The translations under genes and the position numbers were made by a program. A model generated the notes under the pieces. That model did no database searches, was not told the DNA's origin, and was given only the letters and a program-made list of their open reading frames with translations. Positions 1 through 64,000 of a DNA stretch of 64,000 nucleotides are shown here, piece after piece. The stretch's first letter is position 1. The number at the start of each line of letters is the position of its first letter. This DNA comes from Alienimonas californiensis (lineage in GTDB: Bacteria; Planctomycetota; Planctomycetia; Planctomycetales; Planctomycetaceae): assembly GCF_007743815.1 (NCBI RefSeq), contig NZ_CP036265.1, forward strand, positions 2,808,823 to 2,872,822. Direction: 5' to 3'.

Positions 1-77
1 TCCGCGGTAGAATAGCGTCCGGCCCGCCCGGTCCCGCGCTCCCTCTCCACGACCCGCCTCGGGCGGATCCCTTCCCC

Positions 78-1736
78 ATGGCGGAACTGCATCACGAGTG
101 CGGCGTCGCCGCCGTCTATCACCTTCCCCCGGAGTCGGAACCGGGCGACGGTCCCGCGGACTGGCATCGCTCCGGAGACCCGGGCCCCAGCCCGCTGGCG
201 CCCCGCGTCAATAAGGTCCCCCGGCCGGATCAGACCAGCCGGCTGATCCCCCGCGTGCTGTTGGATATCCAGAACCGCGGGCAACTCGCCGCGGGGATGA
301 CTTCCTTCGACCCGAAGCGGCCGGAGGTACTCTCCACGCTGCGGGGCGTCGGCAGCGTCACCGAGGTCTTTCGGCTGAACCGGGAGCCGAAGTACCAGGC
401 CTTGATGAACCAGCACGGCGGCGCCGCGGCGATCGGCCACGTGCGGTACGCCACCTGCGGCCCGGAGGACCCGAACTACGCCCAGCCGTTCGAGCGCCGC
501 CACCTCGAACTGCGCAAGTGGTTCGCGTTCGGCTTCAACGGGCAGTTGGCGAACTACACGGAGCTCCGCGACGAAATTCTCGCCGCCGGCGATCGGCACC
601 TCTCCCGGGAGACCGATACCGAGATCCTGCTCCACCTCTTCTCCAAAGAACTCTCCGCGGACCCCCACTGCTCCCCCGCGGAGCTGATGTCCCGCGTCGG
701 GCGGCACCTGGACGGGGCGTACAACGTCGTGTTCCTGAACGCCCGCGGCGAGATGTTCGCCGCCCGCGATCCGCTGGGCATCCGGCCGCTCTGCTGGGCC
801 CGGGAAGGCCGCATGTTCGCAGTCGCCAGCGAGTCGGTCGCCCTGGCGAACCTCGGGTTCCGGCACGAAAGCATCCGCGACGTCGAACCCGGCACGGTGG
901 TCAGCGTGCGCAACGGGCGGGTCGAAGTCGAACAGTTCGCCGCCCCCCCCGCCGAGGAGGACCGCCAGACGGCCCACTGCTTCTTCGAGTGGATCTACTT
1001 CGCGAACGTCGCCAGCAAGATGGACGACCGCGACGTCTACTCCGTCCGCAAGCACCTGGGCGAGGCGCTGGCCCGGCAGGAAGAGTTGCTGATGGACGAG
1101 GACACGATCGTCGTCCCGGTCCCCGACACCGCCAAGGCCGCCGCGGACGCGATGGCCTACGGCCTCGGCGTGCCCTGTTTGGAAGGGCTGCTGCGGAACC
1201 GTTACGTCGGCCGGACCTTCATCGAGGGCGGCAACCGGGCGGACAAGGCCCGCCTGAAATACACCCCGCTGCCGGAAGTGCTCGCGGGGAAAAAGGTGTT
1301 GCTCGTCGAGGACACGATCGTCCGCAGCACCACGATGCGGGCGCTGATCGACCAGCTCCGCGAGCGCGGCCGGGCCGCCGAGGTCCATGTGCGGGTCGCC
1401 TGTCCGCCGATCGTCGCCCCCTGCTTTTACGGGATCGACATGAGCACCGTGCAGGAGCTGTTCGCCCCGCGGTACCTCGAGCGCCCCGGCGAACCGCCGC
1501 GGGAGTTGGACGCGGAGGTCGAACGGGCGATGGCGGACGAACTGGGGGCCGATTCGCTGCGGTATCTGCCGGTCGCCAGCATCGCCGAGGCGGTGCAGAT
1601 GGCCCGGACGAGCCTCTGCCAGGCCTGCATCGACCGCCGCTACCCGACCCCGCAGGGCCGCAAGCTGTACCAGTTGGCGCTCGCCCCCAACTCCGGCGAC
1701 GGCCGCACCTACGCCCAGGCCACGCAGGTCTCGTAG
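78..1736 (+). CDS. purF: Amidophosphoribosyltransferase (PurF-type), first step of de novo purine synthesis
   Basis: The enzyme transfers ammonia from glutamine to PRPP to give phosphoribosylamine in the cytoplasm. The N-terminal half is a class II (Ntn) glutamine amidotransferase: the candidate nucleophile is Cys8 in [10 protein letters not shown], and NGQLANY matches the usual NGNL region. The C-terminal half is a phosphoribosyltransferase with the PRPP loop [10 protein letters not shown] at about residues 410-419. The tail [13 protein letters not shown] resembles the family C-terminus. At 552 residues it is somewhat longer than typical PurF, mainly because of a Pro/Gly-rich insertion at about residues 17-50, right after the nucleophile strand. 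The ATG at 78 puts the Cys at the expected short distance from the start. No other purine genes are adjacent. Confidence 0.9.
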
Positions 1737-1792
1737 GGGCTCCGGCCATCGCATCTCCCGAGAGTTCGGCTGAGAGATGCGGGTCCTTCGAA

Positions 1793-1846
1793 CGCTTGCG
1801 GTTTCGCGGCGCCGGAGAACCCTCGACCCCCGCGAAGCCGCAAGCG
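1793..1846. repeat. Palindromic repeat, family A copy 1
   Basis: The arms at 1793-1808 and 1831-1846 are 16 bases long and complementary at 15 positions (the exception can form G-T), around a 22-base loop. The arm reads CGCTTGCGGTTTCGCG. The same arm recurs at 29203-29255. It sits between purF and the thioesterase gene. No T-run follows, so it is more likely a REP-like element than a simple terminator. Confidence 0.8.
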
Positions 1847-1913
1847 ACTCATCAACCCCGAGCGAGCGCAACGGTTTGCCCGGCGATCAGCGACCCGTCC
1901 CCGCATCCCGTCT

Positions 1914-2312
1914 ATGAACCGCTCCCACACCACCGAGATCCGCGTTCGCTACGCCGAGACGGATGCGATGGGCGTGCTTCATCACGCCGGCTACCTGATC
2001 TACTTCGAAATCGGCCGCACCGAAGCCCTCCGCGAGGACGGCGGCAGCTACGCGGACGTGGAGAAGGCCGGGCGGTTTCTGGTCGTGGTCGAAGCGAACG
2101 TGAAGTACCGCAGCCCGGCCCGCTACGACGATCTGCTGACGCTCGTCACCACCGTCTCCCGCGTCACCCCGGCGAAGCTGGAACACGAATACGAACTGCG
2201 ACGGGGCGAAAAGCTCATCGCTACCGGGCATACGGTGCTGGCCTGCGTGGACGCCGAGGGGAAGGTGCACCGCGTCAGCGACGCGCTGCCCGCCCTGGCC
2301 GAGTTGATGTAG
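1914..2312 (+). CDS. Acyl-CoA thioesterase of the YbgC/4-hydroxybenzoyl-CoA thioesterase family
   Basis: This is a 132-residue hot-dog fold protein expected to hydrolyse acyl-CoA thioesters in the cytoplasm. The N-terminal segment RYAETDAMGVLHHAGY followed by YFEIGRTEAL matches the YbgC signature, in which the Asp (D of TDAMG) is the catalytic residue and the Tyr-Phe-Glu-x-x-Arg helix follows. The length is normal for the family. In many bacteria ybgC lies next to tol-pal genes, but here it is not beside them: the ExbB/ExbD genes are 36 kb away. Its last 38 bases overlap the 3' end of the convergent HEAT-like gene. Confidence 0.85.
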   Translation: MNRSHTTEIRVRYAETDAMGVLHHAGYLIYFEIGRTEALREDGGSYADVEKAGRFLVVVEANVKYRSPARYDDLLTLVTTVSRVTPAKLEHEYELRRGEKLIATGHTVLACVDAEGKVHRVSDALPALAELM

Positions 2313-3501
2313 CGGCCCCGGCCCGGTTCGCCCCGGAGCGGGCGAGGCGGGATGCGGCGAACCGCGGGGCGCCGGGGCGGGCGCCGGTTTCGCCGGCGGC
2401 GTCGCGGAGGGCGGCGGCGGCGGCGGCCCGCACGGCGCCGCTTTCATGGGACGACAGCGCCAGCAACCGCCGCGGCCAGCCCGGCACGCGATGAATGACC
2501 AGCAGTTCCGTCGCCCAGGCTACCACGTCCACGTCCGACGAGGCTAGGGCCGCGTTCAGCGTGTCCCAGCGGGCGTCCGCCGGGAGTTCGCGGAGCACCG
2601 GCTCCGCCGCCCGCCGGGCCGCCGCGGCGCCGTGGGCGATCAACCACAGCCGCACCGCCCGCCGGCTCCGGCCCCCTTCGCAGACGCGGTCGGCCAACTC
2701 CTCGATCGCCGTTTGCAGGCAGGGGGGAACCGCGTTCAGCACGCCCTCCGGCTCGCCGAGCCAAGCCAGCGGGGGGAGCCCCGGCAGGGCGCCGGCACCG
2801 GCCCGGGCGACGGTTTTCAGCAGGGGGATGAGGAAGCCGGGGTCCGTTCGCCCCGCCGCCCGCAGCGCGGCCCGCGGCGGGCGCCGCAGGCTCACCAGGC
2901 CGAGCAGCGTGCGAATCACGCCCGGATGGGCGTTCGTCTCCAGCGCCGCGGTCAGCTTCGGTCCGGCGGCCGGATCGGCGGAGACGGCGGCGAGTTCCTC
3001 GTCCCCCGCGGACGCCGCGATCGCCAGCCAGCCCGCCGCCGCGTCCGACCGCGGCCCGTCGGTCACGAGGTGCGCTGCCAGCGCGGCGACGAAGGCCCGC
3101 CGGCCCGCTTCGTCGCCGGCGCCGGCCCGCACCGCGGCGTCCGCCGCCTCCGCCAGGGCGACCGCCGCCGTCTCCGCGGCGTCGCGGACCTCCGGGCGTT
3201 CGTCGGACAGGGCGTTCAGCACCGCCGGCCCCTCGGCCAGCAGACCGGCGTCCGCGACGAGCCGCAGCCCGTCCACCCGCACCGCGGCGTCGGGGTGACG
3301 CCAGACGAGCCGCAACAGCGTCCGCCAACCGCGGGCCGCCGTCAGCAGTTCCGCGTGGGCGGCGTCGGACAGGGCGTCGCGGCCGCGAATCAGCTCCAGC
3401 CGTTCGCGATTCGTGCCGTCCTCCAGCGCCCGGGCGACGTCCGGCGGGACCTCGGGGGCGTCCTCCGGCGCAACGTCGACGGCCGGGGGCGGGGCGGGCA
3501 T
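2275..3501 (-). CDS. HEAT-repeat-like alpha-helical protein, function unknown
   Basis: This is a 408-residue Ala/Leu/Arg/Asp-rich protein made of short helical units such as HPDAAVRVDGLRLVADAG and ERPEVRDAAETAAVALAEAA. These fit HEAT or HEAT-like repeats that act as protein-binding scaffolds. There is no signal peptide or membrane segment. The N-terminus is a Pro/Asp/Glu-rich linker and the C-terminus an Ala/Arg/Gly-rich tail. The start is the ATG at 3501; the next gene upstream on this strand (phosphodiesterase-like) ends at 3583, so the two may be cotranscribed. The 3' end overlaps the thioesterase gene. Its partner cannot be told from the sequence. Confidence 0.65.
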   Translation of the reverse strand: MPAPPPAVDVAPEDAPEVPPDVARALEDGTNRERLELIRGRDALSDAAHAELLTAARGWRTLLRLVWRHPDAAVRVDGLRLVADAGLLAEGPAVLNALSDERPEVRDAAETAAVALAEAADAAVRAGAGDEAGRRAFVAALAAHLVTDGPRSDAAAGWLAIAASAGDEELAAVSADPAAGPKLTAALETNAHPGVIRTLLGLVSLRRPPRAALRAAGRTDPGFLIPLLKTVARAGAGALPGLPPLAWLGEPEGVLNAVPPCLQTAIEELADRVCEGGRSRRAVRLWLIAHGAAAARRAAEPVLRELPADARWDTLNAALASSDVDVVAWATELLVIHRVPGWPRRLLALSSHESGAVRAAAAAALRDAAGETGARPGAPRFAASRLARSGANRAGAATSTRPGRAARR

Positions 3502-3582
3502 ATCCGCCAGATCGGCGCCCGCCGCCCCGCCGGATCATCCGACGACCCGCGACCCGCAGGGTCGCACCCCGGTCCCGCCGCC

Positions 3583-4998
3583 TCAGTCCACCTGCGTCAG
3601 GCTGCGGAGCACGAGGTCGGGGATCTCCGCGTGCGTCGCCGGCCCGCCGGCGGGGCGGAGTTCCGGGTCAGAGATCAGCAGGACGGTGTCCGTGCCTTCC
3701 CCGCCGCCGGTCGCCCGGGTCAGGCCATGCGAACCCTTCACCAGCGTGGCGTCCAGCGGGGTCTCGCGGGTGCCAGGCTTGAGGAACATCTCCACCGGGT
3801 CGTAACCCGGCTTGCGGTGGATGTCGACGGTGCGGGCGAACGGCGGGGCCTTGGCGTCATCGGTCCACCAGTAATAGGCGAACCAGCGATCCGGCTCCGA
3901 CGTCAGCACCAGATCCCCGGCCCGTGGGTGATCCATGCCGATCTCGGCCCGATGCTCACCGATGTAGACCTGACTGATCCCCGCCGTGGTCCCCAGTGCC
4001 TCACGGGCGTAGTTCACGTCCGCTTCGTTCGACGGGTCACGGAGGTAGACGTGCGCGAATTGGTGATCGCAAACCGCGAACGCCTGAGTCGCGGATGGAT
4101 CGAAGTGCTCCTGCCCGTCCTTCTCGATCGGAGTGAACAGCCCCGCCTCCCGCAGGACCCGGTTCGGATAAACCGGGCCGCTGACCGGGGTGATCGCGTA
4201 CTCCCCGGCGACGATCCAGGTGCACGGGTCCCCGGCGAAGGCCTCTTCGAGGCCGTTGGCCAGTGAGCCGATCACCGCGTCCAACTCGCCGACGGCACGC
4301 TCGTGCTCGGCGCTGTCCGGGCCGAACTTCTGGGCGGCGTAATCGAGGTGCGGCAGGTAGACAAACGCGAACCGCGTGGGGTGCGACTTCTGGGCCAGCA
4401 CGGCGGAGTCCGCGATCCACTGCGAACTCTTCACGGCCGACAGCGGCCCCCAGAAGTTCATCAGCGGGAAGTGGCCCAGTTCCTCCTTCAACTCGCCGTA
4501 CAGCTCCGTCGGCTTGGTGTAGCACCAGAGCGATTCGGAGCCGTCCGGGTTGTGAATGGGGGCCGGGGTGCAGATCGTCTCCGCGTTCGCCCCCTTGGCC
4601 GGCATGGGGAACCAGACGGCGCTGGTGAGGGCCGGGTCGGCGTCGCGCAGCCAGTCCCACACCCGCGGCGCCTGCACAGCGGCGTCCCAGGCGGTCCACA
4701 GTTCGACGGTGCCCGGGCGGGAGCGCTCCGGCACTTCGGAGCCCTCGCGCCAGTAGAACCCGTTGGCGATCACACCGTGCTCGGACGGGCCGACGCCGGT
4801 CGTCAGGGCGGCGTGCACCGGGCAGGTGACCGCCGGGAACTCCGGCTCCAGCGGCACCGTGACGCCCGATTCCATCAGCGCCAGCAGACGCGGCATCCCC
4901 GCCAGGTCCCGCTCCCGCAGGCCCGGAATCGACAGGACGACGCACCGTTTGCCGATCGACCGGCCGGCGGCGTTCCCCGGGTTGGTTCCGTCACTCAC
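3583..4998 (-). CDS. Alkaline-phosphatase-superfamily protein (nucleotide pyrophosphatase/phosphodiesterase-like)
   Basis: The 471-residue protein has the fold markers of type I phosphodiesterase/nucleotide pyrophosphatase: PAVTCPVHAALTTG with the presumed Thr nucleophile, the LPHLDYAAQ region, and a late KGSHG motif. Several positions that normally bind metal differ from the classic family: SIPGLRERD stands where an Asp-Gly motif is usual, the D-x-x-x-H pair reads D-x-x-x-Q, and the SDHG motif reads GEYAI. The reaction may therefore differ from that of NPP enzymes. The start is GTG at 4998 and overlaps the end of the upstream DUF1080 gene by 8 bases (GTGAGTGA). There is no signal peptide. 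The substrate is unknown. Confidence 0.75.
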   Translation of the reverse strand: MSDGTNPGNAAGRSIGKRCVVLSIPGLRERDLAGMPRLLALMESGVTVPLEPEFPAVTCPVHAALTTGVGPSEHGVIANGFYWREGSEVPERSRPGTVELWTAWDAAVQAPRVWDWLRDADPALTSAVWFPMPAKGANAETICTPAPIHNPDGSESLWCYTKPTELYGELKEELGHFPLMNFWGPLSAVKSSQWIADSAVLAQKSHPTRFAFVYLPHLDYAAQKFGPDSAEHERAVGELDAVIGSLANGLEEAFAGDPCTWIVAGEYAITPVSGPVYPNRVLREAGLFTPIEKDGQEHFDPSATQAFAVCDHQFAHVYLRDPSNEADVNYAREALGTTAGISQVYIGEHRAEIGMDHPRAGDLVLTSEPDRWFAYYWWTDDAKAPPFARTVDIHRKPGYDPVEMFLKPGTRETPLDATLVKGSHGLTRATGGGEGTDTVLLISDPELRPAGGPATHAEIPDLVLRSLTQVD

Positions 4999-5593
4999 CG
5001 GAGAGATCCTTGTACTTCAGATTGCGAAAGTAGACGACGCTGTTCGGGTCGTGGGCCTGCAGGGCGATCACGCCCTTGCCCAGCTTGCGGGAGATCGAGA
5101 CGCCGGGCGGCTCGACGAACTCGTACAGCAGTTCGTCGTTGATCGAGACCCGCACCTTGTCGCCGCGGACTTCGATCCGCTGCGTGTACCACTCGCCGTC
5201 CTTCACGCCGGCGTCGAACCGCTTGACGGTGTTGTACAGCGAGCCGGACTTCACCGGGTCGCCGTGGGAGACGTTCACCTGCACCTCGTAGCCCTGCTCC
5301 GGCCAGCCTTCGTCCTGGTACTTCGTGCAGATGAAAATGCCGGAGTTGCTGCCGGGGGTGGTCTTCACCTCGGTCTCAAAGACGAAGTTCCGCAGTTCCT
5401 TGTTGTGGAACAGGTGAGAGCGGTTCCCGCTGACCTTGATCGCCCCGTCCTCGACGGCCCAGGCGCCGTCCTCGTTGATCTTCCAGCCGTCGAGGGACTT
5501 GCCGTCGAACATGGAGACCCAGCCGTCGTCGGAGGTCTCCGTTTGAACCGGGGCGGCCGCGCAAAGGGCCAGGCAGAGGGCGAGCGACGTCAT
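4991..5593 (-). CDS. Secreted DUF1080 (3-keto-disaccharide hydrolase-like) protein
   Basis: The 200-residue protein starts at the ATG at 5593, which gives a signal peptide (MTSLALCLALCAAAP). A longer frame upstream lacks one and is rejected. The body carries the DUF1080 landmarks FDGKSLDGWK near the N-terminus, SNSGIFI in the middle and a C-terminal VYFRNLKYKDL strand. DUF1080 domains adopt a concanavalin-like sandwich and are abundant in planctomycetes; some act as 3-keto-glucoside hydrolases. The gene is translationally coupled to the downstream phosphodiesterase-like gene by an 8-base overlap, which suggests a shared role, possibly in handling carbohydrate or phosphoester substrates (inference). 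Confidence 0.85.
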   Translation of the reverse strand: MTSLALCLALCAAAPVQTETSDDGWVSMFDGKSLDGWKINEDGAWAVEDGAIKVSGNRSHLFHNKELRNFVFETEVKTTPGSNSGIFICTKYQDEGWPEQGYEVQVNVSHGDPVKSGSLYNTVKRFDAGVKDGEWYTQRIEVRGDKVRVSINDELLYEFVEPPGVSISRKLGKGVIALQAHDPNSVVYFRNLKYKDLSGE

Positions 5594-5685
5594 TGGGGGC
5601 AGGGCCTGAGGAAGGAAGCGAACGCCGGCAGTGTGACGGGGGAGGGGGGCGAATCGCAAACCGCCGGCGGGCGGTCCGTCGAACG

Positions 5686-6558
5686 TCAGTCGAACGTGAG
5701 CACTTCGGCGGGGAAGACCGGGCCCTCCAGGCAACTGCGGCGGTAGTCCCAGCCGTCCGTCGAGTCCGCGTCCCGCACCTTCACCACGCAACTGAAGCAG
5801 GCCCCGAACCCGCAGGCCATGGGGCTCTCCAAACTGGCCCAGCAGGGCACGCCGGCCGCGGCGCACAGTTTGGCGACGGCCTTCATCATCGGCTCCGGCC
5901 CGCAGGTGTAGACCCGGGAGGGGCGCGGTTCCGCCGTCAGCCGGCGTTCCAACAACTCAGTAACGAACCCGTGATGTCCGGCGCTGCCGTCGTCCGTGGC
6001 GACCGAGACCGGGATGCCCCGCGACTCGAACTGTTCCGTCTCCGCGACGTACTCCTTGGAACGCGCGCCGTACAACAATTCGGGCGGATGAGCCGGGGCG
6101 GCGAAGCGACCGCGTTCGCCGTAGGCGACGGCGCCGAGGATCTCCCGCCCCGCGGCAAGGAACGGCGTCTGTCCGATGCCGCCGGCGACCATCAGCACGG
6201 GACCGGCGTCCGGCGCCGGCGGGCGGGGGAAACCGTTCCCCAGCGGCCCCCAGACTTCCACTTCGTCGCCGGCCCGCAACCCCGTCATGAGCCGGGTCAT
6301 CTTGCCGACGACCAGGTAGCCGATCGAAAACGACGTGCGGTCCGATCCCACGTCGTACAGGGCGAACGGCCGGCCCAGCAGCGGGTCGTCGCGGCCCGGC
6401 AGCCTGAGCATCAGGAACTGCCCCGGCTCGATCCGGTCGGCGACGTCCGGCTGTTCCAGGACCAGGGCGTAGGTGTCCCGGGCGATCCGCTCCTGCAGGC
6501 CGACGGTCGCGGCGGTTTGCACCGCGTCCGCGTGGGGCATCACGGCGGGGCCGCTCAT
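5686..6558 (-). CDS. pyrK: Dihydroorotate dehydrogenase electron transfer subunit (PyrK-type)
   Basis: This FAD/[2Fe-2S] subunit passes electrons from dihydroorotate dehydrogenase B to NAD in pyrimidine synthesis. The 290-residue protein has the flavin-binding segment [12 protein letters not shown], a NAD-binding [10 protein letters not shown] region, and a C-terminal iron-sulfur motif with cysteines at about 249, 254, 257 and 276 (CGFGACFSC then RRSC). The chosen start is the ATG at 6558, which overlaps the stop of the pseudouridine synthase gene by four bases (ATGA). No pyrD lies next to it. A relative that serves another dehydrogenase is possible but less likely. Confidence 0.88.
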
Positions 6559-7637
6559 CGACGACCCCGGCCGCTGGGACGGGCGCCGCCGCGGAGGCCC
6601 CCGCCGTGGCCCTTCTTGTCCGGCGGACCGTAGCCGCCCGGCCCCTTGCCGGCGCCGCCCTTCCCGCCGAAACCGCCCTTCCCGCCGAAGCCCTTGGGCG
6701 GCTGGTTGCCCGGCCGCTTCGCCTTGGCGGATCGGCCGATCGCGTGGGGCGCCCGGTCGGCGTCCTCCGGCTTCAGGAGCTGGAGGGCCCGCACCTCTTC
6801 CCGGGTCAGCGGGCGAAACTTGCCGGGGGCCAGATCGCCCAGCTTCAGCGGGCCGAACTGGATCCGCTCGAGCTGCATCACCTTGTGTCCCACCCGCGCG
6901 AACAGCCGGCGGATCTCGCGGTTCCGGCCCTGGGCGAGCTCGACCTCGACCGTGGCGCTGCTGCCGTGCGTTTTGATCCGCTTGGCCGTGGTCAGGCGGA
7001 ACAGCCCCTCCTCGAAGTGCAAACCCTTCCGCAGGTTCCGCAGCGTCTCCGGCGTCGGCACGCCGGCCACCTGCAAACGGTACTTGCGGATGACCCGGTT
7101 CCGCGGGTGGGCGAGCTTCTGGGTCAGTTCGCCGTCGTTGGTGACGATCAGCAGGCCGCGGCTGTGTTCGTCCAGGCGGCCGACGGTGAACAGCCGCGTG
7201 TCGCCCGCCTCCACCAGATCGACCGCCCGCGGCCGGCCGTGCGGGTCGCGGTTGGTGCACAGCACGCCGGCCGGCTTGTTCAGCAGGTAGTACTTGCGGG
7301 GGGCGACTTTCACCCGCTCCCCGTCCACGTGGACCTCCTGCTCGCCCGGCACGACCTTCGTGCCCAGTTCGGTAACGACCTTGTCCTCGATCGTCACCCG
7401 GCCGGCGGTGATCAGTTCCTCGCACTCGCGCCGGGCGCCGAAGCCCGCGGCGGCGAGGAAGCGTTGCAGCCGAATGCCTTCTTCCTCAACCTTCGGCGGC
7501 CCCGGCGTGGGCGGGGCCGGCACGACCGGCGGCGGAACCGGCCTGGCGGCGGAGGTCGCTTTGGCGGGGACGGAACCGGAAGACCCGCCGCCCGGGGAGC
7601 CGGCGCGGGGGTCGGCGGGGCGGGACGGGACGGTCAC
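6555..7637 (-). CDS. rRNA pseudouridine synthase, RluB/RsuA type
   Basis: The protein converts a uridine in rRNA to pseudouridine. Three parts are visible: a Pro/Ala-rich N-terminal extension of about 50 residues, an S4 RNA-binding domain starting at [16 protein letters not shown], and the RsuA-type catalytic domain with the Asp motif [20 protein letters not shown]. The C-terminal tail of about 70 residues is rich in Gly, Lys and Arg (repeats of GGKGG), a likely RNA-binding tail. The GTG start at 7637 overlaps the stop of the DUF4175-like gene (GTGA), and the end overlaps pyrK (ATGA). The product has 360 residues. Confidence 0.88.
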
Positions 7638-10600
7638 GGGAGAGAGTTCGACGGGGGGGAAACGGACGGGGACGCGGGAGGCGAAGATGACGAATCGGCC
7701 GTCTCGCCGAGGCGGGCGCGGTAGCGGGCGGTGAGGCCCGCGAAGCCCGGGGCGGCGGGGGCGTCCGCGGCGTCGGCCAGTCGCTCCCGCAATCGGGCCG
7801 GCAGGCGGCCCCAAGGAGCGTGCGGCCCGCTGGCGGGGGAGCCGGACGAACCACCGGTCCCGGACGAACCGCCCAGCCCCGCGGAGCCCCCCGCGGTTCC
7901 CGAGACGGCGGCCTCCTCCGTGCCCGCGTCCGGCAGTGTACCCGGCTCCGGCCCCGTCGGCGATGCGGCGGAGGGTTCGGGCGTCAGGGGGTCCGACGCC
8001 AAGGGTTCCGGCGCCGGGGACGCCGTCGCCCCGCCGCCCAGCGTCGCCAACAGGTCTAGCACGGCCTGCTGCCGCTCCGCGGCGGCGGCGGGGGCGCCGT
8101 CGGCCAAGCGGGCCGCCGCCTCCGTCGCTGGGTCGGCGATCGGCGCCTCGGCCGGCGCCGCCGCGGCGAGCGCCCGCTGCTCCGCGGCGAGGGCCGGCAG
8201 ATCCGGGGCCTCCGCCAGCGTGCGGTCCCGCAGGAACCGCTGCCACCGGGCCAGCGCGTCGGCGTCGAGTCCCTCGGCGGAACTGTCCGGCGGCGATCCC
8301 TCCCCGGATTCAGTCGGCGGAGCGTCGTCGGGACCCCCGGCCAGCGCCTCCAACCGGGCCGCGGCTCGCTCGGCGAGGGGGAACAGGTCGCCCGCCTCCC
8401 GCCGGTCTTCCACGCCCGCCGCGACCGCCCGGGCCTCGTCCGCGGAGGCCCCCGCCGCCGCGGCGGTCACGGCGTCGGCCGAACCGGCGAACGCGGCAAG
8501 TTCGTCGGCGATCGCCGATTCCTCGTCCCCCACCTCCCGCAGCGCCCGCAGGGCGCGACGGCCCGTGAGCCCTTCGTCGATCATGCTTCGCAGCGCTGTC
8601 GCCGCGGCTCGCTGCCGGGCGGCGAGGGTCGTCAGCGCTTCCCTCCGGTCCGCCGGGTCGGCGGGAGAACTGTCGGAACCGGGAGCCTCGGCCGTGTCGT
8701 TCCAGCGGGCCAGAGCCTCCCGCTGGCGGGCGACGGCGTCGGCGAGTCGTCCCGCCGCCAACTCCCGGGCCGCGGTCCGCAGGGCCTCCGCCGCCGGCCC
8801 GTCGCGGAGCGTGCCCAGCGCGGTGGCGATCGTGCGTTGTTCCTCGGCCAGCTCGGCGGCGGTCTCTCCGCCGTCGCGGGCCGCGGCCGCCGTGCGCTCC
8901 GTCAGGGTGAGCTGCTCCTCTCGCAACGCTTCGGCCGTCTCGGCCCCCGCGGCGTCGGCGAGCGCCTCCCCCAGCCGGCCGGCGCTCGCGGCGAGCTCGT
9001 CCGACAACTCCTTCGCCGCGGCCCCCGCCTCGCCCCCCCGCAGCGCCGTTCGCAGGCGGTCGGCGGCGAGGCGGATCGTCGGCAGGGCTTCCCGTTCCTC
9101 CCGCTCCGCCGCGGCCAGCCGCGGGCCGGCCGGGACGGCGTTGCGGTTCGCCTCCGCGACCGCGTCCCGCACCGGGGCGGCGAAGTCGGTTTCCAGGCGG
9201 TCCAGCGTCCGCCGCACCTCCGCCGGGTCGACGGGGGTTCCCTCCGCCAGCCGCGTCCGCAAGTCGGCGGCGGCGTCGGCGGCCCGCCGCAGGGCGGCGG
9301 CGGGCGGGGGGACGGCCGCCTCCAGTTCGTCCCGCTTCTCCTCCGGCGAGACCACCCGCACCGTCCGTGGCGGCGTCTCCGTGCGTTGCCCGCGGGCGTC
9401 GGTCGCGGCGGCGGCCACCGTGAACTCATCGCCCGGCGCCAACTCGACGGGGGGGGAGAGCTCGACGGTCGCCGTGACGGTGGACGCCGCGCCGGATTCG
9501 GCTGTCTGCAGCACTTCTCCCCTCGCGGACAGTTCCAGCCGCAGGGCGGGGCGGTCGTCGTCGGCCTGCGCCTCGATCGAGGTGGTTCCGCTCGGCGTGA
9601 CCGTGGCGCCCTCTGCGGGGCGGGCGAGGGCGACGCGGGGGGGGACGTCCTGCCGGACCCGCAGCGTGAACAGCGGTCGCGGCGCGGCGTCGTCGGTCGG
9701 GGCGGGGGCGAACGGCCGCTCGCGGGGGGCGAGGGCGACGCCCACCGGCCAATCGCCGGGCCGCAGGCGGCGGAGGAGCCAGCGGTCGCCGTCGCGGCGG
9801 ACCTCGGGCCCGCCGGCCGGCGTAACGACGCGCACGTCCGCCGGCGGAGCCGCGACGATCCCGACCGCCACCCGATCGGCCGGTTCGACCGAGACGGTCG
9901 TCGGCGTGCGGAACGTCTTCTGCGGACGCCCCGGCGGTTCGACGACGACCTGAAAGCCGGCGACCGCCGGGGCCGCGATCGGCCGCAGGGTGAGCAGGGC
10001 GGAGCGGAACCCGTCCGCGGAGGCCGCGACCGTGACCGGCGCCGCGGCGACCGCGACGCGGACGACGCCGGGCTCCAACGGCGTGAGCGTCGCCCCGGCG
10101 ACCCGCCAGCGGACGGCGCCGATCGAGCGGTCGCCGGGGGCGACGGCCTGGATCGTCGTCTCCGTGCCCGCGGCGAGGGGAATCTCCAGCCGGCCCCGCG
10201 GCACGAGCCGCCCGCCGACCTCCAGCCGCAGCGGTTCCAATCCCGCCGTGCCGGTGAGGCGGGCGGCGGCGGCGGTGGCGGTCGACGGGTCCGCCGCGAG
10301 CCACGCCCCGACCAGCGTTCCGCAGAGCAGCAGCGCCGCGAGCGCCCCCCGCAGCCGGCCGCGGCGGGGGGCGGGCGGGACGAACGCCGCGGCCCCCAGC
10401 AGGCGCTCCCCCAGCAGGCGCTCCCGCAGCGGGCCGGCCGCGGCGGTCGGGGAGGACAGCGCCGCCGCCAGTCGGTCGTTCCCCCCGGCGAGCCGGTCGG
10501 CCGCGGCGGCGAGGGAGGCCCGGTCCGGCCGTCGGAGCAGCGGGCCGCCCAGCCACCGCAGCGCCGCCGCGACCGTCAGCCCGGCGAGGGCCCAGCGGGC

Positions 10601-10777
10601 GGTCCGCAGCTCCTTCGGATCGAACCCGCCGCCGAACGCGTCCGCCGCCGCCACGGCCAGCGTCGCCAGTCCGACGACCGCCGCCGTCTTCGCCAGTCCG
10701 GCGACCAGCGCCGCCCGCCTCAGCCGGCGCCCGGCGGCGTCCAGGGCGGCTAGCGGGTCCGGGGCGGGCGCCGTCAC
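7634..10777 (-). CDS. Large DUF4175-like membrane protein
   Basis: The protein has about 1047 residues and two N-terminal membrane segments ([21 protein letters not shown] and, after a loop, [20 protein letters not shown]). A long extracytoplasmic-type region with beta-rich, Ig-like stretches follows, then an Ala/Glu/Arg-rich helical, probably coiled-coil region from about residue 480 to 900, and a low-complexity Gly/Ser/Pro linker near the end. This matches DUF4175-like proteins found beside VWA and MoxR genes in planctomycetes. I chose the GTG at 10777; an ATG at 10885 would overlap the preceding gene by 56 bases. A short tandem duplication near 10390-10435 encodes [11 protein letters not shown]. 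The role is probably cell-envelope related. Confidence 0.6.
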
Positions 10778-10829
10778 GACGGGTTCAGGGGACCGGTTCA
10801 GGAGGACGGGGGGAGCGGCGGAACGGCCA

Positions 10830-12857
10830 TCATACGCCGCCCCCGCGGCGGCGGAGGAGCCACTCGCCGCACAGCAGCCCCGCAATCAGCAGGGCCGGCC
10901 AGGCGGTTTCGGCCGGACGCTCCGTCGTCGCGGCGGCGGGGAGGCGGGGGGGCGAGGGGAGAAATCGCGGGGCGCCGGCGGCGTCGGCCAGCGGGAGGAA
11001 CCGTCCCCCGGAACGTTCGGCGGCCCGCTGCAGATCGGCCCGATCCGGCGAGGGCCGCGCCCCTTCCGCGGGCGGGGCCGTCACCGTCAGCTCCGCCGCC
11101 CCGCCGGCCGCCGCGCCGACGGCCGCGGCCCCCACGGGCGAGAGGCGGAAGCGGCCCGGGGGCAGGTTCTCGATCGTCACGGAGCCGTCGGCGGTCAGCG
11201 GCAGCGAGCGCGTCACGCCCGGCCCCTCGATCCGCACCGCCGTCGCCCCCGAGCCTTCCGCGAAGACCCGGGCGACGCCGCCGGCCTCGACGGTCGTCGG
11301 TTCCACACGCAGGGCCGGCGTCTCCTCCGGGGCCGCCGCGGCAAGGCGGACGGCGGCGAGCCAGAAGCGGCGGTGCACGTCCTCGGCGGCGTTGCTTCCC
11401 TCCGTCGCTTCGCCCCGCCAGCGCCAGGTCTGCGGGGAGAGAATCGTGAGTTGCGCTCCCCGGCCGGTCCGCCGCAGCGTGATCAGCGGCGCCCCGCCGG
11501 CGGTCGCCAGCGTGGCGGCGGCGGGGTCGGGGGGCGCGTCGGGCGGGGCGCCGAAGATCGGCGGCGGGGCCGCGGCGAACAGGCCCAGCCGCCACCCGGC
11601 CGCGGTGGGCACGACCGCCGTCGGCTCCATGAACGCCCGCTCGGCCGGCGGTCCGGCGGGCGCCGTCGTCACCACGATCCGCCCGCCGCTCGTGGCGGAC
11701 GCGAACGGCAGGCCGCCGCCCTCGTCCGCGGCTCCGACCACGATCCGCACGTCGAACGCCTCGCCGTCCGGCGGGCGGGGGGCGTCGCCGACGGCGGCGG
11801 TCAGGTCGACGGTCGGTTCCCGCTCCAACAGGGATTGCAGGAACCGCACCTCGTGCCGCGGGCGATCGGCAAGGAGCAGGACGCGGGTCGTGCCGCCGGG
11901 CACGTCGATCGTCAGCGAGCCGCCGGCGTCGGGGATCGGCTCGCCACGGACGCTCAGCGTGAGGCCGTAGGTGCGGGGGCCGGCTGCCGGGGGGACGACG
12001 GTCGCGGCGAAAGTCGCCCCGCCGTTCGGCCCGACGGTCGCCGGGCCGGCGGCAGCGGCGGAGCCGTCGGTTCGGTCCGTCAGCGTGGCGGTGAACCGCG
12101 GGGGCGGGGCGGGGGTGCCGTCGGCGAAGGTCCAGCGGGCGGCGATCTCCACCGGCTCCCCCGGGCCGAGCGGCCGGGTTGCCGTGAGGGCGGCCAGCCG
12201 CGGGGTGCCCAGCGGGTCCGGCTCGCCGGCGCCGACGATCAGCAGCCGCACACCGGCATCCCGGGCGGCGTCCGCGGCGGCGGAGAGCCGGCCGGCCGGG
12301 CCGACCGTCGAGCGGCCGTCCGTCACCACCACCAGCGCCCCAGCCCGCCGCACCGCCGGTTCCCCCAGCGCCGCCCGCACCGCGGCGGCGGGGTCGGTCG
12401 CCGCACGATCGAGGGCGACCGCGGCGACGCCCTCCAGCGGGGCCGGCGGGGCGAGGGAGGCGGCGAAAGGACGAACCGACAGCGGCCGCCCCTCCTCCCA
12501 GCGGCGGAGCACGGCGAGGGCGGCGTCGAGGCGGCCTTCGGCGTCGGGTCCGGCGTCGCCGACGGTCATACTCTCTGAGACGTCCAGCAGCACGGGGAGC
12601 GGGACCGGCTCCGGGTCGCCCTCGCGGCGTCGCTCCGGCCCCAGTGCCAGCAGGGCGACGACGGCCACCGCCGCGAGGCGGAGCAGCACGACGGCGAGGC
12701 GTCGCCCCCGGCCGCCCGGCGGCGGGTTCCACCACAAACCGAACGCCGCGCAGCAAACCGCCGCGAGCAAGACGCCCGCGGCGGTCAGGGGATCGGCGGA
12801 CCAGCTCCACCCGTCGAACAGGCCCCCGGAGGTCGGGGTCAACGGGGGGAACGCCAC
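10830..12857 (-). CDS. VWA-domain membrane protein, BatA/glutamine-amidotransferase-like planctomycete type
   Basis: The 675-residue protein begins with two membrane segments (GVLLAAVCCAAFGLWW and LAVVLLRLAAVAVVALLALG). A von Willebrand A domain follows with the metal-site start LLDVSESM at about residues 88-95 and ALVVVTDGRST further on. A long beta-rich extracellular region comes next, and a final hydrophobic segment near the C-terminus (PALLIAGLLCGEWLLRRR). The start is GTG at 12857, four bases past the stop of the oxidoreductase gene. It precedes the DUF4175-like gene by 52 bases. VWA proteins of this class usually work with MoxR ATPases; a moxR cluster lies 5 kb away on the other strand. 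Confidence 0.75.
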   Translation of the reverse strand: MAFPPLTPTSGGLFDGWSWSADPLTAAGVLLAAVCCAAFGLWWNPPPGGRGRRLAVVLLRLAAVAVVALLALGPERRREGDPEPVPLPVLLDVSESMTVGDAGPDAEGRLDAALAVLRRWEEGRPLSVRPFAASLAPPAPLEGVAAVALDRAATDPAAAVRAALGEPAVRRAGALVVVTDGRSTVGPAGRLSAAADAARDAGVRLLIVGAGEPDPLGTPRLAALTATRPLGPGEPVEIAARWTFADGTPAPPPRFTATLTDRTDGSAAAAGPATVGPNGGATFAATVVPPAAGPRTYGLTLSVRGEPIPDAGGSLTIDVPGGTTRVLLLADRPRHEVRFLQSLLEREPTVDLTAAVGDAPRPPDGEAFDVRIVVGAADEGGGLPFASATSGGRIVVTTAPAGPPAERAFMEPTAVVPTAAGWRLGLFAAAPPPIFGAPPDAPPDPAAATLATAGGAPLITLRRTGRGAQLTILSPQTWRWRGEATEGSNAAEDVHRRFWLAAVRLAAAAPEETPALRVEPTTVEAGGVARVFAEGSGATAVRIEGPGVTRSLPLTADGSVTIENLPPGRFRLSPVGAAAVGAAAGGAAELTVTAPPAEGARPSPDRADLQRAAERSGGRFLPLADAAGAPRFLPSPPRLPAAATTERPAETAWPALLIAGLLCGEWLLRRRGGGV

Positions 12858-12861
12858 CGGA

Positions 12862-14520
12862 TCAGGCCGTTTTCTTCAGCTCGTCCGGCACCGAGGGAGC
12901 GGCTTTACGGTTGGGCTCGCCGATCTTGCCGCCGGAGGCCTCCCGCACCTTGGCGGCGAGTTCGGGGACGCTCTTCTCCGGGACTTCGGGGCTCTGCCAG
13001 TCGAACCAGCTTTGCTCGAAGGGGATGCGGATGCCGTACCGCATCGCCATGTTGGCGGTGTGGGCCATGATGGCGTCGGCCATGGCGATCTCGCCGTTGC
13101 AGCGGAGGCCGCCCTTGGCGGGGGCGACCGGCTCGCCGCCGGGGTAATAGTCGCCGTCCTGCTCGCGGATCATGTAGCAGAAGTGCTCCATCTCCTCCTT
13201 GTAGCCGCGGGAGATCTCGGACGGCATGGTGCTCGCCGCGGAACTGCCGGCGGCGCTGGGGGCGGTGGTTTCGTAGCTGTCGAGGGCCGGGCCGCCGGCC
13301 TCGCCGGCGTTGACCACCCACAGCCGCTGGTCCGGCCCGCCGCCGCCGGTCGGGCCTGCTTCCTTATAGAGGAGGGCTTCCTTCTCGGCCTTCATGATCA
13401 GCGTGCCGCGGGAGCCGTAGACGAGTTCGCCGTAGGGCTCGAAGCGATTCGTGGTGATCGAACTGTAGGTGACCACGCAGCGGTCGTCGGAGTCCCGGTC
13501 GAAGTGCTTTCCGGGGAATTCGAAGGTGGTGAAGATCTGGTCGAAGATCTCGCGGTCGTCGACCCATTTGTCCTTCGGGCCGACGCCTTCGATCCCGTAG
13601 AAGTTCGTCCCGCCGTAGCCGGAGACGGCGACTGGGTGCACCTTGCCGAGGAAGATGCTGGCGGCGTCCATCTGGTGGGAGCCGAGTTCGCCCATCAACC
13701 CGCCGCCGGTCTCGTCGTACAGGCGCCAGTTAATGAGGTGGTCCAGGTCCTCGTAGCCGTAGCGCTCGGTCTTGCCGTCAAGGACGAGGTCCTCCTTGGG
13801 CCAGGTCTTCTTCGGCTGACGCCAGGCGTCGCGGCCGGGGAAGGAGCTGTTCCGGTGCCACTGGGCCCGGATGTACTTGATGTCGCCCAGCAGGCCCTGC
13901 TGAACGAGGTGGTTGGCGTTGTCGTACAGCACGGAATAGTGCCGCTGGTGACCGACGGCCAGCAGTTTGTTCGCCTTGCGGGCGGCGGCGATCATCGCCT
14001 TGCACTCGCCGACGGTCTTCGCCATCAGCTTTTCGCACAGCACGTGCTTGCCGGCCTCGAGGCACTTAATCGCCAGCGGGGCGTGCATGTTCAACGGCAC
14101 GGCGATCACGACCGCTTCAATCTCCGGCCGCTTCTCCAGCATCTGGTCGACGGTGTCGTAGGCCTTGATCGTCGAGGCGACCTCGGGGCCCAGCTTCTTC
14201 CGCAGGCCGACGCGGTGCTCGTTGCCGTCGCCCTCGAACACCCGCTTTTGGTTGGAGGGGCGGGCGTCGGCGACCGCGACGATCTCCATATATTCGGGCG
14301 GGTGCTCCGTGATGAGGATGTTCCCCTCGTCGCCGACGCCGATAAACCCGACCTTCACCGCGTCGCCCTTCAGCTTGCTATAGCCGAAGTAAGCGGCGCC
14401 CAGCCCGCCGGCGGCGGCGGCGCCGCCGGCGACGAACTCCCGCCGCGTCATCGTCTCGGCGCCGACCGCCTCGTAGAAGTTGTCGTTACCGATTTTTTCC
14501 TGTTCAGGAGTGAGGTGCAT
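12862..14520 (-). CDS. Gfo/Idh/MocA-family oxidoreductase with Tat leader
   Basis: This NAD(P)-dependent sugar or inositol-type dehydrogenase has 552 residues. A twin-arginine leader is visible at about residues 23-45 ([20 protein letters not shown]), so the protein is probably exported folded with its cofactor. The Rossmann fold starts at [13 protein letters not shown], and the family motif is [16 protein letters not shown] with the catalytic-region Glu-Lys pair. The start is the ATG at 14520; an upstream in-frame ATG at 14613 adds a Pro/Arg-rich segment before the Tat leader and is less likely. The family is greatly expanded in planctomycetes. The substrate is unknown. Confidence 0.88.
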
Positions 14521-14644
14521 GGCGGGGCGGCTCGGTGGGGGCGGGGGGCGTACGGGGATTCTACGCGGAATCGATTCGCTTTGATGGAACCGTTTCGGCG
14601 GGGCGACGTTCACGCGGCGGCGGGAACGCGGACGCGGGGCAGAG

Positions 14645-16078
14645 TCAGGAGCGGGAGACGGAGTAGGTGTCCCGCGCGGCGGCCGGCGGGGCGGATTTCT
14701 CGGCGACGGCGGTCGAGGACGGGGGGGCGGCCTTCGCCGCGGCGACCCGCTGCTTACGGCCGACCCAGCGGTTCCAGAGCCCGTGCAGCAGCCCGTCGAC
14801 GCCGAACCAGCGGCCGGTCGGCAGGGCGGCGAGGGCGAACAGGGCCATCACCTCGATCAGGTTCTTGTTGACCACCAGGGCGTGGTCCGGCCCCGGGGCC
14901 TCGACGACCCCCGGCCACGGCGGCCAAGCAAGGTAGAAGCCGAGCACCATCAGACCCGCCATCGCCGCGGAGAAGCGGGTCAGAAAGCCGATCAGCAGCA
15001 GCGTGCCCAGCGTGCACAGGCCGGTGATCGTCAGCGTGTCCGCAATCCGGACCGTATCCCACGGCTGCGGGATCGCCCCCTTGGCCCGCTGCTCCGGCGT
15101 GAGCAGCTTGTACATGTCGTTCGTCAGTTGGGCGTCCAGCGACTTCACCGGGCCGACGAGGGCCCGCTTCAACTCCTGGATCTCGCCGTAGAGGGTCTCG
15201 GCGTGCTCCCGCTCGAAGTCCGTTTCGGCGCTGGCCCGGGCGTTTTCGTACTCGGCCAGCAGGACGCTGTAATAGCTGTCGATCGGCGTGTAATCGTCGC
15301 CGAACGTGCCTTTGAAGTTACTGAACACCACGCGGGGCGCTTCGGGATCGAGTCGGGTGGCGACGTCCAACCGCTCCCGGTAGCTGAGGTTCGTGGCCCG
15401 CTGGTAGACCCGCTCGATCGCCTGGGTGTACTGCTTGGCGAGTTCCCAGTTGGTGTAGTTCTCCCCCTCGTTCATCTCCGGCGGCTTCCGCTCGGCGCCG
15501 GTGTCGTCGTAGAGCGTCGACTCCACCAGGGCCAGCAATTTCAGCTTCTCGTCCGCCGTGAGGTGCCGCCGGCCGTCGACGATGATCCGCTGCGTCTGCG
15601 GATTGAACTCGACGAAATCCGCCAGTTCCTTGGGCACTTTCACGCCCTCGGGGAACTCCGCGAGTTCCGCCCGGAAGTCGGCCGGGCCGACGAACAACTC
15701 GTCGAGACGGCGCTTCTGGGCGTCGGAGAGGTCGTAGTGCGTGACGAACCGGCGGTAGCGGTCGTTCCAGCGGTCGTTGACGGCGTCGTAGTCGAGCCAG
15801 GTGAGGTCGTCCGGGTCGCCGGTCATTCCGCGGAACAGGTCGCGGAAGGGGCCCTGGGCGTTCTTGAGGTAGCCCTCGCTGGTCCAAGGCGTGGTCGTGT
15901 CGAGGGTGGCGACCTTCCAGAAGCCCTCGTAGGCCAGCTGCCAGCCGATGAACAGCCGCAGCGTGACGAGCAGCACGCAGGCGATTACGGCGATGCGGCG
16001 GGGGTCCGCGGCCGCGCCGGTCCGACGGGCGGAATCGGCGGGCGGGGCGGGGTGACGGTCGGGATTCACGGAGATCAC
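14645..16078 (-). CDS. DoxX-like membrane protein with large extracytoplasmic insertion
   Basis: The 477-residue protein opens with a hydrophilic stretch, then one membrane segment ([20 protein letters not shown]) followed by YEGFWK, a DoxX-like hallmark. A hydrophilic region of roughly 250 residues follows, then three or so membrane segments ([51 protein letters not shown]). DoxX/SURF4-like proteins are small four-helix membrane proteins, so the long insertion is the odd part. The GTG at 16078 lies three bases downstream of the apbE stop, indicating an operon. The function is unknown; DoxX relatives are linked to quinone or redox chemistry. Confidence 0.65.
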
Positions 16079-16081
16079 GCT

Positions 16082-17197
16082 TCAGTCCACGCGCAGGACG
16101 GCGGCCGGGTCGAGGAACAGAGAACCCGGGTCGACGTTGCGAATCGTGACCGGGAGCAGCCCGCCCTTGGGGGGAGCCACCAGTATACCCCCGAACGCCG
16201 GGTTCGCATCAAGGAACGCCGTCGCAGCCGGCAACCCCAGCACGAACAGCGCGGTTGCGAGGGCGTCGGCGTCTGCGGCGCCGGTTCCCGAGGAGAGCGG
16301 GGCGAAGGCCACGACGCTCAGCAGCCCGCCGGGCCGGTCGGGGTCCGCCGGCCAGCCGGTGCGGGGGTCGAGGAGGTGCCCCAGCCGCCGGCCCTGATGC
16401 CGGTAAAACTGCACGTTCGAGCCGCTGGTCGCCATCGCCCGGTCCTGCAGCACGACCGTGCCTAGCCGCCGCGTCGTGCGATGCGGGTCGCCCAAACCGA
16501 TTGGCCAGCCATCGGATTCGTGGTGCGGTCCTCGCGCCAGCACGCTGCTCCGCCCGCCGTGCAGCAGGAAGGCGGAGACCTCCTGTTCGATCAGGTGCGC
16601 CGCCGCCCGGTCCAACGCGTACCCCTTGCCGATCCCGCCGAGATCGATCCGCGACCCCTCTCCCAGCCGGACGGAACGGGTCTCGGGATGAAGCGAGAGC
16701 CGGTCCGTCCCGCAGCGCTCCGCCGCCCGGGCGGCGTCGGCTTCGTCGAGGATGCGATTCTCCGCCCGGGCCGCCCGCCACGCCGCCACCAGCGACCCGG
16801 CCAGCGGGGTGAACGCCCCGTCGGTGCGCTCGGCCAACTCCTTCGCCCGGGTCAGCAGTTCGAACAGCCCCGGCTCCACGTCGTCGGCGGCGCCGGCGTC
16901 GTTCAGCCGGCTGACCTCGCTGTCCGGCCGGTAGACGGACAGTTGCCCCTCCAGTTCGTGCACGATCGCCAACGCGTCGCCGGCGTGCATGACGGCGCTG
17001 CGGTCGCCGGGGTTCAGGGCGCAGGCGAACTCGCAGGCCATCGACCGCTGGGAAATGCGGACGCTCGACCCGGCCGCCGGCGGGGGAGGAGCGGCGTCGA
17101 CTCCGCCGGCCACGGCGTCCGCGAGGGCGTCGACGGCGACGTCGCGGGCGGCGACGCCGGTGAGAAAGGCGCGACGGTTGGGAGTCGGGCTCGGCAC
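16082..17197 (-). CDS. apbE: FAD:protein FMN transferase (ApbE)
   Basis: ApbE covalently attaches FMN to Thr or Ser of target flavoproteins outside the cytoplasmic membrane. The protein (371 residues from the GTG at 17197) has the family landmarks MACEFACAL near the start, IDLGGIGKGYALDRAA in the middle, SGSNVQFY with HLLDPRTGWPA, and ADADALATALFVLG near the end. A PNRRAFLTG segment after the start resembles a Tat motif, but the following stretch is only weakly hydrophobic. A longer frame upstream adds unrelated residues. The doxX-like gene follows three bases later. Targets are often Nqr/Rnf-type proteins, none of which is in the window. Confidence 0.88.
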   Translation of the reverse strand: MPSPTPNRRAFLTGVAARDVAVDALADAVAGGVDAAPPPPAAGSSVRISQRSMACEFACALNPGDRSAVMHAGDALAIVHELEGQLSVYRPDSEVSRLNDAGAADDVEPGLFELLTRAKELAERTDGAFTPLAGSLVAAWRAARAENRILDEADAARAAERCGTDRLSLHPETRSVRLGEGSRIDLGGIGKGYALDRAAAHLIEQEVSAFLLHGGRSSVLARGPHHESDGWPIGLGDPHRTTRRLGTVVLQDRAMATSGSNVQFYRHQGRRLGHLLDPRTGWPADPDRPGGLLSVVAFAPLSSGTGAADADALATALFVLGLPAATAFLDANPAFGGILVAPPKGGLLPVTIRNVDPGSLFLDPAAVLRVD

Positions 17198-17223
17198 GCG
17201 GCCAGTATAGGCCGGTCGAGAGG

Positions 17224-17580
17224 TCAGCCGATCCGCCAGACGCCGGCCGCCCAGCTGATGAGTCGGACGGCGCCCAGCGCCGCCGGAGCCGCAATGGCCC
17301 CGCCTGCCCAAGCTCCTCCGAAGGACACCGCCAGCGGATGCCACAGGGCCAGCCGGCGTGAGGCGAACCGTTCGACGGCCGTCGCCCCCGCCGCTCCTGC
17401 AACGAGGCCCGCCGGCAGTGCTGCAGCCAGCATCCCTTCTAGGGAATCCTGTCCCCATTGACCGGCCAGGAGGACCTGCCAGTGAATGACCGCCGCGGCG
17501 CTCGCCCAGCCCGTCGGGCCGCCGAACAGCGTCCCCACCATGTGAAACAGATCGGTGTGCTGATGAGGGTCGGCGGGCAT
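17224..17580 (-). CDS. Small hydrophobic protein, unknown
   Basis: This 118-residue protein has His-rich N-terminal residues (MPADPHQHTDLFHMVG) and two or three moderately hydrophobic, Ala/Gly-rich segments (AAALPAGLVAGAAGATAV, PLAVSFGGAWAGGAIAAPAALG). It could be a small membrane protein. It starts just upstream of apbE on the same strand and diverges from moxR, so the 68 bases between 17580 and 17649 must hold both promoters. I do not recognise the family. Confidence 0.45.
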   Translation of the reverse strand: MPADPHQHTDLFHMVGTLFGGPTGWASAAAVIHWQVLLAGQWGQDSLEGMLAAALPAGLVAGAAGATAVERFASRRLALWHPLAVSFGGAWAGGAIAAPAALGAVRLISWAAGVWRIG

Positions 17581-17648
17581 GGTCGATCTCGGGCGGCGTT
17601 TGCGGGGCGGTGACTTCGCTTTCCCCTTCCGTTACCTAGACTCCGGGC

Positions 17649-18644
17649 GTGACTGACGCGACCGCCGCCCTTCCGCATCGGTCGAACGGCCGGGCCCCCG
17701 ATTTCACCGCCCCCGCCCGCCGGCCGCAAATTGAGCGGCTGCGGGCGAACCTGGCCGGGGTGATCCTCGGCAAGCCGGAGGCGATCGACCTGCTGCTCAC
17801 CGCCCTCCTGGCCGGCGGCAGCGTGCTGATGGAGGACGTGCCGGGCGTCGGCAAGACGACCCTCGCCAAGGCCCTCGCCAAGAGCCTCTCGCTGGACTTC
17901 CACCGGGTGCAGTTCACCCCGGACCTGCTGCCGGCGGATATCCTCGGCGGGAACGTGTTCAACCCGGCGGACGGCTCGCTGACGTTCCGGCCCGGGCCGA
18001 TCTTCTGCAACGTGCTGCTGGCCGACGAAATCAACCGGGCCAGCCCCCGCACCCAGTCGGCGTTGCTGGAAGCGATGGCCGAGGGGCAGGCGACGGTGGA
18101 AGGAAAAGGCCGCCCGCTGCCGGCGCCCTTCTTCGTGCTGGCGACCCAGAACCCGGCGGACTTCCACGGCACCTTCCCGCTGCCCGAAGCCCAGTTGGAC
18201 CGGTTCCTCGTCCGGCTCACGCTGGACTACCCGGCCGCCGACGCGGAGATCGACATGCTGTTCGACCAGGCCCGCGTGCACCCGCTGGAGACGGTCGAAC
18301 CGGTGCTCAACGGCGAGGACCTGCTCCGCATGCAGGCCGCCGTGCGGGCCGTCGCGGTGGAGCGACCGGTGGCGGCCTACGTGGTGGAGGTCTGCCGGCG
18401 GACGCGCCAGGAGAAGCGGCTGGACCTGGGCGCCAGCCCCCGCGGTTCGCTGATGCTGTTCCGGGCCGCCCAGGCCGCCGCCTATCTCGCCGGCCGCGAC
18501 TTCGTCCGCCCGGACGACGTGCAGCGGGTCGCCACCGCCGTGCTGGCCCACCGCTGCATGCTCAGCGGCGAAGCGAAGTTCAGCGGCACCAAGAAAGCGG
18601 ACGTGCTGCGGGAAGCCATCGCCGCCGTCCCGGTGCCGGCGTGA
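17649..18644 (+). CDS. MoxR-family AAA+ ATPase
   Basis: MoxR ATPases act as chaperones that, with VWA partners, mature or regulate envelope complexes. The 331-residue protein shows Walker A in EDVPGVGKTTLAKAL (about residues 61-75), Walker B in VLLADEINRASPRTQSALLEAM, and sensor 1 in VLATQNPADFHGTFPLPEAQLDRF. Start and length are normal for the family; the start codon is GTG. It heads the cluster moxR - small membrane protein - small protein - DUF58 - transglutaminase, and the next gene starts in a GTGA overlap with its stop. Confidence 0.92.
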   Translation: MTDATAALPHRSNGRAPDFTAPARRPQIERLRANLAGVILGKPEAIDLLLTALLAGGSVLMEDVPGVGKTTLAKALAKSLSLDFHRVQFTPDLLPADILGGNVFNPADGSLTFRPGPIFCNVLLADEINRASPRTQSALLEAMAEGQATVEGKGRPLPAPFFVLATQNPADFHGTFPLPEAQLDRFLVRLTLDYPAADAEIDMLFDQARVHPLETVEPVLNGEDLLRMQAAVRAVAVERPVAAYVVEVCRRTRQEKRLDLGASPRGSLMLFRAAQAAAYLAGRDFVRPDDVQRVATAVLAHRCMLSGEAKFSGTKKADVLREAIAAVPVPA

Positions 18645-19123
18645 GCGCCCGTCCGGATGCCTTAGACGATGATCCCGACCGGGCCGGGGCGATCGAGGCG
18701 CTGATTCTGGAGGGGCTGTACCAGAGCGAAGGCGACGACCCCGAACTTCAGAGGCCTGATGCCGCGAACGGTCACCGCACGGTGGGGATTCTGGATGCAG
18801 TCCTACTCCACCAAATCGGGACGACCGGCTTGATGATCGTTAGTCTTGTCATCTTCGCTCCCCCGCCTGCGGGCGGCTGGGGGGCAATGTGGGGAAAGGC
18901 ACAGGCGAGGCCAGACATGGTCGGGCTTTTCTTCGGTTTCGGAGCGTTCGCGGGGGGGCTCATTGCCGCGGCAATGCTCGTCGGCGCCCGTGGGGCCGGA
19001 TTTCGGGTCGGATGGATTGGTCAGCCGCCGTTGTTTTGTAGCTTCCTCCTTGCCGGCGTGTCGCTGACTGCATTGTTCGTCGTCTCGTACGGAATCGGGT
19101 GGGCCATTGTGCTGCTGACGTAA
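18641..19123 (+). CDS. Small membrane protein in MoxR-DUF58 cluster, unknown
   Basis: The 160-residue protein has an acidic N-terminal segment of about 50 residues followed by three or four membrane segments (GTTGLMIVSLVIFAPP, MVGLFFGFGAFAGGLIAAAMLVGA, LFCSFLLAGVSLTALFVVSYGIGWAIVLL). Its GTG start overlaps the moxR stop by four bases, so it is a genuine coupled gene. Its codons use more A and T than moxR. I do not recognise the family. Confidence 0.6.
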   Translation: MSARPDALDDDPDRAGAIEALILEGLYQSEGDDPELQRPDAANGHRTVGILDAVLLHQIGTTGLMIVSLVIFAPPPAGGWGAMWGKAQARPDMVGLFFGFGAFAGGLIAAAMLVGARGAGFRVGWIGQPPLFCSFLLAGVSLTALFVVSYGIGWAIVLLT

Positions 19124-19180
19124 AATCGCCGGGAACCGTGCTCTCCCGCCGAATTGTTCATCCGCTCTCCGAGGCGACCG

Positions 19181-19600
19181 ATGCACTGGCTCCGCAAGCT
19201 GGCGACCTGGGCGGCGAGCCTGTTCGCCCCCCACCCCCCGGCCGTCGCTGTCCCGCCGCCCCCGCCGCTCCGGTGGGACGGCGTGCCGGAGGCGTTTCAC
19301 TACCTCCGCGCGGCGGTCGAGGCCTGCGGCGAGACCCGCGTCGCCCATTTCGATCACACGCTCGGCCGGCACGTGCCGCCGATTGAGCGACTGACCGAGG
19401 AGCAACTGGATCTCATCGGGGCGGCCCGGACCGAGTCGCGGCGCCGCGGCGACCGGGCCGAGATCGAACAGTGGTGCGCCCCGCCGGAACGACCGCGGCC
19501 GTCCATTCACAGAACGATGTGGGCGGTGCAGGGGATGCTGTTCCTGTTCGATCAGGTGGACGACGAACGGCACCGGCGGTCCGGCGACGGCCGGCTGTGA
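19181..19600 (+). CDS. Small protein in MoxR-DUF58 cluster, unknown
   Basis: This is a 139-residue protein from the ATG at 19181 (MHWLRKLATWAASLFAP); a TTG nine codons earlier is an alternative. The N-terminus has a short amphipathic or hydrophobic segment, then a Pro-rich linker (HPPAVAVPPPPPLRW) and a charged helical domain ending in HRTMWAVQGMLFLFDQVDDE. There is no known domain. It lies between the small membrane protein and the DUF58 gene, with 47 bases to the latter. Confidence 0.5.
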   Translation: MHWLRKLATWAASLFAPHPPAVAVPPPPPLRWDGVPEAFHYLRAAVEACGETRVAHFDHTLGRHVPPIERLTEEQLDLIGAARTESRRRGDRAEIEQWCAPPERPRPSIHRTMWAVQGMLFLFDQVDDERHRRSGDGRL

Positions 19601-19647
19601 ACGGGGAACGGGCGCCGGGTCCGTCCGGCGGCGTAAACTCCTCCACG

Positions 19648-20790
19648 ATGCTCGCTCTTCTCCGCCTGCCGAAGGTCGTTTACGACTACTTTCAGCGGCA
19701 GTGGCGGAACGAACTGACGGTCTGCGGCAAGGCCCTCGTTTGGTGCATCGCCCTGTCGGGCATCGGCACCGTCAGCGTGCAGATGCCGCTCTATCAGGCG
19801 TTCTGCGCCCTCGTCATGCTGCTGGCGGTCGCCAGCGGGGCCTGTTCGCTGTTGCGGCCGAAGGTGACGATGGACGTGCTCCTGCCGGAGCGGGCCACCG
19901 CCGGCTCGCCGGTCGTCGGCCGGGCGACGCTGACGAACCGCCGCCGCGTTCCGGCCTTCGACGTCTGCGTCGGGTTCTACGATCTGCCGAACGAGTTCGC
20001 CCCCACCGCGGAGACCGTCGCCGTGCCCTATCTGCCGGGCAAGGGCACGGCCGAGGCTTCTTTCACCCTGCGGCCGCGGTGGCGGGGGCGGTACGAACTT
20101 CCGCCGCTGCGGGCCTGGAGCACCTTTCCCTTTCACATAGGCCGCGGCGGCGGACGGACGGGGCAGGCGATCGGGTCGCTGCTGGTCCGGCCGCGGTTCC
20201 ATCCGCTCGATCGGCTCCCCCTGCCGGCCGGCGGCGGGCGGGGCGGGAACGGGGGCGAGTCCGGACAGCGGGAGGGCCACAGCGCCGAGTACCTCGGCAA
20301 TCGCGACCTGGTGCCCGGGGAACTGGGCGTGCGGCTGGACGCCCGCGCCTGGGCCCGCACCGGCCGGCCGGTCGTGCGGCAGTATCGGGAGGAACGCCCC
20401 GCCGGCGTGGCGGTCGTGTTCGATCCGAGATGTTCCCCGGACGCCCCGCCGGAGCGGTTTGAAGCGGCCGTCAGCCGGGCCGCGGCGGTCTGCGAGGCGG
20501 TGGGGCGGAACGGCGGGGACCTCGTGCTGTTCGCCGCCGGGGCGGAGGTGTGTCGCTTTCGCGGAGGCACCGGCCGGGCGGCGCTGGAGACGGCGTTGGA
20601 CGCCCTCGCCGTCGTCGAACCCGCCGACCCGCGGAGCGATCCCTTCGCCGGGCCGGCGCTGTGGGCCGGGTTGGACGAGGTCGCCGCGGTGGCCCTGATC
20701 GCCTCGGACGACGCCGCCCCCGGAGCGCTCGCCGCCCGCTTGGGGGCCGGCGGGCGGACGGTGATCTCCACGCCCGGGGGGCCCGCATGA
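19648..20790 (+). CDS. DUF58-domain membrane protein
   Basis: The 380-residue protein has two adjacent N-terminal membrane segments (ALVWCIALSGIGTVSVQMPL and CALVMLLAVASGACSLL). A beta-rich region follows, then the DUF58 core at about residues 210-255: YLGNRDLVPGELGVRLDARA followed by ARTGRPVVRQYREE. DUF58 proteins resemble VWA domains and pair with MoxR ATPases. The ATG at 19648 is preferred because frames further upstream overlap the preceding gene. The stop overlaps the start of the transglutaminase gene (ATGA). Confidence 0.88.
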   Translation: MLALLRLPKVVYDYFQRQWRNELTVCGKALVWCIALSGIGTVSVQMPLYQAFCALVMLLAVASGACSLLRPKVTMDVLLPERATAGSPVVGRATLTNRRRVPAFDVCVGFYDLPNEFAPTAETVAVPYLPGKGTAEASFTLRPRWRGRYELPPLRAWSTFPFHIGRGGGRTGQAIGSLLVRPRFHPLDRLPLPAGGGRGGNGGESGQREGHSAEYLGNRDLVPGELGVRLDARAWARTGRPVVRQYREERPAGVAVVFDPRCSPDAPPERFEAAVSRAAAVCEAVGRNGGDLVLFAAGAEVCRFRGGTGRAALETALDALAVVEPADPRSDPFAGPALWAGLDEVAAVALIASDDAAPGALAARLGAGGRTVISTPGGPA

Positions 20791-23096
20791 GTGCGCAAGG
20801 TTCCGCACCCCCGCCGCCGGGGCCGCGGCGGGTGACGCTGGCGGCGATGATCCTGTTGCAGGCGGCGCTGTTCGCGGCGCTCAGCCGCACCCTGTTGCTG
20901 CCGGCGGGGGTGGCGATCGCCGCCGTGCTGGGGGCGTTGCCGCGGGAGCGGGCGGCGATCTCCCGGGCCCGGTTCCTGCTGATCGTCGGCGGGATCGGCG
21001 CCGCCTGCCTCGCCCTCTGGCGGGTCCTGCCGCACTACCGGCCGGAGGCGGACATGGACCCCGCCGTCGGGGCGCTGGGGCACGCGTTGGGCCAGTGGGC
21101 GCTGGCCGGGCAGGCACTCTGCCTGTTCCTCGACTGGGGTCGGGAACGCTCCCGCGACGGCGAATCGGGCCTGCCCACGATGCCCGCCGGCCTGCCCGCG
21201 GCGGGGGTGGTTGTGCTGCTGAGCGCGGGCGACATCCGGGCCTCCGACGCCGAGCGCGGGGCCTTCTTGGCGGCCGCGGTGCTGTTCGCCCTGCTGTGCG
21301 GCGCGTACTTCAGCGTCGGCAACCCCGCGGGCGGGTTCGGGCTGTTCCGGCGCGGCCCCGTCGGCCGGGCTGATCTGGGTCGGCCCGGCCGGTGGCCGCG
21401 GCGGGCGGCGCTGCTGGCGGTGGTCGTCGCCGTCGCCGGGCTCACCTGGGGGGCGAGCCTCACGCTGCGGCGGTACGAGCGGACGATGGACCGGGTCGTG
21501 CGTCAGTTCCTCCAGCCGGAACCGCTGACGGTCGCGACCGGCTACGGCGGGGAGGCCCGGTTGGGCGACGTGCGGGAGCGCCAGCAGTTCGCCTCCCGCA
21601 CCGTCGCCCTGCGGTGCTACGCCCCGACGCAGCCCGGCTATCTACGCGGCCGGGCCTACTACACCCTGGCGGCCAAACCGGAGGGCACCCGCTGGGTCGG
21701 CGGGGAGGAGGAGTCGCGGCAGCGGTCCGCCGGGGGCGTCGCCGCCCCGCTGGCCCGCCGCGGACGACCGCTGAGCGAGTCGGCGGAGCGGTTCCTGTTC
21801 GACTTCACCCGCCCCCCGCCGGCCGGCGGGGAGCCGCCGCTGGGGGAGGGGGCTTCGTTCCTCGCCGACGGGTTTGTCACCGACGGGACCGCCCCCTCCG
21901 CGGCGCCCGGCCGGGGCGGGGTGGAGGTCTGGCCGGCACAGGACTTCCGCGGGGCGGCGTTCGTCCCGCCGAACACCGTGCGGTTCCTCGGACCGGAGGC
22001 GATCCTCGACGCCGACGAATACGGCCTGACCCTCACCACCTCCGCCGCCCAGCCGCACTACGCCGCCACCACCGAACCCGGCCCCAATCAGGAGGTCCGC
22101 GAGGCCCCTCCGGTCTGGAAACGGGTCGCCGTGGCCCTGGACCCGACGGACGACCGGCTCACCGCGGTCCCCCCGCTGCTGGCGGAGGACCCGGACGTCC
22201 AGGCCGTCGCCGAGCGGGCCTTCGCCGGGAGCCGGTCGACGGCGGGGGACATCGCGGCGGTGGAGAACTATTTTCGTCGGAACTACGAGTACCGCCTCGG
22301 CGCCGCGATCGGCAGCACGGGGAACCCGGTGCGGGAGTTCCTCGTCCGTCGGCCGGCGGCTCATTGCGAGTACTTCGCTACCGCCGCGGTCGTGCTGTTG
22401 CGGATGCGAGGGGTGCCGGCCCGATATGCGACGGGATTCGTCGTGGCGGAGTCGAACCCCGTCGGCGGCTACTGGCTGGCCCGCAACGAGGACGCCCACG
22501 CCTGGTGCGAGGCCTGGGACCCGAACCGCGGCTGGGTGGTGGTCGAGGCGACGCCCCCCGCCGGCGTGCCCGGCTCGGGCGGGGGGGCGAACCTGTTCGG
22601 CCAGTTGTGGGACGCCGCCGCCGCGGCGTTGGTGCGGTGGCGGCAGCTTTGGACGGAACGCGGCTGGAACTGGCTGCTGGGCGCCCTCGGCGGCTGGCTG
22701 GCGACGGGACCGGGATTGCTGTTGGCGCTGACGATCGCCGGTCTGGCCGTCTGGCGGGTGCGGCGGGCGCTGCTGGTTCGACGCACCGAAGACCCCGCAC
22801 GACGTCGGGTGCGCACGCTGCTCCGCCGGGCCGACCGCCGCCTGGCCCGTCGCGGCCTGACGCGCGCCCCGGCCGAGTCCCTGCACGCCTTCGCGGACCG
22901 CGTCGCGGAGAGGCTGAACGAACCCGCCTGGGGTCCGTGGTACGGCGGGCTGGCGGACCTGCTCTACCGCCCGGGCCTCACCGCGGCGACCGCGGAGCGG
23001 GCGGGGCGTGTCCCTCAGCCGCCGCTGCCGCCTCGATCGTCCCCGCTTCGCCGTCGCCGGCAGGCGGCGCGCTCCCCGGAGTCGCAGCCGGTTTGA
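20787..23096 (+). CDS. Transglutaminase-domain membrane protein (TgpA-like)
   Basis: The 769-residue protein has several N-terminal membrane segments up to about residue 235, an extracytoplasmic region, a transglutaminase-like core, and one further membrane segment near residue 650 (GPGLLLALTIAGLAVWRV) before a cytoplasmic tail. The catalytic Cys is about residue 527 (AHCEYFATAAVVLLRMRG) and the His about 571 (DAHAWCEAWD). The position where the family usually has the catalytic Asp (DPT) reads VEATPP, with Glu. It is coupled to DUF58 by ATGA. Its last 119 bases overlap the 3' end of plsY on the other strand. Confidence 0.85.
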   Translation: MSAQGSAPPPPGPRRVTLAAMILLQAALFAALSRTLLLPAGVAIAAVLGALPRERAAISRARFLLIVGGIGAACLALWRVLPHYRPEADMDPAVGALGHALGQWALAGQALCLFLDWGRERSRDGESGLPTMPAGLPAAGVVVLLSAGDIRASDAERGAFLAAAVLFALLCGAYFSVGNPAGGFGLFRRGPVGRADLGRPGRWPRRAALLAVVVAVAGLTWGASLTLRRYERTMDRVVRQFLQPEPLTVATGYGGEARLGDVRERQQFASRTVALRCYAPTQPGYLRGRAYYTLAAKPEGTRWVGGEEESRQRSAGGVAAPLARRGRPLSESAERFLFDFTRPPPAGGEPPLGEGASFLADGFVTDGTAPSAAPGRGGVEVWPAQDFRGAAFVPPNTVRFLGPEAILDADEYGLTLTTSAAQPHYAATTEPGPNQEVREAPPVWKRVAVALDPTDDRLTAVPPLLAEDPDVQAVAERAFAGSRSTAGDIAAVENYFRRNYEYRLGAAIGSTGNPVREFLVRRPAAHCEYFATAAVVLLRMRGVPARYATGFVVAESNPVGGYWLARNEDAHAWCEAWDPNRGWVVVEATPPAGVPGSGGGANLFGQLWDAAAAALVRWRQLWTERGWNWLLGALGGWLATGPGLLLALTIAGLAVWRVRRALLVRRTEDPARRRVRTLLRRADRRLARRGLTRAPAESLHAFADRVAERLNEPAWGPWYGGLADLLYRPGLTAATAERAGRVPQPPLPPRSSPLRRRRQAARSPESQPV

Positions 23097-23763
23097 GAGA
23101 GTCGGCCGGCTTGAGGTCCTGACCGCCCCAGCGGTTCTCCTCGCCCCGCAGCATCCGGGCGAAGTTGCCGGCGTGTCGGGCGGTGATGAGGACGGCCGTC
23201 AGCAGGGCGAACCCGGCGAGATGCCAGCGGGCCGGGGCGAAATGGTCCGGCCGCACCAGCAGGCAATCGACGCCGCACGTGATCGCGAAGGCCCACGCCG
23301 CCACGGTCGAGGCCAGCGCCACCAGTCGGGTCGTCTTCACGACCAGCAGAAACGACGCCGCCCCGACCAGCAGCCCCGGCCAGTGCAGCGCCGCGGCGAC
23401 GCCCAGCCCGGTCGCCACGCCCTTGCCGCCCCGGAACTTCAGCCAGACCGGGAAGACGTGCCCCAGCACCGCCGCCGCCCCGCAGACCACCGCCAACCGC
23501 CGCCACGCCTCGCCGCCGTCCGTCAACGCCTCGCCGGTCAGTAGTCGGGGGAGAATCAGCGCCGGTACGGCCCCCTTCAGGGCGTCCAGCAGGAGGATGA
23601 AGGCCCCCCACCGCTTGCCGACGACCCGGGCGGCGTTCGTCGCCCCGGGGTTCCCGCTGCCGACCGTCCGCAGGTCCACCCCGGCGACCCACCGCACGAT
23701 CAGCAGCGCCCAGGGCACGCTGCCGGAGAGATACGACAGACCGGCGGCGAGGGCGTACTCCAT
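22978..23763 (-). CDS. plsY: Glycerol-3-phosphate acyltransferase PlsY
   Basis: PlsY acylates glycerol-3-phosphate with acyl-phosphate at the inner membrane, the first step of phospholipid synthesis. The family motifs are present: LSGSVPWALLI with SGNPGATNAARV, then GHVFPVWLKFRGGKGVATGLG. Five or so membrane segments are visible. The ATG at 23763 gives 261 residues. This is about 50 longer than usual because of a hydrophilic Pro/Ala/Glu-rich C-terminal tail; the added DNA overlaps the 3' end of the transglutaminase gene and contains a family C repeat half-site. The tail may have been gained when the genes grew into each other (inference). Confidence 0.93.
   Translation of the reverse strand: MEYALAAGLSYLSGSVPWALLIVRWVAGVDLRTVGSGNPGATNAARVVGKRWGAFILLLDALKGAVPALILPRLLTGEALTDGGEAWRRLAVVCGAAAVLGHVFPVWLKFRGGKGVATGLGVAAALHWPGLLVGAASFLLVVKTTRLVALASTVAAWAFAITCGVDCLLVRPDHFAPARWHLAGFALLTAVLITARHAGNFARMLRGEENRWGGQDLKPADSLKPAATPGSAPPAGDGEAGTIEAAAAAEGHAPPAPRSPR
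23044..23071. repeat. Family C half-site inside overlapping gene ends
   Basis: The stretch contains TTCGCCGTCGCCG, two variable bases and AGGCGGCGCG, matching one arm of the perfect inverted repeat at 36585-36649 and the half-site at 47062-47090. It lies where the transglutaminase and plsY coding ends overlap, so it is translated on both strands. Confidence 0.7.
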
Positions 23764-23823
23764 GCGTCGGAGTCTGGCAGAAGCCGCCCCGAGCTTCACG
23801 CCGCCGGCCGGCCGATGTTTTCC

Positions 23824-23847
23824 CCCCTCTCCCTCGAGGGAGAGGGG
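23824..23847. repeat. Palindromic repeat, family F copy 1
   Basis: This is a perfect 24-base palindrome centred on TCGA with arms of CCCCTCTCCCTC, followed by GGGGTGAGGG. It lies upstream of plsY. A related, imperfect element in the same orientation follows at 23949-23999. Confidence 0.75.
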
Positions 23848-23948
23848 CCGGGGGTGAGGGTGAGCGAACGGTTTGCACGCCCTGGCTCATGCAGTAGCCA
23901 CCCTGCCGACGGGAGAGCGGGCGGCCGGTGAAAGAGGTTCGTGAGTCA

Positions 23949-23999
23949 CAGCCCCTCTCACCCCCAGCCCCTCTCCCCCAAAAAGGGAGCGAGGGGAGC
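23949..23999. repeat. Repeat, family F copy 2 (imperfect)
   Basis: The element reads CCCCTCTCACCCCC, then a CCCCTCTCCC arm, a short A-rich loop and GGGAGCGAGGGG. It resembles the 23824 palindrome with its tail placed on the other side. It sits just past the stop of the LPS kinase gene. Confidence 0.65.
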
Positions 24000-24013
24000 A
24001 CGAACGGCCGGCA

Positions 24014-24910
24014 CTACAAATCGTTCCGCCGTGTGTGGCGGCCGATCGCCCGCGCCTTCTTCCGCACGCGTCGCACGAGGTCCCGGTCCTCCGCCGCCAG
24101 CGGGCGGCCGAGGTAGGCGCGCAGGAACCGCACCTGATCGCTGCGGGGGACGCCTCCGGCGCTGTAGTAGATCTGGGCGAGATCCTTGATCCGCCAGCGG
24201 TCCGGCAGCGTCGCGTGGCAACGCACGCGGCCGAGGTCGATGATCGACGGCACGCCCGGCGCCCCGGCCCCCCGCGTCACTTTCGCCGGCAGGAGCCAGT
24301 GGCAGAGGTAGAGGTCCTGGTGGTGCATCCCCGCGTCGTGCAGGCGGCGGGCGAGGCGGGCCACCTCGGCGACCAGCGCCCGTCGTTGGATCGTCGTTTC
24401 CGGGGTGCGGTCGTCGCGGCGGTCGGCGAGCCAGTGGTCGACCCGTTCGCGGTCCTCCAGCGACTCGGTCATCACGAACGACCGCCGGTTGCCGACCGGG
24501 CCGGTCTCGCCGAACGCGACGGGCGTCATCGTGGGCAGGCCGACTTCATGGAACCGCAGCATCGCGTCCCACTCAGGCCGGGCGCCCAGCACCGGCTTCG
24601 TCAGGCGGAACAGGGGTTTGACGTACTCCGAGAGCGGGTCCCGGCCGTGCCGTTTGATGTAGAACGCCCGCCCGCCGACCGGATCGCCGACAGTCGCGTC
24701 GAACTCGAACCGGGCCGTCACCCGCTGTTTAACGTGCCGGGCGACCTCCGTCGGCTCCAGCCGATCGAACGCGGCGCAGGTCGTCAGGTTCTGTTCCCGC
24801 AGCCAGTCGGCGAAGGCGACGTTGACCGTCAGCCGGCCGTCGTCCCAGCGCTCGGTGACGATCGTTTGCGGGGCCGGCGTGGTGGCGGTCGGGGCGTCGG
24901 CGGGCGTCAT
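24014..24910 (-). CDS. Lipopolysaccharide core kinase, InaA/WaaP family
   Basis: The protein (298 residues) belongs to the protein-kinase-like fold family that phosphorylates heptose in LPS inner core. Visible features are the nucleotide-lysine region RAFYIKRHG, the catalytic loop HHQDLYLCHWLL and the metal-binding IIDLGRVRCH. The ATG at 24910 overlaps the stop of the glycosyltransferase gene (ATGA). A longer in-frame extension upstream reads through that gene in another frame and is rejected. Its place after hldE, waaF and a GT4 enzyme supports an LPS-core role. Confidence 0.85.
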   Translation of the reverse strand: MTPADAPTATTPAPQTIVTERWDDGRLTVNVAFADWLREQNLTTCAAFDRLEPTEVARHVKQRVTARFEFDATVGDPVGGRAFYIKRHGRDPLSEYVKPLFRLTKPVLGARPEWDAMLRFHEVGLPTMTPVAFGETGPVGNRRSFVMTESLEDRERVDHWLADRRDDRTPETTIQRRALVAEVARLARRLHDAGMHHQDLYLCHWLLPAKVTRGAGAPGVPSIIDLGRVRCHATLPDRWRIKDLAQIYYSAGGVPRSDQVRFLRAYLGRPLAAEDRDLVRRVRKKARAIGRHTRRNDL

Positions 24911-26145
24911 GCCGCCCTCCGGTTCGACTCCGCGTCGCCGGCGCGCGGTTCGCCGTCGGGCCGCGGCAGGGCGGCGAGCGTTTCCTGCAACCGCCGCTTG
25001 AGGTCGTGCCGCTGGGCATCGGCGGCGGCGGCCTCGCTCATGCGGCGCCGCAGGTCGGGGCCGTCGATCAGCCGGGCGATGCGGTCGGCGAGGGCCTCCG
25101 TCGCCCAGGGGGAGTCGATCACGAAGCCGTCCACGCCCTCCGTCAGCAACTCGCCGGCGCCGTTCTGGCGGGTGGTGACGACCGGCAGCCCGGCGACCTG
25201 CGCCTCGGCGACGACCAACGCCCCGGGGTCGTAGAACGTGGGAAACGCCAGCAGCTCGCAGCCGGCGTAGGCGTCCCGCGGGTCGGAGACCGGCCCGATC
25301 CAGCGGACCCGGTCGGCAATGCCCAGCCGTTCGGCGATCGCTTCGTAGCACCCCGTCTTCGGACTGCCGCAGACGACCAGGGCCGCCGTCGGCCGGGACG
25401 GGGCCAGCTGGGCGAACGCCTGCAACAGCGGTTCGAGTCCCTTCAACGCATAGTTCCAGGCGATGAACAGGGCGGCGACGTCGCTCTCCGCCAGCTTTGC
25501 TCGCTGGCGGAAGCGGGCGCGACGCTCCGCCGTCTCGGCGGGCGTGGGCGGTTCGTCCGGCAGGCGGATGCCGTTGGGCACCACGGCGATGCGGTCGGCC
25601 GGCACGCCATGGAACCGGCGAAAGTGTTCCGCGACCATCGCGCTGGGGGCGATCACGAACGGCCCGACCTCACCCCCCGGCTCGCCCGGCCGGTTCCCGC
25701 CGAAGGCCTGCCGGTCGATCCAGCGGTAGCCGATCTGCGTGGGGTTGAGCCGCTTGCCGAGGCTCCACCACGCCCGCCGCAGCGGGGAGCGGAACCGGGC
25801 CCGGTTGTACTCCAGCGTGCCGGGGTGGGCGCCGGCGACGGCGATCAACACGTCTTGGGCGTAGGTCTTGTTAAAGCCGATCGTCAGATCGAAGTCCCCG
25901 GCCCGCACCGCGGCCGCGGCGGCCTGTGCGAAGCGGACCGCCCGCAACCAGCGCACCCGGCCCAGCGGGCCGAGCGACAGCAGTTCGACCCGCACGCCCG
26001 GCGGCAGATCGAGCCCGCCGGCCTTGCGGGCGAAGATGGCGACCTCGTGTCCCGCGTCGTGCATCACCCGGGCGAACATCGCCACGGTGCTCTCCGCCCC
26101 GCCGAACCCGGAGCCGACCTTCTCGATGGTCAACGCGATCTTCAC
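24907..26145 (-). CDS. GT4-family glycosyltransferase, probable LPS core enzyme
   Basis: This GT-B fold retaining glycosyltransferase has 412 residues from the GTG at 26145 (VKIALTIEKVGSGFGGAES). The N-terminal domain has the glycine-rich GFGGAE loop. The C-terminal donor-binding domain has VVPNGIRLP and FPTFYDPGALVVAEAQVAGLPVV, the place of the E-x7-E motif, where the first acidic residue is Asp. It resembles WaaG-type enzymes that add glucose to LPS heptose, but the sugar cannot be told. It is coupled to the kinase gene by ATGA and separated from waaF by 119 bases holding a palindromic repeat. Confidence 0.83.
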   Translation of the reverse strand: MKIALTIEKVGSGFGGAESTVAMFARVMHDAGHEVAIFARKAGGLDLPPGVRVELLSLGPLGRVRWLRAVRFAQAAAAAVRAGDFDLTIGFNKTYAQDVLIAVAGAHPGTLEYNRARFRSPLRRAWWSLGKRLNPTQIGYRWIDRQAFGGNRPGEPGGEVGPFVIAPSAMVAEHFRRFHGVPADRIAVVPNGIRLPDEPPTPAETAERRARFRQRAKLAESDVAALFIAWNYALKGLEPLLQAFAQLAPSRPTAALVVCGSPKTGCYEAIAERLGIADRVRWIGPVSDPRDAYAGCELLAFPTFYDPGALVVAEAQVAGLPVVTTRQNGAGELLTEGVDGFVIDSPWATEALADRIARLIDGPDLRRRMSEAAAADAQRHDLKRRLQETLAALPRPDGEPRAGDAESNRRAA

Positions 26146-26179
26146 GGAGGTCCGCAGCGGAGCGAAATGAGGCGGTCTT

Positions 26180-26254
26180 CCACCCACCCGACGCGTCCGC
26201 GAGGCCGCCGGAAACCGTTCGGCTAACGCCCTCGCTGACGCGTCGGGTTGGTGG
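26180..26254. repeat. Palindromic repeat, family E
   Basis: The arms at 26180-26204 and 26230-26254 are 25 bases long and complementary at 23 positions; their core is CCCGACGCGTC. The loop contains GGAAACCGTTCGGCTAAC. It fills the waaF-glycosyltransferase gap and could hairpin in the mRNA ahead of the glycosyltransferase start. Confidence 0.8.
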
Positions 26255-26264
26255 TGAGTGGTCG

Positions 26265-27371
26265 TCAGGCGGCGCGGCGGGCGAGCGGCGGGGCCGCCGA
26301 CGCCGTCGTCGAGCCGGCCGACAGGGCCTCCCGCACCGCGGCGAAGACGCGGTCCGGCGAGAGTTCCTGCATGCACTTGTGGTGCCCCAGCGGACAGGTC
26401 CGCTGCTGGCAGGGGCCGCAGTCCACGGGCAACTGGAGGTGCGTGGCGTTCGGGTGGAACGTCTCGCTCCAGGCGATGTGCGTGGGGCCAAACAGGGTGA
26501 CGGCCGGCGTGCCCAGCGGGCCGGCGAAGTGCCGGGGGCCGCTGTCGGTCGTCACCAGCAGGTCGGCGGCCCGCACGGCGGCCTTGGTCAGCCCGATCGA
26601 GAGCTTGCGGTCGCCTTCCGCGGAGACCCCAACGCTGACCACCCGCGGGTCGTCGGCGAGGGCGGCGATCTCCGCGGCGATCGGGCGTTCGCTCGGCCCG
26701 CACAGCGCCAGCACAGCCCGGCCCTGCGTGGCGGCGATGCGGCGGGCCAGGTCGGCGAAGTGGGCCGTCGGCCAGTGCTTCGCCGCTCCGAAGGCGCCGC
26801 CGGGGTTCAGGGCGACGAATCCGTCGCGCAACACCGGGTAGTCGTGGAGCACCGCCGCGAACGCCGCCTCGTCGGCCGGTTGGACGGCGAGTTCGGTGCG
26901 AGTGCCGGGGTCGTCACAGCCGGCGGCCTTGGCGAGCTTGTTGTAGGAGAGCAGCGTGGGCGAGGGCGTGGAGCGGTCGCCCATCGCCACCGGGTCGGTC
27001 AGCAGCCAGCGGCGGCCGTCGCGGTCGAAGCCCAGCGTCCGCCGGGCCCCGGCCACCCGGGCGATCGCCGCGGACCGCAGCGAGTTGGGGAACAGCACCG
27101 CCAGATCGGCCCGGTTCCGCCGCAGCGAGCGGGAGGCCCGCCACGCCGCCCGCTTGGCCTTCGGCAGGGCGACGATCTCGTCCGCCAACCCCGTCCCGGC
27201 CAGCACGTCGCCCACCGGGGGCCGGCAGACGGCGACGACGCGGGCGTCGGCGAAGCGGGCGCGCAAGGCCCGCAGGGCGGGGGTCGCCATCACGGCGTCG
27301 CCCACCCAGTTCGGCAGGAACGCGGCGAGCGTGTGAACGTTTTTCGGTTGCAGGGGGCCGCGGGCGATCAT
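26265..27371 (-). CDS. waaF: ADP-heptose:LPS heptosyltransferase (WaaF-like, GT9)
   Basis: The enzyme transfers heptose from ADP-heptose to the growing LPS inner core at the cytoplasmic face of the membrane. The 368-residue GT9 protein has LPNWVGDAVMATPALRAL near the start, VALNPGGAFGAAKHWP for donor binding, and LLVTTDSGPRHFAGPLGTPAVTLFGPT near the end. It follows hldE with an ATGA overlap, which ties donor synthesis to use. A Cys cluster near the C-terminus (CGPCQQRTCPLGHHKCM) is common in the family. Confidence 0.9.
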   Translation of the reverse strand: MIARGPLQPKNVHTLAAFLPNWVGDAVMATPALRALRARFADARVVAVCRPPVGDVLAGTGLADEIVALPKAKRAAWRASRSLRRNRADLAVLFPNSLRSAAIARVAGARRTLGFDRDGRRWLLTDPVAMGDRSTPSPTLLSYNKLAKAAGCDDPGTRTELAVQPADEAAFAAVLHDYPVLRDGFVALNPGGAFGAAKHWPTAHFADLARRIAATQGRAVLALCGPSERPIAAEIAALADDPRVVSVGVSAEGDRKLSIGLTKAAVRAADLLVTTDSGPRHFAGPLGTPAVTLFGPTHIAWSETFHPNATHLQLPVDCGPCQQRTCPLGHHKCMQELSPDRVFAAVREALSAGSTTASAAPPLARRAA

Positions 27372-29050
27372 GCCGCCCTCCGCATCAACACGGTGTCGCC
27401 GTTCGAGTCGGCGGACGATTTGCCGTCCGCCGCATGATCGTTCGCGGCCTTGTCGCCTGCCGTCTCGGCGCCCGGGGCGCTGGGGGTTTTGCCGCTACGG
27501 ATGCGCTCGACGATCTGGGTGGTGCTCCAGCCTTCCAGCACGCCCAGCGGGCGGACGGAGCCGCCGTAGTCTTCGACCACCTCCCGCCCGACGATTTCGT
27601 CGACGGAGTAGGTCCCGCCCTTCACCAGCACGTCCGGCCGCAGGATGCGGAGCAGGCGGTGCGGGGTGGCGTCCGGCATCGGCACGACGTAATCGACGGA
27701 CCGCAACGCGGCGAGCATCGCGATTCGCTGTTCCTCCGGCACCAGCGGCCGGTCGGAACCCTTGCCGAGGCCGCGGACGGAGGAATCCGTATTCACCGCG
27801 ACCACCAGTACGTCCCCCTGGGCGCTGGCCTCCTCCAGCGAGGCGACGTGCCCCGCGTGGAGCAGGTCGAAACAGCCGTTGGTGAACACGACTGTCTGCC
27901 CGGAGGACTGACGCCGGCTCAGCAGGTCGGCGAGGGCGTCCACGTCTTCCACGATCCGCCCGGCGCCGCCGCGGCCGCCGGAGAGCAGGTCGGCGACGAT
28001 CTCGTCCCGCGTGACGGGGGCGCAACCCACCTTTTCAACTTCGATCCCGCCGGCGACGTTCGCCAGTCGGGCCTGATCCTCGGGGGAGAGCCCTTCGGCG
28101 GCGGCGAGGCCGATCACGGCCAGCACCACGTCGCCGGCCCCGGTGATGTCCGCGACGCCCCGGCGGCGGGTCGGGTGGCAACTGGTCGTCAACTCGCCCG
28201 CTTCGTCCCGCTTCGCCAGCACGATGCCGTCGCTGTCGATCGTGACGAAGCAGTGCTCCAGGTCGAGTTCCGCGACGAGCTTCTTCCCGGCGGCCTCGGC
28301 GTCGGCGACCGTTTCGATCTGCTTGCCGACGGCCCGGCCGGTTTCGGTCCGGTTGGGAGTGACGGCGGTCGCCCCGCGGAAGCGGGAGCAGTCCCCGTTG
28401 CCCGGCGGGTCGGCCAGCACCGGCAATCCGGCCTGCTTCGCGGCGGCGATCACGCCCTCGCAGACCCGCGGGGTCAGCACGCCCTTGCCGTAGTCGCTCA
28501 GCAGCACCGCGGCGACGGTGGGGAGCAGTTGTTCGATCCGCTTCAGCAGGGCGTCTTCGACCTGCGGGCTGAGGGCGTCGCGGACCTCGCGGTCCACCCG
28601 CAGCATCTGGTGCGGATGCCGGTGGTGCGCCCGGCCGAGGAACCGCTCCTTGACGGTGGTCGGCCGGCCGTGGTCGGCGATCAATCCGCCGGTCGCCACG
28701 CCGGCGGCTTCCAGTTCGCCCCGGCAGGCCCGGCCGTCGGCGTCGTCGCCGATCACCCCGGCGACCACCGGCTGAGCGCCCAGCCCGGCGAGCATGTTGG
28801 CGACGTTCGCCGCCCCGCCCAGCCGTACTTCACGCTTGGATTCCCGCAGCAGAATGACGGGGGCCTCCTGGGAGACCCGCTCCGCCTCGCCCCAGATGTA
28901 GCGGTCGAGAATCACGTCCCCGACCACCAGCACCCGCGGGCGGCCGAGGTTGCGGACGGTGTCGGCCAGCTTCACGGGGAAATGGGTGGGTTGGGCGCGG
29001 ACGGGCCGTGCGGCAGGGGAACCGACGGCGGAGGAACCGGGGGCGGGCAT
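27368..29050 (-). CDS. hldE: Bifunctional heptose-7-phosphate kinase / heptose-1-phosphate adenylyltransferase
   Basis: HldE makes ADP-heptose from heptose-7-phosphate for LPS core. The 560-residue protein has an N-terminal PfkB-type kinase domain (RVLVVGDVILDRYIWG; catalytic Asp in ITGAGDVVLA) and a C-terminal nucleotidyltransferase domain starting near residue 385 (VFTNGCFDLLHAGHV, the H-x-G-H motif). The start is the ATG at 29050, about 40 residues before the kinase core. A hydrophilic C-terminal tail of about 35 residues is unusual. The end overlaps waaF (ATGA). No gmhA or gmhB is nearby. Confidence 0.93.
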   Translation of the reverse strand: MPAPGSSAVGSPAARPVRAQPTHFPVKLADTVRNLGRPRVLVVGDVILDRYIWGEAERVSQEAPVILLRESKREVRLGGAANVANMLAGLGAQPVVAGVIGDDADGRACRGELEAAGVATGGLIADHGRPTTVKERFLGRAHHRHPHQMLRVDREVRDALSPQVEDALLKRIEQLLPTVAAVLLSDYGKGVLTPRVCEGVIAAAKQAGLPVLADPPGNGDCSRFRGATAVTPNRTETGRAVGKQIETVADAEAAGKKLVAELDLEHCFVTIDSDGIVLAKRDEAGELTTSCHPTRRRGVADITGAGDVVLAVIGLAAAEGLSPEDQARLANVAGGIEVEKVGCAPVTRDEIVADLLSGGRGGAGRIVEDVDALADLLSRRQSSGQTVVFTNGCFDLLHAGHVASLEEASAQGDVLVVAVNTDSSVRGLGKGSDRPLVPEEQRIAMLAALRSVDYVVPMPDATPHRLLRILRPDVLVKGGTYSVDEIVGREVVEDYGGSVRPLGVLEGWSTTQIVERIRSGKTPSAPGAETAGDKAANDHAADGKSSADSNGDTVLMRRAA

Positions 29051-29202
29051 AATCGACGGCGTCCGTGCCGCGGGGAAGGGAAGCGACCCGGAGACAGCGA
29101 ACCGGGCACTCTGATGCTTCGCATACGGAGGGCCGAACTGGCAAGGGCGAAGCGGCGGCGAGGGCGGTTCGTTCCCTCTGCGTCCTTCTCCGTCCCAGGC
29201 GT

Positions 29203-29255
29203 CGCTTGCGGTTTCGCGGGCGCCGACTCGTTCGGGCCCTGCGAAACCGCAAGCG
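29203..29255. repeat. Palindromic repeat, family A copy 2
   Basis: The arms begin at 29203 (CGCTTGCGGTTTCGC) and end at 29255 with the exact complement, 15 bases perfect. It is the same arm as at 1793-1846, about 27 kb away. It lies between tatD and hldE, close to the tatD stop codon. Confidence 0.8.
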
Positions 29256-29268
29256 GTCGAGACGGACC

Positions 29269-30135
29269 TCAGCGTGAGGGGGCGTCGTCCAACCCGAACA
29301 GCCGGCGGGCGTTGGCGGTGGTCGTCTCCGCCAGTTCCGCCGCGGGGAGGCCGCGGGCCTCGGCGATCGCCGACAGCGTGTAGGCCACGTACGCCGGTTC
29401 GTTGCGCTTCACCTTGCCCCGCCGGGGGGTGGGGACGAGGTAGGGGCAGTCCGTTTCGACCAGCAGACGGTCGGCGGGGCAGTCCGCGGCGACGGCCAGC
29501 AGGGCCTTGTTTTTCTTGTAGGTAACCATCCCGCTGAACGACAGATGCAGGCCGAGATCCAGGCACCGCCGGGCCGTCTCCGCGTCGCCGGCGAAGGAGT
29601 GCATGACCCCCGGCGGGAGCCCCTCGGCGCCGGCGGCCCCCTCGTCCCTGGAACCGGGCAGTTCGGCGAACTCGCGCATGACCCGGACGGTGTCCGCCTC
29701 CGCCTCGCGGCAGTGCACGACGAACGGCTTGCCATAGGCAACCGACAGCCCGAGGTGCCAGCGGAACCACTCCTCCTGCAAATCGTGAGGGGCGTAGTCC
29801 CAGTAGTGATCCAGCCCCGTCTCCCCGACCGCCACGACGCGGGGGTGAGCGGCCAGTTCGGTGATGCGGTCCCGGTCGTCCGGGGCGGTCTGGTGCACGT
29901 AGTTCGGCTGCACGCCGACGACGGCGAACAGGGCGTCGTGTTGCTCGGCGAGGCTCACCGCGGCCTCGCTGGTGGCCCGGTCGATGCCAACGACGAACAG
30001 CGTCCCGACCCCCGCGTCGGCGGCCCGGGCGATCGTCTCCGCCAGATCGCCGACGTACCCGTCCTCCTGCAGGTGGGTGTGGGTGTCGATCAGGGGGAGC
30101 GGCGGCGGGACCGGCGCGGGGTTCGGCCGGCTCAT
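29269..30135 (-). CDS. TatD-family metal-dependent hydrolase (DNase-like)
   Basis: The 288-residue TIM-barrel hydrolase has the full metal-ligand set: DTHTHLQ, AVGETGLDHYW, VVHCREAE, VMHSFAG and VETDCPYL. TatD proteins act as metal-dependent nucleases and have been linked to DNA repair and oxidative stress. The ATG at 30135 overlaps the nuoN stop (ATGA), so it is the last gene of the complex I transcript. There is no signal peptide. Confidence 0.9.
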   Translation of the reverse strand: MSRPNPAPVPPPLPLIDTHTHLQEDGYVGDLAETIARAADAGVGTLFVVGIDRATSEAAVSLAEQHDALFAVVGVQPNYVHQTAPDDRDRITELAAHPRVVAVGETGLDHYWDYAPHDLQEEWFRWHLGLSVAYGKPFVVHCREAEADTVRVMREFAELPGSRDEGAAGAEGLPPGVMHSFAGDAETARRCLDLGLHLSFSGMVTYKKNKALLAVAADCPADRLLVETDCPYLVPTPRRGKVKRNEPAYVAYTLSAIAEARGLPAAELAETTTANARRLFGLDDAPSR

Positions 30136-31802
30136 CGCAGCGTCGCCTCCGCGATCGCTTCACACAGGGCGCCGAGGCGGCCGAACAGCAGGAGGATGCC
30201 CACCGTCGGGGCGGCCAGCAGGACGAGGTAGGCCCGCTCCGACCCGCTCGCCGGCGGTTGGACCGCGACGCGGTGGCCGGGCCGCTCGGCCGGGGCCGCG
30301 TCAAGGTACAGGCTGCGGATCGGGCGGAAGTAATAGAACAGGCTGGCCACGGTGTTCGCCGCGGCGATTCCGCCGCAGAGGAACAGCAGCGGGGAACCCT
30401 CGCGGTCCGACAGCGTCGCCGCGAACACCGCCAACTTGCCGACGAACCCGGCCGTCGGCGGCAGCCCGACCAGCCCGACGAGGCTCACCGCGAAACAGCC
30501 CGCGATCCAGGGCATCTTCGCTCCCAGCCCGGCCAGCGAGGCGACGTCCGTCCGCAGGGTGCGGTTCCGAAAAATCGCCACCGCCGCGAACGCCCCGAGG
30601 TTCAGGAACAGATACGCGATCAGATAGAGCAGCGTCCCGGCCAGTCCCGCGGCGGCGAGGTCCGGTTCGCCCCGGCCCACGCCCAGGAAGCAGGCCGCCA
30701 CGCCCAGCAGCACGGTGCCGGATTGGGCCACGGTGCTGTAGGCCAGCAGTCGGCCGAGGTCCTTCTGGGCGAACGCGGCGAGGTTGCCGAACGTCATCGA
30801 GACCGCCGCCCCCGCGGCACAGGCCATTCCGAGGCCGGTCAGCAAAGTGTCGCCGGTCTCGCCGTAGTCCCCGTTCAGGCTCAGCCCGAACCGCACGAGC
30901 AGGGCGAAGGCGCCGATCTTCGGGGCGACGGAGAGGAACCCGCTGACCTCTGCCAGCGCCCCCTGAAAGGCGTCCGGGCTCCAAAAGTGGAAGGGGACGA
31001 GACTCAGCTTGAAGGCCAGCCCGCACAGCACGAACACGACCCCGGCGATCGCCGCCCCGCCCACGCCCGGTTCCTCCCAGCCGAGGCCGTCCAGCCGGAC
31101 CAGCGCCAGCCGTTCACCCAGCACCGGGAACGACAGCGTGCCGGTCGCCCCGGCGAGCAGGCTGGCGCCGTACATCATCACCGCGGCGGCACCGGCCCCG
31201 AACACGAGGTACTTCAGCGCCGCCTCCCCCGCCTCGCGGCTGCCCTTGCGGAAACCGACCAGCACGTAGGCCGGCACGCTGGCCATCTCCACGGCGAGAA
31301 ACAGCATGAGCAGGTGGTTCGCCTGCCCCATCAGCATGCTGCCCAGGGCGACGGCAGCGAGGGGCAGGTGGAAGTCCGGCCCGTCGTCATCCCCCGGGTC
31401 GGCGGAGGGCCGCGGCACGCCGGTCAGCACGGTGAGGGTCACCGTCAGGTTCCAGCCCAACAGCACCAGCACGCGGACGAAGACCGTCAGCGAATCGTTC
31501 CGCACCAGTCCGGCCCAGCCGTCGTCGGCGGACTCGAACGCGGCTCCCCACTGCAAACAGGCGACCGCCGTGGCGATCGCCGACCCGACGAACGCCACCG
31601 TGCTGGCCGGCAGCCACTTCGCCAAGCCGAACAACCGGCTGAGCAGGATCGCGACGATCACCGCGCAGACCGTCAGTTCCGCCGCGAAGGCCGGCAGACT
31701 GCCGACCACGTCGCCGATCACGTGATCCCAGTCGCGGGCCACGTCGATCGCGTGCGGGTTGTGCGGCAACTCCGCGAGAAGCGGGATCGCGGCGGGCGTC
31801 AT
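30132..31802 (-). CDS. nuoN: NADH-quinone oxidoreductase subunit N
   Basis: NuoN is one of three antiporter-like membrane subunits of complex I. The 556-residue protein has many membrane segments, and its core matches the family: LLMLFLAVEMASVPAYVLVGF, LVFGAGAAAVMMYG, FKLSLVPFHFWSPDAFQGA and the distal GLPPTAGFVGKLAVF. The Lys and His residues of the proton path are present in FKLSLVPFHFW. The start overlaps nuoM and the end overlaps tatD, both through ATGA. Confidence 0.94.
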   Translation of the reverse strand: MTPAAIPLLAELPHNPHAIDVARDWDHVIGDVVGSLPAFAAELTVCAVIVAILLSRLFGLAKWLPASTVAFVGSAIATAVACLQWGAAFESADDGWAGLVRNDSLTVFVRVLVLLGWNLTVTLTVLTGVPRPSADPGDDDGPDFHLPLAAVALGSMLMGQANHLLMLFLAVEMASVPAYVLVGFRKGSREAGEAALKYLVFGAGAAAVMMYGASLLAGATGTLSFPVLGERLALVRLDGLGWEEPGVGGAAIAGVVFVLCGLAFKLSLVPFHFWSPDAFQGALAEVSGFLSVAPKIGAFALLVRFGLSLNGDYGETGDTLLTGLGMACAAGAAVSMTFGNLAAFAQKDLGRLLAYSTVAQSGTVLLGVAACFLGVGRGEPDLAAAGLAGTLLYLIAYLFLNLGAFAAVAIFRNRTLRTDVASLAGLGAKMPWIAGCFAVSLVGLVGLPPTAGFVGKLAVFAATLSDREGSPLLFLCGGIAAANTVASLFYYFRPIRSLYLDAAPAERPGHRVAVQPPASGSERAYLVLLAAPTVGILLLFGRLGALCEAIAEATLR

Positions 31803-33448
31803 TCCGCCTCCGCGGGCTCGGCGTCCTCAGCAGGTACTGCGGCCTCAGCGGGAACGGCGGCGAGGGTCGATTCGGGATCGGTCCGAATTTGCTCCGCCTC
31901 GACGGCGTCGCCGAGGGTCATGACCAACCGATCCACCGCCGGCTCCGCCACGTCGAACACCGGCCGCGGATAGACCCCCAGCGCCACGGCAAGCAGCATC
32001 AGCACGGCGAAGATCGAGGTCTCCCGGCCGGACATGGGCACGAGGTTCTCCCGCAGCGGGCCGACGTACTCCGCCCCGAGGAACACCCGCTGAACCATCC
32101 GCAGCATGTAGCCGGCCGTGAGGATAATGCCGAACGCCCCCGCCGCGGCCGCCCACCAGGTCGCCGGCCAGGCGGCGAACACGGTGACGGCTTCCCCCAC
32201 GAACCCGCACAGCCCCGGCAGGCCGAGGGCGGCGAAGCTCATCCCCAGCCCCAGCGCCGCGTAGAGCGGCATGCGTCGCAGCAGGCCCCCGAAGCGGTTC
32301 AGCTCCCGGTGATGCACGCGGTCGTACAGCACGCCGACCGCAAAGAACATCCCCGTGCTGGTGATCCCGTGGCCGACCATCTGGAAGATCGCCCCGGAGA
32401 AGCCCATCCGCCAGAAGTCCGGTTCGGCCAGCGTCCAGGCGCCCAGACCCAGCAGGACGTAGCCCATATGGCTGACGGAGGAGTAGGCCACCAGCCGTTT
32501 GAAGTCCGTCTGGGCCATCGCCGCCAAGGCCCCGTAGATCACGCTGATCGCCCCAAGGGCGCACACGGTCTCCGCCGCCTCGGCCGCCCCCAGCGGGGCG
32601 AGCGGATAGGCCAGCCGCAGGATGCCGTACCCGCCGACCTTCAGCAGCACGCCGGCGAGGATCATGGAGATCGGCGTGGGCGCCTCGACGTGGGCGTCCG
32701 GCAGCCAGGTGTGGAACGGCACCGCGGGCAGCTTGATGAGGAAACAGCCCAGCATCAGCCAGAAGGCGAGCGTCTGCGTGCCGTGGTCGATCGTCACCCC
32801 GGCGTACTCGCCCGTCCCGGCGCCGCGGGCGACGTCGGACAGCGTTCGCATGTCGAACGTGCTTGCCGCCGCCCCGCTCCCCCCGGCGGCGTAGAGCATC
32901 AGCAGGGCGACCAGCAGCAGCAGCGAGCCGGCCAGCGTATAGAGGAAGAACTTGATCGCCGCGTACGCCCGGTTCGGCCCGCCCCACACGCCGATCAGGA
33001 AATACATGGGCAGCAGCATCACCTCGAACAGCACGTAGAACAGGAACAGGTCCAGCGCCAGAAACGTGCCCAGCACGCCCGTTTCGAGCAACAGGAACAG
33101 GCTCCAGTAGGCCCGCGGCTTCTCCTCAATCCGCCACGACGCCCCCGCCGCCAGCAGGAACACCAGCCCGGTGAGGACCACCAGCGGCAGGCTGATGCCG
33201 TCCACGCCGAGCGCGTAGCGGATGTTAAAAGAGGGCACCCACTCAGCGTCCGTGACCAGCCGCATGCCGTAGTCGTCCGGCGTCGCCTCGAAATAGGCCG
33301 GTAGTAGGGCGACGGTGGTCAGCAGGAAGGTCGCCGCGACCGTGCTCACGCCGACCAGCCGGGCGAGCCCCGCCGGGGCGCACGCCGTCGCGATCGCCCC
33401 CACGGCGGGGAGGAACACGATCAGCGACAGCAGGGCGGCGGGGTCCAT
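31799..33448 (-). CDS. nuoM: NADH-quinone oxidoreductase subunit M
   Basis: NuoM is an antiporter-like proton-pumping subunit of complex I. The 549-residue protein has ALGVDGISLPLVVLT, FYVLFEVMLLPMYFLIGVWGG with the key Glu, KLPAVPFHTWLPDAHVEAPT, and DFKRLVAYSSVSHMGYVLLG. The ATG at 33448 is preferred over a TTG one codon earlier. An Ala/Glu-rich acidic C-terminal tail of about 50 residues is extra compared with typical NuoM. The gap to nuoL holds a perfect 32-base palindrome. Confidence 0.94.
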   Translation of the reverse strand: MDPAALLSLIVFLPAVGAIATACAPAGLARLVGVSTVAATFLLTTVALLPAYFEATPDDYGMRLVTDAEWVPSFNIRYALGVDGISLPLVVLTGLVFLLAAGASWRIEEKPRAYWSLFLLLETGVLGTFLALDLFLFYVLFEVMLLPMYFLIGVWGGPNRAYAAIKFFLYTLAGSLLLLVALLMLYAAGGSGAAASTFDMRTLSDVARGAGTGEYAGVTIDHGTQTLAFWLMLGCFLIKLPAVPFHTWLPDAHVEAPTPISMILAGVLLKVGGYGILRLAYPLAPLGAAEAAETVCALGAISVIYGALAAMAQTDFKRLVAYSSVSHMGYVLLGLGAWTLAEPDFWRMGFSGAIFQMVGHGITSTGMFFAVGVLYDRVHHRELNRFGGLLRRMPLYAALGLGMSFAALGLPGLCGFVGEAVTVFAAWPATWWAAAAGAFGIILTAGYMLRMVQRVFLGAEYVGPLRENLVPMSGRETSIFAVLMLLAVALGVYPRPVFDVAEPAVDRLVMTLGDAVEAEQIRTDPESTLAAVPAEAAVPAEDAEPAEAE

Positions 33449-33467
33449 CAAAATCCTAGATGCGTGA

Positions 33468-33499
33468 TAACGCCGAGGCCCCGCGGGGCCTCGGCGTTA
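33468..33499. repeat. Perfect 32-base palindrome, family B copy 1
   Basis: The sequence is its own exact reverse complement over 32 bases. Each half begins TAACGCCGAGGCC and the centre is CCGCGG. It fills part of the 78-base gap between nuoL and nuoM. A closely related copy lies inside the exbB coding end at 39015-39046. No T-run follows on either strand. Confidence 0.85.
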
Positions 33500-33526
33500 G
33501 GGGGTCGGAGTGTGACGGGAACGACC

Positions 33527-35626
33527 TCATCCGGCCAGCAGGACCACGGCGAGAACCGCCAGTCCCACAGCACAGGCCGCCAGCGCCGCGACGTACTGCC
33601 GCAGTCCGCCGCTCTGCACCGCCCCGAACAGCCGACCGAAGCCGCGGGCGGTGCGGCCCACGCCCCGCACCAGGCCGTCGACCACCCGTTCGTCCACGGC
33701 CCGCTCGATCCGGGCCACGACGCCCGTCAGCCCCGCGGCTCCGTCGACCAAGCCGTCGATCGCCGCCCGGTCCGTCAGGGCCGTCGCCTCGCCCAGCATC
33801 AACGTCGGCCGCACGGCCAGCGCCCGGTAGACGGCGTCGAACCCCCAGCCCCTCCGCAGCCAGCGGACGACGGCGGCGTCCTTCAGCCCCTCGGCCCGAG
33901 CCTGCCCCGGCGCCCGCCGCCACGGCCCGAACAGCGCCAGCCCGGCGGCGGCGCCCAGCCCCGCGGCGATCAGACCCATGACCTCCGCGTGGTGGTGGGC
34001 CTCGTCGACGGCCGCTTCGCTCGGGGAAACGAACAGTTCGAAGGCGCCCGGCTCCGGCGCCGTGCGGGTCAGGAACCCGTACAGCGGCCCGCCGTCGCCG
34101 CCGACCGCACAGAACGCCGCCAGCCCGGCCAGCACGACGATCGGCGCCAGCATCACCGCCGGGCTTTCGTGCGCCCCCTTCGTCGCCGAGCCCGGCGCCC
34201 CGGCGAAGGTCAGCCCCCACAGCCGCACCATGTACAGCGCCGTCAGCCCCGCCGTGACCAGCGGGACCCAGAACAGCGCCGCGTGCCCGGCGTTCGCCTC
34301 CGTGAAGGCGAGGGCGTGGCTCAGGATCGCGTCCTTCGAATGGAACCCGCTGAAGCTCAGCGCTTCGCCGAAGACGCTCACCCCGGGGATCGCCAGCCCG
34401 CTGATCGCGATCACCCCCACCAGCATCGCCCCGGCGGTGACCGGCATTTTTCGCATCAGGCCGCCGAGCTTCCTCACGTCCTGCTCGTGGTGGCACGCGA
34501 CGATCACGCTGCCGGCGCAGAGGAACATCAGGCTCTTGAAGAAGGCGTGCGTGACGAGGTGGAAGAGCCCCGCCCCCCAGCCGGTCACGCCCAGCGCCAG
34601 CATCATGTAACCCAGCTGGGAGATGCTGCTGTACGCCAGAATCCCCTTGATGTCCGTCTGAAACAGCGCCGGCACGGCCCCGACGACCAGCGTGACGCAG
34701 CCGAGGTAGGCGACCGTCAGCAACACCTCCGGCGGCAGCGCCGGGGTCATCCGGCCGACGAGGTACACGCCGCCGGCGACCATCGTCGCGGAGTGCACCA
34801 GCGCCGAGACCGGCGTCGGCCCCGCCATCGCGTCCGGCAACCAGACCTGCAGCGGGAACTGGGCGCTCTTGCCCACGCAGCCCGCCAGCACCCCAAACCC
34901 GCCGACCAGCAGCGCCGTCCGGCTGAGTTCCCCGGCGCCCGCCGCCTCGAACAGGCTGAGGAACCGCACGTCCCCGTTCGCCGCCAGCAGGGCCGCCAGT
35001 CCGATCAGAAAGCCCGCGTCGCCGATGCGGTTCACCACGAACGCCTTTGTCGCCGCGGCGCTGGCGTAGGGCCGTTCGTAATAGAAGCCGATCAGCAGAT
35101 AGCTGCACGCCCCGACCAGCTCCCACCCCACGAACACGTGGAACAGGTTCCCGCCGATCACCAGTAGCAGCATCGCCGTGACGAACAGGCACAGATACCC
35201 GAAGAACAGGTGGAACCGCCCGGGCCGGACGAGTTCCTGTTCGAGGACGTGCGCGAGGTGATAGTCGCGGTGCTCCTCCGTGAGTTCGTCGCTGAGATAG
35301 CCGAGGGCGAACACGCACACGCAGCTCGCCACCAGGCTGACGATGCAGAACATCGTCAGCGTGAGGCTGTCGATCAGGTGCCCCAGTTCCAGGGTCACGC
35401 CCGGCAGCGAGAGGATCTCGTACCACGTCCCCTCGACCGGCTCCGGCCCGTCCCACAGCGCCGCCGCGGCGACGGACAGGCCGACCGACGCGAACAGGCT
35501 CGCACAGGCGACGAACCCCGCCGCCCGGTCGTCCCGCGACGGCCGCCACCAGCGGGCCGTCAGCCCGGCGACGGCTCCGATCAGCGGCACGAAGGTCGCG
35601 GCGACGAGGAGTTGGGCGACGCTCAT
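33527..35626 (-). CDS. nuoL: NADH-quinone oxidoreductase subunit L
   Basis: NuoL is the distal antiporter-like subunit of complex I with the long lateral helix. The 699-residue protein has FVGWELVGACSYLLIGFYY, KAFVVNRIGDAGFLIG, GKSAQFPLQVWLPDAMAGPT, VHSATMVAGGVYLVGRM and KGILAYSSISQLGYMMLALG, all family hallmarks. The C-terminal 100 residues fit the lateral helix and the last membrane anchor. The ATG at 35626 overlaps the nuoK stop (ATGA). Confidence 0.95.
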   Translation of the reverse strand: MSVAQLLVAATFVPLIGAVAGLTARWWRPSRDDRAAGFVACASLFASVGLSVAAAALWDGPEPVEGTWYEILSLPGVTLELGHLIDSLTLTMFCIVSLVASCVCVFALGYLSDELTEEHRDYHLAHVLEQELVRPGRFHLFFGYLCLFVTAMLLLVIGGNLFHVFVGWELVGACSYLLIGFYYERPYASAAATKAFVVNRIGDAGFLIGLAALLAANGDVRFLSLFEAAGAGELSRTALLVGGFGVLAGCVGKSAQFPLQVWLPDAMAGPTPVSALVHSATMVAGGVYLVGRMTPALPPEVLLTVAYLGCVTLVVGAVPALFQTDIKGILAYSSISQLGYMMLALGVTGWGAGLFHLVTHAFFKSLMFLCAGSVIVACHHEQDVRKLGGLMRKMPVTAGAMLVGVIAISGLAIPGVSVFGEALSFSGFHSKDAILSHALAFTEANAGHAALFWVPLVTAGLTALYMVRLWGLTFAGAPGSATKGAHESPAVMLAPIVVLAGLAAFCAVGGDGGPLYGFLTRTAPEPGAFELFVSPSEAAVDEAHHHAEVMGLIAAGLGAAAGLALFGPWRRAPGQARAEGLKDAAVVRWLRRGWGFDAVYRALAVRPTLMLGEATALTDRAAIDGLVDGAAGLTGVVARIERAVDERVVDGLVRGVGRTARGFGRLFGAVQSGGLRQYVAALAACAVGLAVLAVVLLAG

Positions 35627-35961
35627 CCCCGTAGCTCCGAGGCGGCGTCGACGTCGGCGGTGCCGTGTTGATTGAAGAAGGCCAGCACGATCGCCAGCGC
35701 CACCGCGGCCTCCGCGGCGGCGAGCACGATCACGAACAGTGCCGCGATCTGCCCGTCCAGGCCGATGCCCAGCGCGTCCCCGGCGACGGATTGCACCGGG
35801 GCAGCCGGCGGACCGAACTCCGCGGCGGCGACGAAGTTCACGCTCGCCGCGTTCAGGGCCAGTTCCACGCCCATCAGCACGCCGACGGCGTTGCGCTTCG
35901 TCGCCATGCACACGACCCCGCAGGTCAGCAGCACGGCGGAGACGATCAGGTAGCCGGTCAT
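35623..35961 (-). CDS. nuoK: NADH-quinone oxidoreductase subunit K
   Basis: This is a 112-residue membrane subunit of complex I with three membrane segments. LMGVELALNAASVNFVA carries the conserved membrane Glu, and the last helix reads LFVIVLAAAEAAVALAIVLAFF with the second conserved Glu. The loop AAEFGPPAAPVQSVAGDALGIGLDG is somewhat longer than usual. Both ends overlap their neighbours by ATGA. A longer in-frame extension upstream is nuoJ read in another frame. Confidence 0.94.
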   Translation of the reverse strand: MTGYLIVSAVLLTCGVVCMATKRNAVGVLMGVELALNAASVNFVAAAEFGPPAAPVQSVAGDALGIGLDGQIAALFVIVLAAAEAAVALAIVLAFFNQHGTADVDAASELRG

Positions 35962-36569
35962 GGATTCGCTCCCGAGACGTCGCTGGCGGTGTCGCGGGTC
36001 GCGTCCGCCTCCGGATCGACCCGCCGTTTGGCGCGGGCGAGGTACGCCGCCCCGATCAGCACGACCAACAGGTGCACGCTGATGATCTCGAACGGCAGCA
36101 GGAACCCGGTCCGCGAGGCCCCGCCGAAGCCGAGGAACTTCAGCCCGACCGGCCGCAGCGTGTCCGGCGTGGCGGCGGCGACCTCCGTGCGGTCCTCGGC
36201 GAACGTCGGCGGCCCCGGAATCGCCCGGCCCAGCCCCACCGCCGTCCAGCCCAGCGCCGCCAGCAGCCCCGCGGCGACGAGGGTGGTGAAGATCGTTTCC
36301 AGCAGCCCGATCTTCATCCGCCGGCCGACGCCGGCGTCGGTCAGCATCACCCCGAAGATCAGCAGCACGACGGTCCCGCCGACGTACACAATGAGCTGCG
36401 TCGCCCCGACCAGCGGGGCGTTCAACAGGAAGAACAACCCTGCGACCGCGCTCAGGCAGACCACCAGCGCAAACGCCATCCGGGCGACGCTGCGGCACGC
36501 CGCCACCCCGATCGCTCCCCCGCAGGCCAGCGCCGCAAAGACGCCGAACAGTACGTCGGCTCCGGTCAT
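35958..36569 (-). CDS. nuoJ: NADH-quinone oxidoreductase subunit J
   Basis: The 203-residue membrane subunit of complex I has five membrane segments. LNAPLVGATQLIVYVGGTVVLLIFGVML contains the conserved helix, and LVVLIGAAYLARAKRR ends the membrane part. A polar loop of about 50 residues between the fourth and fifth segments is longer than in enteric NuoJ. The ATG at 36569 overlaps the nuoH stop (ATGA), which leaves no room for nuoI. Confidence 0.92.
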   Translation of the reverse strand: MTGADVLFGVFAALACGGAIGVAACRSVARMAFALVVCLSAVAGLFFLLNAPLVGATQLIVYVGGTVVLLIFGVMLTDAGVGRRMKIGLLETIFTTLVAAGLLAALGWTAVGLGRAIPGPPTFAEDRTEVAAATPDTLRPVGLKFLGFGGASRTGFLLPFEIISVHLLVVLIGAAYLARAKRRVDPEADATRDTASDVSGANP

Positions 36570-37891
36570 GGGAACGCCTCCCCTGGTTCGCCGTCGCCGT
36601 TAGGCGGCGCGATCATTGCGGACGCGCCGCCTAACGGCGACGGCGAACCGGGGGGCGTCGAGAAGGACGTCGCGCCGAACGCCGTCGGTCGGCCCACGAT
36701 CGCCAACATCCCGAGCGGCCACAGCGTCGCCCCGAGCAGCAGCACGCAGGCGATCGGAGTGAGGTACTTCAGGCAGGCGCTCATCACCTGATCAATCCGC
36801 AACCGCGGCAGGCTCCACCGCACCCAGATCTGCACGGCCACCAGCAGCGAGGCCTTCAGGCAGACCACCCCCGCGAACAGCACGTTCGCCAGATACCCGC
36901 CGACGCTGAAGCCCTCCACGCCCACGTCCGGCCGCCAGTCGTTCAACCCCATCAGGGCGGCGTCCAGCGGGGCGATCCCGGTCCACCACGCGCCCAGGAA
37001 CAGCAGCGAGGCGATCAGGCTGACCACGAACATGCTCGCGTACTCGGCCAGCATGAACATGCTCCAGCGGAAGCTGGCGTACTCCGTGAAATACCCGGCG
37101 ACCAGTTCGCTCTCGGCCTCGGCGAGGTCGAACGGGGCCCGTTTGCACTCCGCCACGGCGACGACGAAGTAGCACACGAACGCCACCGCACAGAACGGAT
37201 TGGCGAAGACCAGCCAGTTCGGGAACAGCCACCCCGCCTGAAACAGCCCGATCTCGCCCATCGACAGGGACCCCGCCGCGACCACCGGGACCAGCGCCGT
37301 CAGGGCCAGCGGGATCTCGTAGCTGACCATCTGGGCCGCCTCCCGCATCCCCCCCAGCAGGCTCCACTTCGACCCACTGGTGTACCCGCCCAGCACCACG
37401 CCGACGACTTCCAAGCTCAGCACCGCCAGGATCAGGAACAACCCCACGTCGCTCGCCACGGCGACCCAGCGGGCGTTGAACGGCAGCAGGGTGAAGGCCA
37501 GCAGCACGCTGATCGCCGGCACGTACAGGCTCGCCCGGAACAGCCACTTGTCGGCGGCGTCGGGGACGAGGTCCTCCTTCTGAATGAGCTTCAGCCCGTC
37601 CGCCAGCGCCTGCAACCAGCCGAACCGCCCGCCGACCCGCGTCGGCCCCTGCCGGTCCTGCATGCGGCCGCTCTCCTTGCGCTCCAGCCAGATGAACGCC
37701 GCCGGCAGGGCGCCGAACAGGTTGAGCAGCACGAAGGCGTGCACCGCCGCCGCGACCGCCAGCGCCCAGAACCCGTCCAGCCCCACGCTCTCGGCCAGCC
37801 ACCCCGCGAGCGTCACCGGCTCCACGGCCTCGGCCGGAGCGGCGGGGGCCGCCGGGACGACAAGATCGGCGGCGGGCGACTGGGCGAGCAT
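36566..37891 (-). CDS. nuoH: NADH-quinone oxidoreductase subunit H
   Basis: NuoH is the membrane subunit that forms the quinone site with the peripheral arm. The 441-residue protein has WLERKESGRMQDRQGPTRVG, GWLQALADGLKLIQKED, AECKRAPFDLAEAESELVAGYFTEYA and WVRWSLPRLRIDQVM. I chose the ATG at 37891; a TTG at 37930 would add 13 residues. The last 20 or so residues (GSPSPLGGASAMIAPPNGDG) are encoded by an inverted repeat that extends the gene and have no counterpart in the family. Confidence 0.94.
   Translation of the reverse strand: MLAQSPAADLVVPAAPAAPAEAVEPVTLAGWLAESVGLDGFWALAVAAAVHAFVLLNLFGALPAAFIWLERKESGRMQDRQGPTRVGGRFGWLQALADGLKLIQKEDLVPDAADKWLFRASLYVPAISVLLAFTLLPFNARWVAVASDVGLFLILAVLSLEVVGVVLGGYTSGSKWSLLGGMREAAQMVSYEIPLALTALVPVVAAGSLSMGEIGLFQAGWLFPNWLVFANPFCAVAFVCYFVVAVAECKRAPFDLAEAESELVAGYFTEYASFRWSMFMLAEYASMFVVSLIASLLFLGAWWTGIAPLDAALMGLNDWRPDVGVEGFSVGGYLANVLFAGVVCLKASLLVAVQIWVRWSLPRLRIDQVMSACLKYLTPIACVLLLGATLWPLGMLAIVGRPTAFGATSFSTPPGSPSPLGGASAMIAPPNGDGEPGEAFP
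36585..36649. repeat. Inverted repeat, family C, inside the nuoH 3' end
   Basis: The arms at 36585-36610 and 36624-36649 are 26 bases long and perfectly complementary, with a 13-base loop. Each arm contains TTCGCCGTCGCCGTTAGG. The element is in frame and adds a Pro/Gly/Ser-rich tail to NuoH. Single arms occur at 23044-23071 and 47062-47090. Confidence 0.9.
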
Positions 37892-37960
37892 CGGGGCGGG
37901 GATGGTCCCAGCAACCGCCCCGTTCGGCAACGCCGGTGCGGCGATTGGGAGAACCTGCCC

Positions 37961-38067
37961 GAGCCCCGACCGTCAGGGAGGGGCCGTTCGCACGTCGCCG
38001 AACGGTTCGGTCGGTGAACGAATCGCTCGCGCGCCTCAGAACGGCCCCTCCCTGACGGTCGGGGCTC
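37961..38067. repeat. Inverted repeat, family D, between exbD and nuoH
   Basis: The arms at 37961-37989 and 38039-38067 are 29 bases long and perfectly complementary, separated by 49 bases. The arm core is CCCCGACCGTCAGGGAGGGG. The right arm reaches into the stop codon of the second exbD. It fills nearly the whole gap between the ExbB/ExbD block and nuoH and could form a large hairpin in a read-through transcript. Confidence 0.9.
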
Positions 38068-38527
38068 AGTTTCCAGCCTGCGGCGCGTCCGCGGCGAAGC
38101 TGACCTGCTCGAATCCCGCCGCTCTGGCTGCGTCGTAGACGCGGACCACATCGCCGGCGGGGACGGCGCCGCCGACGTCGAGGATCACCGGCAACTCGCC
38201 CGCCGCGTCGGCCGCCGCGAGGCCCTGGAACGCTTCCTCCAACGCTTCCAGGCCCGGGTAGGTGCGGTCGTTGACGGTGACGGTCGTCAGGTTGCCGGCC
38301 CGGTCCAGCCGCACCCACAACTCGCCCAGCGGCGGGGGCGGTTCGTCGGTCGGGGCGGCCAATTCGATCGCCGTGCCGCTCAGTTCCGTGGCGAGCACCT
38401 GCTCGCTCACCCGGCCCACGCTGGCGCAGATCCAGAACGTCAGCAGGAGGAACACCAGGTCGATCATCGGCGTGAGCGCCTGCTCACGCCGGGCCTCCGC
38501 GTCGTCGTGCCGCTTGGGGAGCTTCAT
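38066..38527 (-). CDS. ExbD/TolR-family biopolymer transport protein (second copy)
   Basis: This 153-residue protein has a short cytoplasmic N-terminus, one membrane helix with the conserved Asp (TPMIDLVFLLLTFWI, about residues 19-33) and a periplasmic domain. ExbD/TolR proteins form with ExbB/TolQ a proton-driven motor that energises outer-membrane processes. It starts in an ATGA overlap with the first exbD. Its stop lies in the right arm of the family D repeat. The periplasmic part ends in QVSFAADAPQAGN. Confidence 0.87.
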   Translation of the reverse strand: MKLPKRHDDAEARREQALTPMIDLVFLLLTFWICASVGRVSEQVLATELSGTAIELAAPTDEPPPPLGELWVRLDRAGNLTTVTVNDRTYPGLEALEEAFQGLAAADAAGELPVILDVGGAVPAGDVVRVYDAARAAGFEQVSFAADAPQAGN

Positions 38528-38952
38528 CGGTCCCCCCCGCCGCCGTCGCGTTGCAGCACGGCGAACTTCACGTCCCGCACGCCGGCCTCCGCACAGGCGA
38601 CCAGCAGGGGTTCGACCTCCGAGAACGGCGCCGCCCGGTCGCACCGCAGACGGACCTCCGGGTCCGGCTTGGTCCCGGCCTCGGCGAACAGCGCCGCCAC
38701 GAACGCCCGGTCCCGCACCTGCCCGGCCACCCGCAGCGTGCCGTCGGCTGCGACCGTCACGGTCACGCGGTTCGGCGTCGCCGCCTCGGCGGCGGCGGCG
38801 AGCGTGGCGCTCGGCAGGTCGACCCTCTCCCCGGCGTCGATCTTCACCAACTGGGAGGCGGCCAGAAAGAAGGTGACCAGCAGGAAGGTCACGTCGATCA
38901 GCGGCGTCATGCTGAACCGCAACGTCGTACGGCGGCGCTCGGGCGTTTTCAC
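38524..38952 (-). CDS. ExbD/TolR-family biopolymer transport protein (first copy)
   Basis: This 142-residue protein has the single membrane helix with the conserved Asp (MTPLIDVTFLLVTFFLA) and a periplasmic domain ending DVKFAVLQRD. The GTG at 38952 overlaps the exbB stop by four bases (GTGA). It is clearly diverged from the second copy, so the motor may use a mixed ExbD pair (inference). There is no TonB or Pal in the window. Confidence 0.87.
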   Translation of the reverse strand: MKTPERRRTTLRFSMTPLIDVTFLLVTFFLAASQLVKIDAGERVDLPSATLAAAAEAATPNRVTVTVAADGTLRVAGQVRDRAFVAALFAEAGTKPDPEVRLRCDRAAPFSEVEPLLVACAEAGVRDVKFAVLQRDGGGGDR

Positions 38953-39800
38953 AGCCCCGCCCCCCGGCGCCCCAGCGGCGCGACCGGCCCCGCGGGGGCC
39001 TGCGGAGGCGTCTGTAACGCCGAGGCCGCGCGGGGCCTCGGCGTAACGGCGGCGGGCTGAGCCGGAGCGCTCCGCCGCAGTTCGCTGAAGATGTGCTCCG
39101 CGGCGCCGGCGGCCTCGGCGACGAGTTCGTCGATCTTGTTCCGCAGCAGGGCGAACGACGCCACCGCCGGCACCGCCACGCCCAGCCCCAACAGCGTGGT
39201 CACCAGCGCTTTGAAGATGCCCGGCGCCAACTCCGACACCTGCGGGTTCGCCTTCGTGCTGAACTCGTTGAAGGCCAGCATCATGCCCCACACGGTCCCC
39301 AGCAGACCCAGCATCGGGGCGACGGTGGCGATCACGGACAGGTACTCCGCCCGCCGGGTCAGACGGGCGGCCTCCTCGGCGGCGGCGTCCTCCATCGCCT
39401 TCTCCGCCGCCTCGTAGCCGCGGTCCGCCTCGACGGCTCCGGCGTGCACCAGTCGGCCCAGCAGCCCCCCGCGGCGGGCGCCGACCTCCGCCGCCTCCTT
39501 GAACCGCTTGCGGGCGATCAGCCCGTGAGCCTCGCCCGCCAACCCCCGGGGCAGCAGCCGGCCGCGACGCACCGCGAGCATCTGCTGGACGATCAACGCC
39601 ACCATCGCCACGGACAGCGCGAGGATCAGCAGCCCGACGACCCCTCCGGCCTCCAACAGTTCGCGCAGGTCCGGCATCCCGGCGGCGGCGTCGGCGGGGG
39701 CCGCCCCTCCTTCCTGCGCGAAGCCTGCGGGGACGAACCCGACGGGGGCGAAGGTCAGCGCGACCGCGGCGACGCACGTGCGGGGGAGATTGCGGGGCAC
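38949..39800 (-). CDS. ExbB/TolQ/MotA-family proton channel protein
   Basis: The protein (283 residues from the GTG at 39800) carries a signal-like N-terminus ending in PAGFAQEGG, then three membrane segments: VVGLLILALSVAMVALIVQQML, the conserved VIATVAPMLGLLGTVWGMMLAF, and ALVTTLLGLGVAVPAVASFALL. The last two form the MotA/TolQ/ExbB core. The Pro/Ala-rich C-terminal tail (about 35 residues) includes residues encoded by a family B palindrome. It is followed by two exbD genes, all coupled by 4-base overlaps. Confidence 0.88.
   Translation of the reverse strand: MPRNLPRTCVAAVALTFAPVGFVPAGFAQEGGAAPADAAAGMPDLRELLEAGGVVGLLILALSVAMVALIVQQMLAVRRGRLLPRGLAGEAHGLIARKRFKEAAEVGARRGGLLGRLVHAGAVEADRGYEAAEKAMEDAAAEEAARLTRRAEYLSVIATVAPMLGLLGTVWGMMLAFNEFSTKANPQVSELAPGIFKALVTTLLGLGVAVPAVASFALLRNKIDELVAEAAGAAEHIFSELRRSAPAQPAAVTPRPRAASALQTPPQAPAGPVAPLGRRGAGL
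39015..39046. repeat. Palindromic repeat, family B copy 2, inside exbB
   Basis: This imperfect palindrome reads TAACGCCGAGGCC then GCGCGG then GGCCTCGGCGTAA. It differs at only a few bases from the perfect palindrome at 33468-33499. It is translated as part of the ExbB C-terminal tail. Confidence 0.75.
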
Positions 39801-39838
39801 GACGCGGCGGGGTGGGATTGGGGGGCGGGCGGGGGAGT

Positions 39839-40921
39839 TTAGGGGGAGTCCGCCGCCGCCGGAACGGCAGTCGCAGCCTCGCCCGATGCGTCGTCGGCCG
39901 GTTCGAGGGGCTTGTCCGGGGCGGCGCCGAGCTCGTCCAGCCGGCGGCGGGCGTCCTCGGCGGCCTCGGCGAAGGGGAAGCGGGCGACGCACTCCCGCCA
40001 CAGCCGGATCGCCGCCAGCGGATCGCCCGCCCGCAGCAGATCGCCCGCCCGCAGCAGCCCGTCCGCCGCCCGGATCGGGTCGACCGGGTCCGCGATCGGC
40101 GTCCAGAGGAACGCGGCGATCGCCTCGTCGTTTCGCCCCGCCGCGACGGCCGCGACGCCGAGCGTGAACGTCGGCCCGGCCCGCAGCGGCTCCGGCAGGT
40201 CGTCGATCCGGCGGCGGGCGGCGTCGAGTTCCGCCGCGGTTCCCTCGCCGTCCAACACCTTCGCCCGCCAACGCTGGAGCCGGGCCAGCTCCGCGATCTC
40301 GTTCGAGCCCGACCGACTCAGCCGCTGCAACGTCTCCACGGCCCCCGCCCGCCGGGAGGGGGAGCCGACCAGCACGCCGGCGCCCAGCAACTGCTCCGCC
40401 TCGTCCGGGCCGTTGACCCAGCGGTTCGCCGCGGCGAGCTCTTCGCCCCGCGGCGGCCGGTCGCCCCAGGGGACCGGCAGCAGGCCCAGCCGGTCGGTCG
40501 CCGCCGGATCGCTGCGAAACAGGGCGAGGAACCGTCCGCCCGCCGACGGCCGGTCCGCGGCGGCGAGGTCCGCGGTGACCAGCGCCGCGAGGATCTCCCG
40601 CCGCACCCACTCCCGCGGTTCCTCTTCGAGGGCGGCGGCGAGGTTCTGCCGGGTCGCGATCACGTCCCGCTCCGCCCAGGCCCGCAGCCCGGCGAGGTGC
40701 CCCGGCAGTCGCGGGGTCGTCACCTTCACCACGTCGGCGGCGGGAAAGTCCAGCAGCGCCCCGGTCGGCGCCCGCAGCGAGAGCAGCCGCGAGTCGTAGG
40801 CGATCACCTCCCCCACCGCGTCCCGCCGCCCGCCGTCTTCGGTGCGGAGGGTCACCACGTCCTCGGCCGCGGCCGTTGCGAGCGGCAGCAGGGCGAGGGC
40901 GAGGGCGGCGACGCGGCTCAT
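39839..40921 (-). CDS. Secreted TPR-like protein in the ExbB/ExbD cassette
   Basis: The 360-residue protein has a signal peptide (MSRVAALALALLPLATAAAE), a small beta domain (GEVIAYDSRLLSLRAPTGALLDFPAADVV), and a helical C-terminal half that looks like TPR/YbgF-type repeats ending AIRLWRECVARFPFAEAAEDARRRLDEL. A perfect 18-base tandem duplication at 40021-40056 encodes LLRAGD twice. The start overlaps the stop of the VWA gene (ATGA). The arrangement recalls YbgF/CpoB next to Tol genes, but the order and partners differ. Confidence 0.65.
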   Translation of the reverse strand: MSRVAALALALLPLATAAAEDVVTLRTEDGGRRDAVGEVIAYDSRLLSLRAPTGALLDFPAADVVKVTTPRLPGHLAGLRAWAERDVIATRQNLAAALEEEPREWVRREILAALVTADLAAADRPSAGGRFLALFRSDPAATDRLGLLPVPWGDRPPRGEELAAANRWVNGPDEAEQLLGAGVLVGSPSRRAGAVETLQRLSRSGSNEIAELARLQRWRAKVLDGEGTAAELDAARRRIDDLPEPLRAGPTFTLGVAAVAAGRNDEAIAAFLWTPIADPVDPIRAADGLLRAGDLLRAGDPLAAIRLWRECVARFPFAEAAEDARRRLDELGAAPDKPLEPADDASGEAATAVPAAADSP

Positions 40922-41958
40922 CGCAGCTCCCGCACGTCGCAGTACTCGTAGCCGCCGTTGTGCTCGGCGGCGAGCTGCGCGACCGGGCCGCTCCGCAGTT
41001 CGCGGCCGCGGCCGAAGTTCACGCAGTGGATGCGGGTGTTCGACTTGTTCAGCCGCCGCAGCGCGCTGAAGTCCTGCGGGGAGAGGGCGCGCTTGCCGTC
41101 GGTGAGGAAGAAGATCGCGTCCGGCTTCAGGGCGAGCGCCGCCTCCAGCGCCACCAGCGGCTGCGTCCCGCCGCCGGGGACCACCGAGCCGACGAACTGC
41201 CCGGCCAAGGTCTTGTTGAAGCCGGTGGCGAAGTAGAAGCCGTCCTCCATCCGGGCCCGCTCCGACATCGGCTTGACCGTGTCGTTGAAGAACAGGATCT
41301 GGAACCGCTGCCGCGGGCCGAGCGTGGCGAGGCTGGCGAGGGCCTCCCGCTTGGCGATGGCGAACTCGTGGGCGGGATCCATGCTCCCGCTGCTATCGAT
41401 CACGTACACGAACGTCTCCGCCTCCGCCCGCAGACCGAAGAACTCCGTCGCCCCCCGCTTCGCGGCCCCGCCCAGACTGCCGGGGTCGGCGACCGGGCCG
41501 AGGGGGGCGTCCAACGCCCCGCCGCTTTGGGCGGCCGGGCCGGTCATCGAACCGACCCCGGGGCCGAGCGCCGGCGGGGCGTCGTTCGTGGGCTCCGTGT
41601 TGCGGTTCGCCTCCTGGGCGTCGAACGCCGCGGCGTTGGAGAGCGGGTCGGCGGTCGGCTGCGGCGGGGCGTCCGTCGCGGCGGTCGCCGGGGCGGGGGA
41701 GGAGGCGGCGTTGGGGCCGTCCTCCGTTCCCTCGGTCGCGCGCAGGCGGATCCCGACCTCCCGAAAACCGTCGGTCGCCTCGCCGTCGCTGTTCGACCCC
41801 GCGCAGCTCCGCAGTTGCGTGGCGACGAGCGCCAGCAGGGCGGCGTGCAGCACGACGCTCGTCAGCCAGCCGGGCAGCAGGCCGGACCGTTCCCGCCGCG
41901 GCGGGGCGAACGTCGGCAGGCCGGAGCCCGGGACGCCGCCGTAGCTGGGGGCGGTCAT
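40918..41958 (-). CDS. VWA-domain protein with N-terminal membrane anchor
   Basis: The 346-residue protein starts with a cytoplasmic stretch, one membrane helix (LTSVVLHAALLALVATQL) and a disordered Pro/Ala/Asn-rich linker of about 110 residues. A C-terminal VWA domain follows, with the metal site FVYVIDSSGSMD, the Thr region GGGTQPLVALEAAL and FLTDGKRAL. The anchor form resembles TonB-like or TolA-like proteins topped by a VWA head. It lies between the LolA-like and TPR genes with ATGA overlaps on both sides. Confidence 0.83.
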   Translation of the reverse strand: MTAPSYGGVPGSGLPTFAPPRRERSGLLPGWLTSVVLHAALLALVATQLRSCAGSNSDGEATDGFREVGIRLRATEGTEDGPNAASSPAPATAATDAPPQPTADPLSNAAAFDAQEANRNTEPTNDAPPALGPGVGSMTGPAAQSGGALDAPLGPVADPGSLGGAAKRGATEFFGLRAEAETFVYVIDSSGSMDPAHEFAIAKREALASLATLGPRQRFQILFFNDTVKPMSERARMEDGFYFATGFNKTLAGQFVGSVVPGGGTQPLVALEAALALKPDAIFFLTDGKRALSPQDFSALRRLNKSNTRIHCVNFGRGRELRSGPVAQLAAEHNGGYEYCDVRELR

Positions 41959-42956
41959 TCGTCGCCCGCCCCGCCGGCGTTCTCGTTCTCCTCGGGCGAG
42001 CGCACACGCTTCGGCAGGCCGGCGGTGCGGGCGCGGACGACGGCCGGCTCCGTCAGGTCGTCCACCTCCACGTCGTCGGGCAGGGTGAAGGCGAAGGCGT
42101 CGTCCGGCAGCGGGACGTTCACCCGAATGTCGGAGAAGTCCAGCGTGAGCATCGGCGCCCGCGGGCCGCTCGCGATTTGCGACCAGTAGCGGATGCGGTG
42201 CGGGAACAGGGTCTCGGCGTCCAGGTAAACCGTCACGCCGGTGGGCGGCGGCGGGTCCGGCAGGAGCTTGGCTTCCGCGGTCCGCTCCGCGAACACCGCC
42301 AGCACGCCCTCGGTCCAGCGGCCGTTCAGCACGAGGTACTGGCGGTCCGCGATCGTTTCGGTCTGCGGTTCCTCCCACTGCATGGCCGTCCGCAGGGAGG
42401 CCAGCGTGCCGGTCAGCCCCCCGCTGGCGAGATCCCCCGCCAGGCTCACGCCGCTGTCCCGGGCGGCGGCTTCGGCGCGGACGGTGCGGATATTGCGGCG
42501 GGTCACGGCGATGCGGTCGTCCAGGCCGTACTGCGTGTGCATCACCGCCCCGTCGCAGACCTGCAACAGGGAGGGGCCGAGCTCCGCCTGCTCCGGGGCG
42601 GGGTTCAGTTCGATCCGCACCCGCCCGCCGGAGGCCACCAGCAGGCGGCCGACGCTGTCGAACCGATGCCCGCCGACCACCGCCGTCTGCCGGAGGTTCG
42701 CCGACAGCGACGGCACGGCGCCCAGCCGCACGCGGGCCTCGTCGAGGATCCGGCCGGCGGTGCGGCGGGTGTCCGGGCGGGGGGCGGCGACCGGCGTCTC
42801 CGCCGACGTTTCGGCCGCCGCATCGACCGGCGTTTCGGCGGCCAATTCGGCCGGCAGGTTCGGGGGCGAATCCTTCGGTCCCGCGGCATTCTGGGCCCCG
42901 CCGACCAGCGGTGCGTATAAGAGGAGAACCGAAGCGGCGAGGAGTCGCGTGAACAT
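41955..42956 (-). CDS. LolA-like outer-membrane lipoprotein carrier domain protein
   Basis: The 333-residue exported protein has a signal peptide (MFTRLLAASVLLLYAPLVGG), an Ala/Pro/Glu linker and a half-barrel LolA/LolB-like region: LSANLRQTAVVGGHRFDSVGRLLVASGGRVRIEL and VTVYLDAETLFPHRIRYW are typical strands. The C-terminal strand set ends VNVPLPDDAFAFTLPDDVEV, a common LolA-family ending. It is the first gene of the minus-strand run that continues through the ExbB/ExbD block into complex I. Whether it carries lipoproteins is not shown by the sequence. Confidence 0.7.
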   Translation of the reverse strand: MFTRLLAASVLLLYAPLVGGAQNAAGPKDSPPNLPAELAAETPVDAAAETSAETPVAAPRPDTRRTAGRILDEARVRLGAVPSLSANLRQTAVVGGHRFDSVGRLLVASGGRVRIELNPAPEQAELGPSLLQVCDGAVMHTQYGLDDRIAVTRRNIRTVRAEAAARDSGVSLAGDLASGGLTGTLASLRTAMQWEEPQTETIADRQYLVLNGRWTEGVLAVFAERTAEAKLLPDPPPPTGVTVYLDAETLFPHRIRYWSQIASGPRAPMLTLDFSDIRVNVPLPDDAFAFTLPDDVEVDDLTEPAVVRARTAGLPKRVRSPEENENAGGAGDE

Positions 42957-43339
42957 GGGCGGGGGGCCTCGCGGCGGGGGTCCGACTGAACCGTTTTAGC
43001 GGATGGCGACACTCGGACCGAAGATCGCGGCGCTGGCGGTCCGATTCCTCCGGTGCGGTCCGCGCTGATGCACGGGTCGCGTCGGCAGTCTACGGGGCGC
43101 CGGTGGAATCGGTCGAGACGGTTTGGACGCACGCCCTTCACGGGCGGTCCGCCGCCGACCGCTCCCCCGCCCCCTGACCGCCGCGCCCCGGGCAAGCCCG
43201 CCCGCGGGGACACACGACACGCGACCCCCCCGGTCCGACCGGGCTCCCGGAGGTCCCGGGACGCGTTCGAAGACTTTTCGCATTCACCCGTCGGCGGGCA
43301 CTGACGCACCGTCCTCATTCAACCCTCGGAGGGGTTCCC
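42957..43339. other. Divergent intergenic region
   Basis: These 383 bases separate the minus-strand LolA-VWA-ExbB run from the plus-strand secreted-protein pair. They must hold promoters for both directions, but I cannot pick a convincing -35/-10 pair in such G+C-rich DNA. A strong ribosome-binding site (GGAGGGG) lies just before 43340. No gene is seen in it. Confidence 0.6.
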
Positions 43340-44689
43340 ATGAAACTTTACCTGTTCGGATTGGCCACCTGCGTGGTCGTCTGCGTGGGCTGCGCGGTCG
43401 ACGGAACCCCGGGTCCCCACCGGGGCAAGGAATACGTCGCCCCGCCCGCGGCCATGCTCCAGCATCCCGGCCCGATGATCGACGGCCCCGGCCCGGGCGT
43501 GCTGCCCCCGATGGCCGGCCCCATTCAGCAAACCGCCGCCCAGTGCCCCGCCAACTGCCCGCCCGGCCTCGCCGGCCCGGGCGGGGGCTACGGCCCCGGC
43601 GCCCCCGGCGGCCTGCCCGGCGCCCCGGCGACCACCCAGGTCAGCTTCCTCAACCCCCCGGGGATGACGGTCGGCTGGCAGAGCGGCGCCGTCTACGCCG
43701 AGGACCAGCTCGTCGCCCCGGCTCGCTATAACTTCCCGCAGGCCGCCGTCTACCGGCTCAAGCTGAGCGACATCCCCGGTCGTCCGGGCCTGACGCTCTA
43801 CCCGACCCTGCAACTGTTCCCGGCCCAGCCGGAAACCGCCGCCTACCTGTCCCACGTTCCGGTGCCGGTCGAAGTCACCGCCGAGGATCTGGACAACGTT
43901 CGCAGCAACAACTTCGTCACCAAGGTCGTCTACCTGCCGGACGCGGAGTACCAGGACCTGGCGATCGTCGGCGTGGAAACCCTCGTCTCCACCCGCCTCG
44001 ATCCCGGTCAGGACCCGGTCGCCCTGGCCGAACAGCGCGGCACGCTGCTGGCGGTGTTCCGGATGGGCGGCATCGACCTCGAAATGCCCAGCCGTCCGCT
44101 GCCCGGCAGCGGCGTGAGCCCGGTCAGCTTCGAGGGTGAAGAGGGCGGCGTCGAGCAGGTCGACTACAGCTACCAGGGCGAGCTGGGCGAGTTCGCCCCG
44201 CCGATTCCCATCGCCACCACCGGCACCGGCCCGATCGGCGTGCCCGCCCCGCAGATTGTCGCCGAAACCGGCTACGGCTACCCCGGCCCCGGCCAGCCCG
44301 CCCACATGCCGGTCTACGGGATTCCGAACGTCGGCACCCCGATCGGCCTGCCCGGCCCGCCGCACCTGCCCTACGGCGGCCCCGCCGGCCTCCAGAGCCA
44401 CACGATGCGGAACCTCACCGACGTGCGGCTGCCCCGGCCGGTCGAGCACCAACTGCACGACGTGAAGCACACCCCCGGCCTGAGCCTGCCGGACCCGGTG
44501 GCCTACACGTACTACGAAGAGAACCACCCGCACTACAGCGCCGGCGAAGTGAAGTACCCCGGCCAGATGGTCTCCCCGGGCACCCCGATGCCGCCGCAGC
44601 CCCACGGCAACGGCTTCAACGTCGGGCCGTACTCCGCGGGTCCGGCCGGCGCTCCCCCGGTGCACAACGACTACCACGGCAATCACTGA
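43340..44689 (+). CDS. Secreted lipoprotein, planctomycete-type, unknown function
   Basis: The 449-residue protein has a lipoprotein signal with lipobox Cys18 (CVVVCVGC). A Pro/Gly-rich linker comes first. A beta-type domain at about residues 95-260 follows, including YRLKLSDIPGRPGLTLYPTLQL and NNFVTKVVYLPD, and it is shared with the next gene. The C-terminal half is rich in Pro, Gly, His and Tyr (HMPVYGIPNVGTPIGLPGPP), like an exposed low-complexity region. A clear ribosome-binding site precedes the ATG. It probably sits on a membrane facing the periplasm. I do not know the function. Confidence 0.8.
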   Translation: MKLYLFGLATCVVVCVGCAVDGTPGPHRGKEYVAPPAAMLQHPGPMIDGPGPGVLPPMAGPIQQTAAQCPANCPPGLAGPGGGYGPGAPGGLPGAPATTQVSFLNPPGMTVGWQSGAVYAEDQLVAPARYNFPQAAVYRLKLSDIPGRPGLTLYPTLQLFPAQPETAAYLSHVPVPVEVTAEDLDNVRSNNFVTKVVYLPDAEYQDLAIVGVETLVSTRLDPGQDPVALAEQRGTLLAVFRMGGIDLEMPSRPLPGSGVSPVSFEGEEGGVEQVDYSYQGELGEFAPPIPIATTGTGPIGVPAPQIVAETGYGYPGPGQPAHMPVYGIPNVGTPIGLPGPPHLPYGGPAGLQSHTMRNLTDVRLPRPVEHQLHDVKHTPGLSLPDPVAYTYYEENHPHYSAGEVKYPGQMVSPGTPMPPQPHGNGFNVGPYSAGPAGAPPVHNDYHGNH

Positions 44690-44811
44690 ACCCGGCCGTC
44701 GCCGAACGTCGGCAGCGAACGGACGAGGTGAGGACGAGGTCGTGAGGAAGCGGTCGTGAGGAACCTGTGACGCGGTGAAGAACAGTCGGCGGCCCGCACC
44801 GCCGGCCCGTG

Positions 44812-44841
44812 AGCCGGGAGTCCCGAAAGGGGCTCCCGGCT
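44812..44841 (+). terminator. Hairpin downstream of the lipoprotein gene
   Basis: The stem AGCCGGGAGTCCC pairs with GGGGCTCCCGGCT across a GAAA loop. There is no T-run, so it is a weak candidate for an intrinsic terminator and could simply stabilise the mRNA end. Confidence 0.45.
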
Positions 44842-44860
44842 TGCGGCAGTGAGTCGCCCT

Positions 44861-44936
44861 GAGAGTCCATTGAGAGTCGGACGGAGTCCGCAAAACGTCG
44901 CCGGGAGTCCGGCGGGAGTCGGCGGGAGTTCCGTCC
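44861..44936. repeat. Degenerate GAGTCC/GAGTCGG repeat cluster
   Basis: At least six copies of GAGTC or GAGTT occur at irregular 9-20 base spacing, several as GGGAGTCCGG or GGGAGTCGG, in the leader of the second secreted-protein gene. A short duplication (GGTCGTGAGGAA) lies just upstream near 44740-44765. Confidence 0.6.
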
Positions 44937-44971
44937 GCCGCCCGTCCCCGCCTGAATCGGCCGGTCTCCCC

Positions 44972-46975
44972 ATGCCCCGTCCGTCCCTCTCCGAACTGCG
45001 GGCCGCGGCCCTGCTGACCCTCGCCGCGGCCTGCACGCTGGCGGACGGGGTCTGCGGCGGGTCGTCCGCGGCGTTCGCCCAGGGGCTGCGGCGTCCGCAG
45101 GCCGGCACGCCGCTGCCCCCGCTCGCCGACACCCCCGCCGGCGCCCTCGGCGCCCGGGCCGTGCTGCTCGATCCGGCCCGTCGCGGCTTCATGACGGTGA
45201 ACGTCTCCGCGGCCGGCGGCGGTGCCGTGGAGATCTACGGCGAACCGTTCGCCCCCCCGATTCCCGTCGGCGGCGACCCCGCCGCCCCGGAAGGCCCCGC
45301 GGGCGGCTCGCTGGTCCGGCTGTGCGTCGGCCGCACCTATCGGATGCGGATCACGGACATCCCCGGTCTCCCGCCGGAAACCACGCTGTTCCCCAGCATC
45401 GAACTGGTGGACCGGCTGCACCCGCCCGACGGGCTCGCCAGCGCCTTCCCCCTGCCGGTCAGCATCACCCCGGAGGAGGCCGCCCAGGCCGCCGCCGGGG
45501 CGCTGATCACCAAGGTGATCTATCTGGAAGACCCGGACCTCGCCCCGACGACGTGGTTCCGCGGCCCGCTGCGGCGGACCGATCTGCCCCCGAACGCCGA
45601 CCCCCTCGCCGAGGGCGGCGCCCGCGGCCGGGTGATCGCCGTGGTGCGGCTGGGCGGCCGGACGCCGGACCTGCGGACGCCGGAGCGCGCCTTCTACGGC
45701 ACCGGCGGCCCCGTGCTGCCGGCCGCCCCCGCCGACGTGAACCTCCCCCCGCTGCCGCCGGTGACCGACGCCGTCACCCAGGTCTCCGCCGTGGAACCGG
45801 CGAAGTCGATCACGGAGATCGTCGGCCCCGGCATCCCCTGTCCCGAAGGCCGGGCGACGCTGGACCTCGGCTCCTCGGCTGACTGCCCCGTTGACGCCTG
45901 CCCCGTCGACGCCTGCCCGGCGCCGGCCCTCTGTCCGCCGCCGCGGTTCGCCCCGCCGGTGCACTGCCCGCCGGGCGGGGTGCGGTACGGGGCGCTGCCG
46001 CCGGTCGGCGGCGCCGTGCTGGATTGGCGCGTGCCCGGCCCCTACTGCCCGCCGGAGGTGCGGCCGAAAGACGAATACCTCTGCGACGGCGGCGACCGCC
46101 TGCGCCCCGCCGGCACGACCGACTACCTCGGCGGCCTCGGCGGATTGGACCCGGAGGACGCGGTGGTCCGCTTCCGCGGCTCCGACGGCGAACTGCACGT
46201 CTGCCCGACGAACCGGGTCTGTATCTACGCTCCCCGGTTCGCCGAGGTCCGCACGCTGTTCGGCGTCGTCGCGGACACCCGCTACTTCGGCCCCGCCGAT
46301 CTCGCCCGCACCGCCCGCAGCAACGTGGACGTGATCGACGTGCCGACCGGCCTGGTCCGGCAGGACGTGCGTCCCGACGCCGCCCGCGTTCGCAGTCGGG
46401 CCTCCGGTCTGGCCGTGGACTCCCCCTGGAGCGCCCTGTCCGATGTGCTCCGCAGTCAGCAGAACGTGCGGTACACGGAGGTGTTGCGGGTCGTCACGAA
46501 CGAGCAGGCGAACCTCCGCACCGGCGTGACCGCCGCGGAACTCGCCCAGCGCGAGGACGCCGCGGCCGTCTGGACCCGGGCGGACAACCCGGTGACGTTC
46601 TTCGTCGGCGCCGCGACCACCACCGCGATCGGCGTGAACCGGCCGCAGGTGATCGTCGGGGTCGAGGACAAGCGGAAGCCGGGCCTGCTGTGCGTGCACA
46701 AGTACGCCGACAAAGCCTTCGCCGCCACGGGCGACATCGTCACGTTTACCATCACCGTAGAGAACCGCGGCCAGAAGCCGCTCTCGGAGATCGTGATCCT
46801 CGACAACCTCACCCCCCGGCTGGAATACGTCGAGGGCAGCGCCGAGGCCACGCTCGCCGGCGAGATTCAGGTCACCCCCAACGGCGAGGGCAGCGGCATC
46901 GTCCGCTTCGTCCTCACCGAAGACCTCGAAGGCGGCGAGAAGGGCCAGCTCACCTTCCAAACCCGCGTGCGGTAA
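44972..46975 (+). CDS. Secreted protein with shared domain and C-terminal DUF11-like domain
   Basis: The protein (667 residues from the ATG at 44972) has a signal peptide (ELRAAALLTLAAACTLADG). It shares a beta domain with the preceding lipoprotein: YRMRITDIPGLPPETTLFPSIEL and ALITKVIYLEDPDL match the neighbour's motifs. A Cys/Pro-rich linker with CPVDACPVDACPA comes next. A central domain runs from about residue 350 to 540, and a C-terminal DUF11-like domain follows (VTFTITVENRGQKPLSEIVILDNL). A GTG at 44849 would extend the protein but spoils the signal peptide position. Probably cell-surface or envelope-linked. The pair looks like an ancient duplication. Confidence 0.8.
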   Translation: MPRPSLSELRAAALLTLAAACTLADGVCGGSSAAFAQGLRRPQAGTPLPPLADTPAGALGARAVLLDPARRGFMTVNVSAAGGGAVEIYGEPFAPPIPVGGDPAAPEGPAGGSLVRLCVGRTYRMRITDIPGLPPETTLFPSIELVDRLHPPDGLASAFPLPVSITPEEAAQAAAGALITKVIYLEDPDLAPTTWFRGPLRRTDLPPNADPLAEGGARGRVIAVVRLGGRTPDLRTPERAFYGTGGPVLPAAPADVNLPPLPPVTDAVTQVSAVEPAKSITEIVGPGIPCPEGRATLDLGSSADCPVDACPVDACPAPALCPPPRFAPPVHCPPGGVRYGALPPVGGAVLDWRVPGPYCPPEVRPKDEYLCDGGDRLRPAGTTDYLGGLGGLDPEDAVVRFRGSDGELHVCPTNRVCIYAPRFAEVRTLFGVVADTRYFGPADLARTARSNVDVIDVPTGLVRQDVRPDAARVRSRASGLAVDSPWSALSDVLRSQQNVRYTEVLRVVTNEQANLRTGVTAAELAQREDAAAVWTRADNPVTFFVGAATTTAIGVNRPQVIVGVEDKRKPGLLCVHKYADKAFAATGDIVTFTITVENRGQKPLSEIVILDNLTPRLEYVEGSAEATLAGEIQVTPNGEGSGIVRFVLTEDLEGGEKGQLTFQTRVR

Positions 46976-46982
46976 CCGCGTC

Positions 46983-47010
46983 GGCGAAGGGCGAAGGGCG
47001 AAGGGCGAAG
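46983..47010. repeat. Tandem repeat, 4 x GGCGAAG
   Basis: Four exact copies of the 7-base unit GGCGAAG follow directly after the stop of the secreted-protein gene. Such a unit can change copy number by slippage. Confidence 0.85.
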
Positions 47011-47061
47011 CCGGCGAGCGGAGGGGCGTCAGCCCCCCGTGCGTCTCCCCTGCGACGCCCC

Positions 47062-47090
47062 CCGCTTCGCCGTCGCCGCCAGGCGGCGCG
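47062..47090. repeat. Family C half-site, intergenic
   Basis: The stretch contains TTCGCCGTCGCCG, two bases and AGGCGGCGCG, like one arm of the nuoH element. The opposite arm is absent. It lies between the second secreted-protein gene and the STAS-like gene. Confidence 0.7.
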
Positions 47091-47159
47091 TCTCGGATCG
47101 GCGCCCGCAGCACGTGCGACGGACGGAGCGCTTGCGGTAGGCTCTCCCCGGAGCCCGCC

Positions 47160-47597
47160 ATGCCCGATCTGTCCGACACCCCCACCACCTTCTCCGCAGG
47201 CAAGCCGCTGCGGGAAGCCGCGTCCGGCGCCCCCGACGCCGACGACCAACCGTTGCCGGCGGGGTGCGACCGCCCCGCCACCTTCACGCTGTACTCCCAC
47301 GGGGAGGTGACGGCGCTCGGCTGGGACGGCGCCGTGGCGATCGACCCCGACCCGGCGACGTTCCTGCAGGAAGTCGCCGACCTCGCCGCCGGCGCCGGCG
47401 CCAAGGCGTTGGCGATCGACCTGACCGGCCTGGAACGCTTCCCCCCCGGTCTGCTGGGCGGCCTGCCGGCGCTGGTGCGGCGGGGCGTTCGCGTGCTGCT
47501 GTTCAACCCGACCCCGGACGTCCGCGAACTGCTGCGGGTTTCGCACCTGGACCGCCACCTCGGCGTGCACGAGGTCGACGTCCCCGCGCCGCGCTGA
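47160..47597 (+). CDS. STAS-like (anti-sigma-factor-antagonist-like) protein
   Basis: The 145-residue protein has a hydrophilic N-terminus of about 45 residues and then a STAS-like alpha/beta pattern: VTALGWDGAVAI, ALAIDLTGLERFPPGLLGGLPALVRRG and VRVLLFNPTPDVRELLRVSHLDRHLGVH. The usual phosphorylated Ser of DxSxxxxxD is replaced (DLTGLERFPPG), so it may be a non-phosphorylated relative. It precedes the serine hydrolase gene by 14 bases, probably in one operon. Confidence 0.65.
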   Translation: MPDLSDTPTTFSAGKPLREAASGAPDADDQPLPAGCDRPATFTLYSHGEVTALGWDGAVAIDPDPATFLQEVADLAAGAGAKALAIDLTGLERFPPGLLGGLPALVRRGVRVLLFNPTPDVRELLRVSHLDRHLGVHEVDVPAPR

Positions 47598-47611
47598 AGG
47601 GGGCGCCGGCG

Positions 47612-48772
47612 ATGCAGGACTGGGCGATCGATTGGAGCGACGACCCCGCCGCGGTCGGCCTCAACCCGACCCGCTGGGCCCGCGTCGCCCCGCTGATGAA
47701 CGCCCTCTGCGGCGAGGCGGCCGCGGCGATTTGCGTCGGCCGCGGACGGACCGCCCTGCGGCCGCTCGCCAGCGGCCTGATCGTCCCGGGCGGCCCGCCC
47801 GCCACGCCGGAGACGCGGTTCGCCGTCGCCTCCCTGACCAAGCCGATCGTGGCGACGCTCGTCCTCGCCGCGGTGGAGCGGGGGGAGCTGTCCCTGGGCG
47901 AGCGGGTCGTCGACCGGCTGCCGGCGTTCGGCGGGGGGAAGAAGCGGGCGGTCCGCATCCGGCACCTGCTCACCCACACCTCCGGTCTGCCGGACCTGCT
48001 GCCGGACGACCTGGAGCTCCGCGAAGCCGGCGCTCCGCTGGAGACGTTCCTGCAAAGGGCCGCCGCCGAACCGCTGACGTTCGAGCCCGGCCGGGCCGTC
48101 GCCTATTCCAGCCTCGGCTTCGCCGTCCTCTGGGCGCTGCTGAACGACGGCGACCCGGACCAGGGGGGCCGGCTGCTCTCCGACCGCGTTCTCGAACCCC
48201 TCGGCATGACGGCGACTTCCCTCGGCCCGGCGGGCGCCGCAGTCGGAGAGATCGCGGCGGTGCGGACCCCGGGGCGGGCGTCGGCGGGCACGCGGGTGTC
48301 GGTCTGGAACAGCGATTACTGGCGTGAGCTGGGGGCGCCGTGGGGCGGGGCGCTCTCGACGGCGGCGGACATGGGTCGATTCTGCGCCGCCTGGACGACG
48401 GGCGGCGGCCCCGTGCTGAGCCCCGCGGCCGTCGAAGCCGCCACGGCGAACGCCCTCGCCCCGATGCGGCAGATTCCCGAGGAGGACCGTCGCTGCCGCC
48501 CGTGGGGTCTGGGGTGGCGCCGGGTCTGGCCGGCCCACGCGGCGTATTTCGGGGACCTGCTCCCCCCGGAGGCGTTCGGCCACTGGGGCTCGACCGGCTG
48601 CGTGATGTGGGCCGACCCGCGGACCCGCCGCTGGGCGGCGATCCTGACGGCGCACCCGCAGGACCCGGAGGGGACGCTCTGCGGGCGTCTCTCGAACGCA
48701 ATCGTTGCGTCGTTCGCCGCCAAGCGCGGACACGTCGGCGACGCACTTGCGGATTCGCGACGGGGCGAATAG
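47612..48772 (+). CDS. Beta-lactamase-fold serine hydrolase (class C-like/DD-peptidase family)
   Basis: The 386-residue protein has the S-x-x-K motif in AVASLTKPIVATLVL, the second motif YSS in AVAYSSLGFAVLWAL, and a late HWGSTGC region in place of the KTG motif. HLLTHTSGLPDLL is the standard family segment. There is no signal peptide, so it may act in the cytoplasm as an esterase. True beta-lactamase activity is not implied. The start ATG at 47612 lies 14 bases after the STAS-like gene. Confidence 0.85.
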   Translation: MQDWAIDWSDDPAAVGLNPTRWARVAPLMNALCGEAAAAICVGRGRTALRPLASGLIVPGGPPATPETRFAVASLTKPIVATLVLAAVERGELSLGERVVDRLPAFGGGKKRAVRIRHLLTHTSGLPDLLPDDLELREAGAPLETFLQRAAAEPLTFEPGRAVAYSSLGFAVLWALLNDGDPDQGGRLLSDRVLEPLGMTATSLGPAGAAVGEIAAVRTPGRASAGTRVSVWNSDYWRELGAPWGGALSTAADMGRFCAAWTTGGGPVLSPAAVEAATANALAPMRQIPEEDRRCRPWGLGWRRVWPAHAAYFGDLLPPEAFGHWGSTGCVMWADPRTRRWAAILTAHPQDPEGTLCGRLSNAIVASFAAKRGHVGDALADSRRGE

Positions 48773-48832
48773 ATTCTCGCTCCCTCGCCGAACCCGTGGC
48801 CCCGGTCGCGTGTCGGAGAGGAACAAGTGCCC

Positions 48833-48916
48833 GCCCGGGTGGCGGAATTGGCAGACGCGCTGGCTTCAGGTGCCAGTGGGGGCAACCCCGTGGAGGTTCG
48901 AGTCCTCTCCCGGGCA
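48833..48916 (+). tRNA. tRNA-Leu (anticodon CAG)
   Basis: The 84-base gene has acceptor arms GCCCGGG and CCCGGGC with discriminator A, a D-loop with GGCAGACGC, an anticodon stem CTGGC/GCCAG around the loop TTCAGGT (anticodon CAG), a long variable arm (TGGGGGCAACCCCGT) and a T-arm with GGTTCGAGTCC. The 3' CCA is not encoded. A tyrosine recombinase starts 120 bases downstream, so the gene is the likely attachment site of the island. Confidence 0.95.
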
Positions 48917-49036
48917 CTTGACGTAACTTCGGCTGAACACGCGACTTGCGGTACTCGCCCACGTGGGGCGACGCGGCCACGACGGGCGAAGCCCGGGGTA
49001 GTGACTACCCCGGACCGCCCCAAACCGGTCCGCACG

Positions 49037-50122
49037 ATGTCCGTCACGCGCAAGCGTCGCACCCCCGCGCTCGTTCACCACAAACCGACCGGTCAGGCCC
49101 GGGTCCGCATCGGCGGGCGGGACTTCTACCTCGGCCGGTACGGCTCCCCCGAGGCGGAGGCGGCCTACCACCGCCTGCTCGCCGATTGGCGGGAGACCGG
49201 AATCGTTCCCCCGACCGCCAAAGCGGCGAAGGCGTCGCCGGACCCGGACGGCGTGACCGTCACGGAGGTGATCCTCGCGTTCTGGCGCCACGCGGAGGCC
49301 TTCTACGTCACCCCGGACGGCGAGCCCGCCGCCGAACAGCACAGCTACAAGTCCGCCCTGAGGATCCTGCGGAAGGTCGCCGGCCCTGACCCGGCGGCCG
49401 AGTTCGGTCCGAAACGGCTACTGGCGGTGCAGGCGGCGATGGTCGAGGCCGGCTGGACGCGGAAGTACGTGAACCGCTCGCTGGGCCGAGTCCGGCATGT
49501 CTTCAAGTGGGCCGTCTCCCGGGAGATGATCCCGGTGGAGATCTACACGGCGCTGCAGACGGTCGAACCGCTGCGGGCCGGTAAGACCGCCGCCCCCGAA
49601 GGCGGCGACCGCCACGCCGTGCCCGCCGAAGACTTCGAGGCCGTGAAGGACGTCATGTGCGAGAAGCACCGCAACGTGCTGGACCTGCTCGTGCTGACCG
49701 GCGCCCGTCCTTCGGAGTTGCTCGGCCTGACGACCGCCGGGATCGACCGCACCGGCGAGGTGTGGGTCGCGACGCTCACCCGGCACAAGACGGCCCATAA
49801 GGGCAAGAAGCGGTCGCTGGTCTTCGGCCCGAAGTCGCAGTCGACCTTGGAGGGCTACCTGAACCTGGACGAGCCGGACGCCCCGTTGTTCGGCCTCCGC
49901 CGCGACACGCTCTCGCAGGCGGTGAAGCGGGCCTGCGAGCAGGCCGACGTGACGCCGTTCACCCCCTACGCCCTGCGGCACACCTGCGGGTTCCGCGCCC
50001 GGGCGGAAGTCGGGCTGGACGCGACGCAGCAGTTGCTCGGTCACGCCAACGCCGCCCAAACTGAACACTACGCCCCGCCCGACCTCGCCGCCGCGATCGC
50101 CTACGCCCGCGACCGCGGGTGA
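49037..50122 (+). CDS. Tyrosine recombinase / integrase
   Basis: The 361-residue protein is expected to integrate and excise the element at tRNA-Leu. The N-terminus (RVRIGGRDFYLGRYGSPEAEAAY) is an arm-binding-like domain, the middle a SAM-like core-binding domain, and the C-terminal catalytic domain has Arg224 (GARPSELLGL), YALRHTCGF with Arg314-His315, and LGHANAAQTEHYA with His336 and nucleophile Tyr345. The first His of the usual H-x-L-R box is Tyr. The ATG at 49037 is preferred; the open frame extends upstream through the tRNA and is not used. The intact catalytic set suggests activity. Confidence 0.92.
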   Translation: MSVTRKRRTPALVHHKPTGQARVRIGGRDFYLGRYGSPEAEAAYHRLLADWRETGIVPPTAKAAKASPDPDGVTVTEVILAFWRHAEAFYVTPDGEPAAEQHSYKSALRILRKVAGPDPAAEFGPKRLLAVQAAMVEAGWTRKYVNRSLGRVRHVFKWAVSREMIPVEIYTALQTVEPLRAGKTAAPEGGDRHAVPAEDFEAVKDVMCEKHRNVLDLLVLTGARPSELLGLTTAGIDRTGEVWVATLTRHKTAHKGKKRSLVFGPKSQSTLEGYLNLDEPDAPLFGLRRDTLSQAVKRACEQADVTPFTPYALRHTCGFRARAEVGLDATQQLLGHANAAQTEHYAPPDLAAAIAYARDRG

Positions 50123-50135
50123 TGGAAGGTTTCGA

Positions 50136-51131
50136 ATGACTTCGACTCTCGCTCGGACCGTCGGCGACGCGAACCCGACGCGGATCTGGCCCGGGACCCT
50201 GCCGGTCCTCTACGTGCACGGATCCCACGGTACGGCGAAATCCTCCACCGCCCGCAACGCCGCCCGGGTGACCGATCCTCAAGAGGCCGATCTGCTGGAC
50301 GAGCCAAAGAAGCCTGAGGATCTGATCGCGTTCTTGCGGGTCTGCCGGGTGGCGATCCTCGACAACTTGGAGGAGCTGCCGAAGAAGCTGTCGAACTTGC
50401 TCTGCCGGGGCGCGACGGGAGCGGCGATGGTGCGCCGGAAGCTGTACCCAAACTTCGGGCTGAGCTTCGCCAAGTTCAACAACTCCGTGGCCCTGACCGG
50501 AATCGACTCTGTTGTGACCGCTCCTGATCTCTTGGACCGGACCGTGGTGGTGGAGGCGGTGGAAATCGCCAGATTCACTCGCCGGCTGGAGGCGGAGGTG
50601 GAGCCGGAGTTTCAGGCAGGCTGGCCCCGCGCACTGGCCGGGCTGATGAACGGCGGGGTGGCCGCCTTGAAGGCCGAGGTGGAGGGGCGCCCCCGGCTGG
50701 CTGAACTGCCGCGGCTGGCCGACTTCGCCGTCCACGCCGACGCCGCCGAAGAGGCCCTTGGACTGCCCCGTGGGGCGGCGCTGAAGGCTCTTCGGGCCGC
50801 CGTCGAGGACACGGAGGAGGCCGTCCTCAACTCCATGCCGGCGGTGCGGGCGGCGGTCGGCATTTTCTCGGAGAACCTGTCTCGGATCGACGCTGACAAT
50901 GCCGAACTGCCCCCGGCGAAGAGCCCCCCGCGTACTTGGCGGTCTGAGCCGGACCGCCTCTACAAGTCCGTCTGTGCCCGCGTGAAGTCAAACGAGCGGG
51001 GGAAGTTTTGGCCGGAAAGCGCGGAGGTGCTGACAGGGCAGTTTAAGGCCATGCCGCCGCGGCGTCGCCGTGCAGACCAGCGTGAAGAAGGAGGAGAAGC
51101 GGTGGATGGTGTTTACCGCCGTGGAGCCTGA
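50136..51131 (+). CDS. Mobile-element primase-associated-type ATPase, truncated and probably frameshifted at the 3' end
   Basis: The 331-residue frame encodes an ATPase domain like those at the C-terminus of phage and plasmid replication/primase proteins. Walker A is GSHGTAKSS (residues 29-37), Walker B is VAILDNLEELP, and ALTGIDSVVTAPDLLDRTV matches the family's NGI-x-D-LLDR segment. No primase part precedes it. Near 51055 the frame drifts into an Arg-rich tail, while a shifted frame continues as VAVQTSVKKEEKRWMVFTA before a stop, which looks like the true C-terminus. An indel is likely. It starts 13 bases after the integrase stop with a good ribosome-binding site. Confidence 0.6.
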   Translation: MTSTLARTVGDANPTRIWPGTLPVLYVHGSHGTAKSSTARNAARVTDPQEADLLDEPKKPEDLIAFLRVCRVAILDNLEELPKKLSNLLCRGATGAAMVRRKLYPNFGLSFAKFNNSVALTGIDSVVTAPDLLDRTVVVEAVEIARFTRRLEAEVEPEFQAGWPRALAGLMNGGVAALKAEVEGRPRLAELPRLADFAVHADAAEEALGLPRGAALKALRAAVEDTEEAVLNSMPAVRAAVGIFSENLSRIDADNAELPPAKSPPRTWRSEPDRLYKSVCARVKSNERGKFWPESAEVLTGQFKAMPPRRRRADQREEGGEAVDGVYRRGA

Positions 51132-51713
51132 GACGACGTGAAACGGGGCGGGATCTGGTGATCCGCGCTTTCGGCGTCTCCGGCGTCGAAGGGGTCTCCC
51201 AAGCCGAAAGGGGGCGGTCCTTCGGGACCGGCCCTTTTTGCATGTACGGTGCCTGCAGCTGCTGCATCGGGGCGGAGACGCCGACGACGCCTTACATCAA
51301 AAAACTCTCTAGTGATGGCAAGTTCCGGGTTCCCATGAGCATCACGGATGTGCTGCAGGCAGCCCTCGACGGCTAACGGGAACAGCCCTGCATAGTGGCG
51401 AAGTCTTGGAGGGGACATCCGCAGACGGTGGACCGATCGGCGGGCGAGCGTCCGCGGCGAGTCGACTCAAAGGCTGTCTTGGGACCGAGGGGATTTGGAT
51501 GGGGCACACCGCCTCGGCAGCCACCTTGAGTCTCAACCGCTTCGCGGAGCAACTGTACCGGGGACACTCGAAAACCGGGACTGACCCCTGGAGCGTAACG
51601 GTTACTAATTGCCACGACACTCGCCCAAAACTCAATGCCGGCACAAAAATCAACTCTCCGAAGGATTGCGGAACCAAGCGGACCCCGGCGGAGCGATGCC
51701 CACGACGGCCTTA
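51132..51713. other. Gene-poor stretch between the ATPase and IS630
   Basis: Apart from the shifted C-terminus of the ATPase and an intrinsic terminator at 51207-51239, I see no gene here. The base composition is noticeably more A+T rich than in the flanking chromosome. Confidence 0.5.
51207..51239 (+). terminator. Rho-independent terminator after the integrase-ATPase pair
   Basis: The stem GGGGGCGGTCC pairs with GGACCGGCCC (one bulged G) around a stable TTCG loop, and is followed directly by TTTTT. It would end the plus-strand integrase-ATPase transcript. Confidence 0.85.
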
Positions 51714-51726
51714 GAGCAGACCGCGA

Positions 51727-52718
51727 TCAGGCGTAGCGTGTATAGCCGCAGTGGCGGAGATAGTTCCGGCACTCGGACGGCGGGAAGCGGTCGAGCAGTT
51801 CGCCGATGCGGCGCCACAGCCCCTCGACCGTCCGCTCGCCCGCGGCCCGGATCAGACGCTTGAGCTTGCTGAACAGCAGTTCGATCGGGTTCAGGTCGGG
51901 GCTGTACGGCGGCAGGTACCGCGCCTTCGCACCGACGGCCCGGATCGCCTCCGCCACGCCCGCCACCTTGTGGGCGGCGAGGTTGTCCATCACCACCACG
52001 TCGCCGCGGCGCAGAATCGGCGCCAGATGTTGCCGGACCCACGCCAGAAACAGCGGCCCGTCGATCGCCCCGTCGACGACCAACGGGGCGACCGGGCCGT
52101 CGGCCCGCAACCCGCATAAAAACGTCGTGGTGCGCCAGTGGCCGTGCGGCACGGACGCCAGCAGCCGGCGTCCCCGCGGCGCCCACCCCCGGGTCGGGGT
52201 CATGTTCGTCTTGGCCCACGTCTCGTCCAGAAAGACCAGCCGCCCGGCCCGGAAGCCGCCGCGGGCCCGCCGCCAACGCCTCCGGGCGTCGGCGACGTCG
52301 GGGCGGGTTTGCTCGCAGGCGATCAGCGTCTTTTTTTATAGCGGAAACCGAGCCGGCGGAGTTCTCGTCGCAGCGTCTCCGCCGAGCAATTCAGCTTCAG
52401 ATCGGCCTTCAGCTGCCGCACGGTGCGATCGGTCTCGGCGTTCATCGCGGCGACGATCTCCGCCTCCCGGCCCGCCAGCGCCCGCGTCCGTCCCGGCGCG
52501 GTCCGGGCGGCGGGGACCTCGTCCGTGCCGCTCTCCCGCCGCCGCTGGACCAGCCGCCGCACCCAGGCGGGACTGACGGCGAAACGGTCGGCCACGACCC
52601 TCGTCGGCTCGCCGGCGTCGCGGGCGGTCAGCACGCGTTCTCTCAGATCCTCCGAATACGCACGCACCGACTCGACTCCGTGAGCGGGATGGACGCCGGC
52701 ATTTTGCCGTCGCCCCAT
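51727..52718 (-). CDS. IS630 transposase, made by -1 frameshift from two frames
   Basis: The first frame (52718 down to 52323) encodes helix-turn-helix DNA-binding domains (AYSEDLRERVL, VVADRFAVSPAWVRRLVQRR). The second frame (ending at 51727) encodes the DDE catalytic domain: VFLDETWAKTNM with the first Asp, VVMDNLAAHK with the second, and YSPDLNPIELLFSKLK with the Glu. The frames meet at A7 (52331-52337); a -1 shift joins them as YKKKTLIACEQ. All three catalytic residues are present, so the transposase is probably functional. Confidence 0.9.
52331..52337 (-). other. Slippery A7 site for programmed -1 frameshifting
   Basis: On the minus strand the sequence reads TATAAAAAAAGACGCTGA. The zero frame stops at the TGA two codons after the run, while the -1 frame opens into the catalytic domain. 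This arrangement is known from several IS630 elements. Confidence 0.85.
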
Positions 52719-52744
52719 CCGCTACGCCACACCTGGGTTTGCTC

Positions 52745-52895
52745 TAAGGGCGACCTTGCCGCGCTCCCGCCGCCCCTGCTTGACCCGCCGCGCCCAGCTC
52801 TCGGAGACGCCGAAGAACGCGGCGACCTCCCGCGTGCCTCTCCCCGCGTCGCACTCCCGCAGCGCCTCGGACCGGCGTTCCTTGGAATCGATCAC
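52745..52895 (-). pseudogene. Remnant of a second IS630-type transposase (N-terminal domain)
   Basis: From a GTG at 52895 the frame encodes IDSKERRSEALRECDAG and VAAFFGVSESWARRVKQGRR, the start of an IS630-type transposase helix-turn-helix domain. After about 47 residues it runs into the terminal repeat of the complete IS630. No remaining part of this transposase is visible on the other side of the insertion, so it was truncated by insertion plus deletion or earlier. Confidence 0.75.
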
Positions 52896-53038
52896 GGCGG
52901 CTCCGGCGGGCGGGGACGGGACGCTCGAAAGCGTACGATCCCGCCCGCCCACGCGCTACGGGTAGCCGAAGAGCACCCTGGTCGAGGCCGTCTGGCAGCC
53001 GACTTGCGCGCAAACTGCTCGGGTGGCGCATCATTGCT

Positions 53039-53419
53039 TCACGGCCCGCCAGGGCCGTTGAGTAACGTCTCGATCTGCTGCACGAGCTGCTCCAGATCGA
53101 CGGGCTTGGTGTGGTAGTCGTCACAGCCGGCGGAGATCGCTTTCTCGCGGTCCCCCGCCATGGCGTGGGCGGTCAGGGCGATGATCCGCGTGTCCCCGAT
53201 CTCCGAGTCGGCGCGGATTTGTCTGGTGGCCTCCCAGCCGTCCAGTACGGGCAGGCTCATGTCCATCAGAATTAGTTGCGGACGCTCCTTTTTTGCGTCC
53301 TCGACGCCCTGCTGACCGTCCGTCGCGATCAGCACTTCGTAACCGCGTCGCCGGAGTCGGCGCGAAAGCATGTCCCAATTCTGTTCGTTATCTTCGACGA
53401 GCAGTAATCTCGTAGTCAT
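53039..53419 (-). CDS. Single-domain response regulator (distal copy)
   Basis: The 126-residue protein is a stand-alone receiver domain. Phospho-acceptor Asp53 lies in [20 protein letters not shown], the acidic pair in [10 protein letters not shown], the switch Thr in [12 protein letters not shown] and the Lys in YHTKPVD. There is no output domain. It resembles the response regulator upstream of the kinase (shared [10 protein letters not shown] and DGWEATR). The ATG at 53419 overlaps the kinase stop (ATGA), so it is the last gene of the signalling operon. It may act as phosphate relay or sink. Confidence 0.93.
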
Positions 53420-56400
53420 TGAATCGCCTGCTGCAACGAACCCTTGTTGCTCTCTTCCGAAGTCGCCGTTTGGCCGTGAAATCCTTCCACGATGCGCCGC
53501 AGTTCCAACAGCAGGTCCTCGCGGTTCCAAGAGACCTTACTAAAGATCTGTTCGACCTTTCCGCTCAGCTGCGACCGTTCCTCCGACGTTAGGTCCTTGG
53601 CCGTCAGCACTACGACAGGAACGTCCTGCATCTGCGGTACGCGGCGTAACTCGTCCAGGAACTCGAAGCCGTCCATCACCGGCATGACGAGGTCCAGCAC
53701 GATCAACTGCGGAGGAACTCGTTGAATCTGTTCCAGGGCCGCTCGGCCGTTCGCCGCTTCGACGACGCGCGTGTCCAGCTCTTGGAAGACTTTCCGCAAG
53801 GTCGCCCGTGTGACTTCGTCGTCATCCACCACAAGCACGTCGTTGACCAGATGCTGAACCCGCAGCTTGCGGAGCACCGCCGACAAGCGTTGGCGGTCGA
53901 CGGGCTTCGTCAGGTACTCGGCTGCCCCCAGGGCGTAGCCGATCCCCTTCTCGCTGACGATCGTGACCATGATGACGGGGATCTCGGCGAGTTCCTCGTC
54001 GGCTTTGAGTGCCGCCAGCGTGGCCCAGCCGTCCATTCGCGGCATCATCACGTCGAGCGTGATGACCGCCGGATTCCAACGCCGCGCCGCGTCGAGTGCC
54101 TCGTCGCCGTTGGAGGCTAGTTCGACGCGAAATCCCCGCTGACGGAAGAAGCGAGACAGGAGGTCTCGAGCGTCGGGATCATCGTCGACGATCAGCGCCC
54201 GGGGCCCGCCGTCCGGTCCGTGGGAGCTTTGCTCGATCGCCGTTTCGGCGACGGGCGGATGACTTTCGGGCGTCGCGGGCAGGCGTATCGAGAAGACTGA
54301 ACCGTGGCCGTATTCGCTGGCGACGCTGATGTCACCGCCCATTAGCTGACAGAACCGCTTGGTCAAAGCCAAGCCCAGTCCTGTGCCGCCGAATCGCCGC
54401 GTCGTCGATTCGTCAGCCTGACTGAACGGACGGAACAACCGTTCGAGCTGTCGGTCGGTCATCCCGATCCCGGTGTCCGCCACTCGAAATACGATCCAAT
54501 CTCGGTCGTCCTGCGTCTCTCGCCGGACGTCAAAGCGGATTTCGCCGCCGTCGCTGAACTTCGCCGCATTATTGAGAAGGTTGTACAACGACTGCTTCAC
54601 CTTCGTGACGTCGGCGTGCATCGAGCCGACGTCGTCCGGGACGTTGAACTCGAGACGGTTCCGGTTCTTCTGCACGAGCGGTTCGACCATGTCGGCGATC
54701 TCCTGGATCATGGCGACGATCCCGAACGTCTCGCAATAGACGGTCATCTTTCCCGCTTCGATCTTCGACAGGTCGAGCACGTCGTTAATGAGCGACAGCA
54801 AATGTTTACCGGCGGCGCTGATCTTCTGAAGGTCGGGCACAAGTTCCTGGTGGCCCATGTCTTCCGCATCCTCCTGCAGCATCTCGCTGTAGCCGATCAC
54901 CGCGTTGAGCGGCGTGCGCAGTTCGTGGCTCATATTGGCCAGGAAATGGCTCTTGGCGTGGTTGGCGACTTCGGCGGCTTCCTTGGCAGCCTGCAGATCG
55001 CGTTGTACGCGTTTACGTTCCGTGATGTCTGAAAATGCGACCACGGCCCCTTCGACCTTGCCGTCCTCGATAATCGGCGAAGCCACGCAGGCGACGGGGA
55101 ACGAAGTGCCGTCCTTGCGCCAGAACACCTCGTCATCCACGCGTACGACTCCACCGGTCTGTAACGTATGAGAGATCGGACAGTCGTCGACCGGATAGGG
55201 GCTGCCGTCGGAACGGCTGTGATGCATCAGCGCGTGCGACGATTCACCCAGCACATTGCAATCCTCCAGGCCCAAGATGGCAGCGGCCGACGGATTAAGG
55301 AACGTCAGGTTCCCGCTCAGGTCGATGCCGTAGATACCTTCCGCCGTAGACTCCAGCAAGAGTTGATTGTAGCGGGCCAACCGCTCCTGCGCCTTCTCGC
55401 TCCGCTTCCGCTCGGTAATGTCGTTCTGAAGTCCCACGAAGTGCGTCAGCTTGCCGAACCGATCCCGCACGGGCGAAACCCGCAGTTCGTTCCAGAACGG
55501 CGTCCCGTCCTTGCGATAGTTCCGTATGACCACTCGGCACTCCACGCCCGTGCGAACCGATTCTCGCAACTGAGCAACCGCTTGCGGATCGGTCCCTTTG
55601 CCTTGCAGGAACCGGCAATTGCTGCCCAGCACCTCGTCCGCGGCGTAGCCGGTCATCTGTTCGAACGGACGGTTGGCGTAGATCAGCGGGCAATCCTTCT
55701 GGCGGGCGTCGGCGATGACAATCCCCGTGTGGCTCTGCTCGAGAACGAACTTCAGCAGCAACAGATCTTCGGCCGCCTGCTTGCGTTCCGTGATGTCGAT
55801 CAAAAGGCCGTCGTAGGACACCGCGCCGGCGGGAAGCGGTTGCGGGCGGGCGGCGCCGTACACCCACCGCACCTGCCCCGACGGCGACAGGATCCGCCCT
55901 TCCCAGTTCCACGGCTTCAGTTCGTCGGCCGCTTCCGCCATCGAGCGGTCGAACGAAGGGCGATCGTCGGGATGAATTGCCTCGAGCAATTGTTGCGTCG
56001 TGACATGTCGTTCGTCGGAACTCCGTTGCAGCAGTTCGCGACCCCCGTCGCTAATATAGGGGAATACGAAGTGTCCGTCGGCTTGACGAATCGCCTGGAA
56101 CACCAGCCCCGGGACGTTGGCCGCGATCCTTTGGAATCGTTCCTCGCTGCGCTTCAACGCCGCTTCGGCCAGCTTGCGGTTGGTAATGTTTTCGTGCGAG
56201 ATCACCGCCCGGGTGGGGCCGTCGCCGGCAAACCGCGTCACGCGAGCGGTGAACCAACGCCGCTCTTGAGGCGCATGACACGGGTACTCGATTTCAAAGC
56301 CATCGCGTCGTCCCGAAAGCACGGCGCGAATGCCTGCCGCGACCTCCGCCGCCCCTCCGGATTTGAGCCCCGCCGCGCGATCGCAGACCTCTAGATAATT

Positions 56401-57636
56401 GGCGTCCACGCCGACGCCGTCCCGATCGGGCGCGTCATTGGCCTGCGCGAAGTTACGCCACGCGCGGTTAACGGCGAGGATGCGCCCCGATTCGTCGATG
56501 ATCGCGATCTGCGACGCGAGTCCGTCCACCGTTCCCAGCGCGAACCGCTCCATTTCACGCCGCGCTAGCTCGGCCTCTTTCCCCTTGACGAGCTGACCGA
56601 TCTGCAGGGCAAAGCTGACGAGCTGATCGATCCGCTCCTGGCTTCGCGGCTGTGATTCGCGGCTGAAAAAGGCGATCGTCCCGCGGACCACGTCATCCAC
56701 GACGACCGGCACTCCGACAGCCGATTGCAAGCCCTCACCTCCCGCGGCCGAGGCGCGCATGAACGTCCGTTCGGCGGACAGTGATTCGATCCAGACCGGC
56801 TCCGCCCCCTGCCAGACACGCCCGGGCAAGCCCGCGCCGCAGCGGAACCTGCTGCGGCCGGTTGCCTCGGTAAAGGCCGAATCGGTCTGCGGATATTGGC
56901 AGACGCAGAGCATCTCTCCGCTCCCAGGACTCACGGTCCAGAGCTCGCCGAGGTCCCAGTTCAGGCAGCGACAGATGACGTCCAGCATCTGTGCGGCGGC
57001 CTCCTCGAGCGACGCCGACTCGGCGAGGATGCGGGTCACGCGATGCTGCGCCTCCAGCTGCTTCATTTGTCGCCGCAACTCGAGTTGAGTCACGACCTGC
57101 CTCGCGAGTCTCTGCAACCCCGCGACCTGGTCAGGCCGGAGATCACGCGGCTGGCGATCGATCGCGCATAACGTGCCGAGCGCGAAGCCGTCGGATGTAA
57201 TGAGCGGCGCTCCGGCGTAAAAGCGAATACGCGGCTCGCCCGTCACGAGCGGGTTGCCGGCGAAACGCGGGTCCTGACGCGCGTCGGGTACGACAAAGAC
57301 TTCCCTGTTAAGTATCGCGTGAGTGCAGAACGCGATTTCCCGCGGCGTCTGGTCGGCTTCAATTCCGACCTTTGACTTAAACCACTGACGATTCGCGTCA
57401 ACCAGGCTGATCAGGGCGATCGGCGTTCCGCAAAGCTGCGAAGCCAGCGCCGTTAAGTCGTCGAAGTCCTGCTCAGGCAGCGTGTCCAGGATCTGATAGC
57501 GGCGCAGCGCGGCAATCCGCTCGGATTCGTTCTCCGGTAGTGGGACCGTCGAGGACAGTCGGCAGCCGGTCTCCGGCTGCTCGACCTTATCGGGCGATTG
57601 CGGTTTGTCCGATCTTGACCGCTTCGAAGACGCCAT
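53416..57636 (-). CDS. Hybrid histidine kinase with GAF, PAS, LOV, kinase and two receiver domains
   Basis: The 1406-residue soluble protein contains, in order, GAF (about 40-190), GAF (200-355), PAS (365-490), PAS (495-620), a LOV-type PAS (625-745), PAS (750-875), a HisKA/HATPase kinase (His904 in [17 protein letters not shown] lid with [12 protein letters not shown]), and two receiver domains (Asp1195 in [14 protein letters not shown]; Asp1315 in [13 protein letters not shown]). The LOV signature is complete: GSNCRFLQ with Cys674, [13 protein letters not shown] and FVGLQND. It therefore probably senses blue light through flavin. There are no membrane helices. The ATG at 57636 shares its A with the preceding gene's TGA. 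Confidence 0.92.
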
Positions 57637-58016
57637 CACGAGTCCCTTCGGATCGACTTCAGGATCGATTCGATTTGTACGAGCAACCGCGGCATTTCAA
57701 CCGGCTTCGTGTGGTACTCCGCGCAGCCGGCCTCGATCAGCCGCTCGCGGTTGCCCGGGATCTCGTGAGCGGTCAGGACGACGATCGGCAAATGCTGTGT
57801 GTCCGGCGATTCCTTCAACAGCCGCGTCGCCTCCCAACCGTCCAGGTCCGGCATGTTGAGGTCCATCAGGATCAGGTCGGGGGTCTCGGTGCGAGCCATC
57901 GCCACGCCTTCGGACCCGTTCGTCGCCAGGACCACGTCGAACCCACGCCGTCGCAGTCGGCGCGAAAGCATATCGCGGTTATCCTCGTTGTCCTCAATAA
58001 TTAGAATGCGAGGCAT
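57636..58016 (-). CDS. Single-domain response regulator (proximal copy)
   Basis: The 126-residue receiver domain has Asp52 in [20 protein letters not shown], the acidic pair in [21 protein letters not shown] with the switch Thr, and YHTKPVE with the Lys. It is close in sequence to the distal copy. Its start lies 23 bases inside the end of the permease gene, and its stop overlaps the kinase start. The two regulators flank the hybrid kinase and have no DNA-binding part. Confidence 0.93.
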
Positions 58017-59943
58017 GAACCTGGCTCCTTTCCGGGCGGTGGAGATTTGCGGACGGGGTCGATTCGATCATTCCCGAGATCTGCTTCTGGGTCTGTCCGA
58101 TGGATGTGGTCACAAAGCTCGCCCCGCGCGAGCGCAGTTTTACGAGCACGTCGTCGAAACGGCTCTTTTTTCCCCAGTACCCGACGATGATCGGCAGCTC
58201 CGGGAACGTCTTCCGCAAGCGACGACAGAGATAACTGGCTTGCAGGAAGCCGCTGGGAGGAATCACCGCCACGAAAACCGCATCGGGCTTTCGCTGACGG
58301 ATCACCTCGACGATTTCTCCCGGGAGCGTCCGGGTGGTCAGGGCGTGCACGTGATGACCAGTCGGGCCGATCGCGGCCGCGAGCATTTCAATTGCCAACT
58401 CCTCGACTTCGTGATGCGAAGGACAGGCCACAATGTCAAAGCGGGGTTGCCGGGACTGCGACGACGCCGCGTTGTCGGATGTCGGTGGGACTGTCGCTGC
58501 TACGGAGTCGCCACCGTCCGCCGAACTGAGGGGCCGCCCCCAGGCGGCCACGGCCCCCAGACGCTGGAGCAATCCGCCATGATTGCCGGGCTGCGGCCGC
58601 CCCAACTCGCCGACGATGAAACGGGTCGATTGTAAGATGTACGCTTCGTCCTCGGCCGAAATCCGCTCCTGAGTGCGGTCCCTCCGCGTTTGCAACAGCG
58701 CCGGCAGCAACACCGAATCGCAGACGTGGGCCGGCTCCCGCGACGTACGCAGAGCCGTCTGGGCCAGATCCCCGGCCTCTTGCTGATCGCGGGCGAGTAG
58801 GCGTTGGTAGTAACTCGCATGAGGCGGCAAGACTTGTTCGTCTCCCAGTAGATCCAGAAAAAATCGAAATTGGGGAACGTGCTGACCCAAGACTACGAGG
58901 CAGACCGTCAACGGGGTGGCTATCAGCAGCCCGACCGGCCCCCAAAGCAGCGTCCAGAACCCTGCCGCGATGATCAAGCCGACGGCCGAGATGCCGACGC
59001 TCTGGCCAAACAGAACCGGCTCCATCACCATGTTGCTGAAAAGTTCGAGTCCGACGATGAACGCAATCACCAAGAACGGCTCTGACCAGCCATCGAAGGC
59101 GACCAAACTCATCCCGATGGGAAAGATTGCCCCCAAAAACGGGCCGACGTAAGGCACATAGCGCAGGAGCGCGGCCAACAGAGCCCACAACAACGGGTAT
59201 GGGACGCCCACCAAGAGCAGCACGACGCCGAGCGCAAAGCCGTAGCTCGCGTTGATGATAAGCTGCATCAAAAGATATCGACCGATCCGCCGTCCCGCAG
59301 CGTCAAAGGCGCGGGTCGTGGCGGAGAGATGATTCCGCCCAAACAAGCTGATGATGCGGTTGCGCAGATCCTCACGGCTGATGAGGATGAAGATGACGAG
59401 TGCGATCGCCAGCGCCATCGTCCCCAACGGGCCCAAGAGCGGGCTGACCGCGGCAACGAGACTGCTGAACTGCGATTCCGGCTCGGCCTGAACCAAGATT
59501 GCACGATCGCCTGAGGCGTCAGCGTCCGGCCCCTCGAGGTTTGAGCCGACGCGGTCAAGCACGGCCTCCAGGTCGGCCATGACTCCGCCGCTCATGAACC
59601 GTCGCAGATCGGCGACCTTGCCTTCAAGATTGCTCATATACGCCTGATCTGTCCGCAACTCCCGGGCCAGCGTCTGAAACTCGTTTCCCACACTCACGCC
59701 GACGCCCGTCAGCGCAGCGGAGATCAGCACGACCACCGTGACGACCGCAGGGATTCGCGGAACTCGCGCTCGCTCGACGAGCCTCACGAGCGGGTGCAGC
59801 AGGAACGCGAGGATAATGCCCAGGGCGAGCGGAACGAAGATCACCTGTGCGAGGTACAGCATCAGGACGGCGATCGACGCGAGGATCGCGATCGCTAACG
59901 GCGGGAGCCAGAGAGACACCGGGTCGAGGCTTCGATTCGTCAT
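57994..59943 (-). CDS. AI-2E/PerM-family permease with extra C-terminal Rossmann-like domain
   Basis: The 649-residue protein has an N-terminal AI-2E/PerM membrane part of about 360 residues with eight or so membrane segments (LAIAILASIAVLMLYLAQVIFVPLALGIILAFLLHPLV; PYVGPFLGAIFPIG; GLIIAAGFWTLLWGPVGLLIATPLTV). A linker of about 110 residues and a C-terminal alpha/beta domain of about 130 residues follow (FDIVACPSHHEVEELAIEML, DAVFVAVIPPSGF, LPIIVGYWGKKSRF). The latter resembles cobalamin-binding-like domains but lacks a full D-x-H-x-x-G motif. It heads the signalling operon. The transported substrate is unknown. Confidence 0.83.
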   Translation of the reverse strand: MTNRSLDPVSLWLPPLAIAILASIAVLMLYLAQVIFVPLALGIILAFLLHPLVRLVERARVPRIPAVVTVVVLISAALTGVGVSVGNEFQTLARELRTDQAYMSNLEGKVADLRRFMSGGVMADLEAVLDRVGSNLEGPDADASGDRAILVQAEPESQFSSLVAAVSPLLGPLGTMALAIALVIFILISREDLRNRIISLFGRNHLSATTRAFDAAGRRIGRYLLMQLIINASYGFALGVVLLLVGVPYPLLWALLAALLRYVPYVGPFLGAIFPIGMSLVAFDGWSEPFLVIAFIVGLELFSNMVMEPVLFGQSVGISAVGLIIAAGFWTLLWGPVGLLIATPLTVCLVVLGQHVPQFRFFLDLLGDEQVLPPHASYYQRLLARDQQEAGDLAQTALRTSREPAHVCDSVLLPALLQTRRDRTQERISAEDEAYILQSTRFIVGELGRPQPGNHGGLLQRLGAVAAWGRPLSSADGGDSVAATVPPTSDNAASSQSRQPRFDIVACPSHHEVEELAIEMLAAAIGPTGHHVHALTTRTLPGEIVEVIRQRKPDAVFVAVIPPSGFLQASYLCRRLRKTFPELPIIVGYWGKKSRFDDVLVKLRSRGASFVTTSIGQTQKQISGMIESTPSANLHRPERSQVHASHSNY

Positions 59944-61795
59944 TGCCAGTCAGCAATTGCGCGGGACAGTTTGGCTTCTCCGCAATGACGGATCATCGCC
60001 CTCAGGAGTCGAACTACGGCTTTGATCTTCGGCGGCGCCTGACAGGCTGCCGTCAACTACCAACAGCGATCTGAAACCGTCTAACGCCGCAGGAAGATCT
60101 GTATTGGAATGCCGTCTGGCGGAGAGGCTCGGGCGATGGCGGACGACGATCCGGGCTAATCGAAGGCAGGGAGGCTGGCAAATGCCGTAGATTCGGACCG
60201 GCTCTTGGCACTGGTTCAGATCGAGACCGTTTAGCAGACATCCCTTATAGGCAGACAGTCGGCGCACCTCATCCCCGAGCGTCAAGTTCCCGGAGGCCGC
60301 GCGTGAAGATCTCGCCGGGTGAAAACCAGCCTGATGGCTTGCGGAAGATCTCGATGCCGTGCGGCCGCGAAATGTGTGATTCGATCGCGGAAACGCTTCT
60401 CCAACAAGCCGCGACTGTCCAGTAAGCTTTCTAAACTGCTCTAGGTTCTCCCTGGGAATTGGCCTCAGCCTCTTGAGGGCTGGGCGATTAAGCGCCAACG
60501 TTCCGCCTCGTTATCGCTGCGGAACGTGCGCGGGCTGCAATAGTTGCGGGCATTGGCATGTGTATTGACATGATGGCGGTGCTTGAGAGAGCTCCGCTAT
60601 CTAGCGGGTCGCGGCAGCAATGAGCGACGAGAAGTATCTTACTGAGAATGAGTCGATCAGTCCTAACGGCATCAAGAAGACTATACCTATACGCTGCCGA
60701 CTCGGAGGCAGGGGCCGTGCTGAGCGGTCTGCGACACCACTGATAAAATTTCACCAACCGGATCACCGCATGGAGGATTCTCGGAGAGAGTCGTGGTGGC
60801 AATGTGAGAGCGGACGCGATACAGATCGCTTGACGATTGACGTCTTTGCTGAGACTCGTTCAGCATTCATCGTGCCGATGTCACATCCGCTCAGAGAGAC
60901 GGCAGACCGCCGGGGTATCTGCGAAATCGGCGGCAACGGGTGACAGCTGGTCGCTCAAGGTGGTCGCTCCCCGGTCAGGCGTGGCTACGAACTGGCAAAG
61001 GCTAGCAGTTCGTCGCGCCACGGGCGAGCGCCCGCGGCGTAACGATCGTGAGCAGATCCCTGACGTCAAACCATCCCGGCCGCCGAGAGCCCGCAGGCAC
61101 GGGGCGTTGGGCGAGACACCGCTTCGACCGTTACTGCGAATGAGCTTGCCTTTGCCTGATCACAGATACCGCGGCCTGGCGCCGGATTTTCGTTCAATCG
61201 CGATGAGAGCGGGGACAGGGGTCAGGGCGTGCGGGGCGGGAACGAGGCCGTAAGCTGAGTGGACGCCTCGTACGCCCGCGCGAACGCCGCGGGGCCATTT
61301 CCTCGGCAAGGTTCGCGGCCGCACTGTTTAGTACTCACGCTTTCAACCGCTCGTCAAAGCCTGAGCCTCCCGCAGATTGCCGACGCCCGAGAAGTTACCG
61401 ACGAAGGCGTAGGCGCGACGTTCGTCCGTCCCCACGGCAGCCGGAGTCGGCGGTCTGCGACCCAGCCGGTGCCGGCTGGCCGAGGGCACGTCTCCGAGTG
61501 GAAGCGACGCTGAGGGGCGGCGTGGCGGACCGGGACGCGAACGCCGAGATCGAAGCCGGCTGCCGCATTGCCGGCGACGACCTCCACACGGCACTGGAAC
61601 TGTTGCTTCGCCAAGACGTGCGGACGATGGCGGACCCGCACATCCTGAACAGGGGCGGCCGCGGCGGCGTTAGCCCGTCTGACTTTGCACTTTCCGAATC
61701 CGCCCCAGCGCAGGAAAATGCGTGAGCGTGATCTTGCCGAGTGTCGGAGAAACACCGGTTCGGCCTTAAAGGCGACAGAGTCGCAAATATGTCTC
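59944..61795. other. Gene-poor region of lower G+C, nothing convincing seen
   Basis: About 1.85 kb follow the start of the permease gene without a recognisable gene. Open frames here are short and carry no familiar motif, and stops are frequent in all frames. The segment probably contains the promoter of the minus-strand permease-kinase operon near 59950-60050. It may be decayed mobile DNA. No tRNA or CRISPR is seen. Confidence 0.5.
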
Positions 61796-62284
61796 GTGGA
61801 TGAACTTCGCCCCGTCCTCGCCGCAGTCGGTTCGCTTTTCCACGTGACGCCGGCGGGTCGTGCGGCACAGATCTCAGAGCGAGGGTTCGACCCAGCCGAA
61901 GCACCCCGGATTAACGGTGGCCTTTACTCCATCGGCCCCTTCGCTGGCAGGGGGTTCAACTGCTTCGTCACCAAACCGCGACTGCACGGCGTCTTCCAGA
62001 TGTTCGATGACGGCCTGGGCGGTGGGCTTGGGGACAGGGTCATCCTTTGCGTTCCGGCCCGTGTTGTCGCTGAGCGGACATTCGACCTCGACCGCACCCA
62101 AGAGACCACCGGCGAGGCACTCCGCGGGATCGAGGTTCCCGGTCCGGCGTTGTGCTGCAGGCTGCTTGCAGACGTGAGCTACGTCGTCTGCTTCGCCCCC
62201 ATCCCGCCGCAGCACGTCTCGGTGGTCGGTCCTGCGGAGGAGTATCGCGCCGAAATATGCGCTGCAGCAGACAGGGGGGCATGA
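61796..62284 (+). CDS. Unrecognised protein, possible ADP-ribosyltransferase-like fold
   Basis: This is a 162-residue frame from a GTG at 61796; ATGs upstream at 61685 and 61718 would add up to 37 residues. Codon choice looks like real coding. The opening LFHVTPAGRAAQISERGFDP has the H-V-T, Ile and Gly spacing seen at the start of ART-like proteins such as KptA or DarT relatives. FVTKPRLHGVFQMFDDG and VILCVPARVVAERTFDLD follow. I do not recognise the family with confidence. It lies alone in the decayed right part of the island. Confidence 0.45.
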   Translation: MDELRPVLAAVGSLFHVTPAGRAAQISERGFDPAEAPRINGGLYSIGPFAGRGFNCFVTKPRLHGVFQMFDDGLGGGLGDRVILCVPARVVAERTFDLDRTQETTGEALRGIEVPGPALCCRLLADVSYVVCFAPIPPQHVSVVGPAEEYRAEICAAADRGA

Positions 62285-62457
62285 CGGCTTTGTGCTACCA
62301 CAATCGCATTGGTCCCCGCCGCTGCTGAATTGAGTCGCTTGTTTATTGTGAAGCGTTATGGACGGCCCGGGAACCTCCGGCCCCCTCAGGAATCTGTCCG
62401 CGGCTCCCGGCGCCGCCAATGAATAAGGATGTCGTACAACCGGCCGTGTGGTAAAGT

Positions 62458-62490
62458 AAAAACTCCGCCCCGCCCGACCCCCCGGGCGGG
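62458..62490 (-). terminator. Rho-independent terminator for a minus-strand gene
   Basis: On the minus strand a CCCGCCC/GGGCGGG stem with a GC-rich loop is followed by GAGTTTTTAC. It lies just after the stop of the fragment at 62506, which supports that fragment as the end of a real gene. Confidence 0.65.
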
Positions 62491-62505
62491 ACAGAGGTCG
62501 CCGTT

Positions 62506-62907
62506 CTACCTCGGGAGTGCAGATCGGTTCTCGACGCGGCCTTTCAGCCCGTCGCTCGCTTCGCTCGCCTGCCGGCGGCTCAGCTCCTCAGCGGTGGTCA
62601 AACCAAACCGCCGCCGCAACTCTTTCGTGAGTTCAACCCCTGCTTGGCGTGAGAAGGCGTGCAGCGCCCGAACCTGCTTCTCCGTGCAGGGGAGCGAGCC
62701 GCGACCATTGGTCGTGGTGCCGTTGGTCGAGGAACCGTTGGCAGTCGAGCCGTTGCCGGCGTGGGCGGCGCTCGCTGTCCCGTCGCGGGCGGCAGCCGGA
62801 GTGTCGAAGAGGCCCGCGGGGCGGCCGGCCCTGCGGCGGTGATTCCCATATTGTCGTGGTCGGCGCGATTGCGATCGGGGCGGGGATCGTGTTTCAGAGG
62901 AGGAACT
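62506..62907 (-). pseudogene. C-terminal fragment resembling phage-type recombination/DNA-binding proteins
   Basis: The minus-strand frame has no usable start codon but encodes a clear ending: an Asn/Gly/Thr-rich linker (AGNGSTANGSSTNGTTTNG), then CTEKQVRALHAFSRQAGVEL, RRRFGLTTAEELSRRQASEA and a stop at 62506. The T-E-K-Q-V-x-A-L...L-S-x-x-x-A-S pattern is seen at the tails of single-strand-annealing and related recombination proteins of phages and in planctomycetes (from memory, not checked). The upstream part is missing or out of frame, so the gene is broken. A terminator follows it. Confidence 0.5.
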
Positions 62908-63232
62908 TCAGCGATCTCGTCGGCTGGCGCTCCGAGTGGATGCCGGGGCCGACCTGCCGGCGCCGGTTTGCTTCCTCACCTGGCAGGGCATGACGCAGCA
63001 GGGGGCGATCGTCGGGGGGGCCGGTTGGGATGCTCGGTTCACTGGTGTGAATCCGGCTTTCCGGCAACGCCTTCGAGGAGGTCCTCGGCTTGAATCCCCG
63101 CACCACCCTCATGCCGGTCACGCGGCCGGGGATTGTGACCATCCTGCCGGGCTTCTTGACGCGGATCGCAGCGCGGCCGGCCTCGCCCGTTTCTCCGCGA
63201 GGTGTCGCGACCGTCCCGACCGAGAGCCGGGT
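62908..63232. other. Intergenic stretch between the fragment and the DUF1501 gene
   Basis: I see no recognisable gene in these 325 bases. They may contain more of the broken recombination-like gene, but no frame shows a family motif. High G+C returns near 63100, marking the change back to ordinary chromosome. Confidence 0.4.

Positions 63233-64000
<768 letters not shown>

Follow-up and report, generated by a model that had tools for sequence, protein, structure and literature searches.

A gene unit with the order VWA-TPR-ExbB-ExbD-ExbD has been published as the 'vWA force transducer' of PVC bacteria, including Planctomycetes (Williams-Jones et al. 2025, PMC12204202), so the five-gene unit is already known. 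As described in the main text of that paper, the vWA transducer has an N-terminal SxxxH helix, a long linker and a C-terminal VWA domain, and its neighbours are a TPR gene, a tolQ-like gene and two different tolR-like genes. AF3 complexes were given there for the transducers, their function was unknown in the words of the authors, and a surface-adhesion or gliding-type role was suggested. A LolA-like gene is absent from that main text, where 'LolA' occurs 0 times.

The locus studied here belongs to Alienimonas californiensis (Planctomycetaceae) and lies in a window of 64,000 nt (the whole stretch of DNA that was analysed) of contig NZ_CP036265.1, with the cassette at window positions 38066-42956. 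Six genes, all on the minus strand, encode a protein of predicted LolA fold, a membrane-anchored VWA protein, a TPR protein, ExbB and two ExbDs, and two divergent genes, named D1 and D2 here, lie next to them:

41955..42956 (-), LolA-like protein, 333 aa, with a signal-peptide-like N-terminus without lipobox (by eye)
40918..41958 (-), VWA protein, candidate force transducer, 346 aa, with TM helix, linker and C-terminal VWA domain
39839..40921 (-), TPR solenoid protein, 360 aa, with a signal-peptide-like N-terminus and an N-terminal small beta domain
38949..39800 (-), ExbB/TolQ-type channel, 283 aa, GTG start, with an N-terminal signal-like extension and two TM threonines that do not vary within the family
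38524..38952 (-), ExbD/TolR-type subunit 1 (ExbD1), 142 aa, GTG start, with TM Asp20
38066..38527 (-), ExbD/TolR-type subunit 2 (ExbD2), 153 aa, TM Asp kept
43340..44689 (+), D1, candidate lipoprotein (VCVGC), divergent, regularly found next to the LolA-like gene
44849..46975 (+), D2, next after D1, with DUF11 as its C-terminal domain

The four 4-base overlaps (LolA/VWA, VWA/TPR, ExbB/ExbD1 and ExbD1/ExbD2) and the single gap of 38 bases between the TPR and ExbB genes (39801-39838), which the first-pass annotation had described for six envelope genes, were confirmed. The SxxxH helix, the linker, the C-terminal VWA domain and the synteny of TPR, tolQ-like and two tolR-like genes are shared with the transducer of PMC12204202, while the LolA-like gene joined to the front is different.

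The VWA protein carries a TM helix with S34xxxH38, followed by a low-complexity linker of about 120 residues (by eye). Its match to VWA_3 of Pfam (E 1.6e-5, 25.5 bits) was just under the cut-off of 27, and no match at E 0.1 was obtained in a search of solved structures. The MIDAS residues of the domain are D188, S190, S192, T265 and D287. Alignment A2 held 35 of the 37 VWA homologues, leaving out L041 (partial profile match, helix with SxxxH) and L070, the sole homologue without SxxxH. S34 and H38 were invariant in all 35 sequences, at a mean column identity of 29%; the D-x-S-x-S of the MIDAS (D188, S190, S192) and D287 were likewise found in 35/35, and T265 in 34/35. Judged by this alignment, the helix corresponds to the SHLS helix of the vWA transducers in the two key residues S and H only, as the positions of L and the final S vary. 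The VWA_3 match together with the conserved MIDAS likewise argues for a C-terminal VWA domain like that of the published transducers.

When the best hydrophobic segment of each protein was inspected, SxxxH was present in 36/37 homologues and in 80/80 of an overlapping set, the top 80 among at least 527 confirmed loci; these counts lean to closer relatives, because the set was found by one peptide pattern and the best loci were kept. This segment count was used instead of a plain-text count (79/80), some of whose matches fell outside the TM helix. As a control, only 1/102 segments of TPR, LolA-like, ExbB and ExbD proteins carried the motif. Of 20 further VWA proteins encoded by these genomes, 12 also had SxxxH, so the motif is not special to the VWA family of the cassette. 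A role of the VWA protein as the only Ton-type arm of the genome was rejected, since a TM helix carrying SxxxH is present as well in a protein beside another ExbD match of this genome.

ExbB (2.4e-30) and both ExbDs (1.8e-18 and 3.5e-13) matched Pfam above cut-off. Two TM threonines of ExbB were invariant in 22/22 sequences of alignment A4 (22 of 24 matches, two own-genome paralogues left out), and the glutamate which precedes the second threonine in TolQ/ExbB was mostly replaced, with E in 2/22. The TM Asp of ExbD was invariant in 30/30 sequences of alignment A5, which held 30 of the 41 ExbD matches listed. For the TPR protein, TPR_6 matched at E 0.0048, under the Pfam cut-off. Its AlphaFold2 model had a mean pLDDT of 91.5 and gave generic TPR-protein matches only in Foldseek (best E 1.2e-3), and for this reason no specific adaptor family was named.

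Among relatives, VWA-TPR-ExbB-ExbD-ExbD was complete and in order in 12/36 loci, and TPR, ExbB and at least two ExbDs lay downstream of VWA in 32 of the 58 titled loci for which 5 kb or more of downstream sequence was available, the same synteny as in the published transducers and in the window. ExbB was not detected near VWA in 15/36 relative loci, partly owing to contig ends. The order of the window is not due to chance, because it recurs in relatives. With SxxxH, MIDAS, the ExbD Asp and the ExbB threonines invariant in the alignments, this recurrence makes the reading of the VWA protein as a motor anchor well supported by sequence. The first-pass annotation had put the VWA protein in the place of TonB or TolA on an ExbB/ExbD motor, and the invariant SxxxH helix, the recurrent order and the kept motor residues support that placing, which had already been published (PMC12204202).

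The cassette is probably a Ton/Tol-type proton-driven motor in which a VWA domain forms the end of the force-transducing arm. The sequence itself shows the gene order, SxxxH, MIDAS and the motor residues, and from these we infer assembly, force and ligand binding. ExbB would form the channel ring with the two different ExbDs as its inner pair, and protons would pass by the ExbD aspartate and the ExbB threonines. The SxxxH helix of the VWA protein may dock laterally on the ring, like that of TonB/TolA, its flexible linker would span the periplasm, and its metal-binding VWA domain could grip a periplasmic or outer-membrane partner, with the TPR protein as a putative periplasmic adaptor. The LolA-like protein may be an associated carrier, for which the divergent D1 lipoprotein is the candidate cargo; that this protein is functionally linked with the motor is a proposal of its own, less well supported, and the estimate for the VWA motor does not extend to it.

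No Pfam family was matched over cut-off by the LolA-like protein, and its match to TIGR00547 of NCBIfam was weak (E 7.1e-4, 19 bits against a cut-off of 112); the PF03548 (LolA) profile had no match in the genome. Fold prediction was applied because Pfam gave nothing useful on ten members of the family either. The best PDB matches of the AlphaFold2 model (mean pLDDT 75.2) in Foldseek were LolA structures (E 1.2e-9 for 2w7q), and the first five matches, with target TM-scores of 0.61-0.68, were all LolA or annotated lipoprotein carriers. A LolA fold is thus predicted, the name being taken from these models and the TIGR00547 match. The predicted fold and a position beside a conserved lipoprotein gene are shared with LolA carriers; different are a sequence under the Pfam and NCBIfam cut-offs, an identity of 11-14% to the first five structure matches (10-16% over the first 20) and a cargo that is putative here. 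A LolC/E-like permease was also found in the genome (E 8.1e-48, below its cut-off).

The first-pass annotation had regarded all six genes as one unit whose order would be conserved in other planctomycetes. The five-gene part does recur, but the LolA-like gene, single copy in 33/40 relatives, adjoins VWA in only 10/25 genomes of the family and in 0/13 of the loci read outside the family but within its class, and it stays instead with the divergent lipoprotein/DUF11 gene set. In all the loci read in which it is separated from VWA (20/20), it was divergent to D1 and D2 homologues. Two loci, L204 and L205, with LolA just past the distance limit, were scored as misses in the survey of titled loci. 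Because of the 10/25 and 20/20 counts, the LolA-like gene is an optional sixth gene, and its steady partner is D1. These counts favour two units placed side by side, in which the LolA-like protein works with the D1/D2 operon and shares the motor transcript in some members of one family without acting together with the motor, and so does the quick VWA tree, on which all 31 LolA-VWA-linked rows fell within one starred clade of 68. However, linkage in this clade is scattered among VWA proteins that diverged deeply, with 9 changes on the tree, and the LolA-like and VWA genes overlap by 4 bases in the window, which leaves the chances of separate units about even.

The genome gave no match to TonB_C (PF03544), the TonB-dependent receptor Plug (PF07715) or TolB_N (PF04052); TonB_2 (PF13103) had no match either, in a search which is weak because 14 control genomes also gave none. 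The absence of TonB and TolB noted at first pass agrees with these searches. The ExbB/ExbD motor and the SxxxH anchor helix are shared with TonB-ExbB-ExbD, whereas VWA replaces the TonB C-terminal domain. As in TolQ-TolR-TolA-TolB-Pal-CpoB, ExbB scored best with TolQ among the family models and a TPR protein adjoins, but there are two different ExbD/TolR genes and VWA replaces the last domain of TolA. The cassette might substitute for Tol-Pal, with the VWA arm pulling on a partner in the outer membrane or wall, so that the outer membrane is constricted or stabilised, and with the TPR protein as a CpoB analogue. TolB_N was also absent from 40/40 relatives, and the TPR gene beside the motor has a weak YbgF match (TIGR02795, E 5.9e-4). 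Such a substitution is nevertheless rather doubtful, since Pfam found no Pal or TolB domain in the six cassette proteins and relatives carry several VWA paralogues with SxxxH.

The combination of one ExbB and two ExbDs resembles the Agl motor of Myxococcus, and D2 carries DUF11, as would suit a motor for surface adhesion or gliding by which surface proteins, D2 among them, are moved. This role, suggested for vWA transducers in PMC12204202, is unlikely for the cassette, because D1/D2 accompany LolA, rather than the motor, in loci that separate LolA from it, and the six proteins match no motility family, save for the kinship of ExbB with MotA. A Bat-like or metal-binding VWA-TPR sensor pair without force transduction, the ion channel being only a regulator, would agree with the VWA-TPR pairs that occur without detected ExbB nearby and with the Bat operons of other bacteria, which also pair VWA and TPR proteins, but it is very improbable since it gives no reason why SxxxH is invariant in the anchor helix.

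For the proton-driven VWA motor, the LolA-like gene that recurs as its neighbour and has a conserved lipoprotein gene at its side suggests a possible target and offers a concrete, testable guess, in a genome where profile searches found no TonB, TonB-dependent receptors or TolB. In part of the Planctomycetaceae the LolA-like protein might deliver D1-type lipoproteins, which the proton-driven VWA/TPR arm would load, release or place at the outer membrane or surface; this reading is plausible but putative, and a long shot. The known Lol pathways are not known to use a proton motor at the load, release or placement step. If the lipoprotein reading is true, the cassette would provide a proton-driven step in lipoprotein handling or transport.

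Six genes of the window form a cassette, in the order LolA-like, VWA, TPR, ExbB, ExbD1 and ExbD2, and two divergent genes lie beside its LolA-like end:

42956-38066, minus strand: the six-gene cassette
43340-44689, plus strand: D1, a candidate lipoprotein gene
44849-46975, plus strand: D2, with a C-terminal DUF11 domain

The junctions described in the first-pass annotation were borne out, with 4-base overlaps at four and a 38-base gap at one. By Pfam, ExbB and both ExbDs were clear, and VWA and TPR were sub-threshold. The genome of Alienimonas californiensis is a single contig of 5.475 Mb with eight ExbD matches, namely the cassette's two and six at four other places. Downstream of the cassette on the same strand, genes resembling nuo genes were seen by eye. 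The 20-mer CCGACCGTCAGGGAGGGGCC, which is REP-like, lies as an inverted pair at 37966-38062 just downstream of the cassette; seven exact copies exist in the genome, four of them forming two inverted pairs, and its reversed control gave none.

The transmembrane helix of the VWA protein is GWLTSVVLHAALL, and its S34 and H38 were invariant in all 35 aligned VWA proteins, as were MIDAS D188, S190, S192 and D287, with T265 kept in 34 of 35; the alignment covers 35 of 37 homologues, leaving out L041 (motif present) and L070 (motif absent). In Escherichia coli, the S and H of the SHLS motif have exactly this spacing, four residues apart; the later L and S were not conserved in the aligned proteins. 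Counted in hydrophobic segments, SxxxH was found in 36/37 and 80/80 VWA homologues, and among comparison segments in 0/26 for TPR, 1/10 for LolA-like, 0/24 for ExbB and 0/42 for ExbD. It was also carried by 12 of 20 lower-scoring VWA proteins from the same genomes, so SxxxH is wider than the cassette VWA family. Two of these proteins lie in second, paralogous VWA-TPR-ExbB-ExbD-ExbD sets (L236:6172-10065 and L243:6309-10169, from two genomes of another family), and a third (L233) adjoins ExbB-ExbD-ExbD.

Against solved structures, ExbB matched TolQ best (E 7.2e-14) and ExbB next (3.7e-12). Two threonines aligned with the TolQ/ExbB transmembrane threonines were invariant (22/22), and the ExbD transmembrane aspartate was present in 30/30 aligned proteins. 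The glutamate preceding the second TolQ threonine, important in E. coli, was mostly replaced (E in 2/22). The first-pass annotation had put the VWA protein on ExbB/ExbD in the place of TonB or TolA. This idea is right and already in print: Williams-Jones et al. 2025 described "vWA force transducers" of Planctomycetes and other phyla that carry SHLS helices and frequently adjoin genes for TPR, a tolQ-like protein and two tolR-like proteins; their AF3 models put the transducer helix on the motor, and S and H lie within the TonB/TolA motor-binding SHLS motif (PMC12204202). The analysis shows the gene order, the conserved residues and, for LolA-like and TPR, a predicted fold each. In the likely mechanism, a motor would be assembled on which VWA may dock via S34/H38, the VWA domain would pull on a metal-coordinated ligand, and TPR is a putative adaptor.

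TonB and TolB, noted as missing in the first-pass annotation, were not found in the whole genome either, where model searches gave no TonB_C, Plug or TolB_N match; TonB_2 was unmatched here and in 14 control genomes, so it says little. Absence of TonB_C and Plug is not general, since 10/40 and 15/40 relatives have them; TolB_N was found in 0/40. Another protein of this genome (L078:6380-8527), next to an ExbD match, has a transmembrane helix with SxxxH (SVVFH) and is possibly another kind of motor-driven arm; it gave a weak, sub-threshold squalene-hopene-cyclase match. At L076:8671-15699, also in this genome, a TPR-matching gene and a long gene of repeat-like sequence are followed by an ExbB-ExbD-ExbD set; neither a VWA match nor an SxxxH helix was detected there. 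In Rhodopirellula baltica, one exbB and one exbD gene were reported to be induced by high salinity (PMC2754498).

A VWA homologue was identified in 39/40 relatives (E <= 0.001), the weakest matches (e.g. G006, G039) probably being other VWA proteins. Profiles from the six window proteins were searched in 36 relative loci and the four other ExbD loci of this genome. The complete VWA-TPR-ExbB-ExbD-ExbD order occurred in 12/36 relative loci, some incomplete sets being contig ends and some perhaps having ExbDs too distant for these profiles. TPR followed VWA in 23/36, and same-strand ExbB was present in 21/36, 18 downstream and three upstream (L062, L063, L072, with ExbD-ExbD in between). Of 527 loci confirmed in a collection of titled genomes, the best 80 were used, and these partly share contigs with the relative loci; 78 were Planctomycetota by record name, including Thalassoglobus, Gimesia, Blastopirellula, Adhaeretor and Aquisphaera. 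In the 58 whose sequence continues for 5 kb or more downstream of VWA, TPR was found in 40, ExbB in 39, at least two ExbDs in 35 and all of these in 32.

The AlphaFold2 model of the LolA-like protein (alignment of 10) had mean pLDDT 75.2, with low confidence for about the first 62 residues. Its top Foldseek PDB matches were LolA structures (2w7q, 1.2e-9; 4mxt, lipoprotein carrier, 3.1e-9), and relatives of the fold, RseB and LprG among them, ranked after these. This genome has a single member of the family, and 33/40 relatives have one gene each, two genomes listing it as two pieces of one frame. Pfam LolA had no match in this genome and found something in 7/40 relatives; a LolC/E-like permease is present, below model cut-off.

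As for conservation of the six-gene order, the five-gene VWA-to-ExbD part recurred, and the LolA part did not hold throughout: LolA adjoins VWA in 10/25 Planctomycetaceae genomes (the window, G001, G007, G009, G012, G013, G014, G020, G021, G022), a lower bound given the lack of a good VWA match in G006 and the position of the G008 LolA near a contig end. In the remaining 15, LolA was at another place or contig in 14 and was not found in G010. Adjacency was seen in 0/13 loci from other families of the class. Among the best 80 titled loci, LolA was upstream of VWA in 21 of the 72 whose upstream sequence spans 1.5 kb or more; the count becomes 26/80 with L204 and L205 (past the distance limit) and L160, L197 and L215 (short upstream) added. 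In a quick tree of 98 VWA rows, 31 had LolA linked; this state required nine changes and stayed inside one starred clade of 68.

The neighbor that LolA keeps is D1. Twenty of the 22 relatives with LolA apart from VWA were examined (G006 and G028 outside the set), and a D1 homologue was divergent to LolA in all 20, with D2 homologues beyond; DUF11 was checked by Pfam in the window, L120, L122 and L134, the last under cut-off. D1 adjoins LolA in 8/9 linked relatives (L040 a fragment at a contig end), the ninth, L056, being cut by a contig end, and in 23 of 26 LolA loci from the best 80 titled, the other three having <1.5 kb upstream of VWA. The D1 N-terminus has a near-constant lipoprotein-like signal, e.g. 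MKYYFLALGTLVVVCVGC. A simple lipobox rule matched 38/50 D1 rows, which include repeats of single contigs; of the other 12, eight read VCMGC (one residue different) and four had the N-terminus outside the frame cut. In the window, D1 (VCVGC) and D2 have a stretch of about 120 residues in common, and the pair is kept beside LolA across several families of the class.

"LolA" is absent from the main text of PMC12204202, and in titles and abstract openings on planctomycetes and LolA we found no paper joining LolA to such a motor. The LolA-motor link is the interesting part of the proposal and also the least certain. The steady partner of LolA is the D1 lipoprotein operon; within a single family, LolA repeatedly precedes the motor genes, and this may mean that the two act together or that they are just co-transcribed.
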